Shown here: piece after piece, positions 1 through 64,000 of the stretch
Position numbering within the stretch: position 1 is the first letter of the stretch
Layout of the letters: each line of letters opens with the position of its first letter
Source: Neovahlkampfia damariscottae
Lineage: Eukaryota; Heterolobosea; Selenaionea; Neovahlkampfiida; Neovahlkampfiidae
Reading direction: 5' to 3'
Length of the DNA stretch: 64,000 nt
Assembly: GCA_016618085.1 (NCBI GenBank)
Contig: JABLTG010000061.1
Span: 35,498 to 99,497 of the forward strand
Notes under the pieces: model-generated
What the model was told of the DNA's origin: nothing
Databases searched by the model: none
Seen by the model: only the letters and a program-made list of their open reading frames with translations
Made by a program: the position numbers and the translations under genes

Positions 1-55
1 AATTCACTTTTCTTTTTAGATTTTTGAAGAATTTCAATTTGTTTCATTCATTTCA

Positions 56-370
56 ATGGAAGATAATTTCTTAAAAATATTAAAATATAAAAACGATTCA
101 AAAAGTATTGAAGTTGATGATTTTATTGATATTACAACATTAAATTCATTTTATCATTTTGAAAATTATAATCAAGAAATATTCTTTTTTTTATCTGAAA
201 ATGAAATATTTCAATCAAACTGTCAACAAGAGAATGATGAAGATGAAAAATTTATCAAATTAGAATCAAAAGAAGAAGAAGAAGTTGAAATTGTTTCTTT
301 AAATCTGAGTAAAAGAGGTATTGGTAGTTTTATTACATCAAAAAATGAAATGAAAATATTTGAAATTTAA
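56..370 (+). CDS. hypothetical acidic protein, 104 aa
   Basis: An ATG-to-TAA reading frame with no family I recognise. The first two thirds are mixed hydrophobic and charged. A strongly acidic stretch follows (residues about 58-80, with runs of E and D), and the tail is short and basic to neutral. No signal peptide or membrane segment is evident. A pyrimidine-rich run ending in TTTTTAG lies just upstream at positions 11-19, so this could be the last exon of a gene that starts outside the window. The codon bias (AGA, TTA, GAA, AAT) matches the confirmed genes, which supports it being coding. Confidence 0.4.
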   Translation: MEDNFLKILKYKNDSKSIEVDDFIDITTLNSFYHFENYNQEIFFFLSENEIFQSNCQQENDEDEKFIKLESKEEEEVEIVSLNLSKRGIGSFITSKNEMKIFEI

Positions 371-373
371 TAA

Positions 374-424
374 GACTCTTGGACAATTCGTCGCGTTACT
401 ACAATAAACTTTAGTTTTCAAGTG
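374..424 (+). repeat. dispersed noncoding repeat, copy 1
   Basis: This stretch shares GAC...CAATTCGTC, AATAAAC(T/G)TTAG and TTAGTTTTCAA, in the same order and orientation, with positions 11639-11692. A weaker second block containing CAATAAGTG and a TGCATCAT or CATCATGCAT element lies downstream of both copies. Each copy sits just upstream of a degraded gene. It could be a duplicated promoter or a relic of a mobile element; the sequence does not decide. Confidence 0.45.
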
Positions 425-601
425 TTTTTGAGCAATAAGTGGAGTTACTCATAATGCATCATTTATTGCACAAAATGTAATTTGTTTTCTCAATAGGTCA
501 ACAAAAAAATAATAACAAAGTTAAAAAAGAAACTTCTCAAATAAAACAGAACTTACAAGTAGACGAATTAGATGAATTATTACAAAAAATAGAAACTTAA
601 A

Positions 602-908
602 ATGTTAAAAATTTCTTTAAAATTCACTGAAGTATTCAGAGAACTAAAAAAAAAGAAAAAGAAACCATATTATGGGCATTTTCGATGTCATTCTTGTAAA
701 AAACAATGTAAATCTGGAAATAGTTGGGTTGATTGCTATCAAAATTGCAAGATATGCAAGAAAAAAGTACAAGCATATAAATTGGAATTCAGAAAACCAG
801 GCAACTCAGATAGAAAAGGTGACAAGCATCACCCAGAAGAATTTTGAGAAAAAATGCAAGGACTTAGGTTATTATTGCAGAGATGGCACTGATTCAGATT
901 CAGATTGA
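602..908 (+). pseudogene. 3CxxC (ZAR1-like) zinc-finger protein, frameshifted
   Basis: From the ATG at 602 the frame reads a lysine-rich start, then the 3CxxC zinc-binding pattern: GHFRCHSCKK, SGNSW, NCKICKK and a conserved HHPEEF. The frame then hits TGA at 845-847. The expected continuation (KCKDLGYYC plus a short SD-rich tail) is present immediately downstream, but in another frame that ends at TGA 906-908. The Cys expected right after HHPEEF is missing. Known members of this family are RNA-binding or receptor-trafficking proteins. The single-base shift in an A-rich run could be a real mutation or a sequencing error. There is no intron with GT-AG ends that would repair it. Confidence 0.6.
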
Positions 909-1020
909 ACAGCTTTAGTATTAGTTGTCCCAAGTCTTACTAAAAATTACAATAAATAACTTAATCTTCGACTTGAAAATAAAGTTTATTGTCATAAGGA
1001 TCACCAATTGTCCAAGAATC

Positions 1021-1899
1021 TTAATATTTAACTTTTTTTTTTCTTTTTCTTTTTTCAAATTCATTTTCAGAATCTTCTTCGTCTTCTTCACTTGAAGTTT
1101 CATGTTTTCTTTTTTTTGTTAATTTTTCAACAGAATCAATTAACATTTCTTTTTTATCTTCATCTTTTGTAATTGTCTTTTTTTTTGGTCCTTTTGATAA
1201 TATTTCAATTTTTTGTAATCTCAATGCATGTGCTGCTTTTTCACTATTTTTTGTTTGATCATCTAAAATGAAGAAATTATGACCTACTCTTAAAGTTGGA
1301 ACATTTACATAATTGGTTGTGATATATTTTCTTAATTCTGATCTATCTGTTGCAACCATATACTTTTCAGGATTAAATTGACCTAATAACTTTGCAATAG
1401 ATTGTCCACCTATTAAGAGTTAATTGGATTAATAACTCTCTAAAAAATACCTGAAGTCAATTGTTTCACAAATTCAAATGGGTATTTCAATTTTTTTGTT
1501 GATGGTAAAACCTCAAATTCATCAAAACCATCAACTACTTTTTGATATTCTCCTTTTTTTCTATTTTGAATTTAAACAAATGAAATATTTTTACGCTTTG
1601 TTCTGTTCTGTTATATCATGTTTTGTATTTTCAGTGATATCTATTGAGAATTGAGTTAATTTTTATCTTATTTTACAGAGTTTAAAATTATTTGAACTTG
1701 TATTTAAAACTACTTCCAATTGATTTTTGACTGCAATATTTTTTTGAAGAATTCTAATAACAACTTCAGTGTCCACTGATTGTATTTTAGGTATTTTTTA
1801 ATTACGAATTATTTTATATGGTTTTGTTATATTAAAATTGTGCTCATAAAAAGCCAATACTTTCTTTGCCTTACGAATGAGTTTACTTTTTTCTGGCAT
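1021..1899 (-). CDS. UTP23: UTP23-like PIN-domain rRNA-processing protein
   Basis: Five exons (1899-1806, 1775-1677, 1640-1595, 1560-1451, 1409-1021) join to a 245-aa protein, close to the roughly 250 aa of UTP23. The N-terminus is basic and reads KKVLAFYEHNF then KPYKIILDTEVV, matching the FFxxNFGFREPYQVLVDGT block of the Utp23/Fcf1 PIN fold, including the metal-site Asp. A later NPEKYMVATDRSELRKYI block matches the conserved xHYFVATQDxxLR segment. The tail is Lys/Glu-rich, as in other nucleolar factors. The family acts in the small-subunit processome on 18S rRNA maturation. The four introns are 30-41 nt. The start is chosen because a CCAAT box (1906-1910) lies 6 bp upstream and the family begins at this point. 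The zinc-binding Cys/His cluster of typical UTP23 is not evident. Confidence 0.7.
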
Positions 1900-1996
1900 C
1901 TCTGACCAATCAAATTGTTTCTTTTTTTTCTTTGAAATATAAGATGCTCCATGGATGAATGAGAAATCATTATAAAAACAACTTTTATTTGATATC

Positions 1997-2940
1997 TCAA
2001 AATGAATATTTTTCTTGTGTTAATTTTTCTGTTAGTTTCCAAAGTTCATTTGCATTTTCATGAGATACAACTTTTGGGTGTGGTTGAATTTTACAATTAT
2101 CCAAGAAATTACCACCTTTATTTTATAGATGGGTGTATAGCAGTATAGACAGTACATGCAGATCCTTGTTCAATTGATTTTCCTATGATGGAGAGAAATA
2201 AGAATTTTGAAATTGCTTCTCTAGATTCTTACATTTTCTTTTATCAATTCAATATCATCAAATTTAACTTGTTTCATTCTTGAATAAAATGCAGAAGAAA
2301 CAACAACAATTCTTCTTTCTCCAATAGTTTTTTTCATGAAAGGTAATAACTTCATTGTTAAACGATGATAACTAAAATGATTTATTCCAATTTGTGCTTC
2401 AAAGCCATCTTTTGTTTTGACAACTTGATCACGATACAATACACCTGTAACATATATTAGTACAAAAAAGGTTAATATTACCAGCATTTAATACTAAAAT
2501 ATGCAAATCGAGGTGTAATTCTTCAAAGGTTTTCACAAATGTTTGTACACTTTCTTTATCACCCAAATCAAGAGGTATTATATCAATCTTGGATTCTCTA
2601 TGAAGAGTAATTATTTCTTTTTTGGCTAATTTTAATTTTTCTTCATCTCTTCCTGATAAAATAACATGAGCACCTTTTGATGCAAACACTCTGGCTGTTT
2701 CTTTTCCAATTCCTGTATTTGAGCCTGTCACAATTATTATTTTTCCATTTAAATTTAATCCTTTTGAGACTTCTTCGGCAGTTGAGTTGCTATTGAAACC
2801 ATCTTCAGTTGTGTGAAAGGTTGTATGTGCACATAATAAACATAAAAGAAAAAGTATAAAAATACAATACTAAAGAGAATGTATCTTAAAACTGGTGAGT
2901 ATAAGAGAAATTCCACTGTAGTGGATAAATATGAGCTCAA
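1997..2940 (-). pseudogene. degraded short-chain dehydrogenase (retinol dehydrogenase/WWOX-like)
   Basis: A membrane-anchor-like segment is followed by NSNSTAEEVSKGLNLNGK and the NAD(P) motif TGSNTGIG, then NAG and VVVSSAFYS, all typical of retinol-dehydrogenase-type SDRs. After the FDDI motif the sequence jumps to the C-terminal GKSIEQGSACTVYTAIHPS block. About 80-90 residues are missing, including the catalytic YxxxK. A further frameshift near 2120-2126 separates that block from the normal GGNFLDNC tail, which ends at TGA 1997-1999. No good ATG precedes the 5' part. Three independent defects argue for a pseudogene rather than a mis-drawn intron. A CCAAT box remains at 2967-2971. Confidence 0.6.
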
Positions 2941-3031
2941 ACCTATTTATTTTAAACTTTGTTGTGATTGGTGGATAATTTAACATCCAATAAAAACAAA
3001 GATTCAAAAATTCTCTTTTGGGGAGCTTTAT

Positions 3032-6000
3032 TTAAAATAGTGATTTCCATTCAACTTTACCCAAAATTGTATCTATTTTTTCAGGTACAACTGGAAGTGG
3101 ATCTTTTTCACCTTCAATTGGAGGTGGAGTAAATTCTAATTCTAAAATTAATGTTGAATCTTCAATCAATTTTATAAATTTTGCAAATTCAATTTGAATA
3201 TCTTGTGCATCTTGATAATATTTAAAGAATATCAAATTTTCAATCATTTCTTTCATTTTATCTATAAAGAGAGGATTGTTTAAATATAAATATTATTCAT
3301 ACTTTGTTTTTCAATTGATGGAATTAATGAATATAAACGTTTAACCAATAAATCTTGTTCAAATGGAGAACCTTTTTTTAATTTATTTCTTGCTGATTTC
3401 TTTTTTGAAATGGATTGTCTTGAAGATGTTGTTGATGTTGTTGATGTTGCAGTAGAAGATGATAAAATTGAAACACCAGAATAACCAGATTGAATTGAAG
3501 ATGTATCTGAGAAATCATCATTTAAATTTTCTTTTTCATGATGAGCACCACCAATATAATAAATTATATTTTCTTTATGTTTTAATTCTTCTCTTAATTC
3601 TAATAATCTAGTCAAATATTTTTCAAATTTTTCAATTGATTCTTTTATATCTTTCAATTCTTCTTTTGATTTCTTTAATATTTCTGGTTTTAAATTTGTT
3701 TCAATTAAATCAAATCGATTTGAATTTATTGATAATTTTAATGATTCATTCCAAAATGAATGTTTACATAAAATATCAATGGATTCATCAACATTATTTA
3801 AATATTCTTTTAAAATATATGATATATTTAAATATTCTTTCTTTTCTTTTAATACTTTAATTAATGAATCAGATATTTCTTTAATAACATCTTTTGATTG
3901 GTTTAATTTTTTTGATAATGTAAATGTATGAATAAAATCACCATCTTTAATAAATGAATTTTGTGATTTTTCAATAAAATCACCTTTTAAATAAATCAAA
4001 CCAGATTGTTTATAATTTTTAATTGAAAATAAGTAATCACCGTATTTTTCAAAGATTAAATTTAAAACTTCTTTTTCTTTTGAGAATAATTTAATTCCTT
4101 CTTCATATAATTGATTTTTTGAAATTAAATTTAAAATCTCATTTATTAAATTCTTCTTTTTCATTTCATCATTTTCACCAATCAAAACTTCTTCTTCTTT
4201 TTCCACAAATTGTTGGAAATAATATTTTGATAAATTTTGAAGACCCAATTCATACTTTTTTAAATAAGAATCAATTTTAAATCTTTGATAAAAAGTTTGA
4301 TATTTTTGTAAATCTTCCAAAAAATTCAAATACTCTTTTGGATCCTTTTGTGATTTTTTTGCGATAATTTTAACCATTTCAAAATCATACATTCCTAATG
4401 CAATATCAAATAATTTATCAACATCAGATAAAAATATCAAATATTTCAATCCTTGATCTGATAAATCCAAATCCTTCATATTTTTCAAGTATAATAATGC
4501 TTCTTCTAAAAATGTATTTTGTTTAACATATGTTGTTAATATTGATGTTATATATTTCTTTTCATTTTCTTTTTTCATCATATCTCTTAAATTTGAACAA
4601 ATTAAATTTAATTTTTCTTTCTTTTCTTCTTCTTCTTCTTGTTTATCATTGGTCAATAATAATGGTTCATAAAAAGTTGAATAAATTGTTTTAGTAACAT
4701 TATCATTATTTAGTTGAGTTATAAATAAATTTAAATATTCAATATTATCTTCAATTTGTAAAATAAAATCTTTTAAGTTATTTAAAAATAATTTTGGATT
4801 ATGATCATAAATCAAATTCATATCAATCTTTTAAAGAAATTAAAAATATTATCTTTTTCTTCTTACTTTATGTTTTCTAATTAAAAATATTGATTCTTTA
4901 TAATTCTTTTCATTTAAAAGATTAAATAAACAAGATAATAATAATCTTCTTGGATAAATACCTTCTAAATTACCTCTCGGCATTTGAAGAACAACTTTAA
5001 AATCAAATGGAATGGATGAAATAATTTTTCCACCTCTTTCAATTGAACGAAATGTTTCATTATTTTTTACATTTTTTTGATTAATTTCATCAAATATTAA
5101 ATCTAATGATTCATGACTGTGATTGGTCAACAAAATATGATGTCTTACTTTAAATTGATTAATCTTAATTCATGATTAAATGTTGTATATAATAAATAAT
5201 CATTATGAATGGTAAAAGATGTGCAATTTGAAATTATAATTTTTGAATTTAAATATAAAACACCTCTTTCAGTTAATCCAAATAAAAATAATAATTTCTT
5301 TTTTAAAGATAATATTTGATAACATGGGTTTGAAAATGAGTATTCATTGGATACTTTTAATTCTTTTTCATTTTTATTGAAAAGATAAACTTGACCAATA
5401 GAATTTTGAATCCAAATTGAGTCATTTGCATTGCCAATCATTTTTATAATTTTTTCATTTTTTTTAAATTTCCAAATTTCAATTGATTCTTTTTTTTCAA
5501 AATCAAAAAAGTATAAACTATCAGAGTTATCATTTAATCCATATTTAATAAAATAAAAATCTAAATTTGAATTGATTGGTGTAATTAAATTCAAATTTTT
5601 TAAATTTTGAATTCTTTCAATTTTAATTGGATTTATTGAAAAGGTAGGTGGTTTCTTTGAATTATCTTCATATTTAAAAATATCAATAAATTCATTTGAA
5701 TAAAAAATAAAAATATTCTTTTCCCAAAATGAAACTGAATTAATTGAATAATCAGTTTCAATTTTAGTACATGACATTGGTGGTGGAATTAAACAATATT
5801 TTAAAGGTGTTAATAATAATTGTTTTCTATCAATCACTGAAATTAAACTTGAATTATCTTTTGATAAATGATGAATTGAATTGGATATTTCCCATTGAAA
5901 TGAATATGAATGATAATTACCCTTATTTGAAAAAGTATGAATTAAAAATAGATTATCTGAATCAAATTTAACAAATATTGGATATTCATTATTATTTCCA

Positions 6001-6967
6001 AAATTTATAATTTCTTGTTTCAAGTACCAATGATAATTGTTTCTATACCATAATTGAATCATTGGTTGATTTGAATTTGAAGGTGTAAAAAATATTGATA
6101 ATATTTCAGAATTTGAATTCCATTCTAAATTATGAATTTTAGACTTTCCTTTTTCTAAGAGAAATTCATAATGTTGTAATCCATTCTTTTCAAAAAATAA
6201 AACATTCGTTTCGTCTTTTTCCTTCTTGTATTGTACTGCTGTAATTAAACTACCATCAGGTTTCCAAGATGCAAATTTATCTAAATTATCTCTTTTTTCA
6301 TTTTTTGATACAAAATTTCCATTCCTTTCATAAACTTTTAAACTTCTTTCTTTTTTTGAATTTATTCCATTTATAACTTGAAAAATTAAAAAGTTAGAAA
6401 ACTTACCATAATATTCACCATCATTTCTCCATGAAATATCTGTTTCAAATGATATATCATCATTTATTTTTTCTTCTTCTTCATTGAAAATTAGATTTTC
6501 ATAAATTGTGTCCCATTCTTTGTTCATTGATAAACATGTTTTATTTCGTGTGATGAATAAAACTATTTCTTCATTTGGTGACCATTTCATTTCTAATAAT
6601 CCTTCTTGGAAGATACCAACAATTTCAATTTCTTTTGTAGTCAAAGAATAAGTTATAATTTCACCTAAATCTGAAATCATACATAAGTTTTCTTGTTCAG
6701 AAATATATTTTAAACCTAAAATTTTTGATGCATCTTCCACTCCAGATTCTTCAGTTTTTAATTGTATTTTTGAAATCTAAAAAAGTAAGAAATAGGTTTG
6801 AAAGAGTATACTTTTCCTTCAGATCTATTAAATCCATATAGCATTCCATCTTCAGTGACAAAATAGTGAACTGAGTCTGAAACTTCGTCAGTCAAACCAA
6901 CGACTTTGAAATCTTTTTCTTGTCCAAAATTTATGAAAGATTTGTTCAGTAAAGTTAAATTCTTCAT
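3032..6967 (-). CDS. ELP1: Elongator complex subunit 1 (IKAP/Iki3)
   Basis: Five exons (6967-6812, 6776-5149, 5116-4867, 4827-3303, 3261-3032) give 1262 aa, near the family size of about 1300. The start MKNLTLLN is followed by WD-type propeller segments with ISWRNDGEYY, ASWKPDGSLI and the hallmark NYHWYLKQEI. The C-terminal half carries LQMPRGNLEGIYPRR, NLIYDHNPKLFLNN, KSQKDPKEYLNFL and a serine-rich, then basic region before GSPFEQDLL. ELP1 is the scaffold of Elongator, which modifies the wobble uridine of tRNAs in the cytosol. ELP4 of the same complex lies at 44845-45981. Introns are 32-41 nt. Identification is certain from several long conserved blocks. Confidence 0.97.
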
Positions 6968-7082
6968 TCTTTTGTTAAATTTGTGAGAAAAAATAAAATC
7001 ATCAACAAACCTTCAGTTGGTTCAATTTTAGAAAAGACAACAATTTGATTGGACAAAAATTGACTAAAAAAAAAACAACATT

Positions 7083-10000
7083 TTATTTTAAAAATTCCAA
7101 ACTTGGATGATTTAAAAAGTATTTAGGTATTGTAATATTATCAAATTTCAAATCTAAATCAAAAATAGTTGTTTTTGAAGCATTAAAATTCACATTTGAA
7201 TTTAACTTCAATTTCAATTTTGAATCATCAGAATCATGTTCATCAATCTTCCATTGATTTAATAATTTAATAATTGATGAATCTCTTTCTTCTTTTATAT
7301 AATTTGAAATTATCTTTTTAAAATATTAATGATGATGAAGTAACTTTACTTTTGAAATTTGATTCAAATTTAAACTTGGACAAATATCCTTTCTAATATC
7401 TTCTTCTAATAATAATATTTTATTATTTATTATCAAAACATCAGACACTTGTCTTGAATATTTAAACATTTCTCTTTTAAAAAAATGAAATTAGAATTTT
7501 AGTTATTACTTTGTATTTATGTTTAATTGTTCAAACCATTGTTCAAGTAAAGAAATGTACATTTTAATATGAACACCTCTGGCTGAATATGTTTTTGAAT
7601 TTAAAATTGTATTAAATATAAATTTATCAATAAATTCACCAACATTTCGAAATAAATGATTTATAATTTCTATTTTTATAAAATTCTTTTTCATTGAAAT
7701 ATAATGTTGATTTAATAATTTTTCAATATCAGTAGATACTTCAAAATATCCCATTGATTTTTTATCATCAAAAATAGCGGAAATGATTATATTTTCTAAA
7801 TCTCTTGAAATATTATCTAAGATTAATAAATAAATATTTTCTAAAATTTGATGTAAAGAAATTAAAAATGTTGATATTTTTTCATTCTTTTCTTCTTTAT
7901 CTATTTGATTGGTCAAATTATTTTCTTCTTCTTTTTGTATCATTATATTATTTAAATAAATTGATTTAAATATTGGTAAATCTGATTTAATTTTAAATTC
8001 CTTTTTAAAATTTGAATAATTCTGAAATGAGTTTAAATAAATCTTTGGATATTCTAATTTTAATAAATTTAATAATTGATAAATTGAATTCAACCAAAAA
8101 GATAAAATTGAATTATTATTTGAAAATCTATTTATATTAAACTCTAAAGATATTAAAATATTTTCAATAAAATTTAAATTTTGATTTTTAAAAGAGTTGG
8201 TAAAATTTAAAATTGATTTAAATAAAATTAAAGAATTAGTTGGTATTTCATGTTGAAATTCAGGTTCTTTTAATAAAATTGTATTCTCTAATATAAATTT
8301 TTCAATAGATTCTTTTAAAATTTCTTTTTCTTTTTCATTTAATTTTTCATTTTTTTTAGAGTCCAATTCCACTTGTTGATTCAATTTTTTTAATTCATTT
8401 TTTATTTTTTCATTTTCATCATTTAAATGAATAAATTCATCATTTAAAAATATATTCTTTTCATTTAAATTTTCTAATTCTTCCTTTAAGTTTTCTAATT
8501 CTGTATTTAATGTTAATTCAACCATTTCTTTTTCTTTTTTTAATTTTAATTTTAATTCTTCAATAAATTCCAAATTTGAATTGAATTGATCATCCAATGA
8601 AATGGATTCATTTTTAATTTTTCTTAATTCTTCTAATTCATTTTTTAATTCTATAATTTCAATTTTATATTTATTTTCATTATCCTTTAATTCATTTTCA
8701 ATATCTTTATTTTTCAAAATTAAATATTCTTCATCTTTTTTTAATCTTTTTATTTCTTGTTCTTTTTCTTCATTTAAAATATTTAATTCATTTGTTTGAA
8801 TATTTAATTGATTTAATATATTCTTTAATTCTTCATTATTTAATTTAATTTCATTCAATTCTTTTTCTTTTATATTTTTATCAACATATTTTTCTTTTAT
8901 TTCATCATTATTCTTTTTTAATTTTTCAATTTCTTCATTTAAATATAACATTTCATCATCTATTTTATTTCTTAATTTAATTATTTCTTTATTTTTTTCT
9001 TCTTTTAATAAATCTATTTTCTTTAATATTTCATTATCAAATTTAATTTTTAAATTCAAAATTTCTTCTTCTTTTTCTTTTTTTAATTTTTTAATTTCTT
9101 CTTTTGAAATGTTCATTTCTTCATATTTTTCATTAATTAATTCTTTAATTTCTTCTTCTTTTTCTTTTTTTAATTTTTTATTTTTTTCTTTTAATTTTAA
9201 TATTTCATCATTACATATTTCTTCTTCTTCTTTTTTCTTTATTTCTTCTTTTAATTCATTTTTTATTTTCATTTCATTCTTTAATCTAATATATTCTTCA
9301 TCTTTAATTTGTTTCTCTTTATTCATTTCTTCTAATTTTTTATTCCATTCTTTTTCTAATTTATCAATATGATTAATCATTTCATTATTCTTTTCATTTA
9401 ATTCAATTTGTTTTAATTCATTCATTTTCTTCATTTCATCTTTTAATTTTTCAATTTCTTTATTCATTTCATTAACTTTATCATTATTATTTTTCATTTT
9501 ACTCTTTTCTTTTAAATCATTTTCTAATTCTATTTGTTTTAATTCATATAATTTAATAATATTATTTAAATCATCTTTTTCTTTTTCTTTTATCTTTAAT
9601 TCATCTTCAAATTCTTTCTTTTTTATTTCAATTTCATTTTTCTTTTCTTTTAATATTTCATTTTCTTCATTTAGTTTATTCAACTCATTCTCCTTTTCTT
9701 CATTCTTTATCATTTCTTTTTCTTTTTCTTCTCTTAATTTCATCATTTCATCATTTATATTTTTGATTTCTTTTTCCTTTTCATCCTTCATTTGCATCAT
9801 TTCATCATTCAAAATATTGATTTCTTTCTCTTTTTCTTCTCTTAATTTCATCATTTCATTTTTAATATTTTTGATTTCTTTTTCCTTTTCATTCAATAAA
9901 TTAATATTCTTCCCTTTTTCTTCTCTTAATTCAATCATTTCTTCATTTATATTATCAATTTCTTCCTTTTCATCTTTCCTTTTCATCATTTCATCATTCA

Positions 10001-11510
10001 ATAAATTAATTTCTTGTTCCTTTTCATTTCTTAATTTCATCATTTCATCATTTATATTGTCAATTTCTTTTTCCTTTTCATTTTTAATATTGTTAATTTC
10101 TTTTTCCTTTTCATTCAATAAATTAATATTCTTCCCTTTTTCTTCTTTTAATTCAATCATTTCATCATTCAATAAATTAATTTCTTGTTCCTTTTCTTCT
10201 CTTAATTTCATCATTTCATCATTTATATTTTTGATTTCCTTGTTCTTTTCATCATTCAATAAATTAATTTCATTTTCCTTTTCATCTCTTAATTTCTTCA
10301 TTTCATCATTTATATTTTTGATTTCCTTATTCTTTTCATCATTCAATAAATTAATTTCCTTATTCTTTTCAACTTTCATTTTCATCATTTCATCATTAAT
10401 ATTATCAATTTCTTTTTGTTTTTTCTTTAATTTTTCATTTTCATCATTTAATTTTTCATCATATTCCACTTTCAATTTATCATTATTCACTTTCATTTTT
10501 TGTACTTTATCATCCATTTCTTTTTTTAATTTCATCATTTCATCATTTTTCAATTTTTCAAAATTTTCTTTTAATTTCATCAATTCATCATCTTTTTCTT
10601 TTTTTAAATTTTCATTTAATTGTTTTTCTTTTTCAATTTTAATTTTCAAATCAAATGTTTTATCTTCAAATAATTTTTTTTCTTTTTCTAAAAGTTGAAT
10701 TGAATTTTCTTTGTTTAATAATTTCTTTTCAAAAGAATCAACTTTTTCTTTTAAATAATCAATTTGTTTCATTAAATCTTGTTCTGTCTTTGATACATCT
10801 TTCATTGATTCTAATTCTTTTATTCTTTTTTGTAATTCAACTATTTTATTTAATTCATTTACATTTGAACTGGATTGTCTTTGTTTTGGAAATAAATCTA
10901 TTAATACTTTAATTAAATATTATTGTTTACTAAAACTTGATTTTCTTTCTTTTTTAAAACTACCAGTAAAAGAAGATGAATTTGGATCATTACCACCTGA
11001 ATCTAAACCAAAAGAAAGTTCATCTTCACCTTCACCATCAAAATGTGAACTTAATGCTAAATCATTATTCAAACTTGATTTCATTGTTAAATTTAAAATA
11101 ACTTCTTTTTTTCCAACTTTGATTGGTATTTTATTTTCAGTTAAATTTTCTTCAACTTGTTCATTTATTATTTTAGTTAAATCTAATTCTCCATTTCCTA
11201 TCATTTTTTTCTTTTGTTTTTCATCAATACATTCTAATTTAAATTCTAATTTTGAACCAACAAATGTTCCTTTCTTTTCTTTGAACATTGTAGTGGATAA
11301 TTCAAATGAGTTATTGAACTCTAATTTTCCATTATTTATTGATACTACTTCAGTTTTGTTTGAATGTTTTGCACCTCTTTTCCATGTAATTTGAAAGTTA
11401 GATTTTTCATTTATTTTAGCATCTTTGAATACCTTTTCAAACTCAATGATATTTTTGATATCAAATTTGAATGAGTACTTTATTTTTACTGCTCCTAATT
11501 TTGATAACAT
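7083..11510 (-). CDS. NT-C2 / long coiled-coil / DIL-domain protein
   Basis: Four exons (11510-10931, 10897-7510, 7473-7350, 7313-7083) give 1440 aa. Residues 1 to about 150 resemble the N-terminal C2 domain of the EEIG1/EHBP1 type (KIKYSFKFDI, a conserved TWKRG, FKLE). A Gly/Ser-rich linker follows. Roughly 750 residues of almost pure heptad coiled coil come next, with tandem units such as INDEMMKLREEKE repeated many times between 9,700 and 10,400. The C-terminal 350 residues match a dilute (DIL) cargo-binding domain: NNSILSFWLNSIY, then VSDVLIINN and DICPSLNLNQI. Such a protein probably tethers a membrane (C2) to cargo or cytoskeletal factors (DIL); this role is inferred. There is no motor domain. 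Internal repeats may vary in number between strains. Confidence 0.75.
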
Positions 11511-11638
11511 TGGTAAACAAAAGTTTGTGGTTTGAGAAAATGCACCAATGAGACTATTTTGTGTTAGAAAGGTACCTTAAATAGGTCCTGTTATGAGTCC
11601 TTCAGTTGAGATTTTTATTCTCACAAAAAATCTAGTGA

Positions 11639-11692
11639 GACATGGGCAATTCGTCTCATAATGAAAATAAACGTTAGTTTTCAACTTAAAGT
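11639..11692 (+). repeat. dispersed noncoding repeat, copy 2
   Basis: Counterpart of the element at 374-424, in the same orientation. It is followed by a diverged block with ACAATAAGTG and CATCATGCAT, and then by a CCAAT box at 11791-11795 and a degraded gene. Neither copy has open reading potential of its own. Confidence 0.45.
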
Positions 11693-11801
11693 GTAGTTTA
11701 TAATTTTATTATAGCAATTAGACAATAAGTGATGTGATTAACAATAACTAAGTTTTGATTTTTACACTTGACACATCATGCATAGAACAACCAATCAGCT
11801 C

Positions 11802-12499
11802 ATGTCCAAGAAAAAGAAAACAGACCAAAAAATCAAAAAAATGGAAAAGCCACTCGAAGATTTATCAGTGACCCAAAAAGAAGAGAAAACTGAAAAGAAT
11901 CAAAGTCTAAACGAAACAAATACTCAAAGTTTAGAATTGATGGTTCAAGAATGAATTGATATGGATAAAAGGCTGTTTGACCAGTTATTGCAAGAAAACA
12001 AAACCTTAAAATTGAAAAAGATTCATTAACAAAACTTAGAGGCGCATTGCAAAATAATTTGCAAAATTGTCAAACATTGATTTTGGAAAAATCTCAAACT
12101 ACTTCAAAGGAAATAGAAACTCTACAAAGAGAAAATGAAATTCTGAAGAGCAAAAATGAGAAACTTGTTAAAGAAGTTAATCAATTGAAAATGACCATTG
12201 TTATTTTCATATCACTTCCCATTTTTTCTATGGTCATTTTCAATTGAAATTGGAAAACTTAGATAAAACAGAAGTTACAGATGATCAAATCAAACTCTAT
12301 TTTGAACAAACTTAAAGTAGAGGAGTATTTTGATGATTACTTTTCAGGTATCAATTGTATAATTGATTTGAATAAGAAAATGTCAAAAAAAAAGAAAATT
12401 GTTTTCATTCAAAGTTCATTCTTCAAAACTGGGTTTTTATTGAAACATTCACGTTTTAAGTTGAAGCCTCTTATTACTGATTACAACATTATTGCCTAA
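11802..12499 (+). pseudogene. degraded coiled-coil gene
   Basis: An ATG 7 bp after a CCAAT box opens a Lys/Glu-rich frame of 50 codons that meets TGA at 11952-11954. The same frame continues beyond the stop as helical sequence (IDMDKRLFDQLLQENKTL). A shift of frame then picks up LRGALQNNLQNCQTLILEK and further heptads to about 12190. There a short hairpin insertion (12182-12246) interrupts it, after which LENLDKTEVTDDQIKLYFEQ resumes. A Lys-rich piece ending at 12499 may or may not belong to it. One stop, one frameshift and one insertion make a pseudogene the simplest reading. I do not recognise the family. Confidence 0.55.
12182..12246. repeat. 17-bp perfect inverted repeat (hairpin insertion)
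   Basis: Arms 12182-12198 (CAATTGAAAATGACCAT) and 12230-12246 (its exact reverse complement) flank a 31-nt pyrimidine-rich loop. The 9-mer CAATTGAAA occurs directly repeated at both edges. Removing one copy plus the loop restores the coiled-coil reading frame around it. This looks like a tiny hairpin insertion with a 9-bp duplication, or a replication-slippage product. Confidence 0.6.
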
Positions 12500-12660
12500 T
12501 TACAAATTTATTGTCGAAATTTGAAACAATCACGTTATAAAAATCTTTGATTTTCTCTTCAAAAAAACTGTTTGGTTTTGATTGGCACAGTTGCCCAATC
12601 AATATTATTAAAAGAATTTCGGAAAAATTCAAACTTATGTTATTGTTCTCAAAATTTTAT

Positions 12661-14775
12661 TTAATCAACTTCTTCCATTAAAGATTCACCTTCATCTTTT
12701 GTGTCTTCTGAAAGGGATGGCATTTCTTCTTCTTGTTTTTCATCTTCTTCAATCATTAAACCTAATTTAATCATTCTGAAAATTCTATCAGCGTATTTTG
12801 TTGGTTCATCTAATGAGAATCCTGAAGTTAAGAGTGAAGTTTCAAATAACAACCAGATCAAATCTTTTACATGTTTTTCTGTACCTCCTGTTGCAGCTCT
12901 TTTTTTTAATTCTGAAATGATTGGATTTGTTGGATTGATTTCCATTGTTTTTTTTGATGACATGTATGAAGACATTGATGAATCTTTTAAAGCTTGAGCT
13001 TTCATAATTCTTTCCATATTTGCAGTCCATCCGTATTCACCTGTAACTAAACAAACTGGTGAGTTGTCCATACGATCAGAAACAACAACTTTTTCAACTT
13101 TATCTTGAAGGACTTCTTTCATTAATTTACAAAGTTCTTCATATGATTTTTTAAGTTCTTCTTTTGCAGCTTTTTCTTCTTCTGTTTCTTCAAATGTCAA
13201 ACCTTCTTTTGTAACTGAAACTAATTTTTTTTCTTCATAATCTTTTAATTGTTGAACTGCGTATTCATCAATTGGATCAACCATGTATAAAACTTCATAA
13301 CCTCTTTTTTTACATTGTTCAAGAAATGGTGAATTTGAAACAGCTTTTAATGATTCACCAGTGATATAATAAATATCTTTTTGATCTTTTTTCATTCTTG
13401 TAACATAATCTTTTAAACTTGTTAATTCATCAACTGAATGTGTTGAGTTATATCTTAATAATTCTGAAATTGTTGCTTTGTTTGATTGATCTTCGTGAAT
13501 ACCTAATTTAATATTTTTTGAAAAATGTTCATAAAATGTTTTGTAGTCATCTTTGTTTTCTTCTGCCATTTCTTTAAACATTTCTAAACATTTTTTAACA
13601 ATATTCTTTTTGATTGCTTTTAACATTCTATTTTGTTGTAAAGTTTCTCTTGAAATATTTAATGGTAAATCTTCTGAATCAACAATTCCTTTAATGAAAT
13701 TTAACCATTCTGGAATAATATCTTCACAGTTATCCATAATGAATACTCTTTTAACATATAATTTGATGTTGTTTGATTTCTTTTTTGGTTCAAATAAATC
13801 AAATGGTGCTCTTTTTGGACAGAATAACATTGCTGTAAAATCAACTGATCCTTCAACTGAAAAATGTTTGACTGTTAAATGTTCTTCCCAATCATTTGTT
13901 AAGTTTTTATAAAAAGCAGCATATTCTTCTTTTTTAACTTCTTTTGGATCTTGAAGCCAGAGTGGTTTTGTTTTGTTAAGTAATTCCCATTCATGTGTAA
14001 CTTCTTTGATTTTTTTTGTTTTTTTTTCTTTATTTTCTTCAACTTCTTCAATTTTAACTTCATCATCATCTTTTTTTTCTTCTTCTTCTTTTTTTTCTTC
14101 TGTAGCTTCTTCATCTTCAACTTCTTTTTCTGTTGTTTTTTCTGTATAAAGTGAAATTGGATAATTGATAAATTCAGAGTGTTTTTTAACTAAATCTGTA
14201 ATTTTTTTTTCTTCTAAAAATTCTAATTGATCATCTTTTAAGTATAAATCAATTCTTGTTCCTCTATTAAGTTGTTCTCCTTCAGTGTCATGTGTAATAT
14301 AATAAACACCACCAGCTGTTGATTCCCATTTATATTGTTCATCATCGTTGTGTTTTGTTGTAACAACAACTTTGTCAGCAACTAAATAAGCTGAATAAAA
14401 ACCAACACCAAATTGACCGATCATGTTTACGTCAGTAGCACCTGATTGTAAAGCTTCCATGAATTTTTTTGTTCCTGAGCTAGCAATTGTACCAAGGCAA
14501 GCAATAAGATCTGATTTTGTCATACCGACACCTGAATCAATGAGTGAAAGTACTTTGTGTTCTTTATCTGGAATAATTTTGATTTCAAAGTTTTTTCCAC
14601 TATCCAAAACTTTTTCGTCTTGGTATGAACCGTATTTGATTTTATCTAAAGCATCTGAAGAGTTGGAAATTAATTCTCTTAAAAAGATGTCTTTGTTTGA
14701 GTAGAAAGTGTTGATGATTAAACTCATCAATTGATTGATTTCAGCTTGAAATTTGAATTCTTCTTTTTCAGTCAT
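12661..14775 (-). CDS. HSP90: cytosolic HSP90 chaperone
   Basis: An uninterrupted 704-aa frame without introns. The N-terminal ATPase domain has [30 protein letters not shown] and [18 protein letters not shown] Glu/Lys-rich linker spans about residues 215-262. The middle domain has [16 protein letters not shown] with the catalytic-loop Arg. The C-terminus ends in MEEVD, the cytosolic signature that docks TPR co-chaperones. It is an ATP-dependent folding chaperone for kinases and other clients. The upstream region (14776-15042) carries six TTCCG motifs and a CCAAT box at 14901-14905. Lack of introns in an otherwise intron-rich region is common for heat-inducible genes. Confidence 0.98.
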
Positions 14776-14848
14776 TGTGTTACTTGTTTTCTTTTTTTTT
14801 GAGGTTAGTGCAAAAACAATTGGAAAAATCTATTTAAACCCTCATGAA

Positions 14849-14990
14849 TTCCGAAATACAAATACGATTGGATCATCCAACAAAATTGAACCATTCCGGT
14901 CCAATCAAAAAATTCCGTAAAGAAAACAATTATTTTTTGAAGAAATTTTGCATTTCCGACGTAAAATTAATTTTAATTTCCGAAATTCCG
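14849..14990 (-). promoter_or_regulatory. HSP90 promoter: six TTCCG motifs
   Basis: TTCCG occurs at 14849, 14894, 14913, 14954, 14978 and 14986, all in one orientation (CGGAA on the coding strand). The last two are 8 bp apart. A CCAAT box sits at 14901-14905. The spacing does not match a textbook heat-shock element (nGAAnnTTCn), so it may be a variant or another factor site. Positions 14776-15042 contain no ORF. Confidence 0.4.
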
Positions 14991-15042
14991 CAAAAATTTT
15001 TCTCCCTGGTTTTGATCTGAAAAAAAATTGAGTTTAACAAAT

Positions 15043-16102
15043 TCAAGGATTATTTATTTGAAAAATATCATATTCATCTGAAGTAACTCTTGTATCTTGA
15101 TTTTTTGTATTTCTTTTTTTCTGTGGGTTTTCTTCGTCATGAAAAGAAATTGCCCTTTTTTCTTTTCTTCTTTTTAATGTATGCAACACTTCTAACTTTA
15201 AATTTAAAAAAAGAGAATTTTCGTAGGAAGGCAAATTATCATTCCAATAACTTTGATTTAAAATAGAATTCAATGGATCTTGCAACCTATTTGTTGTTTT
15301 CTGATATTCTTTATAATGTTGTTGTTGTGTTTCAGATATTGTTTCTTTTTGTTGTGTTCTTTCTTTTCTATACAATTGACTTTTCTTTTCTTTTTGTTCT
15401 TCTGTTTCAATTTGTTGTTCATCTTCATCTTGTTCATTTATTAAAATTAAATTATTATCATTCTCGTTATATCGAACAATTGATCCATCTTGATGACGAC
15501 AATAAAATGTACCATCACCTACAAAATGCTTGTCATCTAAAACTTGAAGCTTTTTATTGTTAAAAATCAAAATTCTTTTTTTTTTACGTTAGAAATGAGA
15601 AATGGATAAAATTTATTTTCAAGATGATCAATTTCTGTACCTGAATAATTGTTTTTTTTTTAGAAAAATAAATGAAAATACATTTTGGACAATACCATTT
15701 CCCTGCAGGAACAAAACTTTCAGGTAAACCTGAACAAACTGTGTGAAATGTATTTGGACAATTATCACAAATCATTAATAATCCACCTTTTCTACATTTA
15801 AAACAAACATCTTCATTAACAAAAGAATGATCAGGTGCATCTTTTTTATAATCATGTTCTGCTGCTTTCATTGCTCCAATAATATTTTTTCTTGTATCTA
15901 ATTTGAAATAATTTAATTTAACTTCTTCATATAATTTCATGCCTTTTGATGAAATCCAAAACCATTCATCATTAAAAGTTTCATCACTTTGATAATATTT
16001 GACGAAATAAAGGTTTAGTTTGCTGTCGCTTCTGTAAACTCGACAAGGCCACAGAAATGATTTGTTAGGATGAACTGACCAATATAAATTCCCAATATTC
16101 AT
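15043..16102 (-). CDS. PHD-finger protein with N-terminal PWWP/Tudor-like region
   Basis: Three exons (16102-15682, 15640-15588, 15549-15043) give 326 aa. The N-terminus (NIGNLYWSVHPNK...WPCRVYR) resembles a PWWP/Tudor-type reader. A canonical PHD zinc finger follows: CFKCRKGGLLMICD, CPNTFHTVC, then GKWYCPKC, completed across an intron. The second half is Gln/Lys-rich and probably disordered. PHD fingers read histone H3 tails, so a chromatin role is likely but the complex is unknown. The start is the ATG at 16102; the codon at 16108 is TTG. It shares a 64-bp divergent promoter, with a CCAAT box at 16155-16159, with the SPRY gene. Confidence 0.75.
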
Positions 16103-16166
16103 TCTCAATCCTTTGACAACTGTTAGAAAACTCTTTTGATTTGAGGGATTTCAACCAATTAAAATA

Positions 16167-16838
16167 ATGTATTTTTATGATGAAGAAGAAAATTATCAGT
16201 GTCGATTCACAGACTTGAACATATCAAATAAAAATGAATTTTCACCAACAAAAGAATATTTTGTTTCGGTTCTCCAAATTAAGTTACCACAAGAAAAAGT
16301 TTCTGGAAATCAAAGTAGAAGTATTGAACAAAATTCATTGTACTTTGAAATAACTTTAAATAATTGTACAATTGATAAAATGTATTATCCTGAGATTGGT
16401 GTTGGATTTAATGATACTTCTATATTTGATCTAAATATTATTCAACCAACTTTTGTGGGATGGGACAGACATTCAGTTGGATTTCATTTTGATAATGGTG
16501 GATTTTATGATAATAGTGGTACAGGTGAACCTAAAATATCAAAATATAGAGGATATAAAGGAATTACTATTGGAGTTTGTTGGGATTTAAAAAATGATAA
16601 AATATTTTTTACTAGAAATGGAAGAATAATGAAAAATGAAAATAAAAAAATTGAAATGAAGAGAAATTATATTAAACATAAATTATATCCAACAATAACA
16701 TGTAGAAATGATTTAAATATTTCATATTCAATTAATTTTGGAGATGATGTTTCAATCAATCCATTCAAATTTGAATTATTCAATTTGAAGACTATGAATT
16801 TAACAAATGATTTTTGTGATGTATTAATTATGAACTAA
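16167..16838 (+). CDS. SPRY (B30.2-like) domain protein
   Basis: A 223-aa intronless protein that is almost entirely one SPRY domain. Landmarks in order are LYFEITLNNC, PEIGVGFND, GWDRHSVGFHFDNGGFYDN, GYKGITIGVCWD, KIFFTRNGRI, LYPTITCRND and SINFGDD. This is closest in style to the RanBP9/SSH4 type. SPRY domains bind partner proteins. No second domain (LisH, CTLH, PHD) is visible, so function cannot be assigned. The stop codon overlaps the convergent 7TM-RGS gene by 11 bp. Confidence 0.85.
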   Translation: MYFYDEEENYQCRFTDLNISNKNEFSPTKEYFVSVLQIKLPQEKVSGNQSRSIEQNSLYFEITLNNCTIDKMYYPEIGVGFNDTSIFDLNIIQPTFVGWDRHSVGFHFDNGGFYDNSGTGEPKISKYRGYKGITIGVCWDLKNDKIFFTRNGRIMKNENKKIEMKRNYIKHKLYPTITCRNDLNISYSINFGDDVSINPFKFELFNLKTMNLTNDFCDVLIMN

Positions 16839-19015
16839 TTTTTAATGCACTATCAATAATAAAAATTAAACACATTAAGAATAATAAAAATATAATCCCC
16901 AAAAATAAACAAATAATACCAGTACCACAACATCCAATTCCTAAAATACTATTATTCAAATTAAAAGTAATCTAATTTTTTACAATTTTGATTTTATTGA
17001 TCTTGTTTCTAATACTTGATCTTTTGTTTGAATTTCACTTTCTTTTAATGAATTACTCAATAAATAATCATGATATTCCCATGAAATAATAAATCTTGAA
17101 TATGTATCTGATAAATTAATTCTAACAGTCATTTCAATCTTTTCTAATATTTCATTTTCAAATGATTCACTTTTAAATTTTTCATCAAATTCTTTAATTT
17201 GACTACCGGGTAAATTAACTTCTAATTCTGAATTTGATCCATCAAAATACATTGATTTCATTTTCTTTAAATGTTCTTTTCTTTCTTCAAAATCTTTAAT
17301 TTCATAAAAATGATGAATATCAAAGAAACATTTAACATTTTCAGATGAAAATTCTGAGTAGAAAATAAGAATATATTAAGAATATATTTTACCTGATTCG
17401 GAGAAATCTAAAAATAGATTACTCAATGTTTTATCATGAAATAATTCATCAAGTTTTTCTTCCTTTATTTTTTTTCTAAATAATCTTCTAATCATTTCAA
17501 ATAAAGTAAGAATGATTAAAACTCCTGAAGTTGAAATAAAGAAAATATAAGGCCAAATAATACCATAAAGAGCAGTTACAACTAATAAGAAATAAATTAA
17601 AATATCAAATCAAATTACATGAATCTCTATTAGTTTCTCTTGATATTACATTTAAAATCCAAACAAAAAATGAAATTGGAATTAAAATATAATATTGAAG
17701 TCTAAAATAAAATCTATCTTCTCTCCATAAAAATTTTAAAATTTGAAATGGTAAACTAAATATATTTAATTTTAAATTACCAATTTTTAAATCATATAAA
17801 ATTTTATAAAATGTTGAAGAAATATCAAAAACAAAACAACAAAAATAAATTAAAATAACAATTAAAGATAATATAATTAATATAATTAAATATATAATTC
17901 GACCAATTAAATATGATATTTGTGGTATCACTTGTGGAAATACAAATAATGAAGTTACAATTGAAATTAAAATAAAATGAATAATTAAAATAAATGGTAA
18001 CCAAATAATGAATGGATTATTAAATAATTTTAATATTTTAAAATACCATTTTAATTTTTCTCCTTTTTTTGATACTTTTATTCTTTGTCTTGATAAATCA
18101 ATTAAAATAATGAATCGAATTAAATTTAAAGGTAAAATAAAATATAATGTAAAAACTAATGACTCTGAAAGATTATCTAAAAAATATGCCCAAAATGTTG
18201 ATTGAAATTGAAATGTACTAAATAAATATGATTTTAGACATAATCTTAAAACTAAATAAAAACAACAAATAAATGGTAAAAATCCATATAATCTTATAGG
18301 TTTGAAATATAAGATTAAAAGATTGAAAATTGAAAAAATAATTAAAATAAGTAAACTAACTGATAAAAAAAAAAATTAAAAAAGAAAAAGGTATTCCAAT
18401 ACCTGTATATACAGCTGGATGATAAAATTCTAATGTATCTAATGGTCTTGAACATTCATAGTATTGTTTAAGTCCAGTTTGTGAAAACGATTCAATTGGT
18501 TTAGGTACAATTATCACATTAAATTTATTTTTATATGGTTTTTGTTGATAATTTGAACCAAATGCAATTGAAAGTTTTCCACTTTTTATATCATCAAGAT
18601 TTACATTAGTTGCAATTGGTAGTGGATTGGGTAATTTAATAACATGTTTCATCATGTTGTATGAAAAAAAACCTTCATACTTATCTGTAGCTATACCTGG
18701 AATGTAAATACCAGCAGAAGCACCATTTAACTGAATTACACTTACTGCACTGTTCTCGTGTTGAAAAATGTTTAATGTAATATAAAGTCCAAATAATGGA
18801 TTATTCAAATCATTGGCTATTGTGATAAAATGGTAACCAAATTTCGCTCTTGATTTTATGCTTATAAAAGATGTATTATTTGAAGATCTGTATCTTATGT
18901 CATAATTCTCCACACAAACACCAAAATCATTTATTGTTGTACTTTGTGTGAATATGAAAGCTACAAGGTGAAGGAAAGCCACAAAAAGTATTTTCACTTT
19001 AGTTGTCGTTGGCAT
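16828..19015 (-). CDS. seven-transmembrane protein with C-terminal RGS domain
   Basis: Five exons (19015-18403, 18359-17619, 17581-17393, 17353-16984, 16948-16828) give 677 aa. An N-terminal signal peptide (KILFVAFLHLVAFIFTQS) leads an extracellular domain of about 180 residues. Seven hydrophobic helices follow, lying between 18359 and about 17500. Next is an RGS domain: LDELFHDKTLSNLFLDF, SEFSSENVKCFFDI, then SDTYSRFI. A last exon encodes one more hydrophobic helix (GIGCCGTGIICLFLGIIFLL). The design recalls plant RGS1 and protist GPCR-RGS proteins, which accelerate GTP hydrolysis by G-alpha at the plasma membrane. Introns are 34-43 nt. The final exon is inferred from the splice sites and its hydrophobicity. 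The ligand is unknown. Confidence 0.8.
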
Positions 19016-19057
19016 TTTCTTTGTGCACTGAAACTATTGGACAATTTTCAAAAATTT

Positions 19058-19067
19058 ATTGGCCAAT
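19058..19067. promoter_or_regulatory. palindromic CCAAT element between divergent genes
   Basis: ATTGGCCAAT is two CCAAT boxes back to back. It lies between the 7TM-RGS start (19015) and the cytochrome b561 start (19175). Further boxes lie at 19036-19040 and 19162-19166. It probably serves both genes. Confidence 0.5.
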
Positions 19068-19174
19068 CAATGAGGAAGTTGAAATAATAACAAATTTATT
19101 TTCTCAAGAAATAATTTCGGATTCCACAGTTAAAATTGATGAAAAATGAAAATTTTTTCCTCCAATCAAATAAA

Positions 19175-19857
19175 ATGTTGTCCTTCTTGAAGAAATGCAC
19201 CAACAAAGTGAAAACTTTCGGAAAAAGATTCAACTCCACAAATAGTACTGAAGTGAATTCTTACTCCAAGTCATTACAATTCTTTCATTGGTTTCAGGCT
19301 ATTGGAATTACAGGCTTGGTTGTTTCGGGATACAAATCATCAACAATGAGAGGAAAGTTAACTGATGAAGAAAAAAAAATGAAGAGTAAATTAATGAATT
19401 TACATAAATCATTTGGCCTACTGATGCTAGGCGCATTATTTCCACGTTTATTTTTCAGATTGACAACAAAGATTCCTAAAGCTCCTAAAGGACCAAAATG
19501 GGAACAACTTGCAGGAAATGTGACACACACAGCACTTTATGGAGCTGTAATAGTCATGCCTATAACAGGTGTGACATTTGGATATTTATCAGGGTGAGAT
19601 AATTTTATTTTTGACCTCATATTAGATTTGGACTTCCATTTTTTGGTTTGAAAATTGAAGGAGCAACAAAAGAAATCAGAGATAAAGAATCATCAAAAAC
19701 TTTAAAAACAAATGCATTTAAAATTCATCAAAAAGTAGGAACAGCACTCGAATTTTTAATTCCAGTTCATATCGGTGCAGTTGGATTTCATTATTTAGTT
19801 AGAGGTGAAAATATATTAAAAAGAATGAATATATTTTCAAAAACAATTGGTAAATAA
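19175..19857 (+). CDS. mitochondrial prokaryotic-type cytochrome b561
   Basis: Two exons (19175-19593, 19626-19857) give 216 aa. The N-terminus (MLSFLKKCTNKVKTFGKR) is basic and amphipathic, like a mitochondrial presequence. The rest is a four-helix cytochrome b561 of the bacterial CybB type: FHWFQAIGI, NLHKSFGLLML, LYGAVIVMPITG, and a last helix with IHQKVGT and VHIGAVGFHY supplying haem-ligand histidines. E. coli CybB oxidises superoxide and passes electrons to ubiquinone, so a similar inner-membrane role is plausible. The ATG at 19175 is preferred over one at 19136 because a CCAAT box (19162-19166) lies between them. The gene ends 1 bp from the convergent MDR gene. Confidence 0.8.
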
Positions 19858-19858
19858 T

Positions 19859-21029
19859 TTATATTTTCAAAACAACTTTTTCTTTTTTTTCTTTTCTTTT
19901 TTCAAATGCATCATTGATTTTATCTAGAGGATAAGTTTTAAATTTTTTGAATTCAATTTCTTTCTTTTCATGTAATTCACTTAAGAATTTTAAATCATCT
20001 TTATTTGGTGAAAGTGAATATAATTTTGGTGCTCTTGTAAAGATATAACTCTTGAATTTTGATATTCCAAATGATATCATTTTAAAATAACTTATAGGTT
20101 CCGCATGTCCAATTTGTACAATTTTTCCTTTTTTTTTTAAATTAGTTTTCAATATTTTTTGTATATTTTTATTTGATTTAAAATCCAAAATTAAATCAAA
20201 ATCTTCATCAACTATATTTGATAATCTATAATTTCAGTTAATAATAAAATTACTCTTCATAATCATATAATTCATCTATTTTTGTCTCAAATAATATATT
20301 TTTAAAATTTTCTTTTTTTGAAACACCAACAATTTCACATCCAAATAATTTTGCTAAATTTATTGAATATCTATGACATTTAATATTAATATATATCATA
20401 CTTTGCTATATTTCCTGCTGCACCAATAATAATTATCTTTTTCATTTCCTTTTCTTTATCAAAATTGATTCCACCATAATTTCTTAATGATTGTAATGAT
20501 GTTAATCCTATTGTAGGTATCAAACTAACTTCTTCAAAGCTAATATTTTTAGGTTTTGAACATAATTCTGATTCTTTAAAAACTGAATAATTTGAAAAGG
20601 TTCCTCCTTTGCTATTCAAACCAAATACTTCCTCTCCAATTTTAAAATCTTTGACATTCTTCCCAATTTTAATAACCTTTCCTGAGGCATCTACAGTCTT
20701 TTAGTGAATTCATTCACGAACCTGTGCCAAGACAAAACGGAAACTTAATTTTAAAAAAAGTATGAAACCATTTTTCTTGTATTTTAATATCTTTTGATCA
20801 TTTAAATATTTAATTTTCAAACCATTTGAAGTTATAGATGAACAATTCACTGAAATCAAAACTATTTCTTTAATCTTTTTTTTTTTTACAAAGTACCTTC
20901 GTCGTCTTTAATATCTTCATCTAAATTTTCATTCATTAATTCTAAAGGAGAGTTATAATCTCTCAGTACCATTTTACTTTTGACAATGGCAGCATAAAAT
21001 TTTTGTTTTATTCCAAATTGATTTCCCAT
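19859..21029 (-). CDS. MDR-family quinone oxidoreductase-like protein
   Basis: Six exons (21029-20897, 20861-20823, 20790-20722, 20690-20402, 20370-20254, 20225-19859) give 337 aa, the usual zinc-independent MDR length. Landmarks are DDEVLISVNCSSITSNDIKI, FPFCLGTDASGKVIKIG, FKIGEEVFG, KPKNISFEEVSLIPTIGLT, the nucleotide-binding IIIIGAAGNIAKY and a C-terminal YPLDKINDAFE. The zinc-ligand Cys/His pattern is absent. This fits NADPH:quinone reductase or RTN4IP1-like enzymes; the substrate is unknown. The five introns are 28-35 nt and one internal exon is only 39 nt. The start lies 2 bp from an ATTGG box and 34 bp from the gamma-tubulin stop. Confidence 0.85.
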
Positions 21030-21063
21030 TGATTGGTCAATTCCAAAAAAATAAAATTTATTT

Positions 21064-22548
21064 TTAAAATTTTCTTTTGCAATATTCTTGATAATCCTTT
21101 GATTCACATGCTTTATATTCTTCAATCATATCAATTACAACTTCTTTTGATTCTTCAAATTCATCTAAATTCTCCGAAAACATTGAAACTTGTTTATAAG
21201 GTTCAAGAAATGCTTTCTTTTTATAAATTTTATCAAAATCTATAACTATATCTTGAAATAACTTTTAATTTTAATTTTAATTTTTTTAATTTTACTGTTC
21301 TTATACTTGTATGATTTGCAAGCATTAATCCACTTACTTTATTTGAAGATTTGAGATAAGGTGATTTCTTTGAAAGAGCTACTTGAATTGAAGCAGGACC
21401 CCAAGGTATAAAATTAACTAATTTCTTCTCTCTAATTCTATATAAACTTTTATGAATTTCATTTGGATCAATATCTCCTTGAATTACATTTAATAAACTC
21501 AAATAACATCCTTTTTTAAACAAACTTTAATCTTTTTTTTTTTACCTTGTTTTGTTACAGGACAACTTGCCATTATATTTTTTGGTTGAATTAATCTTCC
21601 CATAACATCTAATACACTCGTTTTTTTAATATTTGTTTGATTTTCTTCATCTAAAATTGATATTGGTGTATATCCTGTCATTAAAAAATGACATTTTGGT
21701 ACAGGAACTAAAGATGCAATCATTCCAACTAAATCATTATTCATATAACCTGGATATCTTAATGTATTTGTACTTGCTGCCATTACATGTGAAATCATTG
21801 AATTAATTTGTGAAATTGATGGATTTTTAATTTGTAACCTTTCAATTGCTATTCTATTTAATGCAGTATTATCTAAAACAACAACTGCATCTGCAAATTC
21901 AGTTAATCGTTTTAAAGTTAACATTGAATTATAAGGTGTAACAACTACATCATTGGTATTTCCTTTCTAAATAAAATTTAAAATAATTTAATATGATTTT
22001 ACAGTGTTTGGAAAAACTGAATAAGTTTGAATTAATTTCTTTGGATATCTATCATGTAATTGTTCTAATAAATAACTTCCAACACCAGATCCTGTTCCTC
22101 CTGATATTGAATGTAAAAGAACGAAGCCTTCTAAACTATCACTATTATCTGCTTCTCTATCAATCATTTCTAATAAATCTTTATGTGATTTTTCTGCTTT
22201 GGAAAACCCATTTGCCCAGTTATTTCCTGCACCATCAGATGAAACAAAAACATTCTCAGGATTGAAAAGGTTCTTGTTGTTATATTGTTGATATTCACCG
22301 ACAACTCTTGGCTCCAAATCAATTAATAATGACCTTGGTATATAGTGATCATCATCTGATTGATAAAAAAATACATCTTTACGATCTTTTCCATCTTTTG
22401 CAAATTCTTCTAATTTTCCAGATTCATTAATTCCATGTTCCATACAAAGTCTTTTCCAAAACTCAACACCAACTTAAGGGTTTAGTATATTTTTATTACT
22501 TTGATTGCCACATTGTCCTACTTGGAGAGTGATAATTTCTCTTGGCAT
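21064..22548 (-). CDS. TUBG1: gamma-tubulin
   Basis: Five exons (22548-22500, 22472-22003, 21966-21546, 21510-21296, 21261-21064) give 450 aa, the expected size. [16 protein letters not shown] opens the protein. Gamma-specific [18 protein letters not shown], the GTP-binding loop [46 protein letters not shown] and [10 protein letters not shown] follow. It nucleates microtubules at the centrosome or basal body as part of the gamma-tubulin complex, so the organism builds a microtubule-organising centre. Introns are 27-36 nt. It shares the 188-bp region upstream with the divergent proteasome gene (CCAAT boxes at 22592-22596 and 22689-22693). Confidence 0.98.
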
Positions 22549-22736
22549 GATGGAATTGTGCCAAACAAAGAAAAAATGTTGATGGTTTATTATTGGGCAA
22601 CGGAAAATGGTAGAGAAAAAAAAATGGAATTTGATAATTTTTAAGAAAGATTAAAAAAATGTTATAAAAATTGTATTTATTTTTTTGTCCAATTAAATAT
22701 CTTTTATTTTTATTTCACTTTCCGTAAAAAAGAACG

Positions 22737-23580
22737 ATGGTAAGCAATTTTTGAGAGTAAAAAGAAATTTAGTCAAGAAGATACGATGGAAGAACAACTA
22801 CTTTCTCACCTGAAGGTAGATTATATCAAGTAGAATATGCTATGGAGGCAATTAGCCATGCTGGAGCATCTTTAGGAATTTTAAGTTCAGAAGGAATTGT
22901 TTTAGCAGCAGAAAAAAAAATCATTTCAAAATTATTAGATAATGACAAAAAAGCTGAAAAAATGTATCAATTGGATGACCATTTAATTTGTTCCGTTGCT
23001 GGAATTACTTCTGATGCTAATATTTTAATTAATTATGCAAGATTATATGCTCAAAGATATATGTATGCTTATCAAGATAAAGTTCCAATTGAAAATCTTG
23101 TGAAAGATATTTGTGATATGAAACAAGGTAAAAAAAAGAATATATTTTTTTTTAAAATCAAACAAAATAGGATATACACAATATGGTGGTATGAGACCAT
23201 TTGGTGTTTCTTTACTTTATGCTGGATGGGATAAATATCATGGTTTTCAACTTTATCATTCAGATCCTTCTGGAAATTTTGGTGGTTGGAAAGCAACTGC
23301 CATCGGTGCAAATAGTCAAGGTGCTCAATCACTTCTTAAACAAGAATGGAATGATAAACTCAATTTAAAAGAAACTTTATCTCTTGCACTTAAAGTTATG
23401 TCAAAAACAATGGACAGTACAACTCTTTCATCAGATAAACTTGAATTTTCAACATTGACAAGAAATAAAGAAGGAAAAGTTGTTCATCATGTTTTAAGCC
23501 CTGAAGAAATTGATCAATTGTTGAAAGAAAAAGAAGAAGCTGATGCAAAAGAAAAAAAACAAAAAGAAGAAGCAAAATAA
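22737..23580 (+). CDS. PSMA4: 20S proteasome subunit alpha type-4
   Basis: Three exons (22737-22739, 22773-23127, 23171-23580) give 255 aa. The first exon is the start codon alone; without splicing, the ATG runs into TGA within six codons. Splicing yields [20 protein letters not shown], the exact alpha-4 N-terminus. Next come [52 protein letters not shown] and a Lys/Glu-rich C-terminal tail. It forms part of the outer ring of the 20S core. The introns are 33 and 43 nt. TTTCCG lies a few bases upstream of the ATG. PSMG1, an assembly chaperone of the same ring, is also in the window and shows the same start-codon exon. Confidence 0.96.
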
Positions 23581-23600
23581 AATATCTGATTTTTTTTATT

Positions 23601-25102
23601 TTAAATGATAGCAGCTACAATTTGAACAACATCTTCATCACATAATAAATGTGACAAACCAACTTTTTTAATTTTTAATTTTTAATTTTGTCTTTTTTTA
23701 ATTTTACCTTTTTGTGGACTATGTTTTGTTGAAGTTCCCCAAACCCATGCATACCTTTTTGAAAAATTAAGTCTTTTTTTTTTTTACTTAAAATTTTTTT
23801 TTAAATCTTGATGAACCATAACACAAAATGTTTCAACAGTTGAACCATTTCTCATAATCATAGGATCAACAAAATCAGGTGCAAAACCTTTCTTTTTTGT
23901 ATAAACTCTTAATAAATCTAAATCTTCCCATGATCTATCTAACAAATAATCTAAATTCAAATCCCAAGTACAAGAAATAACAACATTATTTTCTTGTTTT
24001 GCAATTCTATCAACATCTTCAATATTTATTGTATCAATTTTGTTATAGACAAAGAGGCATTTAATATATTGTCTATTTCCTTGAACAACATCAATAAAAT
24101 CATCTATACTTGAATCTTCTCTTAAAATTACTTCTGCATTATGAATTTCTTTTAGAAAGGTTTTTTAATAAATATAGAATTATTATTACTATAATCATGT
24201 AAAATATCTTTAACAAGTCTTTCTGTTAATGATGTTTGTTTAACCATTGCAGTAAAATGAAGTCCACCAGTTTTTCTCACAGCAAAAGTAATATTTGGTT
24301 TCTTTCTATTAATTCTAATTCCACACTCTTTTATTCTATTAATTCATTATTTTGATTAATACCTTCTAATTCATTTTCCAATAATTTTTTATGTACTTCT
24401 CCTTTGGATGCATCCAATACCATTAATATTAAATCAGCAGTTCTAATATTAAAAATGAATATGATAAATACCTTGCTGTTGCAATAACTTGTCTTTGAAA
24501 TATTAATATTTCATTTTTCTTACTTTCCTCTTCCTTTTTTTTTTTTTTTAATATTTAAATTTTACCTCTAAAAAATGTTCACTTTAAAGAAATATAAAAT
24601 TACTTTCCTTGACTTGCACCTTCAATAATACCTGGTAAATCCAAAAGTTGAATCCTATTAAAAAGAAGTTAAAAATACACTATATATTTTACTTTGTTCC
24701 TTGATAATCAATAACACCAGGAATACATGTTAATGTTGTAAATTCATAGGATGCTGTTTCAGATACTGTATTTGTTAATTTATTCAAAAGTGTAGATTTG
24801 CCCACTGAAGGAAATCCTGTTTTATTTGTATATTTTATTAAATGATCTTTCTTACCTACTAAAGCAATTCTAGCATCACCAGATTTTCTTGCTTCAAAAC
24901 CTTCAACAGATCCACCTGATTTTTTATCACCTTCAATTAATTGACCTAAAAAAAAAAAAGAAGAGTTTAAGAGTATTATTAACTTACCTCTAAGTCTTGC
25001 CAATTTTCCTTTTAATAAACCCAGATGATATTCTGTAGCTTTATTTTTTTGTGTTCTTGACATTTCATATTCAATTTCTTTAATCTTTTCAGTTAGACCC
25101 AT
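23601..25102 (-). CDS. DRG2: developmentally regulated GTP-binding protein 2
   Basis: Twelve inferred exons give 366 aa (human DRG2 is 364): 25102-24988, 24945-24856, 24816-24693, 24654-24604, 24567-24566, 24533-24524, 24492-24472, 24442-24363, 24327-24190, 24148-23788, 23754-23708, 23662-23601. The protein has the DRG N-terminus [20 protein letters not shown], Walker [33 protein letters not shown], the G4 motif VYNKID, and a TGS domain with [16 protein letters not shown], which favours DRG2 over DRG1. It works with a DFRP partner on ribosomes. Three consecutive exons are 2, 10 and 21 nt; the 2-nt one is inferred to preserve KGRG. An intron at 24855-24817 is a multiple of three and stop-free, so it could be mistaken for coding. 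Confidence 0.93.
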
Positions 25103-25165
25103 GTTTAATTTGCAATAAACTTCTTTGTGATTGGTTCAAAATATCCTTCACTAAAAACACTGTTG

Positions 25166-25735
25166 ATGTTAAACAACCAACAAAAATATTTTAAAGTTGA
25201 AGAACAATCAACCAATACATTTTCAAATAATTTAGAAAGATATATTGATAAATACAATGTTGATTTGACTAGAAATATAGGTCAAAATAATTTATGGTTG
25301 AAAAAACAAAATAACATTGTTTCTATTGCATGGTTTGTTATTAACAACTTATTCAATTTTTTGAAAAGGGATGTTTTTGATTTTGTATTAGAAACCTATA
25401 AAATAGTATTGATAAGAGGTGTACAACAAGCAATAGCAAATAATTTATCAGATTCTGCTCATTCATTTTTAGAATGGATCATTTCAAGAACTGATAGTAT
25501 ATTAAAACTAGGAAAAAGTGGTATATTTCCATTAGTAGTAACAACATTAATGTTTAAATTGATTAAATCTAAACCACCAAAACGTTTATCTTATGAAGAT
25601 CATTTGAAGAATAGAATACCAGATGGAAATCATTATCCAGTGGAACCTTTTCAACAAAATGAAAATATCATTTGGATTCCAGTTAGAGCATCAAATATAC
25701 CAACAAAATCAAATCAAACATTACTTTTAGAATGA
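25166..25735 (+). CDS. hypothetical protein, 189 aa
   Basis: An intronless frame starting at the first ATG after an ATTGG box (25130-25134) shared with divergent DRG2. The N-terminal third is polar. The centre (about residues 60-150) contains amphipathic to hydrophobic helices (SIAWFVINNLFNFL, SGIFPLVVTTLMFKLI). The tail is basic and then proline-containing (KPPKRLSYEDH, PVEPFQQNENIIWIPV). It might be an organellar or membrane-associated protein. I do not recognise a family. Codon use matches its neighbours. It ends 11 bp from the convergent gene. Confidence 0.6.
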   Translation: MLNNQQKYFKVEEQSTNTFSNNLERYIDKYNVDLTRNIGQNNLWLKKQNNIVSIAWFVINNLFNFLKRDVFDFVLETYKIVLIRGVQQAIANNLSDSAHSFLEWIISRTDSILKLGKSGIFPLVVTTLMFKLIKSKPPKRLSYEDHLKNRIPDGNHYPVEPFQQNENIIWIPVRASNIPTKSNQTLLLE

Positions 25736-25746
25736 AAATGATATTT

Positions 25747-27350
25747 TTATTTTTTTTGTAATTCAATTGAAACATTATCTTGATTTGATTTTAAATGAAC
25801 GAATTCATTTCCATTTGGTCTAATGTTTATTTGATGAGCAAAATGTAAGATTCCCTATTTCTTTTTATTGATTAATTTGATATTACCATAAAAATTCTTT
25901 GTTTTGAAGTTTCATTTTCTGATTGTAAAAATATCTATAGATTATTACCTTGATTGATCATACTTTCAATATTTTCATAATTCAATTTTCCATTTTTTTC
26001 TTGGATTTTGTCATAAATGATTGAAGATATTTTTTTGATGTTCATTCTCTTTTTATTTTTCAATTTCATTTTAACATCAATTGATTCATGATTTTCAACT
26101 AGATTTTCAATGTCATTTGATGGCATGACGAGATCAGTTTCAAAAAATATATTTTCATCCAATTGTTTTTTCTTTTCAAATAAATTTAATCCTTTAACCA
26201 CTTTGGATTGATCAAAATCGAACAATTGATCTTCAATCTTGTCAATTTTTTTATAAAATGAAAGATTATCCTTAACAGATATATTCATCCTTTGGTTGAT
26301 ATTACATGAATTGATTTTTTTACTTAATTTTAGTCAATCTACTTTTTAATTTTTTTTTGATTGTCTGATTAAAAATGATCACATCATCAATTGGATTCTC
26401 ATTTTCATCTTTTTTTCTTTTTTTCTTTCTTTCCTTCAATAATCATGAGAAAACTATGAAAAATACTGTTGGTTTTTCAAATTCAATCTGTTCAACAGAA
26501 GGTGGTTCCATTTGAGGAATAACTTCTGCAATATCGAGTGAATCATCCATCATTGGACATAATGTGTTACTTTGATCAAATACAATATCTTCAGATTGAT
26601 TTTCAAATGAATCGTCCATGTTTGATTCAATAATATTTTCGAAATCTACAATCTTTTCAATTTCATATTGTTTTTGATTTTTAAGAAATTCAATTACTGT
26701 GTGTATTGATTTTTCTGTGAGCACATCCTCTTCATTTAAAATTTCGGACTCTCCAAAACTATGACTATCAATTATGATATTTTCATTTCTGTGAATATTA
26801 AAGTCAAAGTTTGGTGAAGTTGTTACTCTAAAATCGAACACAATTCGAAATCGTCAACACTCAAAAATATTTCACTTGATGCTTTTGGTGGAAATTTCAA
26901 ATCCTGATGTATTAATAAAACAATGATAAACTATGATTTCTTTTGGTATAATTCCACTCTTAATTGATTGATATGTTCCTCTAATTGAAGGAAATATTTC
27001 CAAAGAGTCATTTTGTTCTTGTACAATCGAATTTTTTTGAGTTTTTCTTCTTTCAGGTTTTTCTCCAGCTTTTTCTAATTCTTTCTTGGACAATTTTAAA
27101 AATATAATTCTCTTACCATCAAATTCTTTTCCATTTGAGATATCAAGTTTCTTTAATTAAACAAATAGAAAGGTTACAAACGAATCTAAATAAATTTAAA
27201 ATTTGATTGAGGATAACGCACGTCCAACTCATATCCAGCTTCATATATTGATTTACTCCTAAAATCCGATGTGACTAGATCGACAAATTTATTTTTAAAA
27301 GGATCTTTTGCGTGTTTTCGTTTTTCTACTTGCTCAAAAATTTCTTCCAT
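25747..27350 (-). CDS. possible kleisin (CAP-H/RAD21-like) nuclear protein
   Basis: A multi-exon gene from ATG 27350 to TAA 25747-25749. Introns are clear near 26873-26826, 26456-26424, 26323-26290, 25967-25938 and 25905-25875. The middle is acidic with a CPMMDDSLD motif. The C-terminal exons read KKRMNIKKISSIIYDKI and then RIFMGILHFAHQINIRP, which resembles the winged-helix tail of kleisins such as condensin CAP-H (LLHLANEKNL) in spacing and hydrophobic pattern. I saw no convincing N-terminal kleisin helix; the first exons (KDPFKNKFVDLVTSDFR) are unrecognised, and the first intron may be about 70 nt. The kleisin call is therefore tentative. It diverges from the next gene across 48 bp with a CCAAT box at 27374-27378. 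Confidence 0.4.
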
Positions 27351-27398
27351 TCGTCAACTGAATTTTTTTCAGACCAATCAAAATAATTTAAAAAAAAA

Positions 27399-28703
27399 AT
27401 GAATGAAGAGGATGATTACATAACACCAATACGACAAAGATATCTTGATGAAACATTATTATATACTAAAAGTCCCATTAGACAATTAACACCTTCTGAA
27501 TTTCAAAATGAAAGTTTAAGAGCAACAAGGTTATCTTTGAGTGGGTTAAAAAAACAAATTCAAGGTTCATTAATGAATTTACTAATATGTTAAGATAAAC
27601 CTGAAATAATACAAAAAACTAAACATTTTCAAAATATGATTGATTCTAAGAATAGTACCAATAGTAGTTTATTTGATAAGAAATATTTTTTTAATATTTT
27701 AATCATTTTTATTTTAATTTTAATTTTAATGATAAATTTAATTGATTTTAAAAGTATATTTTCTAATGATGTATCATATTTAATAAAAAATAAAAATAGT
27801 AAATATGTTATTGAAATGATAAAGAATGAAAAGATAAATGTAAATGAAATGATAGATTCTAAAGAGAATGTACCAATATTTTATGGTGTAAAGTATTGTG
27901 ATATTATTTTTATTTCTGAATTATTAAAATTAAATGCTAATTTATATTATAGAAATAAAGATTATAATGGAATACTTCATCAAATAAGATGTGAAAAAGT
28001 TGTAAAATTATTATTTAAATTTAATGAAATGAAACAATTATTACATTCAACAAATAAAAATCATGATGATCCTTTAATTCATTTATTAAAATTATATTTA
28101 AAAAATGAAAATGAACAAATAGAAAAAGTTATACTTTTTTATTTAAAAAATAAATCAAATTTAAAAGAAAGAGAAGAAGAATTATTAAATTTAGCTTTTA
28201 ATATTTATAAAAAATATAATAATTCAAATATTTTAATTTATCTTTTAAATCAAACTGATTTAAATTCAAATTTAATTTTATTTAAATTATCCAATGATTT
28301 AACTTCGCTAAAATTATTTTCATCTTATTTAAATTTAAATTCAAAAAATAAAGAAGGAAAGAATTTATTATATTTTATTGAATCTATGGATATATTAAAC
28401 TATTTAATTGAAAATAAAATTAAATTGACCAATATATTAGATGATTTTAATTTAAGTCCTGTTTCATATCAATTATTTAATTTTTGTTCAAAATTTAAAT
28501 CAACAAAAAATGAAATCAATAATGAAAAATTAAAAGTAATTAGAATTTTAAATGAAAAAATAAATTTAAATGAATTTGATATTTTATTGATTGGAAGTAT
28601 AATAAATAATGATAAAATTAAATGGAAAAATAAAAAGAAAATCAATGAGATTATTGATTACATTCAAAAATTTAATAATTGTTCATTAAAAGATATTAAA
28701 TAA
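27399..28703 (+). CDS. single-TM protein with ankyrin-like helical repeats
   Basis: Two exons (27399-27564, 27595-28703) give 424 aa. A cytosolic-type N-terminus of about 85 residues contains SP and TP sites (TPIRQRY, KSPIRQLTPSEF). One strong membrane helix follows (FFNILIIFILILILMINLI). The remaining 300 residues form short helical pairs (VSYLIKNKNSKYVIEMIKN, ELLKLNANLYYRNKDYNG, NLLYFIESMDILNYLIENK) that look like diverged ankyrin repeats. I know no family with this order. The 30-nt intron restores a clean frame. Confidence 0.6.
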
Positions 28704-28711
28704 ATATTCTT

Positions 28712-30153
28712 TTATATATTCTCTTTTTTCTCTTCTTTATCATTTATATTTACTACTGATGATGATGAAAATTTAAAATTTCTACTTTGATCATCAATTA
28801 TTTCAACATTGTTCACATCATTATGTAATACATTATTATTCAATACATCATCATTCAATATATCATCATTCAATACATCATCATCATCATCATTTACATC
28901 ATCATTATTATTATTCAATACATCATCATTTATAATATTTGATATATTTAAAGATAATTCCAATTCATCTTCTTCTTCATCATCAAAATCTAAATTAGCT
29001 AATTTCATATGACCAATTAAATTAGATTGTTTGAAAAAGAATGGAATTAAATTTTCATCTTTTGAAAAGAATATTGATAAAATATAAATACCAAATAATA
29101 TTAAAAACATACCAATAGTTGAAATTATTTGTTGAAATAAATATTCATTATTCCATTCTTCAAATAAAATAATACCACCTGAAAAATTTAAAATAAATAA
29201 TGAAATATAATATAATGAAATGAATAATGCTATTATTATAAAATGATGAATAATAATTTATATTTACCATAATGATAAAGTATTAAATATTTTTGAATAA
29301 AATAATTTTCAATAATTAAACAAATCATAGTTAATAAAATGATAATATAAAAATATATTTGAATAAATTGATTATCATTTGTTTTAAATGTAATTTGAAT
29401 TAAATCAAATATTATTTTAAATCCAATCCAAGTTAATGAACCTATATAAATATTAATTTAGATTTTTATTTACTAAAACAAGCAGATAAAAATGATGCAA
29501 AATATATTCTATTAATAGATGAATTAATATTGTTCTATATATTATTTTACCTTGGTATAAAATAATTTAAAATGAATAAAATTAAAGGTAATAAAATTAA
29601 AATTATTATAAAAATTAAAGATATACTATTCCAATCTTTAATAAAATTTAAATTATTTCCAATTAATTTATTTGAAAATATAATAGATATTAATATACCA
29701 AAAAATATTAAAGATAATGTGTATGATATTCTATTTTTTATCTTTTTAAATTGATGATTTGAATTATTAAATAAAATGGATATTCCTGTTCCAATAGAAA
29801 TTATTGAAAATATAAAATTTAATTTAAGAAAGTTTAAAGATATATATTGAAATAATAATCTTAAAAATAAATAAAAATAAAATAAGCAAACCCAAAAATA
29901 TAAATAAAAAATATTAACCACCAACTCAAATCATAACTATTTTGATTAGTTAAAATAAATATAATACCAATAATGTACTTGTGTTTCAATTGCTCTTTCT
30001 TTATTCTTTTTATGAGCAAAAGAAAATAATCCAAGTGAAATATATTTCATTATTGATCCTCTAATATTAATTAATATTCATTTTAATTTACACAAATATG
30101 CATATTAATCCTATGTAGAAATATAATGATGAAAAGGCTGAATAGAAGTTCAT
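28712..30153 (-). CDS. polytopic membrane protein, NIPA/DMT-like
   Basis: A multi-exon gene with several small introns (for example 30092-30061 and 29963-29933). It encodes about eight or nine hydrophobic helices and then an acidic Asn/Asp-rich cytosolic tail (28,740-28,990). SIMKYISLGLFSFAHK, LSWWLIFFIYIFGFA, FLRLLFQYISLNFL and the last helices (IIALFISLYYISLFILNFSGG, QQIISTIGMFLILFGIYIL) follow the pattern of NIPA-type Mg2+ transporters in the drug/metabolite transporter superfamily. The match is by pattern only, and other DMT families remain possible. Two CCAAT boxes (30173-30177, 30185-30189) precede the start. The stop is 8 bp from the convergent neighbour. Confidence 0.5.
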
Positions 30154-30357
30154 GTTGTCCAAAAAAACCATTATTGGTAGTTGACCAATTAAAATTTTTT
30201 TTTTTTTTTTAAAACTAGAAAATTTTATTGCATAATAGTTTCGTCAATCCTCTAACTGAGACCGTTCATCTGACTGAAAGGTTTGACTGAAGCAATATAT
30301 ACGAATTAAAATTGATTATTGAATACATTTAAAAAGTGTGACGAAATATTTTTATTT

Positions 30358-33300
30358 TTAAAATTCAATTTTTTGTAATTTTCCGTATGAACAATAATAA
30401 CAAGATTGATCCACTTTTACTGGATTACCAATTGGATCATAGGTGGCTTCACAATATGAACATTGCAAACCATTGGTTGGAGGATCAATAATTTTAAAAG
30501 TTTTCCAACAAAATTTTGAACCTTCTTTAAATGAATTTGAATCCGAAAATTGATGACTTTCACATTCTTTATAAGAAGCAATCAAAACTTCTTTCAAATT
30601 TGGAGGCGCAATTTTTCTTAATTCTTTCATTATTCTTGCAGATATACCATAATTTTTTACAGCCATATTTCTTTTGATTGCCATATTTTTTGTAATAATA
30701 TTATGTTTAGGATTTGGAATTACAAGTTGAGTCATACATGTTGAAATTAATGCTGCCTCTTTTGGATCACCTTTTGATAATTCTAATTTTTGTAATTTTG
30801 CCAATGCAAAAATTAAGAATTTATATCTAATGCATAAAATAATATTATTCTTTTTTAAAATTTGATTTTTATCAACAATTAATGCTTGAATAGCAGAATT
30901 TACTTGTTTAATTGCATCAATATATTGTCCCTTTTCCATAAATTCCATTCCTTTTTTTAATGCTTCACCTGGATTTACAATTTGTTGATGTTGTGGTTGT
31001 TGTGGTGTTTGAGGTGTTTCAGCTAATTTTTGTTGTTGTTGTTGTGCTTGAGATAAATTAATTCTTGGAACATTTGGTAATTTTCTATCTGATGTTTCAA
31101 TATTTGATGCATTTGGTAATTCACCAAAACTTCTTTTCTTCTTTTCTACAAAAGGAACATCTGGTAAAGGTGTTGATTGAACCAATGGATTTTTTGGTTT
31201 TTGAACAACAATCTTTTTTTCATTTTCTTCTTCTGAGTCATCAGAATCATCAAGTTTTAATTGTTTTAATCCACCAAATTTTGGTTTTGGTTTTGGTTTT
31301 GGTTTTTCTTCTTCTTCATCATCATCTTCTAAATTTAATGAACCGAATCTAGGTTTTGGTTTCTGTTCTTCTTCTTGTTCATCTGGATCTTCTAAACCTA
31401 ATTTTAATGAATTTGAAGATTGTGATGCTATTTTTGTTTCATCCCTAATTGGTGCTTGTGAAATACGAATGGATTTGAATAACATTCTTTTTTTTCTACG
31501 TCTAATTGCATCTTCATCGTCATCATCATCATCATCATCATCACTTGATTCTAAAAATTGTTTTCTTGCAGCTTCTTGAGCACTAATTGCATCTTCTTCT
31601 TCATTATTTTTATTTTGACTTTGATCTAATTCACTTTCAATTTCTGATTCATGACCTGCAGTTTTTTGTTCTGATGATGTTTTTTCACTTCTACTTCTTG
31701 GAGTTGGTAAAGTAACATCTTCAATACCTTCAACAGCTAATAATGCAATTGATTTTCTTCTTTCACCACCAAATTCTTTGTTATAATCAAATGTTTTTTC
31801 TTCAACAGTTAATGCTTCTTGTTCTTTAATTTCTGAAGTAAAACCCATCCAAGTTGATAAATCATCTAAATCTAATAATTCAATTGCTTTATCATTGCAT
31901 GTCATTCTACCAATAATTTCTCTTCCTAATTCAAAATCTTCTGAACCATCACTAATTTTTAAAGACCAATTTTGAACTTGTTTTGATTCTTCAAATAATT
32001 CACCTTGTAAAATGATATTACATGCTTCATAAATTGAATATAATTCTGAATTATTTTTACATTTATTTGCTAAAAATGATAAAGCATTTAAATTTTGATC
32101 AAAACTAAATATTTTAAATAGTGACCAAACATCTTCCATCATATCAAAACATGTTGATGCAACATCAAATTGACCATAATCTAAACTTTGTTTTGCTAAT
32201 TCAATTAAATAAGAAAAATATTCAGATGATTCAGGTACAATTTCATAATCTTCTTTACATTGATTTGTAATAATTGTTAACGCATATGAAAAGTTTAAAG
32301 AACTTAATGCAAGTCTAAATCTTAAATACCATGGAAATGAATATTGACTTTCTAATAATAATTCAGATGCTAAAAATGAAAATCCATTTTGTTCTAATAA
32401 GAATAATGTCTTTTCTGAAATATATCTACAATCAAATCTTGTTGTAATCATTTTTAATTGTTTCTTTTTAATTTCAATTTCACTATTTGAATCTTTTATA
32501 ATAGATAATAATAATGGTTCAACCAATCTAATCTATTTTTAGAATATTTATTTTTAGTTGTAAAATGACACTTACGTAACGATAACTTATTTGAACAACA
32601 TTATTTGTTTTCCATGAAAATATTAATCTATCTGCTAAAACACCACATAAAATAGAATGTGGATTATCTAAACTACAAACAGGATATGGTCTTGAATTTG
32701 GTGCTAATGTAAATACACCTAATGATGTATTATAAAGAATAACATTTCCAACCCAAATACAAGAATGAAATGATAATATTGGTCCATTTGCTTCTGCTAA
32801 AATTAATAAATCTAAAGATAATATAACAACTCTACATGTTGTTAAAATACAAATCATTTCTTTATGCCAATAAATATTCATTATTTTTTCATTTTTTAAA
32901 AGAAAAAATAATTTTGATGAATCAAATTGAAATGTTTTTGGATTTGCAAAACCTATTGCTTCCAAGAATGTATTATAATATAATATTAAATTTTCGTCAT
33001 AATTTGAAGAGAATATTCTACCAATAGGTTCATCTAAAGGTACAATTTCTTTTCCTTTTTTTAAATTATGTTTATTTGCAAGTATTAAATAATCATCTGT
33101 ATCACCAAGAAAACAACCATCTATACCTTCTGAATTTTCATCATCTTCTTTACCAATTATAATTCTTGAACAAGTATATGGTATTTTTTGATTAACTGAT
33201 TCATAAAATACAATTGTCATTGTTTTTGATTTATTCATTACATATCTAAGACATCTAAAATTATCTGGACACATTAATATTTGATGATTGGATGATTCAT

Positions 33301-34624
33301 TAGTTTTAATATTATAACTCTTTAAAACTAAATTTGGATATAAATTCTCGAAATAAAATAATTCAAGAATTGGAAATTTATATTCAACATATGATCCTTC
33401 TTCAACAAATATATCTAAAGGTAAATGAAAATTATCAACCAATGGAAATTGACTCTCTGGATTTAATTCATCTATAATTTTATATAATGGTATTTCTTCT
33501 TTTGTACTAATTAATCTTTTACCATAAAAACAAATTTGACCGGTTTGTTGATCAATTTTAAAATGAACCATTGGTAATAAATGTTCAGTTGAATATTTCT
33601 CTTGTTTAACTGGAATATAAAATGTATCAATTTTATCTTTAATTGTTTTTTAAAATATTTTATTCTTACCATATTCTAATATATTAATTCTTGTTTCTTT
33701 ATGTAATTGTGAAAGTGATAGAAATTTAACAATTCCTTTTTCTGATAAACAAATTAAACAATGTAAATTTGGATGAAATTTAATAGTTGTAATCCATGTA
33801 TCTAATTCAATTACACCAACTATTTTTGGTGTTTTAGTTATATTCCAACAAATTATTCTTCCATTTTGATTGGCTCTTTTTTTTTAAAAAATATTAATAA
33901 AAATAATTGCACTTACGTAAAAAATATATCTTTTTTTGGATGAAATAAAACACAAGTTATAGGTGATGAATATTCAATTCTTCTAAATAATCCTTTTTTA
34001 ACTTCAGCAATATCATTACAATCTAATGTATATTTTAAATGTTGATTATCTGTTGACCATATTTTAACAGTTCCATCTGTTAATCCAACTGCTAATAATT
34101 CTTTTGTAGGATGTACATTTAAACTTGAAACTGGTTTTTTATGATAATATTCAATTTTATTTTTTCCACCATCTGAAAATAAACCTAAAACTTGAACGTT
34201 ATTTGATTTAATTCTTGAATAATAAATAACTGGATTTAAATGACTAATAACAAAACAAATTGGTGGACATCTTTCTAAATTTTGTTTTTTTCCAGGGTAA
34301 TGAAAAGAAGATAAAGTACCATTAGAAAGTTCCCAAACCATAATAATACCATTTCTTAGAGCAGCCACTAAAACATTATCTGTTATACCATGTTCTAAAT
34401 GAGTAACTTCACTTGGTGTTGTGAAGTGTAATAATTGTGCTCCTGTTACTAAGTCATATTCTATCAAAAAAGTTTAAAATGTTTTAAAAGTCTTTACCAA
34501 AAATATCATGTCTATATCCAACACAAATCTTTCTTTGAGTAGGATGAAAACTGATTGACCTGATTGAAGTTTTTTTATTTTCAGTTGTTGGCTGAATTAA
34601 ACTCAAACATTGTTCAATTTTCAT
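30358..34624 (-). CDS. coatomer alpha-like WD40 protein, probable TSET subunit TTRAY
   Basis: Five exons (34624-34498, 34460-33917, 33875-33670, 33636-32576, 32532-30358) give 1370 aa. WD40-type repeats open the protein (SIRSISFHPTQRKI, SSLNVHPTKELLAVGLTDGT, TWITTIKFHPNLHCL). A second propeller-like region, helical repeats, and a long acidic, Pro-rich linker with SDDDDDDDDDEDA follow. The C-terminal domain has a TPR-like GQYIDAIKQVNSAIQALIV and a zinc-ribbon-like tail CSYC...CYYC. The plan is that of alpha-COP, but the sequence lacks alpha-COP signatures. TTRAY of the TSET vesicle-coat complex is the best fit; orthodox COPI is less likely. Confidence 0.6.
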
Positions 34625-34655
34625 TGGAGGTTGTTTTGATTGGTCAAAAAAAAAA
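34625..34655. promoter_or_regulatory. 31-bp bidirectional promoter
   Basis: This is the entire interval between the start codons of the TTRAY-like gene (minus) and GCN2 (plus). It contains GATTGGTCAAA (CCAAT box at 34639-34643) and an A-tract. Both 5' UTRs and the core promoter must fit here or overlap the opposite gene. Confidence 0.6.
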
Positions 34656-37600
34656 ATGGTGAAAAAGAAAAAGAAAGAAGTTGATGATTTATTTGTTAAA
34701 AAACCAATAAAACACAATTTAAAAGATAGAGAGAATGAAATTGAAGTAATAGAATCAATTTATGGTGTATGTTTTATTTTTTTTTAAATTTAATTTTATG
34801 AAAAGGAAAATTGTGCAATTATTAAAAAATCTGATCATGATCCTGAAATAATACAGATACGTTTAGAAATTAATGAAGAAATATATCTCACAATTCAATT
34901 AATTTTGGTATTGGAGTATCCTTCAAAATGTCCTGAAATTGATGGTAAAAAAAATAAAAATAAAATAAAATAAAAGTTATAAAAATTAAGGGATTATCAA
35001 CAGAAGAAAAATTAGAAATCATAAAATTTTTGAAAGAAAAAGCCAAAACATTTGTGGGAGAAGGTAAAGAAGTATATTTTAACTTTTAGTTATGGCATAT
35101 AATTTGGTATTAGAATGTACGGAATATATTGAAAATAGTATTGTTGTTTCAAGAGAAGCAATGAAAAAGACATTATATGAAGAGATGATTGAAGAACAAG
35201 AAAAAAAAAATAATGAAGAAGAAAAGAAGAGAAAATTAGAAGAAGAAGAAAAAAAGAAAGAAAAGAAATTAATAGCTGTAATTTAATAAATTAATTTTAA
35301 AAATAATGAAAGGAAACAATGAAAAAAGAAGCACTTGAAGAAGAAAAAGAAAAAAAAAAGAAAGAAGAAAAATTAAAGAAACAAAAAGAAATTAAAAAGA
35401 TTCAATTTCAATTTGATGAAGATGTTAAATTAGATTTTAAAATGGATGAAGAATATGATGAAGAAGAGGAGGAGGATTATGAAGAAGAAGAAGAAGAAGA
35501 TGATGAAGACGATGAAGAAGAAGAAGAAGATGAAGATGAAGATGAAGATGAAGATGAAGATGAAGATGAAGAAGATGATATAAGTGATGAAGAATTTGAA
35601 TTTTCTAAATTTTCTAAATTTTCCAAATTTCAAAAAATGGCAACACCACCTAAAGCCAAGCATTTTCGATTTCCAATTGAATCACCTGGAAGTTCAAGTA
35701 TTGAAAATGTTGATCCTAGATGTAAAATATTAATAACACAAATGTTACGTAAATTTTGTATGTCAAATTTTCCACAAGATAAATCAGCATTTACTAATTT
35801 ATATGATCAATTAATAACATTGGGTATATTAGATGAAGAAGAAGATTATAGTGATATTAAATTATTTAAAAAACATTTTTCTGAACCAATATCCAATTCT
35901 GAATTAAAAGGAAAAGAATTTTCATCATTTTGGAGTACAAATTTAACACAACAAGATAATAGAAATATAGTTACATCAAGATATAAAACAGATTTTGAAT
36001 TTAAAAATTTTCTTGGAAAAGGAGGATTTGGATCAGTTGTAAAAGTTAAAAATAAATTTGATCAAAGAATATATGCAATTAAAAAGATAATATTATCTGA
36101 TGATTTAAATGAAAATGAAGAAAAAAAAATAATGAGAGAAGTTAATTTACTTTCAAAATTAGTACATTTTAATATAGTTAGATATTATAATGCATGGAGA
36201 GAAGAGAATGAAGAATATATAAGTGATATAAGTGATGAAGAAGAAGAAGATGAATTTTCAGATGAAGAATTTATTGAAACACCAAAAAATAATAATGGTG
36301 GATTATCAAGAATACTTTATATTCAAATGGAATATTGTCAAGAAACATTAAGAGAAGCAATTGATAGAAAAATAATGGATGAAGATGATTCGTTTATTTA
36401 TTTTAGACAAATATTAGAAGGTTTAGATTATTTACATAAAAATGGAATTATTCATAGAGATCTTAAACCTGCAAATTTATTTTTTAGTGTTGATAGAAAT
36501 ATTAAAATTGGTGATTTTGGATTAGCAACTGAATTTGATCAACAAAATAAAATGTCAAATTCAGGTAATAATATTGGTACTCCAATTTATATTGCACCTG
36601 AAAAATCAAATAATATTTCAAATAAAACTGATATGTATACTTTAGGTATAATATTTTTTGAAATGGTTCATCCATTTTCAACTTTAATGGAAAGAACATC
36701 AACTATAATGGAATTAAAGAAAACTGGAAAAGTACCAAAATCATTTGAAGGATCAAAAAATATTATAAAAATTATTGAATGGTTATTAAATTTAGATCCA
36801 AAAATGAGACCTTCTGCAGAAGAATTATTAAATTCAGAATTAATGCCTGTTAAAATGGAACATGAACATTTAAAAAATTTATTTTCAAGAAAAATATCTG
36901 ATTTATATTTAGAAAGAGAATTCTCTGTTTCAAAACAAATTGAAAAAAATGAATATATTGAAAATTTAAAAAATATTTTTAAAATTCATGGTGCAATTTC
37001 ATTTGATGTTTCAATATTTTTACCAAATTCGGAACAAGTAATATCAAATCAAAAAACGAATACAACTATGATGTTAAATACAGTAAAAAATAATAATTAA
37101 AATATAATACATTTTTTAAAGGGTGAAGTAATGAATATGAGTGAAGATATAGTTATACCATTTGCAAGAATATTATCAAGAGTATCATCACCAAAAATAT
37201 CATTAAAAAGATATTGTTTTGATAAAATATATACTTATAAACCATCATCAAAAACTAAATTATTTTGTTCATTTGATATTGTTGAAAGTAATTCAAATTT
37301 AATTCAAGAAGTTGAAATATTAAAAATTGGAAGTGAAATTATTAAAAGATTTAGACCTAAAATTGGAAAATGGTTAATTAGAATTAATCATGGTGAAATA
37401 TTAAAATTATTATTAAAAATATGTGAAATATCAAAAAAGAATGAAGAAATATTTTGTGAAATTATGACACAAAGTGTAAAATCAAGTTGGAAATATATTA
37501 AAAATAAATTAATTCAAGAATTAAAATTATCAGAAGAAACAATAACACAAGTTGAATATTTCTTTATTAAAGGTGAACCACATGAAGTTCATCAAAATTT

Positions 37601-38663
37601 AGTTAAAAAATTAGGAAAATATTCAAAACAAATTAGAGAATCATTAAAAGATTTAGCTGATATTATTGATATTTTAAATAATTTTCAAGATATTGAAATT
37701 ATATTTGATTGTTCATTATGTAAATATTATAATAGATATAATGGTTTTATTTTTGATATTTCAATTTATTCAAATAAACAATTTCAATCTATTGGTTATG
37801 GTGGTAGATATGATAAATTAATAAGTGATTTTAGTTTAATTGATGAAAATAATTTACATGCAGTTGGTATTTGTTTTAATATAAATAAATTATATTCATT
37901 AACAAAAGTATTACCAACATTAGTATCCAGCAACACCAACACCACCACCAATACCAACACCAATACTAATACCAACAAATCAACAGTATCAACATCAAAA
38001 CCATCATCAAAATCAACTATATCATCAAATCATCATTATTTAGATGTATTAATATCATTTGATAGAGGATTAGAAATGAAAGATCAAATTGAAATATTAA
38101 ATGAATTATGGTCAAATAATATAAAGACAGATATAATATCATCTGAAAAATCAACGCATGAATTAAAAAATTTAAATTCTAAATGTGTTATTTTAATTAA
38201 AAAGAATTTATTATTAAAGAATCAAGTTAAAATACATGATTTAAGATTAAAAAAAAATAAAACTGAAATTATATCAAAAGAAGAAATGTTACAATATTTT
38301 TCAAATTCAAATTCAACAACAACTATAAAAGATTTAAAAGTATCTAATTTAGATATGCAATCAAAAGAAATTACATATATTGGTTTTTCAAATAAAAAGA
38401 AACAAGATTTAATACCTATAAAAAGATTTAATAATTTAATTTCAAATATTTCACAAACTAATATACTTTGTGTATTTTCAGAACAAAAATATATTATTCA
38501 AGCATTATCAATAAAAGATGAATCAGAGTCAAATCAAAAGAATATTATTACAAATCAAAGTCATTTTAGAAATATTATTTCACCATTATTAAAATATATA
38601 AAGAATACTCAATCAAATACATTCATTTATACAATTTATGATGATTCATGGATATTAGTTTAA
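34656..38663 (+). CDS. GCN2: GCN2-type eIF2-alpha kinase
   Basis: Six exons (34656-34766, 34806-34944, 34977-35063, 35090-35277, 35313-37082, 37122-38663) give 1278 aa. In order: a basic start; an RWD domain (IEVIESIYG, CPEIDVIKIKGLSTEE, GEVMAYNL) for GCN1 binding; a Lys/Glu helix; an Asp/Glu run; and a kinase with GKGGFGSV, AIKKI, an acidic insert, HRDLKPANLF, DFGLATEF and GTPIYIAPE. A histidyl-tRNA-synthetase-like domain follows (GYGGRYDKLI), then a C-terminal domain. The pseudokinase found in animal and fungal GCN2 is not evident. It senses uncharged tRNA and represses translation through eIF2. Introns are 26-46 nt. Confidence 0.95.
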
Positions 38664-38756
38664 ACATTTTTATTTTTGAATAAAGGGTTTTGAATAATGA
38701 GTTTTTGAGTGGTGGGTTGGTTTTGAATATTAGTTCAAGTTTAAAATATATAAAAT

Positions 38757-40755
38757 TTATTTCTTTTTACTTATAATCTTTTTTAATGCATTACACCAAA
38801 TATCTTTTTCGTTTTGTGTAAATGCATGTAATTCATAAACTCTTTTTTTACTTGAAACAATATTGAATCCATATTTAACTTGACCAGGTAAAACATCTAA
38901 AATATCTTTGATAACAATTGTACCTTTTATTTTACCCTAAAAAAAAGTAAATAAAACTAATAAATATTACATCCTCTTGTTCATAATAACCAATTACATC
39001 CTCATTAATTTGAAACCATCTCTTTTTCCAAGATTTTACAATACCTTTATCTCCTTTTTTATTTAAATATCCACACACTTTATATGGATCCATATCTTTG
39101 GATAGATTTGATTTATCAGTTGATGGTGCTGTATAATCAGGATCAAGACTAGCACTCTTATATTCTGGTTCTTTTATTTCTTGTTGAACTGGTTTCTCTT
39201 CATTGTTTGTTGTTGTTGTTGTTGTTGTTGGTGCTGGTTCAACCACTTCTGGTATTGTTTCTGTTTTTGTTTCAGATATGGTTTGTTCAACAGGTTTTTC
39301 TTCATCTTGAATTGTATTTTGTTCAATAACTTTTTCAACTGTATTTTCTTCAAAATTTGTTACTTCACCTTCATCTATTTCTTCCATTTCTTCTTCTTCT
39401 TCTTCTTCATCTAAATTTTCAAGAGATTCAACAATTGCAACTGTATGAGTTTGTCCACAAGATATATGTAATACTTTAATTCCTTCAAGTGTTTCCATTT
39501 TTTGTGGAAACAATTGTGAAGTTGTATCACCTAATCCTAATTGTCCATATTCACTTGAACCCCATGTATAAATATCTCCATTTTCTTTAATTTATATTAA
39601 TATTTTAAATATATTTATTACCTGCTACAACTGCAACATGATTGGTAGATGAAGCTGCAATTTTTGTAATTTTTGGAAGGTCTGGAATAATACAAAGTAA
39701 ACTATGAGGTTGTTCACCATGCCCACTTCCATCTAAACCACCTTTACCACAACTAAATAATTTTCCATCTTTGGTTAATGCTAGTGTATTAAATTGTAAA
39801 CATTCAATTTGAACAAATTCAAATTTTGAACTAACTGATAAAGTTTCTTCTGAAATTAATGGTCCAGTTTGAACTAATTCAACTAATCTTGGATAGAAAT
39901 CAGTTTCCTTATTTTTTTGAAGTATTCTTCCTAATTGTCCAAGAAAATTATTACCCCAAGTAAAGAACTCTTTATCTTTTGTTAAACATGCCATATGTGA
40001 TGTACCACATTGTACTGAAACTACATATTCATCTTTTAAAATTTGTATTTTTGTTGGAAGAAAACAATCAAGTTCATCACCTTTGATTTAAAATTAATAT
40101 TTAACATCAAATAAATACCATGACCTAAAACACCAAAAGCACCTTTACCCCATGTATAACTAAATAATGTAAAAAATGATAAATGTAATTCTTACACTTC
40201 TCCTTGTTCAGTTACTGCTGCCATAAATTCGTTACCAGCAGCAATATCAACAATATCTGTTAGGTTCTCTATTAAAGATGGTACAGGAACAATATATTTT
40301 GAATATTGTGTGAGTATTTGTTCAGATAAACCAAGTTGACCTAAAGGTTAGATTTTTTTTTAACAATTTTTTTTTTTTACCATGAGTTCCAGTTCCTTAA
40401 ATAAAAATTGTTATAAAAATAGAAAAGTACCCCAAGTATAAACTTTTTTGTCTCCTGTCAGTGCAGCAATAAAATTAGATCCACATACAATTTTGGTGAC
40501 ATTTCGGTTTTGTAATTCATGCCAAATCACTAAATCTTCAACAGGTTCATTATTTATATTCCACCAATCTGTGTCACCTGTAGTATATATCAAGTCATCG
40601 TCTGTTAAAATTGCAGTAAATTTAAATCCGGCTCTGATATCAATGGCTGTAGTATCTCTAATAATTTGAGCAGGTTCAGGTATTGGCTCTTGATCCATGT
40701 CTGTTGAGCCCCATAATAAGACATCAACAAATTCTTCATCTTCTTCTAAAACCAT
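38757..40755 (-). CDS. RCC1-repeat protein with C-terminal PH domain
   Basis: Seven exons (40755-40431, 40395-40381, 40340-40196, 40159-40119, 40080-39622, 39584-38971, 38936-38757) give 592 aa. RCC1 blades carry VYTWGTGTHGQLGL, TWGKGAFGVLGHG, FTWGNNFLGQLGR and DIYTWGSSEYGQLGLGD, with the usual HISCGQTHTVAI type strands. An acidic Glu/Thr/Pro-rich linker leads to a PH domain (CGYLNKKGDKGIVKSWKKR, YELHAFTQNEKDIWCNAL). RCC1 propellers often act as small-GTPase exchange or scaffold modules, and PH domains bind phosphoinositides, so membrane-linked signalling is likely but the partner is unknown. One exon is 15 nt and another 41 nt. Confidence 0.87.
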
Positions 40756-40850
40756 TTTTTTGTTTGTTTTTCCTGTTGACCAATAAAAAATATCAGGAGA
40801 ATTTATCCAATCAAAACAAACCGGTCTTTTTTTTGATTTAATTTTTGAAC

Positions 40851-43361
40851 ATGCAAAAGAATGGCAATCTTCAAAATTTTGATGTAGATCAAATTTTACA
40901 TCAAAATAGAAACAATAAAGAATTTAGTGATACTTTGAAAGAAATAACCAGATTCAAAGAAAAACCGTTACAAGAAATAGAAGAAGAAGAGGATGAAGAG
41001 GAAATATTGGAATCTATTGATTCTTTAGATTTAAAAAATGAAGACTTTCATCAAGCTATTTTTAAAAATATTGAAGAAGACGAAGAAGACGAAGAAGACG
41101 AAGAAGAAGAAGAAGAAGAAGATTTATTTAGTAGTGACGAAGAAGATGTATCAATGAATAAAAATCCAAAGAAAAAGAAGAAATTATCTGAAAATGAACA
41201 AGCAGCATTATATCAAGCAGAGTTGGATGATGAATTTTATGGAAAAAAGAAAAGAAAAAGCAGAGAAAAGAAAATTCCAGAAAATATTCGATCTTTAATT
41301 GGTGAAGCCAATAATTATTATGCATCTTCAAAAATTGATGAAGCAGTAGAAGTTTGTTCAGAGATTATTCGTTTGCAACCAAAAATAAGAGGTAAAGATA
41401 TTAAATAAATTTATCAAAACTAGATCCTTATATTATCTTAGGAACCATTTATGAAGAATTAGGAGAATTACAAAAAGCAATTGATTGTTTTATTATTGGT
41501 GCTTTATTAGAAAAAGATATAAAACTATGGGAAAGATTAGCTAGAATGGCTTATAAAAATGGAAGACCAGAACAATCAATATTTTGTTATACAAAAATAT
41601 TAAAATATAAACCAAATGATTTTAAGATATTATTTGAAAGAACAATGATTTATGAAGATTTAAAAAATATAAAAAAAGCTATTGAAGGATTTTCAATTTT
41701 ATTTTCTAAATTTCCAAGTGAAACTAGTGTTTGTGATCATTTAACAAGAGTATATAAATATATTATTAATTTATTAGTTATATTATGAAATTGAGAAATA
41801 TGATGAAGCCATTGAAGTTTTAGAAGAATATATGAAATGTACAACAGATATTAATGAAACACAAATGAATTATTTATGTGAATTATATATTCTTAGAGGA
41901 AATTATAATAAAGTTATATCCATTATTCAAGATTTAATTACAATTGAAAGACCATTTGAATCATTAAAATATGAATTACGTGTTAAATTTGGAATTGCAC
42001 AAGGTAAAAAAAATTATAATTGATCCTAATTTTTAAAAGCATATTTAGGATATTTAATTGAAGCAGAGAATATATTTGATAATATATTAAATTCAAAAGA
42101 TATTATTAATAATTTTGAAAATTATTTAGATATTTATTGGGATATTGCAGATTTATATCATGATATTGGAGAATATCAATTATCATTACCATTATTAGAG
42201 AAATTATTGAATACATCACATGATCATGAGAATTTATGGTTTAGATTAGGAAATTGTTATAAAAATTGTGAACAAGATAATGAAGCAATAAATTATTATA
42301 AAAAAGTATTACAAGTAGTACCACAATTTAGTGATGCAAAGATTGCATTATTAGATTTATTAAAAAAGAATGATATTGAAAAGGCAATTGAAATTGTTGA
42401 AAATGAAGATGATTTAATTTTAAAAGTAAAGAAAGCATTATTATATCATAATATAAAGAATTATAATGAATTTTTAAATATTTGTTTACCAATAATTGAA
42501 ATAATAAATAATAAAACAATAAAAAGAAGAAAAGGAAGAGGTATAAATATACCACCATTAGATACATGGGAAAATGTTGAATCACAACTTGGAATTGATG
42601 ATGCATTTGATTTAATAATTATGGTATGTGAAGTATTAACTATTCAAAATAAAACAATAAAATCTATTGAAATTATAAAAAATACAATAAATTCAAAAAA
42701 AATAAAAGAAGAAAATAAAATTGAACAATTAAGAACATTATATGTTAAACTATCATATTCAATAAAGAATTATGATGATTCTTGTGAAACAATAAGACAA
42801 ATGATTTTAGAAGATCCTTCAAATTTTTATTATTGGAATTTATTTAATTCAATCATTTCATTAACTGAAAATTTTAGTTCAAATCAAAAATATTTAGTTA
42901 GACTTTATAAAAAATATCCAAATATTTTACCAATTTCAATGATTTTAGCAAATTTAAATTCAATTAGAGGATCACATAGATTTGGTGTTGCATTATATCT
43001 TTCTTTATTTAAAACATTTCCAAAAGATCCTTTAATTAATTTATGTATTGGTGTTTCATTTTTAAATTTATCAATGAATAGAAGATGTGCAAATAGACAT
43101 AAAATGATTATTTTAGGTTTCTCATTTTTAAATAATTATTTTGAAATTAATCAAAATAAAGATGAAGAAATTAATTATAATTTAGCAAGAGCATTTCAAT
43201 CTGTAAATTTATATCAATTAGCTATACCACATTATCAAAAAGTTTTATTAAATTCAAGAAAATTAAAATATGATGCTGCATATAATTTATCTTTAATTTA
43301 TGAACAAACTGGAAATTTAATACAAGCAGGTGAAATAATAAATGAATATTTAATTATCTGA
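40851..43361 (+). CDS. GTF3C3: TFIIIC subunit tau131 / GTF3C3
   Basis: Four exons (40851-41391, 41424-41749, 41778-42003, 42040-43361) give 804 aa. An acidic Asp/Glu N-terminus is followed by a basic patch (KKRKSREKK). The characteristic SLIGEANNYYASSKIDEAVEVC opens the TPR array. TPR units continue through the protein (YIILGTIYEELGELQKAIDC, NLWFRLGNCYKN, IPHYQKVLLNSRKL). The subunit bridges promoter-bound TFIIIC to TFIIIB for tRNA and 5S gene transcription. Start: first ATG after the CCAAT box at 40807-40811. Introns are 28-36 nt. The stop codon overlaps the convergent ACAD8 gene. Confidence 0.9.
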
Positions 43362-44783
43362 TAAATAATTTCTACTTATAATTAATTTCATTACTTCATT
43401 AGTTCCTTCTAAAATTTGATGAACTCTTAAATCTCTTAAATATCTTTCAATTTGATATTCTTTTGTATATCCATATCCACCTAATAATTGAAGTGATGAA
43501 TTTGCTACTTCAAATCCAACATCTGTTGAATAATTCTTTGCCATTGCACATTTTATTGTTGAATCAATACTTTTATTTTCAAGTGATATTGCTGCTGAAC
43601 GTACCATTAATCTTGCTGCTTCTAATTTTGTAGCCATTTTTGATATTTCAAATTGTGTATTTTGAAAAGATGAAATAGTTTTACCAAATTGTTTTCTTTC
43701 TTTTACATGATTAATTGCAATATCTAAACATTTTTGAGCACCTCCAACTGAACATGTTCCAATATTAATTCTACCACCATCTAATCCTGACATTGCAATT
43801 TTAAATCCATCTCCTTCTTTTCCTAATAAATTCTCTTTTGGAACTATACAATTTTCTAAAATCACAGGACGTGTACTATTTTTTTTTAATTTTTTTTAAT
43901 AGAAATGATTACGGTTGACTATTCCATCCAAGTTTTTCAATTGAATTTCCAAATGAAATTCCTTCAAAATTTTTTTCAACAATAAAGCAACTAATTCCTT
44001 TTGGTCCTTTTTCACCTGTCCTTGCCATTACTTTTTTTTATTTTAATTATAAATTAAATAAAACAAACCAATATAAACATTCGCTTCTCCTGCACCACTG
44101 ATGAACATTTTTTCACCATTTAACACTATAAATATTAATAATTAAATAAAAACCATAATGATCTCCTTTTAATTCCGCTTTTGTTGATAAAGAAGCAGCA
44201 TCACTTCCACTACCAGGTTCTGTTAAACAATAAGATGAAAAATCATCCATTGAACATAAATTTGGCAAATATTTTTCTTTTTGTTCTTTGTTACCATATT
44301 TATCAATCATCCATGAACACTAGAATAGTTCTATTAATAATATATATCTAAGATATACCATATTATGTATTGAAATATATGCTGTAGTTGAAGGACAACT
44401 AATAAAAAATGAATATCATTTAAATTATTATTACCCTTGACTCAATTGTTCAAATATTAAAGAAGCATCTAATCTTGTTAATCCAGTACCACCTTTGAGT
44501 TTAAATGTTAACTTTCTTTATTCAGTTACCAAAGTCTTCGTTGACATAGATGCCTGCAAAACCTAATTCAGCTGATTTCTTTAAAGTTTCAATTGGAAAA
44601 AAGTGTTCTGTATCCCATTTTTGAGCAAATGGAAATAATTCTTTTTCTGAAAATTGTTTTGCCATATCTTGAAATTCTAATTGTTCACTTGTCACTTTTT
44701 TTAAAATTTAAAATATAAATTTATTTACATGTGAATCTTCTAACATTTTTTAATTTTGAAGAAAGTAATAATTTTTTCATCAT
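43350..44783 (-). CDS. ACAD8: isobutyryl-CoA dehydrogenase (mitochondrial)
   Basis: Eight exons (44783-44729, 44694-44530, 44492-44435, 44398-44359, 44319-44154, 44125-44069, 44030-43913, 43875-43350) give 394 aa. A basic N-terminus ([17 protein letters not shown]) looks like a mitochondrial presequence. Acyl-CoA dehydrogenase signatures follow: [83 protein letters not shown] and [12 protein letters not shown], which contains the catalytic Glu. The detailed match ([20 protein letters not shown]) is to ACAD8 of valine breakdown. FAD cofactor and an ETF electron acceptor are expected from the family. It supports an aerobic mitochondrion. Confidence 0.92.
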
Positions 44784-44844
44784 GTTCAATTGAAGAGTGT
44801 CGTAAGAAATAAACCAATAAAAAAGAAGAATAATAAATTTATTT

Positions 44845-45981
44845 TTAAAAATCAATATCTTTTGGTTTAATTTTTGATGAATCAAATTTTGGTCTATCTG
44901 ATTGATTTGTAGCTCTTGAAACTTCAGGTGGTAAATACATTCTTTCAATATAAATTTTTCTTTTTTTTCTTGTGAAAACATAATTTAAAGTATCAGGAGA
45001 ATAATTAAAAGTTAAAGAATTAATTTTTGATAATTTTTGTAAATTTAAAATACCAGTAAAATCTTTAAATTCAATTGGATCAACACCTTTTCCTTTAAAT
45101 GAATCCATATCAAATACTAAATCACTTAAATGATTTATATGATTTAAAAAATCAAAATTAAATATAATTTTTGGTATTGAAAAGAAACAAATACACATTT
45201 TATTTCTAATTATAGTTTTTAAACTATATAGAAATTTTAAAATATCATTTTCATTTTGATTTAAAATACCTAAACTACGAATACATATTCTTGTTATATT
45301 ATTTTTATTTTCATTTAAATTTAAATATATTTTTTTTAAAATTAAATTAAATCCATTTATATCATTGGTTAATTCATTATTTATTATTTTAATATTGGAT
45401 TGATTTAATAATTCATTTTGTATATTTTTTGATAAATCATATTCATGACATCCAACTGTACCACTCTTTTTATTTAATGTTCCTTCATTTAATTTCTTTT
45501 CTTTTAATTTTTTTTCTTCTATTTTTTGATTAACAAATTCATTATATCTCCATGCAATCTTTAATTCATTTTCTTTTTCTTTTAAATTATCAGATATATT
45601 AACTTTATTCTTTTCTTCTTCTTCTTGTTGTTGTTTTAAATTATCTTGTTTATATTTTGAATAATTAAATGGTAATTCTTTTAAATCATAATCTGAACTT
45701 TGTATAATTATTGTATTTTGTTCATTGGATATTCCTTCACAAATAAAATAATCTAAAAGTGTTTGATTATATTGTGAATAAGAATCTTCTTTTAAACAAA
45801 TTAAAGATCCAACTGAAAATCCACCACCTATAATACTATCTAAATCATATAGACCACTACTTATTAATAATTGTCCTGTATGTACAGAAGACTTGCTACC
45901 TTTTGGTATAGTTGGTACATTAGATAACTTTCCTTTTTCTATTATTTTTAAACATGAATCAATCATACTTACAAAACCCAT
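44845..45981 (-). CDS. ELP4: Elongator complex subunit 4 (PAXNEB)
   Basis: An intronless 378-aa protein. It has the RecA-like fold pattern of ELP4: VHTGQLLISSGLYDLDSIIG, GGGFSVGSLICLKED, NQTLLDYFICEGI, the conserved IAWRYNEF, then a late KLSKINSL strand and the tail ERMYLPPEVSRA. ELP4 forms a hexameric ring with ELP5 and ELP6 that binds tRNA within Elongator. A Gln/Glu/Lys-rich insert lies in the middle (about residues 105-170). A CCAAT box at 46014-46018 lies in the 105-bp space shared with the divergent neighbour. Together with ELP1 at 3032-6967 it gives two Elongator subunits on one chromosome arm. Confidence 0.93.
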   Translation of the reverse strand: MGFVSMIDSCLKIIEKGKLSNVPTIPKGSKSSVHTGQLLISSGLYDLDSIIGGGFSVGSLICLKEDSYSQYNQTLLDYFICEGISNEQNTIIIQSSDYDLKELPFNYSKYKQDNLKQQQEEEEKNKVNISDNLKEKENELKIAWRYNEFVNQKIEEKKLKEKKLNEGTLNKKSGTVGCHEYDLSKNIQNELLNQSNIKIINNELTNDINGFNLILKKIYLNLNENKNNITRICIRSLGILNQNENDILKFLYSLKTIIRNKMCICFFSIPKIIFNFDFLNHINHLSDLVFDMDSFKGKGVDPIEFKDFTGILNLQKLSKINSLTFNYSPDTLNYVFTRKKRKIYIERMYLPPEVSRATNQSDRPKFDSSKIKPKDIDF

Positions 45982-46086
45982 TCTTTTGTTCTTTTTTTGT
46001 TTGAATCAAATGACCAATCAGATATCTTTGATGTTTTTCAAATAAAAAAATTAATTTTTTCAATTTTTTTTGATTTAAAAGTTACA

Positions 46087-47809
46087 ATGTTAAATGTCAA
46101 TAAACATCATTGGACTACTAAATTTAGATCTAAAATGATTGAAGACCAGGAAGATATTGAAGTTAATTTTTCAACTGAACTCTCGCCTTCATTCTTAATC
46201 ACTTGTATAGATAAAGTAATAAAATTGAAGAATCCATTATTCAAGAAAACAAGTTATGATGGTAAGATATTAGTATAGTGATATTAAACTCTAAATAGAA
46301 GAACCAAAAGATATATTAATTGAAGTGAATTCAAATGGAGTTAAAGAATTAAAAACAAGAAATGGAATTATATCTATTATTGTACCTATTGATATAACTA
46401 TTATTAAGAGTATGAATTTTTTTGGATCCTCCTTTGAAAAGAAGATTGAATTTAGTATTGACTTTGAACATTATTTTAGTATTGAATTAACAGATAATGG
46501 AAGAGTTAATATAATATCAAAAGAAACTAAATTTTCATGGATTAAAATACCAAATATAAAAATACTTTCCATAGAATTTAATATAACCAATTATATTGAA
46601 CCTAAATTAAATGAACACTTAAAATCTATTATTGAAGGAACATATAAAGTATTATCAAAGAGTTTAGAGGATCAAATTGAAGGTATATTTCTTTTTATTT
46701 TTTCTTAAAAACGAAAAAGATAAATTAAAACGAATATCAAATAGTTTTAAAGAACCTAAAATAATTAATGGAAATAAGATTTATTTATATTTTATTGAAA
46801 TTAATTTTGAAAAGAATTTTATTTGTAATGAAGAAAGTGATCGTTTAAAAATCTATGGATCTATTTTAATTGGATTATCAAAAGAAGAAATAAAAAATGA
46901 ATTTAAATTTAAAATTAAAAATATTGAAAAACCAAAAAATATTAAAGCATTAAACTTAATTAGACTTGGAATATTAAATGAAATGAATCATCCATTTACA
47001 TTAAAATTATATTTAAAAATACCATTACAAAATATAATTAATAATATATTTTATATTGGATCAAATATTGTAAATGTAAAAGAAGGATTAGTATCTATGA
47101 AGGCTAAATTAAATTCAGAGATTGTATTTTTAAAAAATAAGATTTCATCCAATGATATATCTTTTGATGTTAATGTACCTTTACATTTACATGTTATTAA
47201 ATTAGGTGTTGAAAGATTTTGTGAAATTAATGTAAAGTTTTCATTCTCTATTATATTTTCTGAAATGGGAATTGAATTAACAAATTGTAATCATTCAATA
47301 CTATTAATTATACTTTTAAAAAAGGTAAAGGTATTTTTGAATGGATTGAAAAACCAAATGATTTTAGTCCATTTGGATTTAAAATTATTGATGTTGAAAA
47401 AGAGATTGAAGATGAATTAAAAATAAAAATATTAAAATCACAAGAATTAATTTCAAATTCAATTCAAAGAGCATTTCATTTTATTGAAACTGATTCAAAT
47501 GGTTCATTCTTATTTCCAAAATTTTTAAATTCAAAAAATGTTTTAATGAATTTATCAGTTGGAAATACTGGAAATGGTAGAATTGGTTTATTAATTGAAA
47601 GAGATAATTCAAGATATTTCTCTTTATCTATTGTTCAAAATGATCAAAATAATGATGGTGATACAAAAAATAATAATATGAATTTAGGTTTTATTATTCA
47701 TTATCAAATGCCTGTTTCAGTGAAGAGTTCAGATGTAACTATATCAAAAATGAAAGAAAAATGGGATTGGAGTTTTTCAGAAAAAGGGTTTATTAAAGAT
47801 TATTTTTAA
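46087..47809 (+). CDS. unknown two-lobed beta-rich protein (DUF4403-like?)
   Basis: Four exons (46087-46261, 46299-46682, 46720-47286, 47325-47809) give 536 aa. Two halves look alike in plan: an N-terminal strand (EVNFSTELSPSFLITCIDK), amphipathic strands, a segment FSWIKIPNIKILSIEF, and a helix NYIEPKLNEHLKSIIEGTY. The second half repeats long strands (KIYGSILIGLSKEEIKNEF, HPFTLKLYLKIPLQ). This recalls tubular lipid-binding or DUF4403-type proteins, but the resemblance is weak and from memory. There is no signal peptide. The intron at 47287-47324 is essential, since without it the frame diverges. The stop overlaps the convergent RRM gene by 4 bp. Confidence 0.5.
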
Positions 47810-48873
47810 AATTGTTTACGTGTTCCTTGGAATTTATTACCACCTCCAAATCCACCTCCTCTATTTCCACCACCAAATCCACCACCTCTACCACCACCAA
47901 ATCCGCCACCTCTTCCGCCACCTCTTCCACCTCCTCTACCACCACCAAAACCACCACCTCTGTTTCCACCACCGAAACCACCACCAAAACCGCCTCTATT
48001 TCCACCACCGTTTCTTTCTCTTGGTTGTCTAACTTCAACTCTGATTTCTCTTCCGTCAATTTGTGTTCCGAATAATTCTAAAGCTTTTTGAACTGATTCA
48101 GCATCTTCAAAGTTAACAAAAGCTTTTCCTGATGGTCTTCCATCAAAGGAAGGCATATAAACGTCTCTAATTGTACCACATTGTTCAAAGTGTTTTTGAA
48201 CAGATTCTTGAACTGTATCATATGAAAGATTGAAAACAATGACACCATCAGCTTCTGATTGTTTTTGTGATTTTTGTGGTTTACTTTGTGACATATTAAC
48301 GTTGATTGTTCTACCGTTGAAATCGGATTGATCTTTTTCTAAACTCTTTTTAGCAGCTTCAAGTGTAGTGAATTGAACAAAAGCGGCACCTTTGTGAATA
48401 CCTTCGTCTCTACTTTTCCAGATAAATCTAACTTCTTCAACTTCACCATAATCTCCGAACATAGTGTACAAATCATCTTCAGTTGCTTCATCAGGAAGTC
48501 TACCTACAAAAACTGTTCTTTCATCTTTATGTACTGGGTTTTCTTCAAAGTTTTCTTTTTTTTGGAATTTGATATTTTCTTCTTCTTCTTCTTCTTCTTC
48601 TTGTTGTTTTTCTTCTTCTTGTTCAACTTCTTCTGGACTTTCTTCTTCACTTTCCATATCTTTTGGTTCTTCAACTTTCTTTTTTTTATCTTTCTTTTGT
48701 TTCTTTTCCTTTTTTTCTTTTTTTTCAACAACTTCTTCAACAACTTCTTCGACTACTTTTTTTTCTTTTTTTTCTTTCTTTTCTTTCTTTTCTTTTTTCT
48801 TTTTTGGTTCTTCACCTTCTTCTAAAGTTCTTTTCTTTGATTTCTTTTTATTGAGTTTGTCGTCTGATCCCAT
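47806..48873 (-). CDS. nucleolin-like RRM/RGG protein (Nsr1/Gar2 type)
   Basis: An intronless 355-aa protein. The N-terminal 115 residues are alternating Lys-rich and Glu-rich blocks. Two RRM domains follow: RRM1 with TVFVGRLPDEATEDDLYTMF and GAAFVQF (about 125-205), RRM2 with VIVFNLSYDTVQESVQKHFE and GKAFVNF (about 215-290). The C-terminus is a Gly/Arg/Phe-rich RGG tail of about 60 residues. This is the layout of nucleolin, Gar2 and Nsr1, which bind pre-rRNA in the nucleolus. Local G+C is visibly higher over the RGG tail because of Gly codons. An ATTGG box lies at 48932-48936. Confidence 0.88.
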   Translation of the reverse strand: MGSDDKLNKKKSKKRTLEEGEEPKKKKEKKEKKEKKEKKVVEEVVEEVVEKKEKKEKKQKKDKKKKVEEPKDMESEEESPEEVEQEEEKQQEEEEEEEENIKFQKKENFEENPVHKDERTVFVGRLPDEATEDDLYTMFGDYGEVEEVRFIWKSRDEGIHKGAAFVQFTTLEAAKKSLEKDQSDFNGRTINVNMSQSKPQKSQKQSEADGVIVFNLSYDTVQESVQKHFEQCGTIRDVYMPSFDGRPSGKAFVNFEDAESVQKALELFGTQIDGREIRVEVRQPRERNGGGNRGGFGGGFGGGNRGGGFGGGRGGGRGGGRGGGFGGGRGGGFGGGNRGGGFGGGNKFQGTRKQF

Positions 48874-49007
48874 TGTGTTGTGTATTCTAAAAATTTGTTT
48901 ACAAAAAATTCAGCACTTCGAATCTGATTTGATTGGTTTATAATTCTTGAAATAGAAGGTAACAATAAAAAATGTAACCATTCAAAATAGAAGGTAGGGA
49001 AATTTAA

Positions 49008-49934
49008 TTAAATTTTAATCAATAAATCATTTTCATCTAATTGATTATTATTATCAATATCTAATTGTTTGAATCTATTTTCAATTTTATTTAAATCTAT
49101 TTGATCAATCAATTCACATTTTAATAATATATATTCTAAATATTCTTGATAAGATACATGTCCATCCTTATTTTTATCCATTCTTTTTAATACAACTTTT
49201 GATAATTGTTCATTCAAATATTTTTTTGTTAAAATATCTTGATGATGATAAAATATCCATGATGAAATCTCACCAAGTAATAAATAAAATATTGATGTTG
49301 TACATAGACAAATAATAGTTGATATTATTTTAGTTATCATATTTGTTGGATATACTTTAAAATGTTAATGTTAAATGTTTACTATTTGTCTCCCCAAGAA
49401 ATGCACCTGTAATAAATGTAAAATATAAACAATCTGTAAATGACCATTTTTGTTCACCTATTAAATAAGTAATGAATTGAATGAATGATAAATTAAAATG
49501 AATAAAAATTAAAATAAATATTTTTAAACTCTTTAATTTGGATTTACTAGATTTTGATAAAAAAGAGAATTTTGATTTTAAAAATTCATCTTGTTTATTT
49601 AAAATTAATTCAGAAATATCATAAAATGCAAAACCTATCATCTAAAAAAATAATATATAATTTAATAAAACAAAATTACTGGATAACCCAATGTAATATA
49701 CAACATTGAAAAATATTTTGAAATATTATTTGAAGGTATAAATGAATTATTTGGATAAATATAATATAATACACCAGTTTGCCAATTTAATGTTAAACAC
49801 CAATAAAATGAGTCAAGATAAGATACATTTTCTAAAAAATGAAATACAATAGTACCTCCAAATAAATACAAAAATGCAATTCCAATAATAAATGATATTT
49901 GAAATATAGGTTTATTATGCCAACATGGAAACAT
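49008..49934 (-). CDS. two-pore-channel-like protein with EF hands, altered filters
   Basis: Three exons (49934-49680, 49641-49383, 49354-49008) give 286 aa. Two repeats of helix, pore-like loop, helix match the tandem-pore K+ channel plan. The first repeat has an outer helix (SFIIGIAFLYLFGGTIVFHFL), a pore segment (DSFYWCLTLNWQTGVLYYI) and an inner helix ending LGYPMIGFAFYDI. The second has TDCLYFTFITGAFLGETN and then YPTNMITKIISTI. The C-terminal tail has one canonical EF hand (DKNKDGHVSYQEY) and a weaker one (DIDNNNQLDEND), as in plant TPK channels. The K+ selectivity signature TxGYGD is missing from both loops, so conductance is uncertain. The start is the ATG at 49934; the codon before it is TTG. 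Confidence 0.7.
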
Positions 49935-49975
49935 CAAAAGGTGTTAAAATAAATTTGATTGGTTTAAAAAAATAT

Positions 49976-51238
49976 TTATTCTTCTTCCATTTTATCTACT
50001 TTTTTTTTTTCTTTTTTCTTTTTTTTTCCACCTGATGATTGTAAAGATGTTAAAAATTCCAAAGCTTCTTTATCTTCAACTTTTTTGTTTGATGAATATT
50101 TTTGAACTGGTGCTGATGTTCCAACAGTTGTTGATTTCATTAAAAAGAAAGTTGATTTAAGATGAACAACATTTTCTCCTTTTGATTCACATAAAACTGG
50201 ATATGGTTCAATAAGTCCATTCTTTTCAATTTCAAGTAATCCAAGTCTTTGACTTTGATCAAGTGATCTAAGTGTAAATGGTAAAACATCAAATTTTTCT
50301 TTAATTCCTTTAAATGTATCTCTTGATGATTTAAGTTTTAAATGATAATCTTTTTCTGGATTTCTTTTATAAATGGTTGGACGATATGATGTTTCTCTTT
50401 TTTTAAAAAAAGTTAAAGATTATTGTAAAATTTACCTAAAGTTTCCTTTTCCAGTTGTAACAACAACATCAACAGCAAATACTTCAAAATCTTCAAATTG
50501 AAATTCTTCAACAGTTTGATCTGGTTGTGCTTTTAAAAGAACAACTTTTGAACCATCAATAACAAATCTTTTGAGTTGATGTGATAAAACACCATCTGCT
50601 AATGAAACATCATGTGCAGCTGCAATCTTTTCAAAACCTTTTGTAATATCAACATTTTTATTTCCTCTATGAATTGATTTTTGTGCAAATTCCATACATT
50701 CAACAGCACACTTAAATGCATCACCTAATTTTCCATCAACTGTTTGATCAGTTAATACAACTGTATTAGCAACAACTGCAATATATCCATCAAAATGAAC
50801 ACCTAAATCACTATAAATTTTAAAGAGTAAATATTTTTTTAAATAATAAAATACATTCTAACAACGTCACCAACTTTTAAAACTGTTTTATCATCACTAC
50901 TTGGTGAATAATGTGATACAACATTATTAACTGAAATACAAGTTGGAAAAGCAATACCTTTTTCCATTTTTTTTGTCTTTTTAAAATAAGTTTTGACTGT
51001 TTCAGTAATAAAATTATCTCCAAATTCACAAAGTGAAACAATGGATTTATCTGGTTTACATTCACTCATAACTTTTAAAATTGCAGCTAAAAAGTAAAAA
51101 ATAAAAAAAATAAAAGTTACCGTTAGCAACTTCAGCTGAAGCTTTATATTTTTGTAAAACTTGTCCATTGTCAAGGTTTTCATAGACAATTTCTTCTTCT
51201 ACGTCCATTTTTTGTTCAGTTCCTTCTTTATGTTCCAT
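49976..51238 (-). CDS. PA2G4: PA2G4/EBP1, methionine-aminopeptidase-fold ribosome factor
   Basis: Four exons (51238-51121, 51086-50855, 50810-50436, 50396-49976) give 381 aa, matching the family. AFPTCISVNNVVSHYSP and VRIDLGVHFDGYIAVVANTV reproduce the pita-bread fold of M24 peptidases. The metal-binding residues needed for catalysis are not preserved, as in other EBP1 proteins. A long EEFQFEDFEVFAVDVVV strand and a Lys-rich tail ([12 protein letters not shown]) follow. The family binds the 60S exit tunnel and structured RNAs. Introns are 33-44 nt. A CCAAT box at 51271-51275 lies 33 bp upstream. Confidence 0.92.
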
Positions 51239-51429
51239 CCTTTTTTATTTTGAAAGTTTTGTAATAACAACCAATCAAATTAGTTGAGAAGATTTTTATT
51301 TTTCTTCAATTTTCTAATTTTTATTTTTTTCAACTATTGAATAATTTATTTACAAATTTTAGATTTATTTCTTTTTTTTATTTTGTCCAATCGAATGAGT
51401 TATAATTTTCAACCGAATTTAATCAAGGG

Positions 51430-52209
51430 ATGAGTGACTTTTATGATCCATTACTCAATCCAAATCCAAATAAGAAACCTGAAAAAGTAAAAGATTCAGC
51501 TTTCTTTTCTGAAAATGCACCAATAAATAAAAAAAAGAATTTATTTGATAATGTTTCTGATGATTCATCAGATTCAGACTCTGAAGAATTGACAACAAGA
51601 AAAATTAAAGTACAAAAGAAGAAGATTGAAAAACCAAAAGTATCTGATAATTCTAAAAACAATAGTCCAGTGAATAAAAATATAAAAAAAAAAAGTGCAG
51701 AAGACGAATATAAAGAAGCATTAGAAAATGCAAGAAAAGATGTAAAAGAAAGAAAAAGAAGAGAAGAAGAAGAAAAGAAATTATTTGAAGATAAAAAAAA
51801 AGAAGAAAAAAAAAAAGAAGAAAAAAAAAAATTAGAAAGAGAAAAAGAAAAAGAAAAAATAAAAAAAGAAAGAGAAGAAAAAGAAAGAAAAGAGAAAGAA
51901 TTATTTGAATTAATGAAAGAGAAATCAATACATATATCAGATGATGATGATGAAGACTTGGATACTTTATTAAAAATTGATGATGATATTGATAATTTAT
52001 CTATTTCAAATAATAATACAACAACAACAATAAAAAAAAAGAAACCTGAATTACCAAAAAGAAATAAAAAAAAGAATAATGATGATTCAAATATTGATGA
52101 TTTATTTTCTGATGTTAAATCAACTAATATTGATTCAGATGATTTTGATTTTGATAAATATATTCAAAAATCATCAACTACAAAAAAGAAAGGTCTTTTT
52201 GATTTTTAA
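51430..52209 (+). CDS. charged, largely disordered protein with LF motifs
   Basis: An intronless 259-aa protein. It has a Pro/Asn N-terminus (FYDPLLNPNPNKK), Ser/Asp clusters, and a long Lys/Glu single-helix stretch between about residues 90 and 165. Short acidic hydrophobic motifs recur: LFDNVSDDSS, DDLFSDV and a terminal KKKGLFDF. Repeated LFD or LF-acidic motifs are found in the tail of the WASH-complex protein FAM21, but its globular head is absent here, so this is only a resemblance. I do not assign a function. It is preceded by a CCAAT box at 51387-51391. Confidence 0.6.
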   Translation: MSDFYDPLLNPNPNKKPEKVKDSAFFSENAPINKKKNLFDNVSDDSSDSDSEELTTRKIKVQKKKIEKPKVSDNSKNNSPVNKNIKKKSAEDEYKEALENARKDVKERKRREEEEKKLFEDKKKEEKKKEEKKKLEREKEKEKIKKEREEKERKEKELFELMKEKSIHISDDDDEDLDTLLKIDDDIDNLSISNNNTTTTIKKKKPELPKRNKKKNNDDSNIDDLFSDVKSTNIDSDDFDFDKYIQKSSTTKKKGLFDF

Positions 52210-52226
52210 TAAAAAATGATATATTT

Positions 52227-55200
52227 TTATTCTTCTTCTTCTTCTTCTTGTTCCATTATATCATCTCCTGTTGGTTCATATTCAATATTTTCCATTTCAT
52301 CTTTTTCTTTTTCTTCTTCTTCTATTTCAATATATTCATTATCACTTTTATATTCTTTTAATTTATTATCTAACATTTTATAAACTAATTCACCCATTTC
52401 TTTTAAATTTTTAATTTTATTATTTTCTAAATATAAATAATCAGTTGGATGTTTAAATAATTGATTTAAAGATGGTTGTAATTCAATACAATTTTCAAAT
52501 AATTCTCTTTTACCAATAATATATAAACCTAATCTTGCTCTTGATAATGAAACAATAAATCTTTTTAAATCTCTTAAATATCCAACAGATTTTGTTCTAA
52601 CAAGGGATAATAAAATAACTAAATTTGGATAAAAAAAAAAAAAAAAACTTACAATCATTTTGTTGACCTTGATAATTATCAACAGTTGAAACATGACATG
52701 ATTTTAAAAATGGAATATTATCACATCTTCTTTTTAAAATATCTTTAATTAAATCTTTTTGACCATTATAAGTAGTTAATATTGTAATATTATCTTTATG
52801 ATAACCAATTAAACGCATATACATATAAATAGAAACAATAAATTCAGCTTCTTTTAAATTTTGAAAATAAAATTGATTTAATTTAATTTCATCATTATTT
52901 TCATTTAAATTAAAGAATTGATAATTATATTTAAAACCTAAATTAGATATTTTAAATTGATTATTATTTTGATTTAAATCTAATATTTGTGATTTATAAT
53001 TAACTTTCCAAATATTTGATAATTCACTTCTCATTCTACCTTGTGAATTTAATTGAATAAAAGGAACATTTAAACGAATTAATCTTTGAAATAAAGATTG
53101 ATTAAAATTATTATATTTTTTTAAATGTTGATATTTAATAATTGGATTTAATTGATTTTCATCTCCTAAAATAATAATTCTTTTTAATTTTTTATTTGAA
53201 TTTAATTGTAATATCATTGATATAAATGATTCAATTTCTAATATTTGAGATGATTCTTCAATAATTAAATTATCAAATTCAAAATGATTATTAAAAAAAT
53301 AATTTCTTTTTAATGCAGAATATGTTGATGTCATTCCAATTATTTTTGATATTGATGTTAATATAAATTTCTCTCTTTCTTGATTTGATCTAATAATTTC
53401 AAATGATTTATATTCTTCTAATTCTTTAAATAGATTTTCTATTTTTAAAAAATATTCATTTGATTTTTTAAATAATATTTCAAATTTCTTTTCTTTTTTA
53501 AATTCATTTTCATTTTTAAAATATTGATAAAATGGGAAATTTAATTTTAAATAATTTATATCTTTTTCTTTTTCACATTTTAATTTAAAATTTAACCAAT
53601 TAGGTAATAATATCTTATTAAAATAATAAAAACATGTTTCACAAGTTTGTGAATAATTTGAATTTAATTTTGAAACTTCTTCTAATAAATTTAATCTTCT
53701 TTGTAAAATATAATTCATTCTACCATATTTTGTAAAATTTGAATATTCTTTTAATTCAATTTCACCATGTCCTAATCTCAATAAATGACTTGGATTTATC
53801 ATTTCACTATTAATTATCTTTTTAAATATTTCATTCAATCCATTATTAGAATGTGTAATTATTAAATTTCTTTCATTATTTTTATAAAGATTTAATATTG
53901 TTTGTACTGCTACATCCTTTTTAAAAAGTTATAATATTTTATATCACTTACTGTTTTACCTGTACCTGGAGCACCATTAATTAATGTTAAACCTAAATTC
54001 ATTCCAGATAAAATGGATTCAAATTGATTCTTTGTATATTTAATTTCATTTTTCATTTTAAATTCATCATTTTTAATGGATTCAAATCTTTCAATTTCTT
54101 TTGATTCTTTATTTAAATAAACTTTAAATGGTGTTAATGATGATTTATTTAATGATAATTTTGGATATAATTCATTTAAATGATTAACATTTAAAATAGT
54201 ATCATATAAATTTAATTCATTTAAAGAATTTGAAATATTTTTAAAATTTGAATCTTGTGGATTTCCATAACCTAAAAATAAATCATTAAACCAATCAGGT
54301 AAAATTAATTCATTTTCATTTAAAATTAAATTCTTGATTGTTTCTAAAATAGATTTAAAATTATTTTCTTTTGAATTTATTTTTAAAATTAAATTAAATT
54401 TTCCCAGATCAACACCATTTTCATTATCTTTTTCGTATTGAATTTTATCTAATTTAATTTTTAATTTTCTTTCTGAACCAAATAATTTATTTGAATCAAA
54501 ATTTGAATCAATATATTTTGTACCATCTAAATCTTCTTGATGAATTACTTCACAACCTCTAATTAATTTAATTGAATTTGATAATGGATTAGATTGATTT
54601 AATATATCAATATTTAATAACATTAAAATATCAAATTGTTTAATCTCTTCAAATTCTTTTCTATTTTCTTTTTTTAAATTTAATAAAGAATAATTTAAAT
54701 ATGCTTCAACAAATTCATTATTATTTGAATCTAATATTCTAAAATCTTTTAAACCAACACAATACTTATAATCACCAATAAATTCAGTTGAATTTGTAAT
54801 TATATTTCTTCTTGGTTTCATTTTTAAAATTGCTTCTTCTATTTCTAATTTTAAATTAAAAATTGAAGATTCTTTGAATAATTTAAAATTTCTAATTAAA
54901 TAATCTTTAAAAGAAAGAAATTGTAAATTTAATTTTGGTAATATTTCTTTTTCTTTTTTAAAAATATCTTTTTCTGTTGGAAATAAAATAACTTGTTCAA
55001 AATTTTCTTTTTTTATTTCTTCAAAATTTGAAATTAAAATTTCAATTAAAAATTCTTCATCTTCTTTATTTCTAATAGTAATATTTAATCTATCTGATAA
55101 TTCAATCAATTCATTTAAATCTAAAATAGAAAACCATTTCTTTAAATTATATCTAATTTTTAAACTTGATATATTTCTAATAGATAATTCTTTTAAATTC

Positions 55201-56096
55201 TTTTGATGAAATTTAAAACATATTTTTTGTAAATTTAAAATTCTATTTTCTAATTCTTTTGTTGTCATTTCAAAATTTAAATAATATTCAAATAAATTTA
55301 AATATTTTGAGTTTAAAAAATAAAATTTACAATAACATAATATTCTTAAATCATCTAATAAAATTTGAATAAATTTTCGAGTTGGTAATTGTGATAATAA
55401 ATCAATTAATAATTCTAAAATTAAATCACATATTTTTAATTCTTCTTCTTTTAAATTTTCTTTTTTTATGAATGTTATCAAATCATCATTTAATAAATTA
55501 AAAATAAAATTTGATTCTAATTTTGTGCTTTTTTTTATTCTTTTTTCATAAATTTTTTTTAATTTTTTATCATTTTCAAATTCAAAATTTCTTCTATTTT
55601 CACCAATATGAATTAAAATTTGTGGTCCAATTAAATTAAAACATTCATTTCTTATCATTTCAATTTCAAAACTTTGAAAACAAATAATTAAAAATGAAAG
55701 GTATTCTTCCTTTTCTTTCATTGAATTAATTTCACCATATAAATTTAAATACTTTTTAAAAAATGTTGAAAATAAAATATCATTTCTTTCAAAGATTTCT
55801 AACCAATTTAATATTCCATCTTGTTGTCTTTTCTTTTCATTAATCATTAAAATAATTGACATAACATGTGAATAACTTGATTTATCATTGAAATTTAACC
55901 AAAGATAATTTTCAAAATAATGAGTGTATTCAAGAAGTGTTATTTTTTTTGAATCAAAATTACTTCCAAAAAGGTCTTCTTTGTAAATATTTTCAATCAA
56001 TTTGGAATCATATTTAGTTTTTTTTAACCAATTCTTTTTTGCTTTTTCGTTCAATTTGTCTTCCATCATTTCACTCAACAAAGGTGTTTCGTTCAT
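52227..56096 (-). CDS. AQR: Aquarius (intron-binding RNA helicase)
   Basis: Three exons (56096-53952, 53916-52653, 52618-52227) give 1266 aa. The ARM-like N-terminal half carries LPTRKFIQILLDDLRIL and LPKLNLQFLSFKDYLIRNF. The SF1 helicase core has Walker A NGAPGTGKTDVA, ITHSNNGLNEIF, LLRLGHGE, a motif II IIEESSQILEIESF, GDENQLNPIIK, ILTTYNGQKDLI and STVDNYQGQQND, then SLSRARLGLYI. The tail is acidic. Aquarius joins the spliceosome via the intron-binding complex, which suits a genome full of introns. Motif II reads EESS where the usual form is (D/E)EAA. An upstream in-frame ATG at 56147 overlaps a CCAAT box, so the ATG at 56096 is preferred. Confidence 0.93.
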
Positions 56097-56162
56097 TGAG
56101 ATTGAATTTAGATGTGAATTGATTGGTTGAATTAATTGACCAATCATTTGTATTTTATTTTT

Positions 56163-56798
56163 TTAAAATTCATCTTTTATTTTTAAATTCATCATTTTAG
56201 AATAGTTGAATGGTATTGAGCATACTTTAAATACTTGAAATATGTTTAATTTTTTGTTTGTGATATTTTCTATGGTAAATCTCAATCCTTTTTGTTTCAA
56301 ATTCTTAATTTTAATCAAAATCCAATTCTTTTTTGAAAAATAATTCAAAATATGGTGAGATATCTTTGTTGAAAATATCTTCTTTTCCTTTTTAAATATT
56401 TCAAATTTCACATCATCTTGAATTAATTTGAATCTTATTATCCACACAAAATCATATGATGAAGTATCTTCTATTTTTGATGAATCATTAAAAATAATTT
56501 GATTAAATTTCAAATCAAATTTAAATTCTTTAATATTGGAATTGAATTGTTTATTAAAAATGATGGAAGAATTGAATCTACTTTTTACATCTGATTGAAT
56601 AAATGTTTTGAATTATTGTGAGTACTTACATTCTTTTAATTTACAAAATCTATTCAATTTTTCAAAATCTAAAGGTTCAAAGTTTAAAATTTGAATTTTA
56701 ATATCTTTTGTAATAATATGATTTATTAAATTAAAAAGGAATATGATAATTAAAAATAATATAAAGAAATATTGAATAAACTTATTTTTTTGATTCAT
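56163..56798 (-). CDS. small signal-anchor membrane protein, unknown
   Basis: Two exons (56798 to about 56639, then about 56600 to 56163), split by an intron GTAAGTACTC...CAATCAG, give roughly 198 aa. One strong N-terminal hydrophobic helix (YFFILFLIIIFLFNLI) after a short basic start suggests a type II membrane anchor. The remainder is beta-rich with many Phe, Ile and Lys (DFVWIIRFKLIQDDVKFEIF, NWILIKIKNLKQKGLRFTI). No recognised domain. Possibly a luminal or extracellular adaptor. No CCAAT box is obvious within 60 bp upstream. Confidence 0.5.
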
Positions 56799-56873
56799 TG
56801 TCTGGATGAAAAATAAAAGAATATAAATTTAGATATTAACTTATGGTTTAAAATATATAATTAGGTTTACCTT

Positions 56874-57729
56874 TTATAAAAATAAATCATCTTGATTCTT
56901 TAACTTTAAATTATATTTTAATTTCTTTAAAGAATCAAATCCATCTAATTCTTTTAAAACATTTTCAAAACCTATAATAGTTTCTAATTCAACACCTCTA
57001 TTTGATGAAATGGAAATGAATAATGAAGCAGATATTGAATATATTTGACACTTTAATTTAAATATCTATTTAATTCCTTACATATTCCATAATTTCAGCA
57101 GATATATTCGATACAATATTTGGTGTTTCTAAATGTTCAATATGCCATTCATTTTTTGATTTCTTAGTTTGTAATACTCTTAAATGTGGAAAATAATATT
57201 CAAAATCAATTTTGTATTCACTTTCTGTAATATCATCAAATATTAAAATACTATGATAAAATGATGATTAAATAAATTTAAATATACTTTTCAACTTGTA
57301 AATTTTGAAATAAAACTTGAACAAAATCAAAACATCTTTCTGGTTTGATTAAATATTGAATATTTAAAATGATTAAATCATCATCATTAATATGATATAA
57401 ATAACATGTTTCATCTTCAATACTTTCTTTTTCTAACTCTTTTTCTTTTATTTGATTTTCAGGAAGAATTATAGTTCCGAATAATTCTCTCTTCTTTTCA
57501 TTAAACACAGTATCAAGAAATATTGATCCTGAGTTTTTGGTTCCAACCATTAATGTTTTAACTTTCTTTAAACCTTGAAATTTTTTTGCTTTTATAAAAA
57601 TTGGAGTGGAGAAATTTTCGATATTCTCTTCTTCTAAACTTCCTTGAGATCTACTCCAATCAACAGGTTCTAGTGGAAGAAAACGTAAATCCTTTGAAGA
57701 AAATGATTAGATTCAAATCAACTCACCAT
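56874..57729 (-). CDS. PSMG1: proteasome assembly chaperone 1 (PAC1)
   Basis: Four exons (57729-57727, 57691-57288, 57250-57082, 57050-56874) give 250 aa. The first exon is only the start codon; reading straight on gives a stop at the fourth codon, while splicing gives M-DLRFLPLEPVDWSR. The C-terminal half matches PSMG1 well: FPHLRVLQTKKSKNEWHIEH, LETPNIVSNISAEIMEYCQI and an ending similar to the ETIxxFxxVL helix. PAC1 pairs with PAC2 to seed the 20S alpha ring. Two CCAAT boxes lie 24 and 41 bp upstream (57752-57756, 57769-57773). The introns are 31-37 nt. Confidence 0.78.
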
Positions 57730-58059
57730 TTATTATTCTGTATTAAATGAACCAATCAAAATAATAAACCAATCATTGAACGAAAGAAAACATTAATTTT
57801 GTGAAGGTATCGAAAACGATCATGAAAACTGGTAGCTATCATGGATATAGCTTGGGAATTCAATCAAAAAAGAAAGATTTTGTAAACACACAATAATTAT
57901 GAAATTATTGACGTTCAACTTTAAATCTCAAACCTTCATCGTGTCGTGAGTTTTATAATTTATAAACTCCATTTCCAATTTCAACTTTCCAATTTATCCA
58001 GATAAATTTGGTTGGTCAATTTTGACAAACAAATCAAAACCAATTTACTGTTCAACAAC
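57730..58059. other. intergenic region between divergent PSMG1 and Kelch-RhoGEF
   Basis: 330 bp with no ORF of note. It holds the two PSMG1 CCAAT boxes near the left end, and TTGGTTGGTCAA plus a CCAAT box at 58040-58044 near the right end. The central 200 bp is less AT-biased than usual (several CG dinucleotides), but I found no tRNA A/B boxes or clear snoRNA boxes. Confidence 0.5.
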
Positions 58060-60743
58060 ATGACTTCATTCTTTCCATGGAATATTGTCAATACAAAAAA
58101 TGAACCATCTTCTGCTTTATATCAGCACAGTTCATTAGTTATTGATGAACAAATCTATAGTAGGAACTCTTTTTATTAATTCATGTTTGATAGTATTTGG
58201 AGGTGAAAATGAAAAGAGAACTTGGACTAACTCTTTAAATATTTTCAATATAAATGATTTAAAATGGACAATCATCTCAGAATGGAAAGAAAGTCAAACA
58301 AAACCACCAAATGTTGATGGACACACTGCAGTTTTATATAACAATGAAATGATAATATATGGAGGATCATCAGATTCCAATTGTTCAATTTATTCTTTAA
58401 ATATCAGTAAGTGAACTTTATTTGACAATGAAGAAAATAATGAATGGAAAAAGATTGAAGTTAAAAAAGAACCAAAAAAACGAACATTGCATTCAAGTTG
58501 TTTATTTGAAGATTATATTTATACATTTGGTGGAAAATCAATTAATTCATTATTGAGTCAAAAGGTAAAAATAATATTTTAATAATTCAATCCATGATTA
58601 GTTTTTAAATGATTTTAATAAATTTAATTTAAAAACGAAAGAGTGGAAAGAAATAAATATAAAAGAAGAAGGAAATGATTTAATTTCATCAAGATGTGGA
58701 CATACATGCAATATATTTCAAAATGATAAATTAATAATATTTGGTGGATTAGGTGAAAATCAATATTATTTCAATGATACATTTATTTTTAATTTAAAAG
58801 ATCAAAAAATAAAACAAATAAAATGTAAAGGTAATATACCAAAAGGAAGAGAAAGACATACATCTTTAATGTTTAATGAAAATGAATTATATATTTTTGG
58901 TGGATGGACAAAAGGTGGACCATCTTATGAATTATTTTGTTTAAATTTAAATAATTTTGAATGGAAACAAATATCATTAGCATCAGAATTATACTTAGAT
59001 GATGATGGTATGAGATTTGGTTCTTCATGTTTTTTATCTCAAAATATATTTTGTGTTTTTGGTGGTAAAAATGAGAATTGGAAAAATTATTCAAATATTA
59101 TATCTTTTAACAAAGAAAATAAGATATTGATTGAAAATAAAAAAAAAGTGGGAATAACAATGAATGATAAACTACAATCTATTGAAGAAGAAGTAATAAT
59201 GAATAAAGAAATATTAGAGAATAAAGAATTAAAGAATGATATACAAGTTAATAAAATAAATAATGAACAAATAAAAGGAATAAATAAAAGAATATCAAAA
59301 TCAACAATAAATGAAAAGAAAAAAGAAAGAAGAGAAAAATATAAATTAAGAAAAAAGAGTTTAGAAGTAATACCAACATTATCATTATTTGAAATTGAAA
59401 AAGAAAATAAAATATTATCATCACCAAAAAAGAATGAAGATATATTTATAGAAAATAAAGATAATGAATTAGAAAGTATTATATCTAAATTAATATCACC
59501 TAGAACAAAAAAAGTATATTCTGAAAATGTAATGAAAGAATTAAAAGAATTTAGTAAACAAAAAAGATATACATCACCACCTATAAATACAACAACAATA
59601 ACAACAACAACATTAATAAATAATGATATAACACCATTAATTATAACAATTAGTAAAGAAAGAGAAGAAATATTATACAAAAAAAGATGTAAAATTATTG
59701 ATGAATTTTTAGAAACAGAAAGAACATATGTTAATGATTTAAGTGTTTTGAATATTAAATTTATTATACCATTAAGAAATATATTAAATGAAGAAGAAAT
59801 GATAAAAATATTTTTTGGTTTAGAAGAAATAATTTCAATAAATAATGAATTCTTAACTCAATTAGAAAAAATATCAAGAATTGAAAAAGATAAAGAAAAT
59901 ACAAAAGAAATTAATTTATCAAGTTTATTATTTGAATTTTCAAATTCTTTTTTGAATTATTCAAATTTTATAATTAATTATAAGAATAGTATTAAAACAG
60001 TTAATGATTTATTTATAAATAATGAAAAGTTTCAAAAATATATTGTTAATATTAGAATGGATTGTTTAAAATTAACAAATCAAAGACATTCAAATTTAAA
60101 TTCATTTTTAATAACTCCAGTACAAAGATTACCAAGTAAACTAAAAAATATATTTTTAATTTATTTTTTTTAAAAAGGATATAGATTATTATTGAGTGAT
60201 TTATTAAAAAATACACCAAAAATATTAAATGAAAATGTTTATGAAGATATAAAAGAATCTTTAGATGAAATTCATAAAATTACATTAAAATTAAATGAAA
60301 AACAAAGAGATTTAGAAAATGCAGAGAGGTTATCTCAAATTGAAAATGAATTTAATTTGACGTTAAAAGATAAAAAGTATATAAAAGAGATTGAAACTAT
60401 CTCAAATCGAAAGAAATGTTTATTAATATTGCTAAATGATACTTGTTTAATAATAAAAAATCAAACAAGTTTGTTTGGAAATGTGAAAAAAGATATTAAA
60501 CAAGTTCCTCTGAAGATCAATACTTATGTAGTCCCAAACTCAATGGATAAGACACATTGTGGTTTCACTTTGACTAATGAAAATATAAAAGAAAAATTTG
60601 ATTTTGGCAGTGATGATAATTTATCTGATTCTTGGGTTAAATCTATCAGAGATCAAATTGATTTATGTACAGGAAAAAAGGGAAGAATAACAATTTCTCA
60701 AGAACAACAATTGATGTTAAATGCATCAATACCCACTTTCTAA
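58060..60743 (+). CDS. Kelch-repeat RhoGEF (Kelch-DH-PH)
   Basis: A multi-exon gene. Kelch blades carry the FGG signature (CLIVFGGENEKRTW, EMIIYGGSSDSN, YIYTFGGKSINS, KLIIFGGLGENQYYFNDTF, ELYIFGGWTKGG, IFCVFGGKNENW). After a Lys/Glu-rich linker with Ser/Pro sites comes a DH domain (IIDEFLETERTYVNDLSVL, then LITPVQRLPRYRLLLSDLL, joined across an intron at about 60136-60178). A PH-type domain follows (CLLILLNDTCLII, DSWVKSIRDQIDLC). DH-PH proteins activate Rho-family GTPases; Kelch propellers bind partners such as actin. Control of cell motility is therefore the likely role. The 5' intron (about 58128-58158) is inferred from frame. Confidence 0.87.
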
Positions 60744-61114
60744 TAGAAAACATTACTTTTTACTCAACAACCTTCACATTTTGTCAAATTCTGAACATTT
60801 ATCCTCATTCTTAAATTCTGTCACAAATAAACATCAAAAATTTGTAAGTTAATTCTACCTTTGTTGCCATGTGTGAATCAATGATAATCTATTGGAAGAT
60901 TGGGAAGAAGAATCTTCAGAATCAAGTGATCACTCAGAATCAAATTATGACTCTGTTGCAGGGTTTTGATGCTGTTGATAACTTGTAGTTTTCAAATTGT
61001 GCATTTCAAATCATTTTTTTTCAGCTATTTTGTTGATAACAATTTAAATTTCACCTTTCAAAAAAAGTAACATTGTGAGTCAATCAACTTTCATTGGTCA
61101 AAACAAATTTTGTG
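60744..61114. other. intergenic region with a possible short acidic exon
   Basis: 371 bp upstream of the SAP-HSP70 gene. An open stretch ending at a TGA at 60967-60969 reads WEEESSESSDHSESNYD, which looks like protein rather than noncoding DNA, but no ATG or convincing splice partner is visible. An ATTGG box lies at 61093-61097. The remainder shows nothing I can assign. Confidence 0.35.
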
Positions 61115-63022
61115 ATGAAGAGAAGCAGAAGACAATTCGAAGAAGATTCTGATACAGATACAGATTTAGTCCCAAAACAGTTGGATACATCAAAAGATAT
61201 CCGAGAAATGAATGTAAAAGAATTAAGAGTCGAATATAAAAAACGTGGCATCTCTTATGGAAAATTAACTAAATCTGAAATGATTACAAAGTTATTAAAC
61301 CAAATAAATAATGAAAGAGTCATTGAAAATAGTGATTCTGAAGAAGAAATTGAAAACAAAATAAAACCATCAAACAATTTAGTTCGATCAGTTGAAAAAG
61401 TAAAGAAACAAGTTGGTAAATTAGAAAATGTAATTGGAATAGATTTTGGAGCTACTCATATAGTTATTGTTGAAATTCAAGATGATAAACCCGAAATTAT
61501 TTTAAATCCATATCAAAGTCATTCCAATTCAATTGAAACCAAATTTTATATTGAAAAAGATGGAAATGTTGAATTTTGTACACAAACTAAACCACCAAAA
61601 GGATATGATTTAATATTAAAAATCAAACAAAAAATAGGATTTGGATTAACCAATTTTTCAGATCTTAAAGAATCTAATATAATACCAAATTTATCAGAAG
61701 GTAATAAATTGGCAATACTTTCAGGTTCAAAATATAAAGTACTTGAACCAAAAGAAATTTATCAAAGAATGATGGAAAAAGTATTAAGATTATTATTTGA
61801 ACATGGTAAATTTGATAAAAATACAATATTTTTATTATCAATTCCAAATCAATATTCAGTTAGACAAAGTCAATTTACTTATCCAAATTTATTCAAAGAT
61901 GCTGCTAAAAAAGTTTTAAAAAATTGGAAAGAAAATGTTAAAGTTTATAATGAATCATCAAGTGCTATTAATTATTTTATCATGATAAAAAAGAAATATC
62001 ATGAAAATCAATTAAATTTATTTTTAATTGATATTGGTGATTCATCTATTAATCTTAGTTCTGCTATTATGGAATATGATTCAAAATCAGATCAAAATAA
62101 AATTAAATATTATCATTCTGGTACCATTTTAATAGGTGGTCATACATTTACTGAAATGATTTACAAATTTATTTTAGATAAAATTAAATTAGATTTTCCA
62201 ATTCAAAAACAAGAAAAATTGATCATTGAAGCAAATATTGAAAAATATAAACCTGAATTATGTAATCCAAAATATAAACATCCAATTCCTATCAATAATC
62301 TTTTTGAAGGAGTTTCAATTGATGAAATTAATTCAGATTTAACAATCAATTCAAAAAAAATTATTGAATTATCACAAGAATTATTCAAAAAAATTGAAAA
62401 TTTGATAAAGGAACATTTTAAAACATTTGAACTTAAAATTCCACAAAATATCATTTATTGTGGTGGTGGAATGAATAATAAATCATTAACTCAATTTTTA
62501 AAAGATGGTATTTTTAAAGGAAAGAAAATTGATTCATCAAATCCAACTGAAATTGTTGCAAAGGGATTATTTTATAGATATGCTTTAGAAGAAACAAAAA
62601 ATGATAAAATAATTGCAATTGATTATCCCCCATTTTCAATTTATACATTACTTTATGATGAAGAAAATAATAATGAAAGAAAATTATACAAATTACTTGG
62701 AAAGAATGAATGTGAATTTAATACAAATGTATTTTTATTACATCTTGAAAAGAATACTTATTTTCCATTAATTCAAGTTGATTCTATTGATAAGGTAATT
62801 TCTGAAACTGAATTTCCAAATCTTGAAATTATTTACTTTGGATGTGTTAACTTTTCATCAGTTAAAGGTAAAAATCTTCCAATTCAATTTTGTACAAGTT
62901 GGAAAGATTCAAAGTTATTATTTCAAATGTTCCATAAGAAAGTCAAACATGAAGGGACTCATAATATGGTTTCTGTGAAGGAAAAGAAGCTTTTATTGAA
63001 AGATTTTGATTTTGACAAATAA
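61115..63022 (+). CDS. SAP-domain and HSP70-like fusion protein
   Basis: An intronless frame of about 635 aa. It starts with a basic nuclear-localisation-like MKRSRR and an acidic patch. A SAP motif (MNVKELRVEYKKRGISYGKL, then KSEMITKLL) follows at about residues 30-65; SAP domains bind AT-rich DNA. From about residue 110 an HSP70/actin-type ATPase begins: VIGIDFGATHIVIVEI, IFLLSIPNQYS, NLFLIDIGDSSINLS, HSGTILIGGHTFTEMI and IIYCGGGMNNKSLTQFL. The phosphate loops are diverged from DnaK (no DLGGGTFD). There is a short, atypical C-terminal region and no EEVD. The start follows the ATTGG box at 61093-61097. A chromatin-associated chaperone-like role is inferred only. Confidence 0.8.
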   Translation: MKRSRRQFEEDSDTDTDLVPKQLDTSKDIREMNVKELRVEYKKRGISYGKLTKSEMITKLLNQINNERVIENSDSEEEIENKIKPSNNLVRSVEKVKKQVGKLENVIGIDFGATHIVIVEIQDDKPEIILNPYQSHSNSIETKFYIEKDGNVEFCTQTKPPKGYDLILKIKQKIGFGLTNFSDLKESNIIPNLSEGNKLAILSGSKYKVLEPKEIYQRMMEKVLRLLFEHGKFDKNTIFLLSIPNQYSVRQSQFTYPNLFKDAAKKVLKNWKENVKVYNESSSAINYFIMIKKKYHENQLNLFLIDIGDSSINLSSAIMEYDSKSDQNKIKYYHSGTILIGGHTFTEMIYKFILDKIKLDFPIQKQEKLIIEANIEKYKPELCNPKYKHPIPINNLFEGVSIDEINSDLTINSKKIIELSQELFKKIENLIKEHFKTFELKIPQNIIYCGGGMNNKSLTQFLKDGIFKGKKIDSSNPTEIVAKGLFYRYALEETKNDKIIAIDYPPFSIYTLLYDEENNNERKLYKLLGKNECEFNTNVFLLHLEKNTYFPLIQVDSIDKVISETEFPNLEIIYFGCVNFSSVKGKNLPIQFCTSWKDSKLLFQMFHKKVKHEGTHNMVSVKEKKLLLKDFDFDK

Positions 63023-63033
63023 AAATGATTCTT

Positions 63034-63294
63034 TTAAAATCCAAAATTTCTTAGCTCATAAATCAAATCAATTACACTTTCATCATCCAATTTTTTGAAA
63101 TTTCTTTTCTTTTTTTCTAGATCCATAAGATTCAATCAAATAGATGTATTAATCAACATTTCTGCAAACTCATATTTTTTATAACTAACCCTAACAACTG
63201 AAAAGATCTACTGAAAATTTTGCTCTTTGTGGTATAGCTGAAGAATCCAAATTGGGTTTATTTGAAGTAAAAATATCATCAATCGATGACAATT
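63034..63294 (-). CDS. 3' portion of an unrecognised gene, truncated or incomplete
   Basis: Ending at TAA 63034-63036, 11 bp from the convergent gene, the minus strand reads KKRNFKKLDDESVIDLIYEL and then NFGF. Upstream, across a probable intron of about 75 nt, is an open piece ELSSIDDIFTSNKPNLDSS followed by AIPQRAKFSVDLF. The two parts join in frame. No start codon with a good context is found before 63294. Either an upstream exon was missed, or the 5' end was lost near the telomere. Family unknown. Confidence 0.4.
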
Positions 63295-63780
63295 CTCAGA
63301 TGAACAGACACTTCAAGCTGAAGAAGATCCAATATGCGCGAACAGAACTATCAAAAAATTTAGAAAAAGAAGAAAATTTTCGGAAACCCTGACATTCAAA
63401 ACAGATCGCAACTAAAAATTTTGGATTCTTTTCCTACGATTATTATTTTCTTGTTCTTCCATTCGACAATGTCTTGATTCTACAACAATTTTTGATTATT
63501 CTTCATTAAGTACGAAAGCTTTAAAGTAAATAAATTCGTCAATTCATACAATTTTCCAACAGCCATTTTTAGTTCTCCAGCAAACTCCTTTTATTTATCA
63601 AACTAAACCTTATGAAGTCACAAAAATACCAATCAGGAAGAATAAACATCAAAAAAAAAAGACGAACCACAATTTCGTCAACAAAGCATCAATAAGAAAT
63701 TTTTGGAAAATAATTTGTCCAAATAGGGCGACAAACAAATAGTTTCAAAAGGGTCTTTAAAACGCTAAACTGGTATCTTA
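63295..63780. other. subtelomeric spacer
   Basis: 486 bp without a convincing gene. The base composition is less AT-rich than other spacers and includes several CG dinucleotides. A short minus-strand ORF near 63,460 (MEEQENNN...) is too short to support. No tandem array precedes the telomere-like repeats. Confidence 0.5.
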
Positions 63781-64000
63781 TGAGCTACCTCTGGGTTTGG
63801 ATTTAGATTCGAGTTTGAGTTTGAGTTTGGATTTTGAATTAAGTTTGACTTTGGGTTGAATTTGAGGTTGAGTTTTGAGTTTTGAGTTTTAGGGTTTTAG
63901 GGTTTGGGTTTGGGTTTTGGGTTTTGGGTTTGGGTTTGGGTTTTGGGTTTGGGTTTGGGTTTGGGTTTGGGTTTGGGTTTGGGTTTGGGTTTGGGTTTGG
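63781..64000 (+). repeat. telomere: degenerate then pure TTTGGG repeats
   Basis: Variant units (TTTGAG, TTTGGA, TTTTGAG) grade into two TTTTAGGG units at about 63887-63902. Mixed TTTGGG and TTTTGGG follow to about 63947, then uninterrupted TTTGGG to the last base. The G-rich strand runs 5' to 3' toward the window end, as expected at a right-hand chromosome terminus. Confidence 0.93.

Follow-up and report, generated by a model that had tools for sequence, protein, structure and literature searches.

A two-nucleotide exon predicted in the DRG2 gene of an AT-rich single-celled eukaryote with very short introns

The DNA analyzed here, a window of 64 kb in one contig (C265) of a genome of 20.4 Mb and 307 contigs, carries on its minus strand a gene of 12 exons for a GTP-binding protein. 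The predicted product is DRG2 (developmentally regulated GTP-binding protein 2), nearer to DRG2/Rbg2 than to DRG1/Rbg1: the Pfam families MMR_HSR1, MMR_HSR1_Xtn, and TGS, which correspond to the G domain, its C-terminal extension, and the TGS domain, were each found above their cut-offs, residues 2-362 were aligned with Ribosome-interacting GTPase 2 (Rbg2, 7nrc) at an E-value of 2.4e-139, the protein scored 467 bits against Rbg2 versus 380 bits against Rbg1, and several of its best matches bear the name DRG2. A separate DRG1-like gene is present in the same genome, and in this paralogue GKGRGRQ lies within one open frame. A search of the genome for a second copy of DRG2 returned, besides this locus, just the DRG1-like gene and two weak GTPase matches, and there is consequently no intron-free copy or allele with which the locus could be compared. 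The protein is a cellular switch of a common sort, and its host is a single-celled eukaryote whose DNA is rich in A+T. The G+C content of the window is 23% and drops to only 17% at positions 52001-56000, while positions 8001-12000 are marked by a strong GC skew (-0.43) and an AT skew of -0.29; a tRNA scan of the 64-kb window, run with bacterial settings and uninformative here, returned none.

Table 1. Features of the DRG2 locus, the two single introns proposed as rivals, and a 5-nt exon elsewhere in the genome. Positions are those of the window unless a contig is named.
Feature	Position	Strand	Description
DRG2 gene, start to stop codon	25102-23601	minus	12 exons; CDS 1101 nt; 366 aa
Exon 4	24654-24604	minus	51 nt; 3' end ...CAAGGAAA
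Intron A	24603-24568	minus	36 nt; GTAATTTT...TTTTTTAG
Exon 5 (predicted)	24567-24566	minus	2 nt; AG
Intron B	24565-24534	minus	32 nt; GTAAAATTT...(A)15 G
Exon 6	24533-24524	minus	10-nt microexon; GAAGAGGAAA
Intron C	24523-24493	minus	31 nt
Exon 7	24492-24472	minus	21 nt
Rival single GT-AA intron	24603-24536	minus	68 nt; mRNA unchanged
Rival single GT-AG intron	24603-24530	minus	74 nt; ends GGAAG; Gly-Arg lost
5-nt exon GACCT (predicted)	C285:143999-144003 (locus L031, 3999-4003)	minus	Mitochondrial Obg-type GTPase gene

In the protein-guided model, all 11 introns of DRG2 are of the GT-AG type and measure 29-45 nt (Table 1). In exon 5, the A would complete the Lys codon of KGRG and the G would open the Gly codon; being internal and coding, with canonical intron ends on both sides, the exon belongs to the microexons (1-15 nt class). 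An in-frame Lys-Gly-Arg-Gly after DLPG, which we take to be the G3 motif, needs introns A, B, and C all to be removed. This arrangement had been put forward in an earlier, sequence-only reading of the same DNA, which described a 2-nt exon AG between introns of 36 and 32 nt within a 12-exon model totaling 1101 nt in frame; the sum of the exons agrees with that total, and the layout was confirmed as unique by the enumeration described below. With slashes marking the exon-intron boundaries, the 12 coding bases AAA/AG/GAAGAGGAAA/A (24654-24472) hold three introns. The exon end and donor start GGAAA/GTAA is common to introns A and C, a likeness that might reflect a shared origin.

All non-overlapping sets of GT-AG introns, with each intron at least 20 nt long, were enumerated between positions 24620 and 24474. 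There were 278 such sets, 93 of which stay in frame; 62 of these are free of stop codons, and they encode 38 distinct peptides. The conserved peptide GASQGKGRGKQV arises from just one of the 278 combinations, the version with the 2-nt exon, and GASQGKGRGKQVIATA is obtained with a single set among the 278. A nested search, in which up to four introns of at least 20 nt could be excised in any order, added no canonical route and left the number of solutions for the conserved peptide at one; the earlier proposition that KGRG is kept only with the 2-nt exon thus holds true among canonical GT-AG solutions, nested excision included. Use of the second AG of TTAGAG/GTAAAA would leave an exon of zero nucleotides, and this candidate was absent among the combinations that yield the conserved peptide.

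The weight given to this peptide comes from the relatives of the protein. Among the best 120 of 7,980 matches, D(L/T)PG and QV are the same distance apart in 120 of 120, and Rbg2 (7nrc) shares this spacing; KGRG is exact in 112 of these best 120 of the 7,980, and the remaining eight differ by one or two residues with the length kept. The 38 stop-free in-frame peptides were all scored against a DRG2 profile built from the 113 relatives that are 355-400 aa long, and no alternative equaled the version with the 2-nt exon, which scored 644.5 bits, 12.3 bits above the 632.2 bits of the next best. These comparisons support the 2-nt exon as the sole canonical solution that would keep the constant spacing in this part of the G domain, and the conservation of the protein suggests that exon 5 would be included in the mature mRNA.

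A gene finder that made no use of protein data was built from the base composition of coding, intron, and intergenic DNA, splice-site matrices, and intron lengths, with introns of 20-150 nt allowed. Training used 264 kb of DNA, to which contig C285 contributed 190 kb, contig C272 10 kb, and the window the remainder, and the seed consisted of nine DRG2 introns, C among them and neither A nor B. Introns beside exons shorter than 45 nt were excluded from the training of the site and length models, which placed introns A, B, and C outside that training. The seed model alone called a 54-nt intron (24619-24566) and placed intron B immediately after it, which left no exon there; this path was abandoned once the finder was trained. 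The trained finder predicted 123 genes and 323 introns in the 264 kb, with 0 to 10 predicted introns per gene (DRG2 having 10 as predicted and 11 in the protein-guided model), and a sharp upper edge in predicted intron lengths is visible in the window and in loci L017-L036.

The lengths themselves fall within a narrow band. Among predicted introns with long flanking exons, 277 of 281 measure 23-46 nt and four of 281 exceed 102 nt, and none of the 323 predicted introns measures 47-102 nt. When a flat length prior was applied to the same genes, 298 of 311 introns fell in 23-46 nt, with four in 47-102 nt, five above, and four below; under the trained prior, three of those four introns of 47-102 nt came out shorter than 47 nt and one was read as coding. 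The empty range of 47-102 nt counts against one intron of 68 or 74 nt at the DRG2 locus.

Blind to protein similarity, the trained finder predicts the 2-nt exon and 10 of the 11 DRG2 introns; the one that it overlooked (24855-24817) is in frame and was read through. Introns A (36 nt) and B (32 nt) lie within the range of the genome for both length and splice-site strength: relative to the 281 introns, the donor and acceptor of A stand at the 50th and 71st percentiles, those of B at the 85th and 68th, and those of C at the 91st and 16th. Barring the donor of B cost the finder 13.4 nats, and barring the acceptor of A cost just 0.44 nat, a small penalty because a rival path with a 22-nt intron exists; the base statistics therefore firmly back the donor of B, and it is the protein that decides where intron A ends. 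The path with the 22-nt intron (24603-24582) carries a 15-residue insertion, scored 608.7 bits, and was ruled out by the protein alone.

Other accounts of these bases were weighed against two introns and a 2-nt exon. The one that survives best, although we consider it improbable, is the single 68-nt GT-AA intron, which would call for one splicing event rather than two and would leave an identical coding sequence, because the two bases preceding exon 6 are also AG. Its 3' end, AA, would be abnormal, with an acceptor that scores below those of all 281 introns (all of which were required to end in AG), its length is one at which none of the 323 predicted introns occurs, and it would leave the strong inner AG...GTAAAA sites unexplained. 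The expectation for such sites was gauged from 40,000 random 70-nt introns drawn from the intron composition of this genome: some legal GT-AG split with an exon of 1-11 nt was available in 1,756 of the 40,000 and one with an exon of 2 nt in 376, and both inner sites were as strong as those of DRG2 in two of the 40,000 for exons of 1-11 nt and in none of the 40,000 for exons of 2 nt, figures that are a rough guide since the site-score thresholds were set post hoc. The GT-AA intron also bears on how exon 5 might be proven. The sequence-only reading had regarded the presence of AG in the transcript as decisive, but a single GT-AA intron yields an identical cDNA, and RT-PCR alone cannot prove exon 5 because the mRNA is the same.

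The single 74-nt GT-AG intron had likewise been raised beforehand, and it does exist, with the ending that had been ascribed to it; as had also been said, it would remove Gly-Arg from the G domain at this point. It has canonical ends, stays in frame, and encodes the peptide with the second-best protein score (632.2 bits, the version without Gly-Arg). We nevertheless regard it as very unlikely, given that the length is kept in 120 of 120 relatives (the best 120 of 7,980 matches), that its acceptor stands at the 2.8th percentile of the 281 introns, and that none of the 323 predicted introns falls in its length range. An error in the assembly is given a comparably slight chance: if two bases had been lost before GAAGAGGAAA by the A15 run, a homopolymer and as such a plausible site of error, a single 70-nt GT-AG intron would suffice. 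A miscount of the A run would, however, fall inside an intron and have no effect; two specific bases must be missing, 70 nt is also within the empty range of intron lengths, and the 70-nt intron as assembled shifts the frame, with a stop at most 13 codons past the junction. The least probable account of all is a spliceosomal twin intron (stwintron), whose outer intron has one of its splice elements split by an inner one. Two neighboring short introns that are taken out one after the other are reminiscent of stwintrons as far as the descriptions at hand go, but exhaustive nested excision of GT-AG introns (20 nt or longer) leaves only the side-by-side solution, in which no outer intron has a split element.

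We thus hold it to be highly likely, from the base statistics and the protein taken together, that exon 5 is a constitutive 2-nt exon, AG, between two separately removed, intron-defined introns. At an intron length of about 35 nt, it is probably the introns rather than the exons that the splicing machinery recognizes. Two bases separate the end of A from the start of B, and a spliceosome would presumably be unable to hold both sites simultaneously, in which case introns A and B would be removed stepwise. If A were removed first, the donor of B would change from GAG/GTAAAA to AAG/GTAAAA, which is slightly better (its score is 6.05 before and 6.59 after the removal of A); if B were removed first, the AG would join GAAGAGGAAA as one 12-nt exon, after which A would leave. 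The mRNA would be identical whichever of the two goes first. The arrangement probably originated through separate intron insertions into AAA/AG/GAAG and not through selection for a tiny exon.

Very small exons were also predicted elsewhere in this genome. Among the 224 internal exons predicted in the 264 kb, six are of 20 nt or less (2, 5, 10, 15, 16, and 20 nt) and three are of 10 nt or less (2, 5, and 10 nt), two of the latter belonging to DRG2. The 5-nt exon lies in a gene for a mitochondrial Obg-type GTPase; of 25 GT-AG combinations, only the one with this exon preserves GPDGGDGG, and the protein at that point aligns without gaps to Mitochondrial ribosome-associated GTPase 2 (7odt). It is a well-supported prediction, and it would extend very small exons here beyond DRG2. 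A 15-nt exon was predicted on the minus strand at 40381-40395 of the window, in a gene whose product resembles an RCC1-type repeat protein.

In a tree of DRG2 proteins (115 rows, the query and 114 of the 120 relatives, those of 345-400 aa; a single gene and a quick method), the query pairs with P0003 at 75% identity and a support of 99. A 7-row group that joins the query with Naegleria, Willaertia, Acrasis, and a Percolomonas-like entry, all heteroloboseans, received an SH-aLRT of 92, below the 95 mark and in a quick one-gene tree; the 13-row set that encloses this group also includes a Eutreptiella group and received a support of 97. The organism is thus probably a heterolobosean. A broader view, which we offer tentatively and consider rather doubtful, is that of a compact heterolobosean-like genome with an intron ceiling of about 46 nt, no exon minimum, and recurrent exons of 1-5 bases, a pattern that would be understood as free intron insertion combined with strict, intron-defined removal. 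If this were true, three of 224 exons at 10 nt or less would correspond to a large number in the 20.4 Mb as a whole.

An exon that is just one or two bases long puts exon definition by the spliceosome to the test: at 2 nt there is no exon for anything to bind, and recognition must take each intron as a unit. A case in a genome whose introns are very short and narrow in range would suggest that there is no exon minimum under intron definition. For annotation the predicted exon carries a warning, since a model without it loses Gly-Arg, shifts the frame, or requires a GT-AA intron.

The prediction of a 2-nt exon in DRG2 is well supported, and the kind of gene structure to which it would belong is rare but already on record. 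The sequence-only reading had called such exons extremely rare; rare they are, and yet exons below 6 nt have already been published (PMC4674806, PMC8831610, PMC12940212). In the open-access literature searched, we found neither a two-nucleotide exon by that name nor microexons linked with Naegleria, and the terms "2-nt" and "2 nt" are absent from the main texts of PMC8831610 and PMC12409088. Detection of exons under 3 nt from reads is described as prone to many false positives (PMC8831610, in the sections available). The proven 1-nt nuclear cases that we found are from plants and a fungus, and DRG2 would add another lineage.

As far as the available parts of these accounts go, the closest counterparts are the single-nucleotide exons of APC11 in Arabidopsis, shown by cDNA and minigenes (PMC4674806), and of VPS55 in land plants, shown by RNA-seq and RT-PCR (PMC8831610). 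Like the predicted exon 5 of DRG2, each is a constitutive or mostly included coding exon, no more than two bases long, on which the frame of a conserved protein depends, and each was overlooked by annotation, as exon 5 was; the plant exons are of 1 nt and have proof from RNA, whereas exon 5 would be of 2 nt, lies between introns of 32-36 nt, and is predicted from the sequence. The single-nucleotide exon of CYP621A in Fusarium, reported in 20 orthologues with splicing confirmed by SRA data in two species (PMC12940212, in part), assembles a conserved PKG motif much as exon 5 would assemble KGRG, and differs in being of 1 nt and not 2. The introduction of the same paper states that exons of 2-5 bp occur in Arabidopsis, Drosophila, and humans; these fall in the size class of exon 5, although in other lineages, and a 2-nt exon may therefore have a precedent. 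Recursive splicing at the ratchet points of Drosophila (PMC8605326, as far as the portion at hand describes it) resembles the arrangement in DRG2 in its nearly adjacent acceptor and donor and its stepwise removal, and DRG2 would depart from it in that the reading frame demands the first AG and in that the introns are tiny rather than long.
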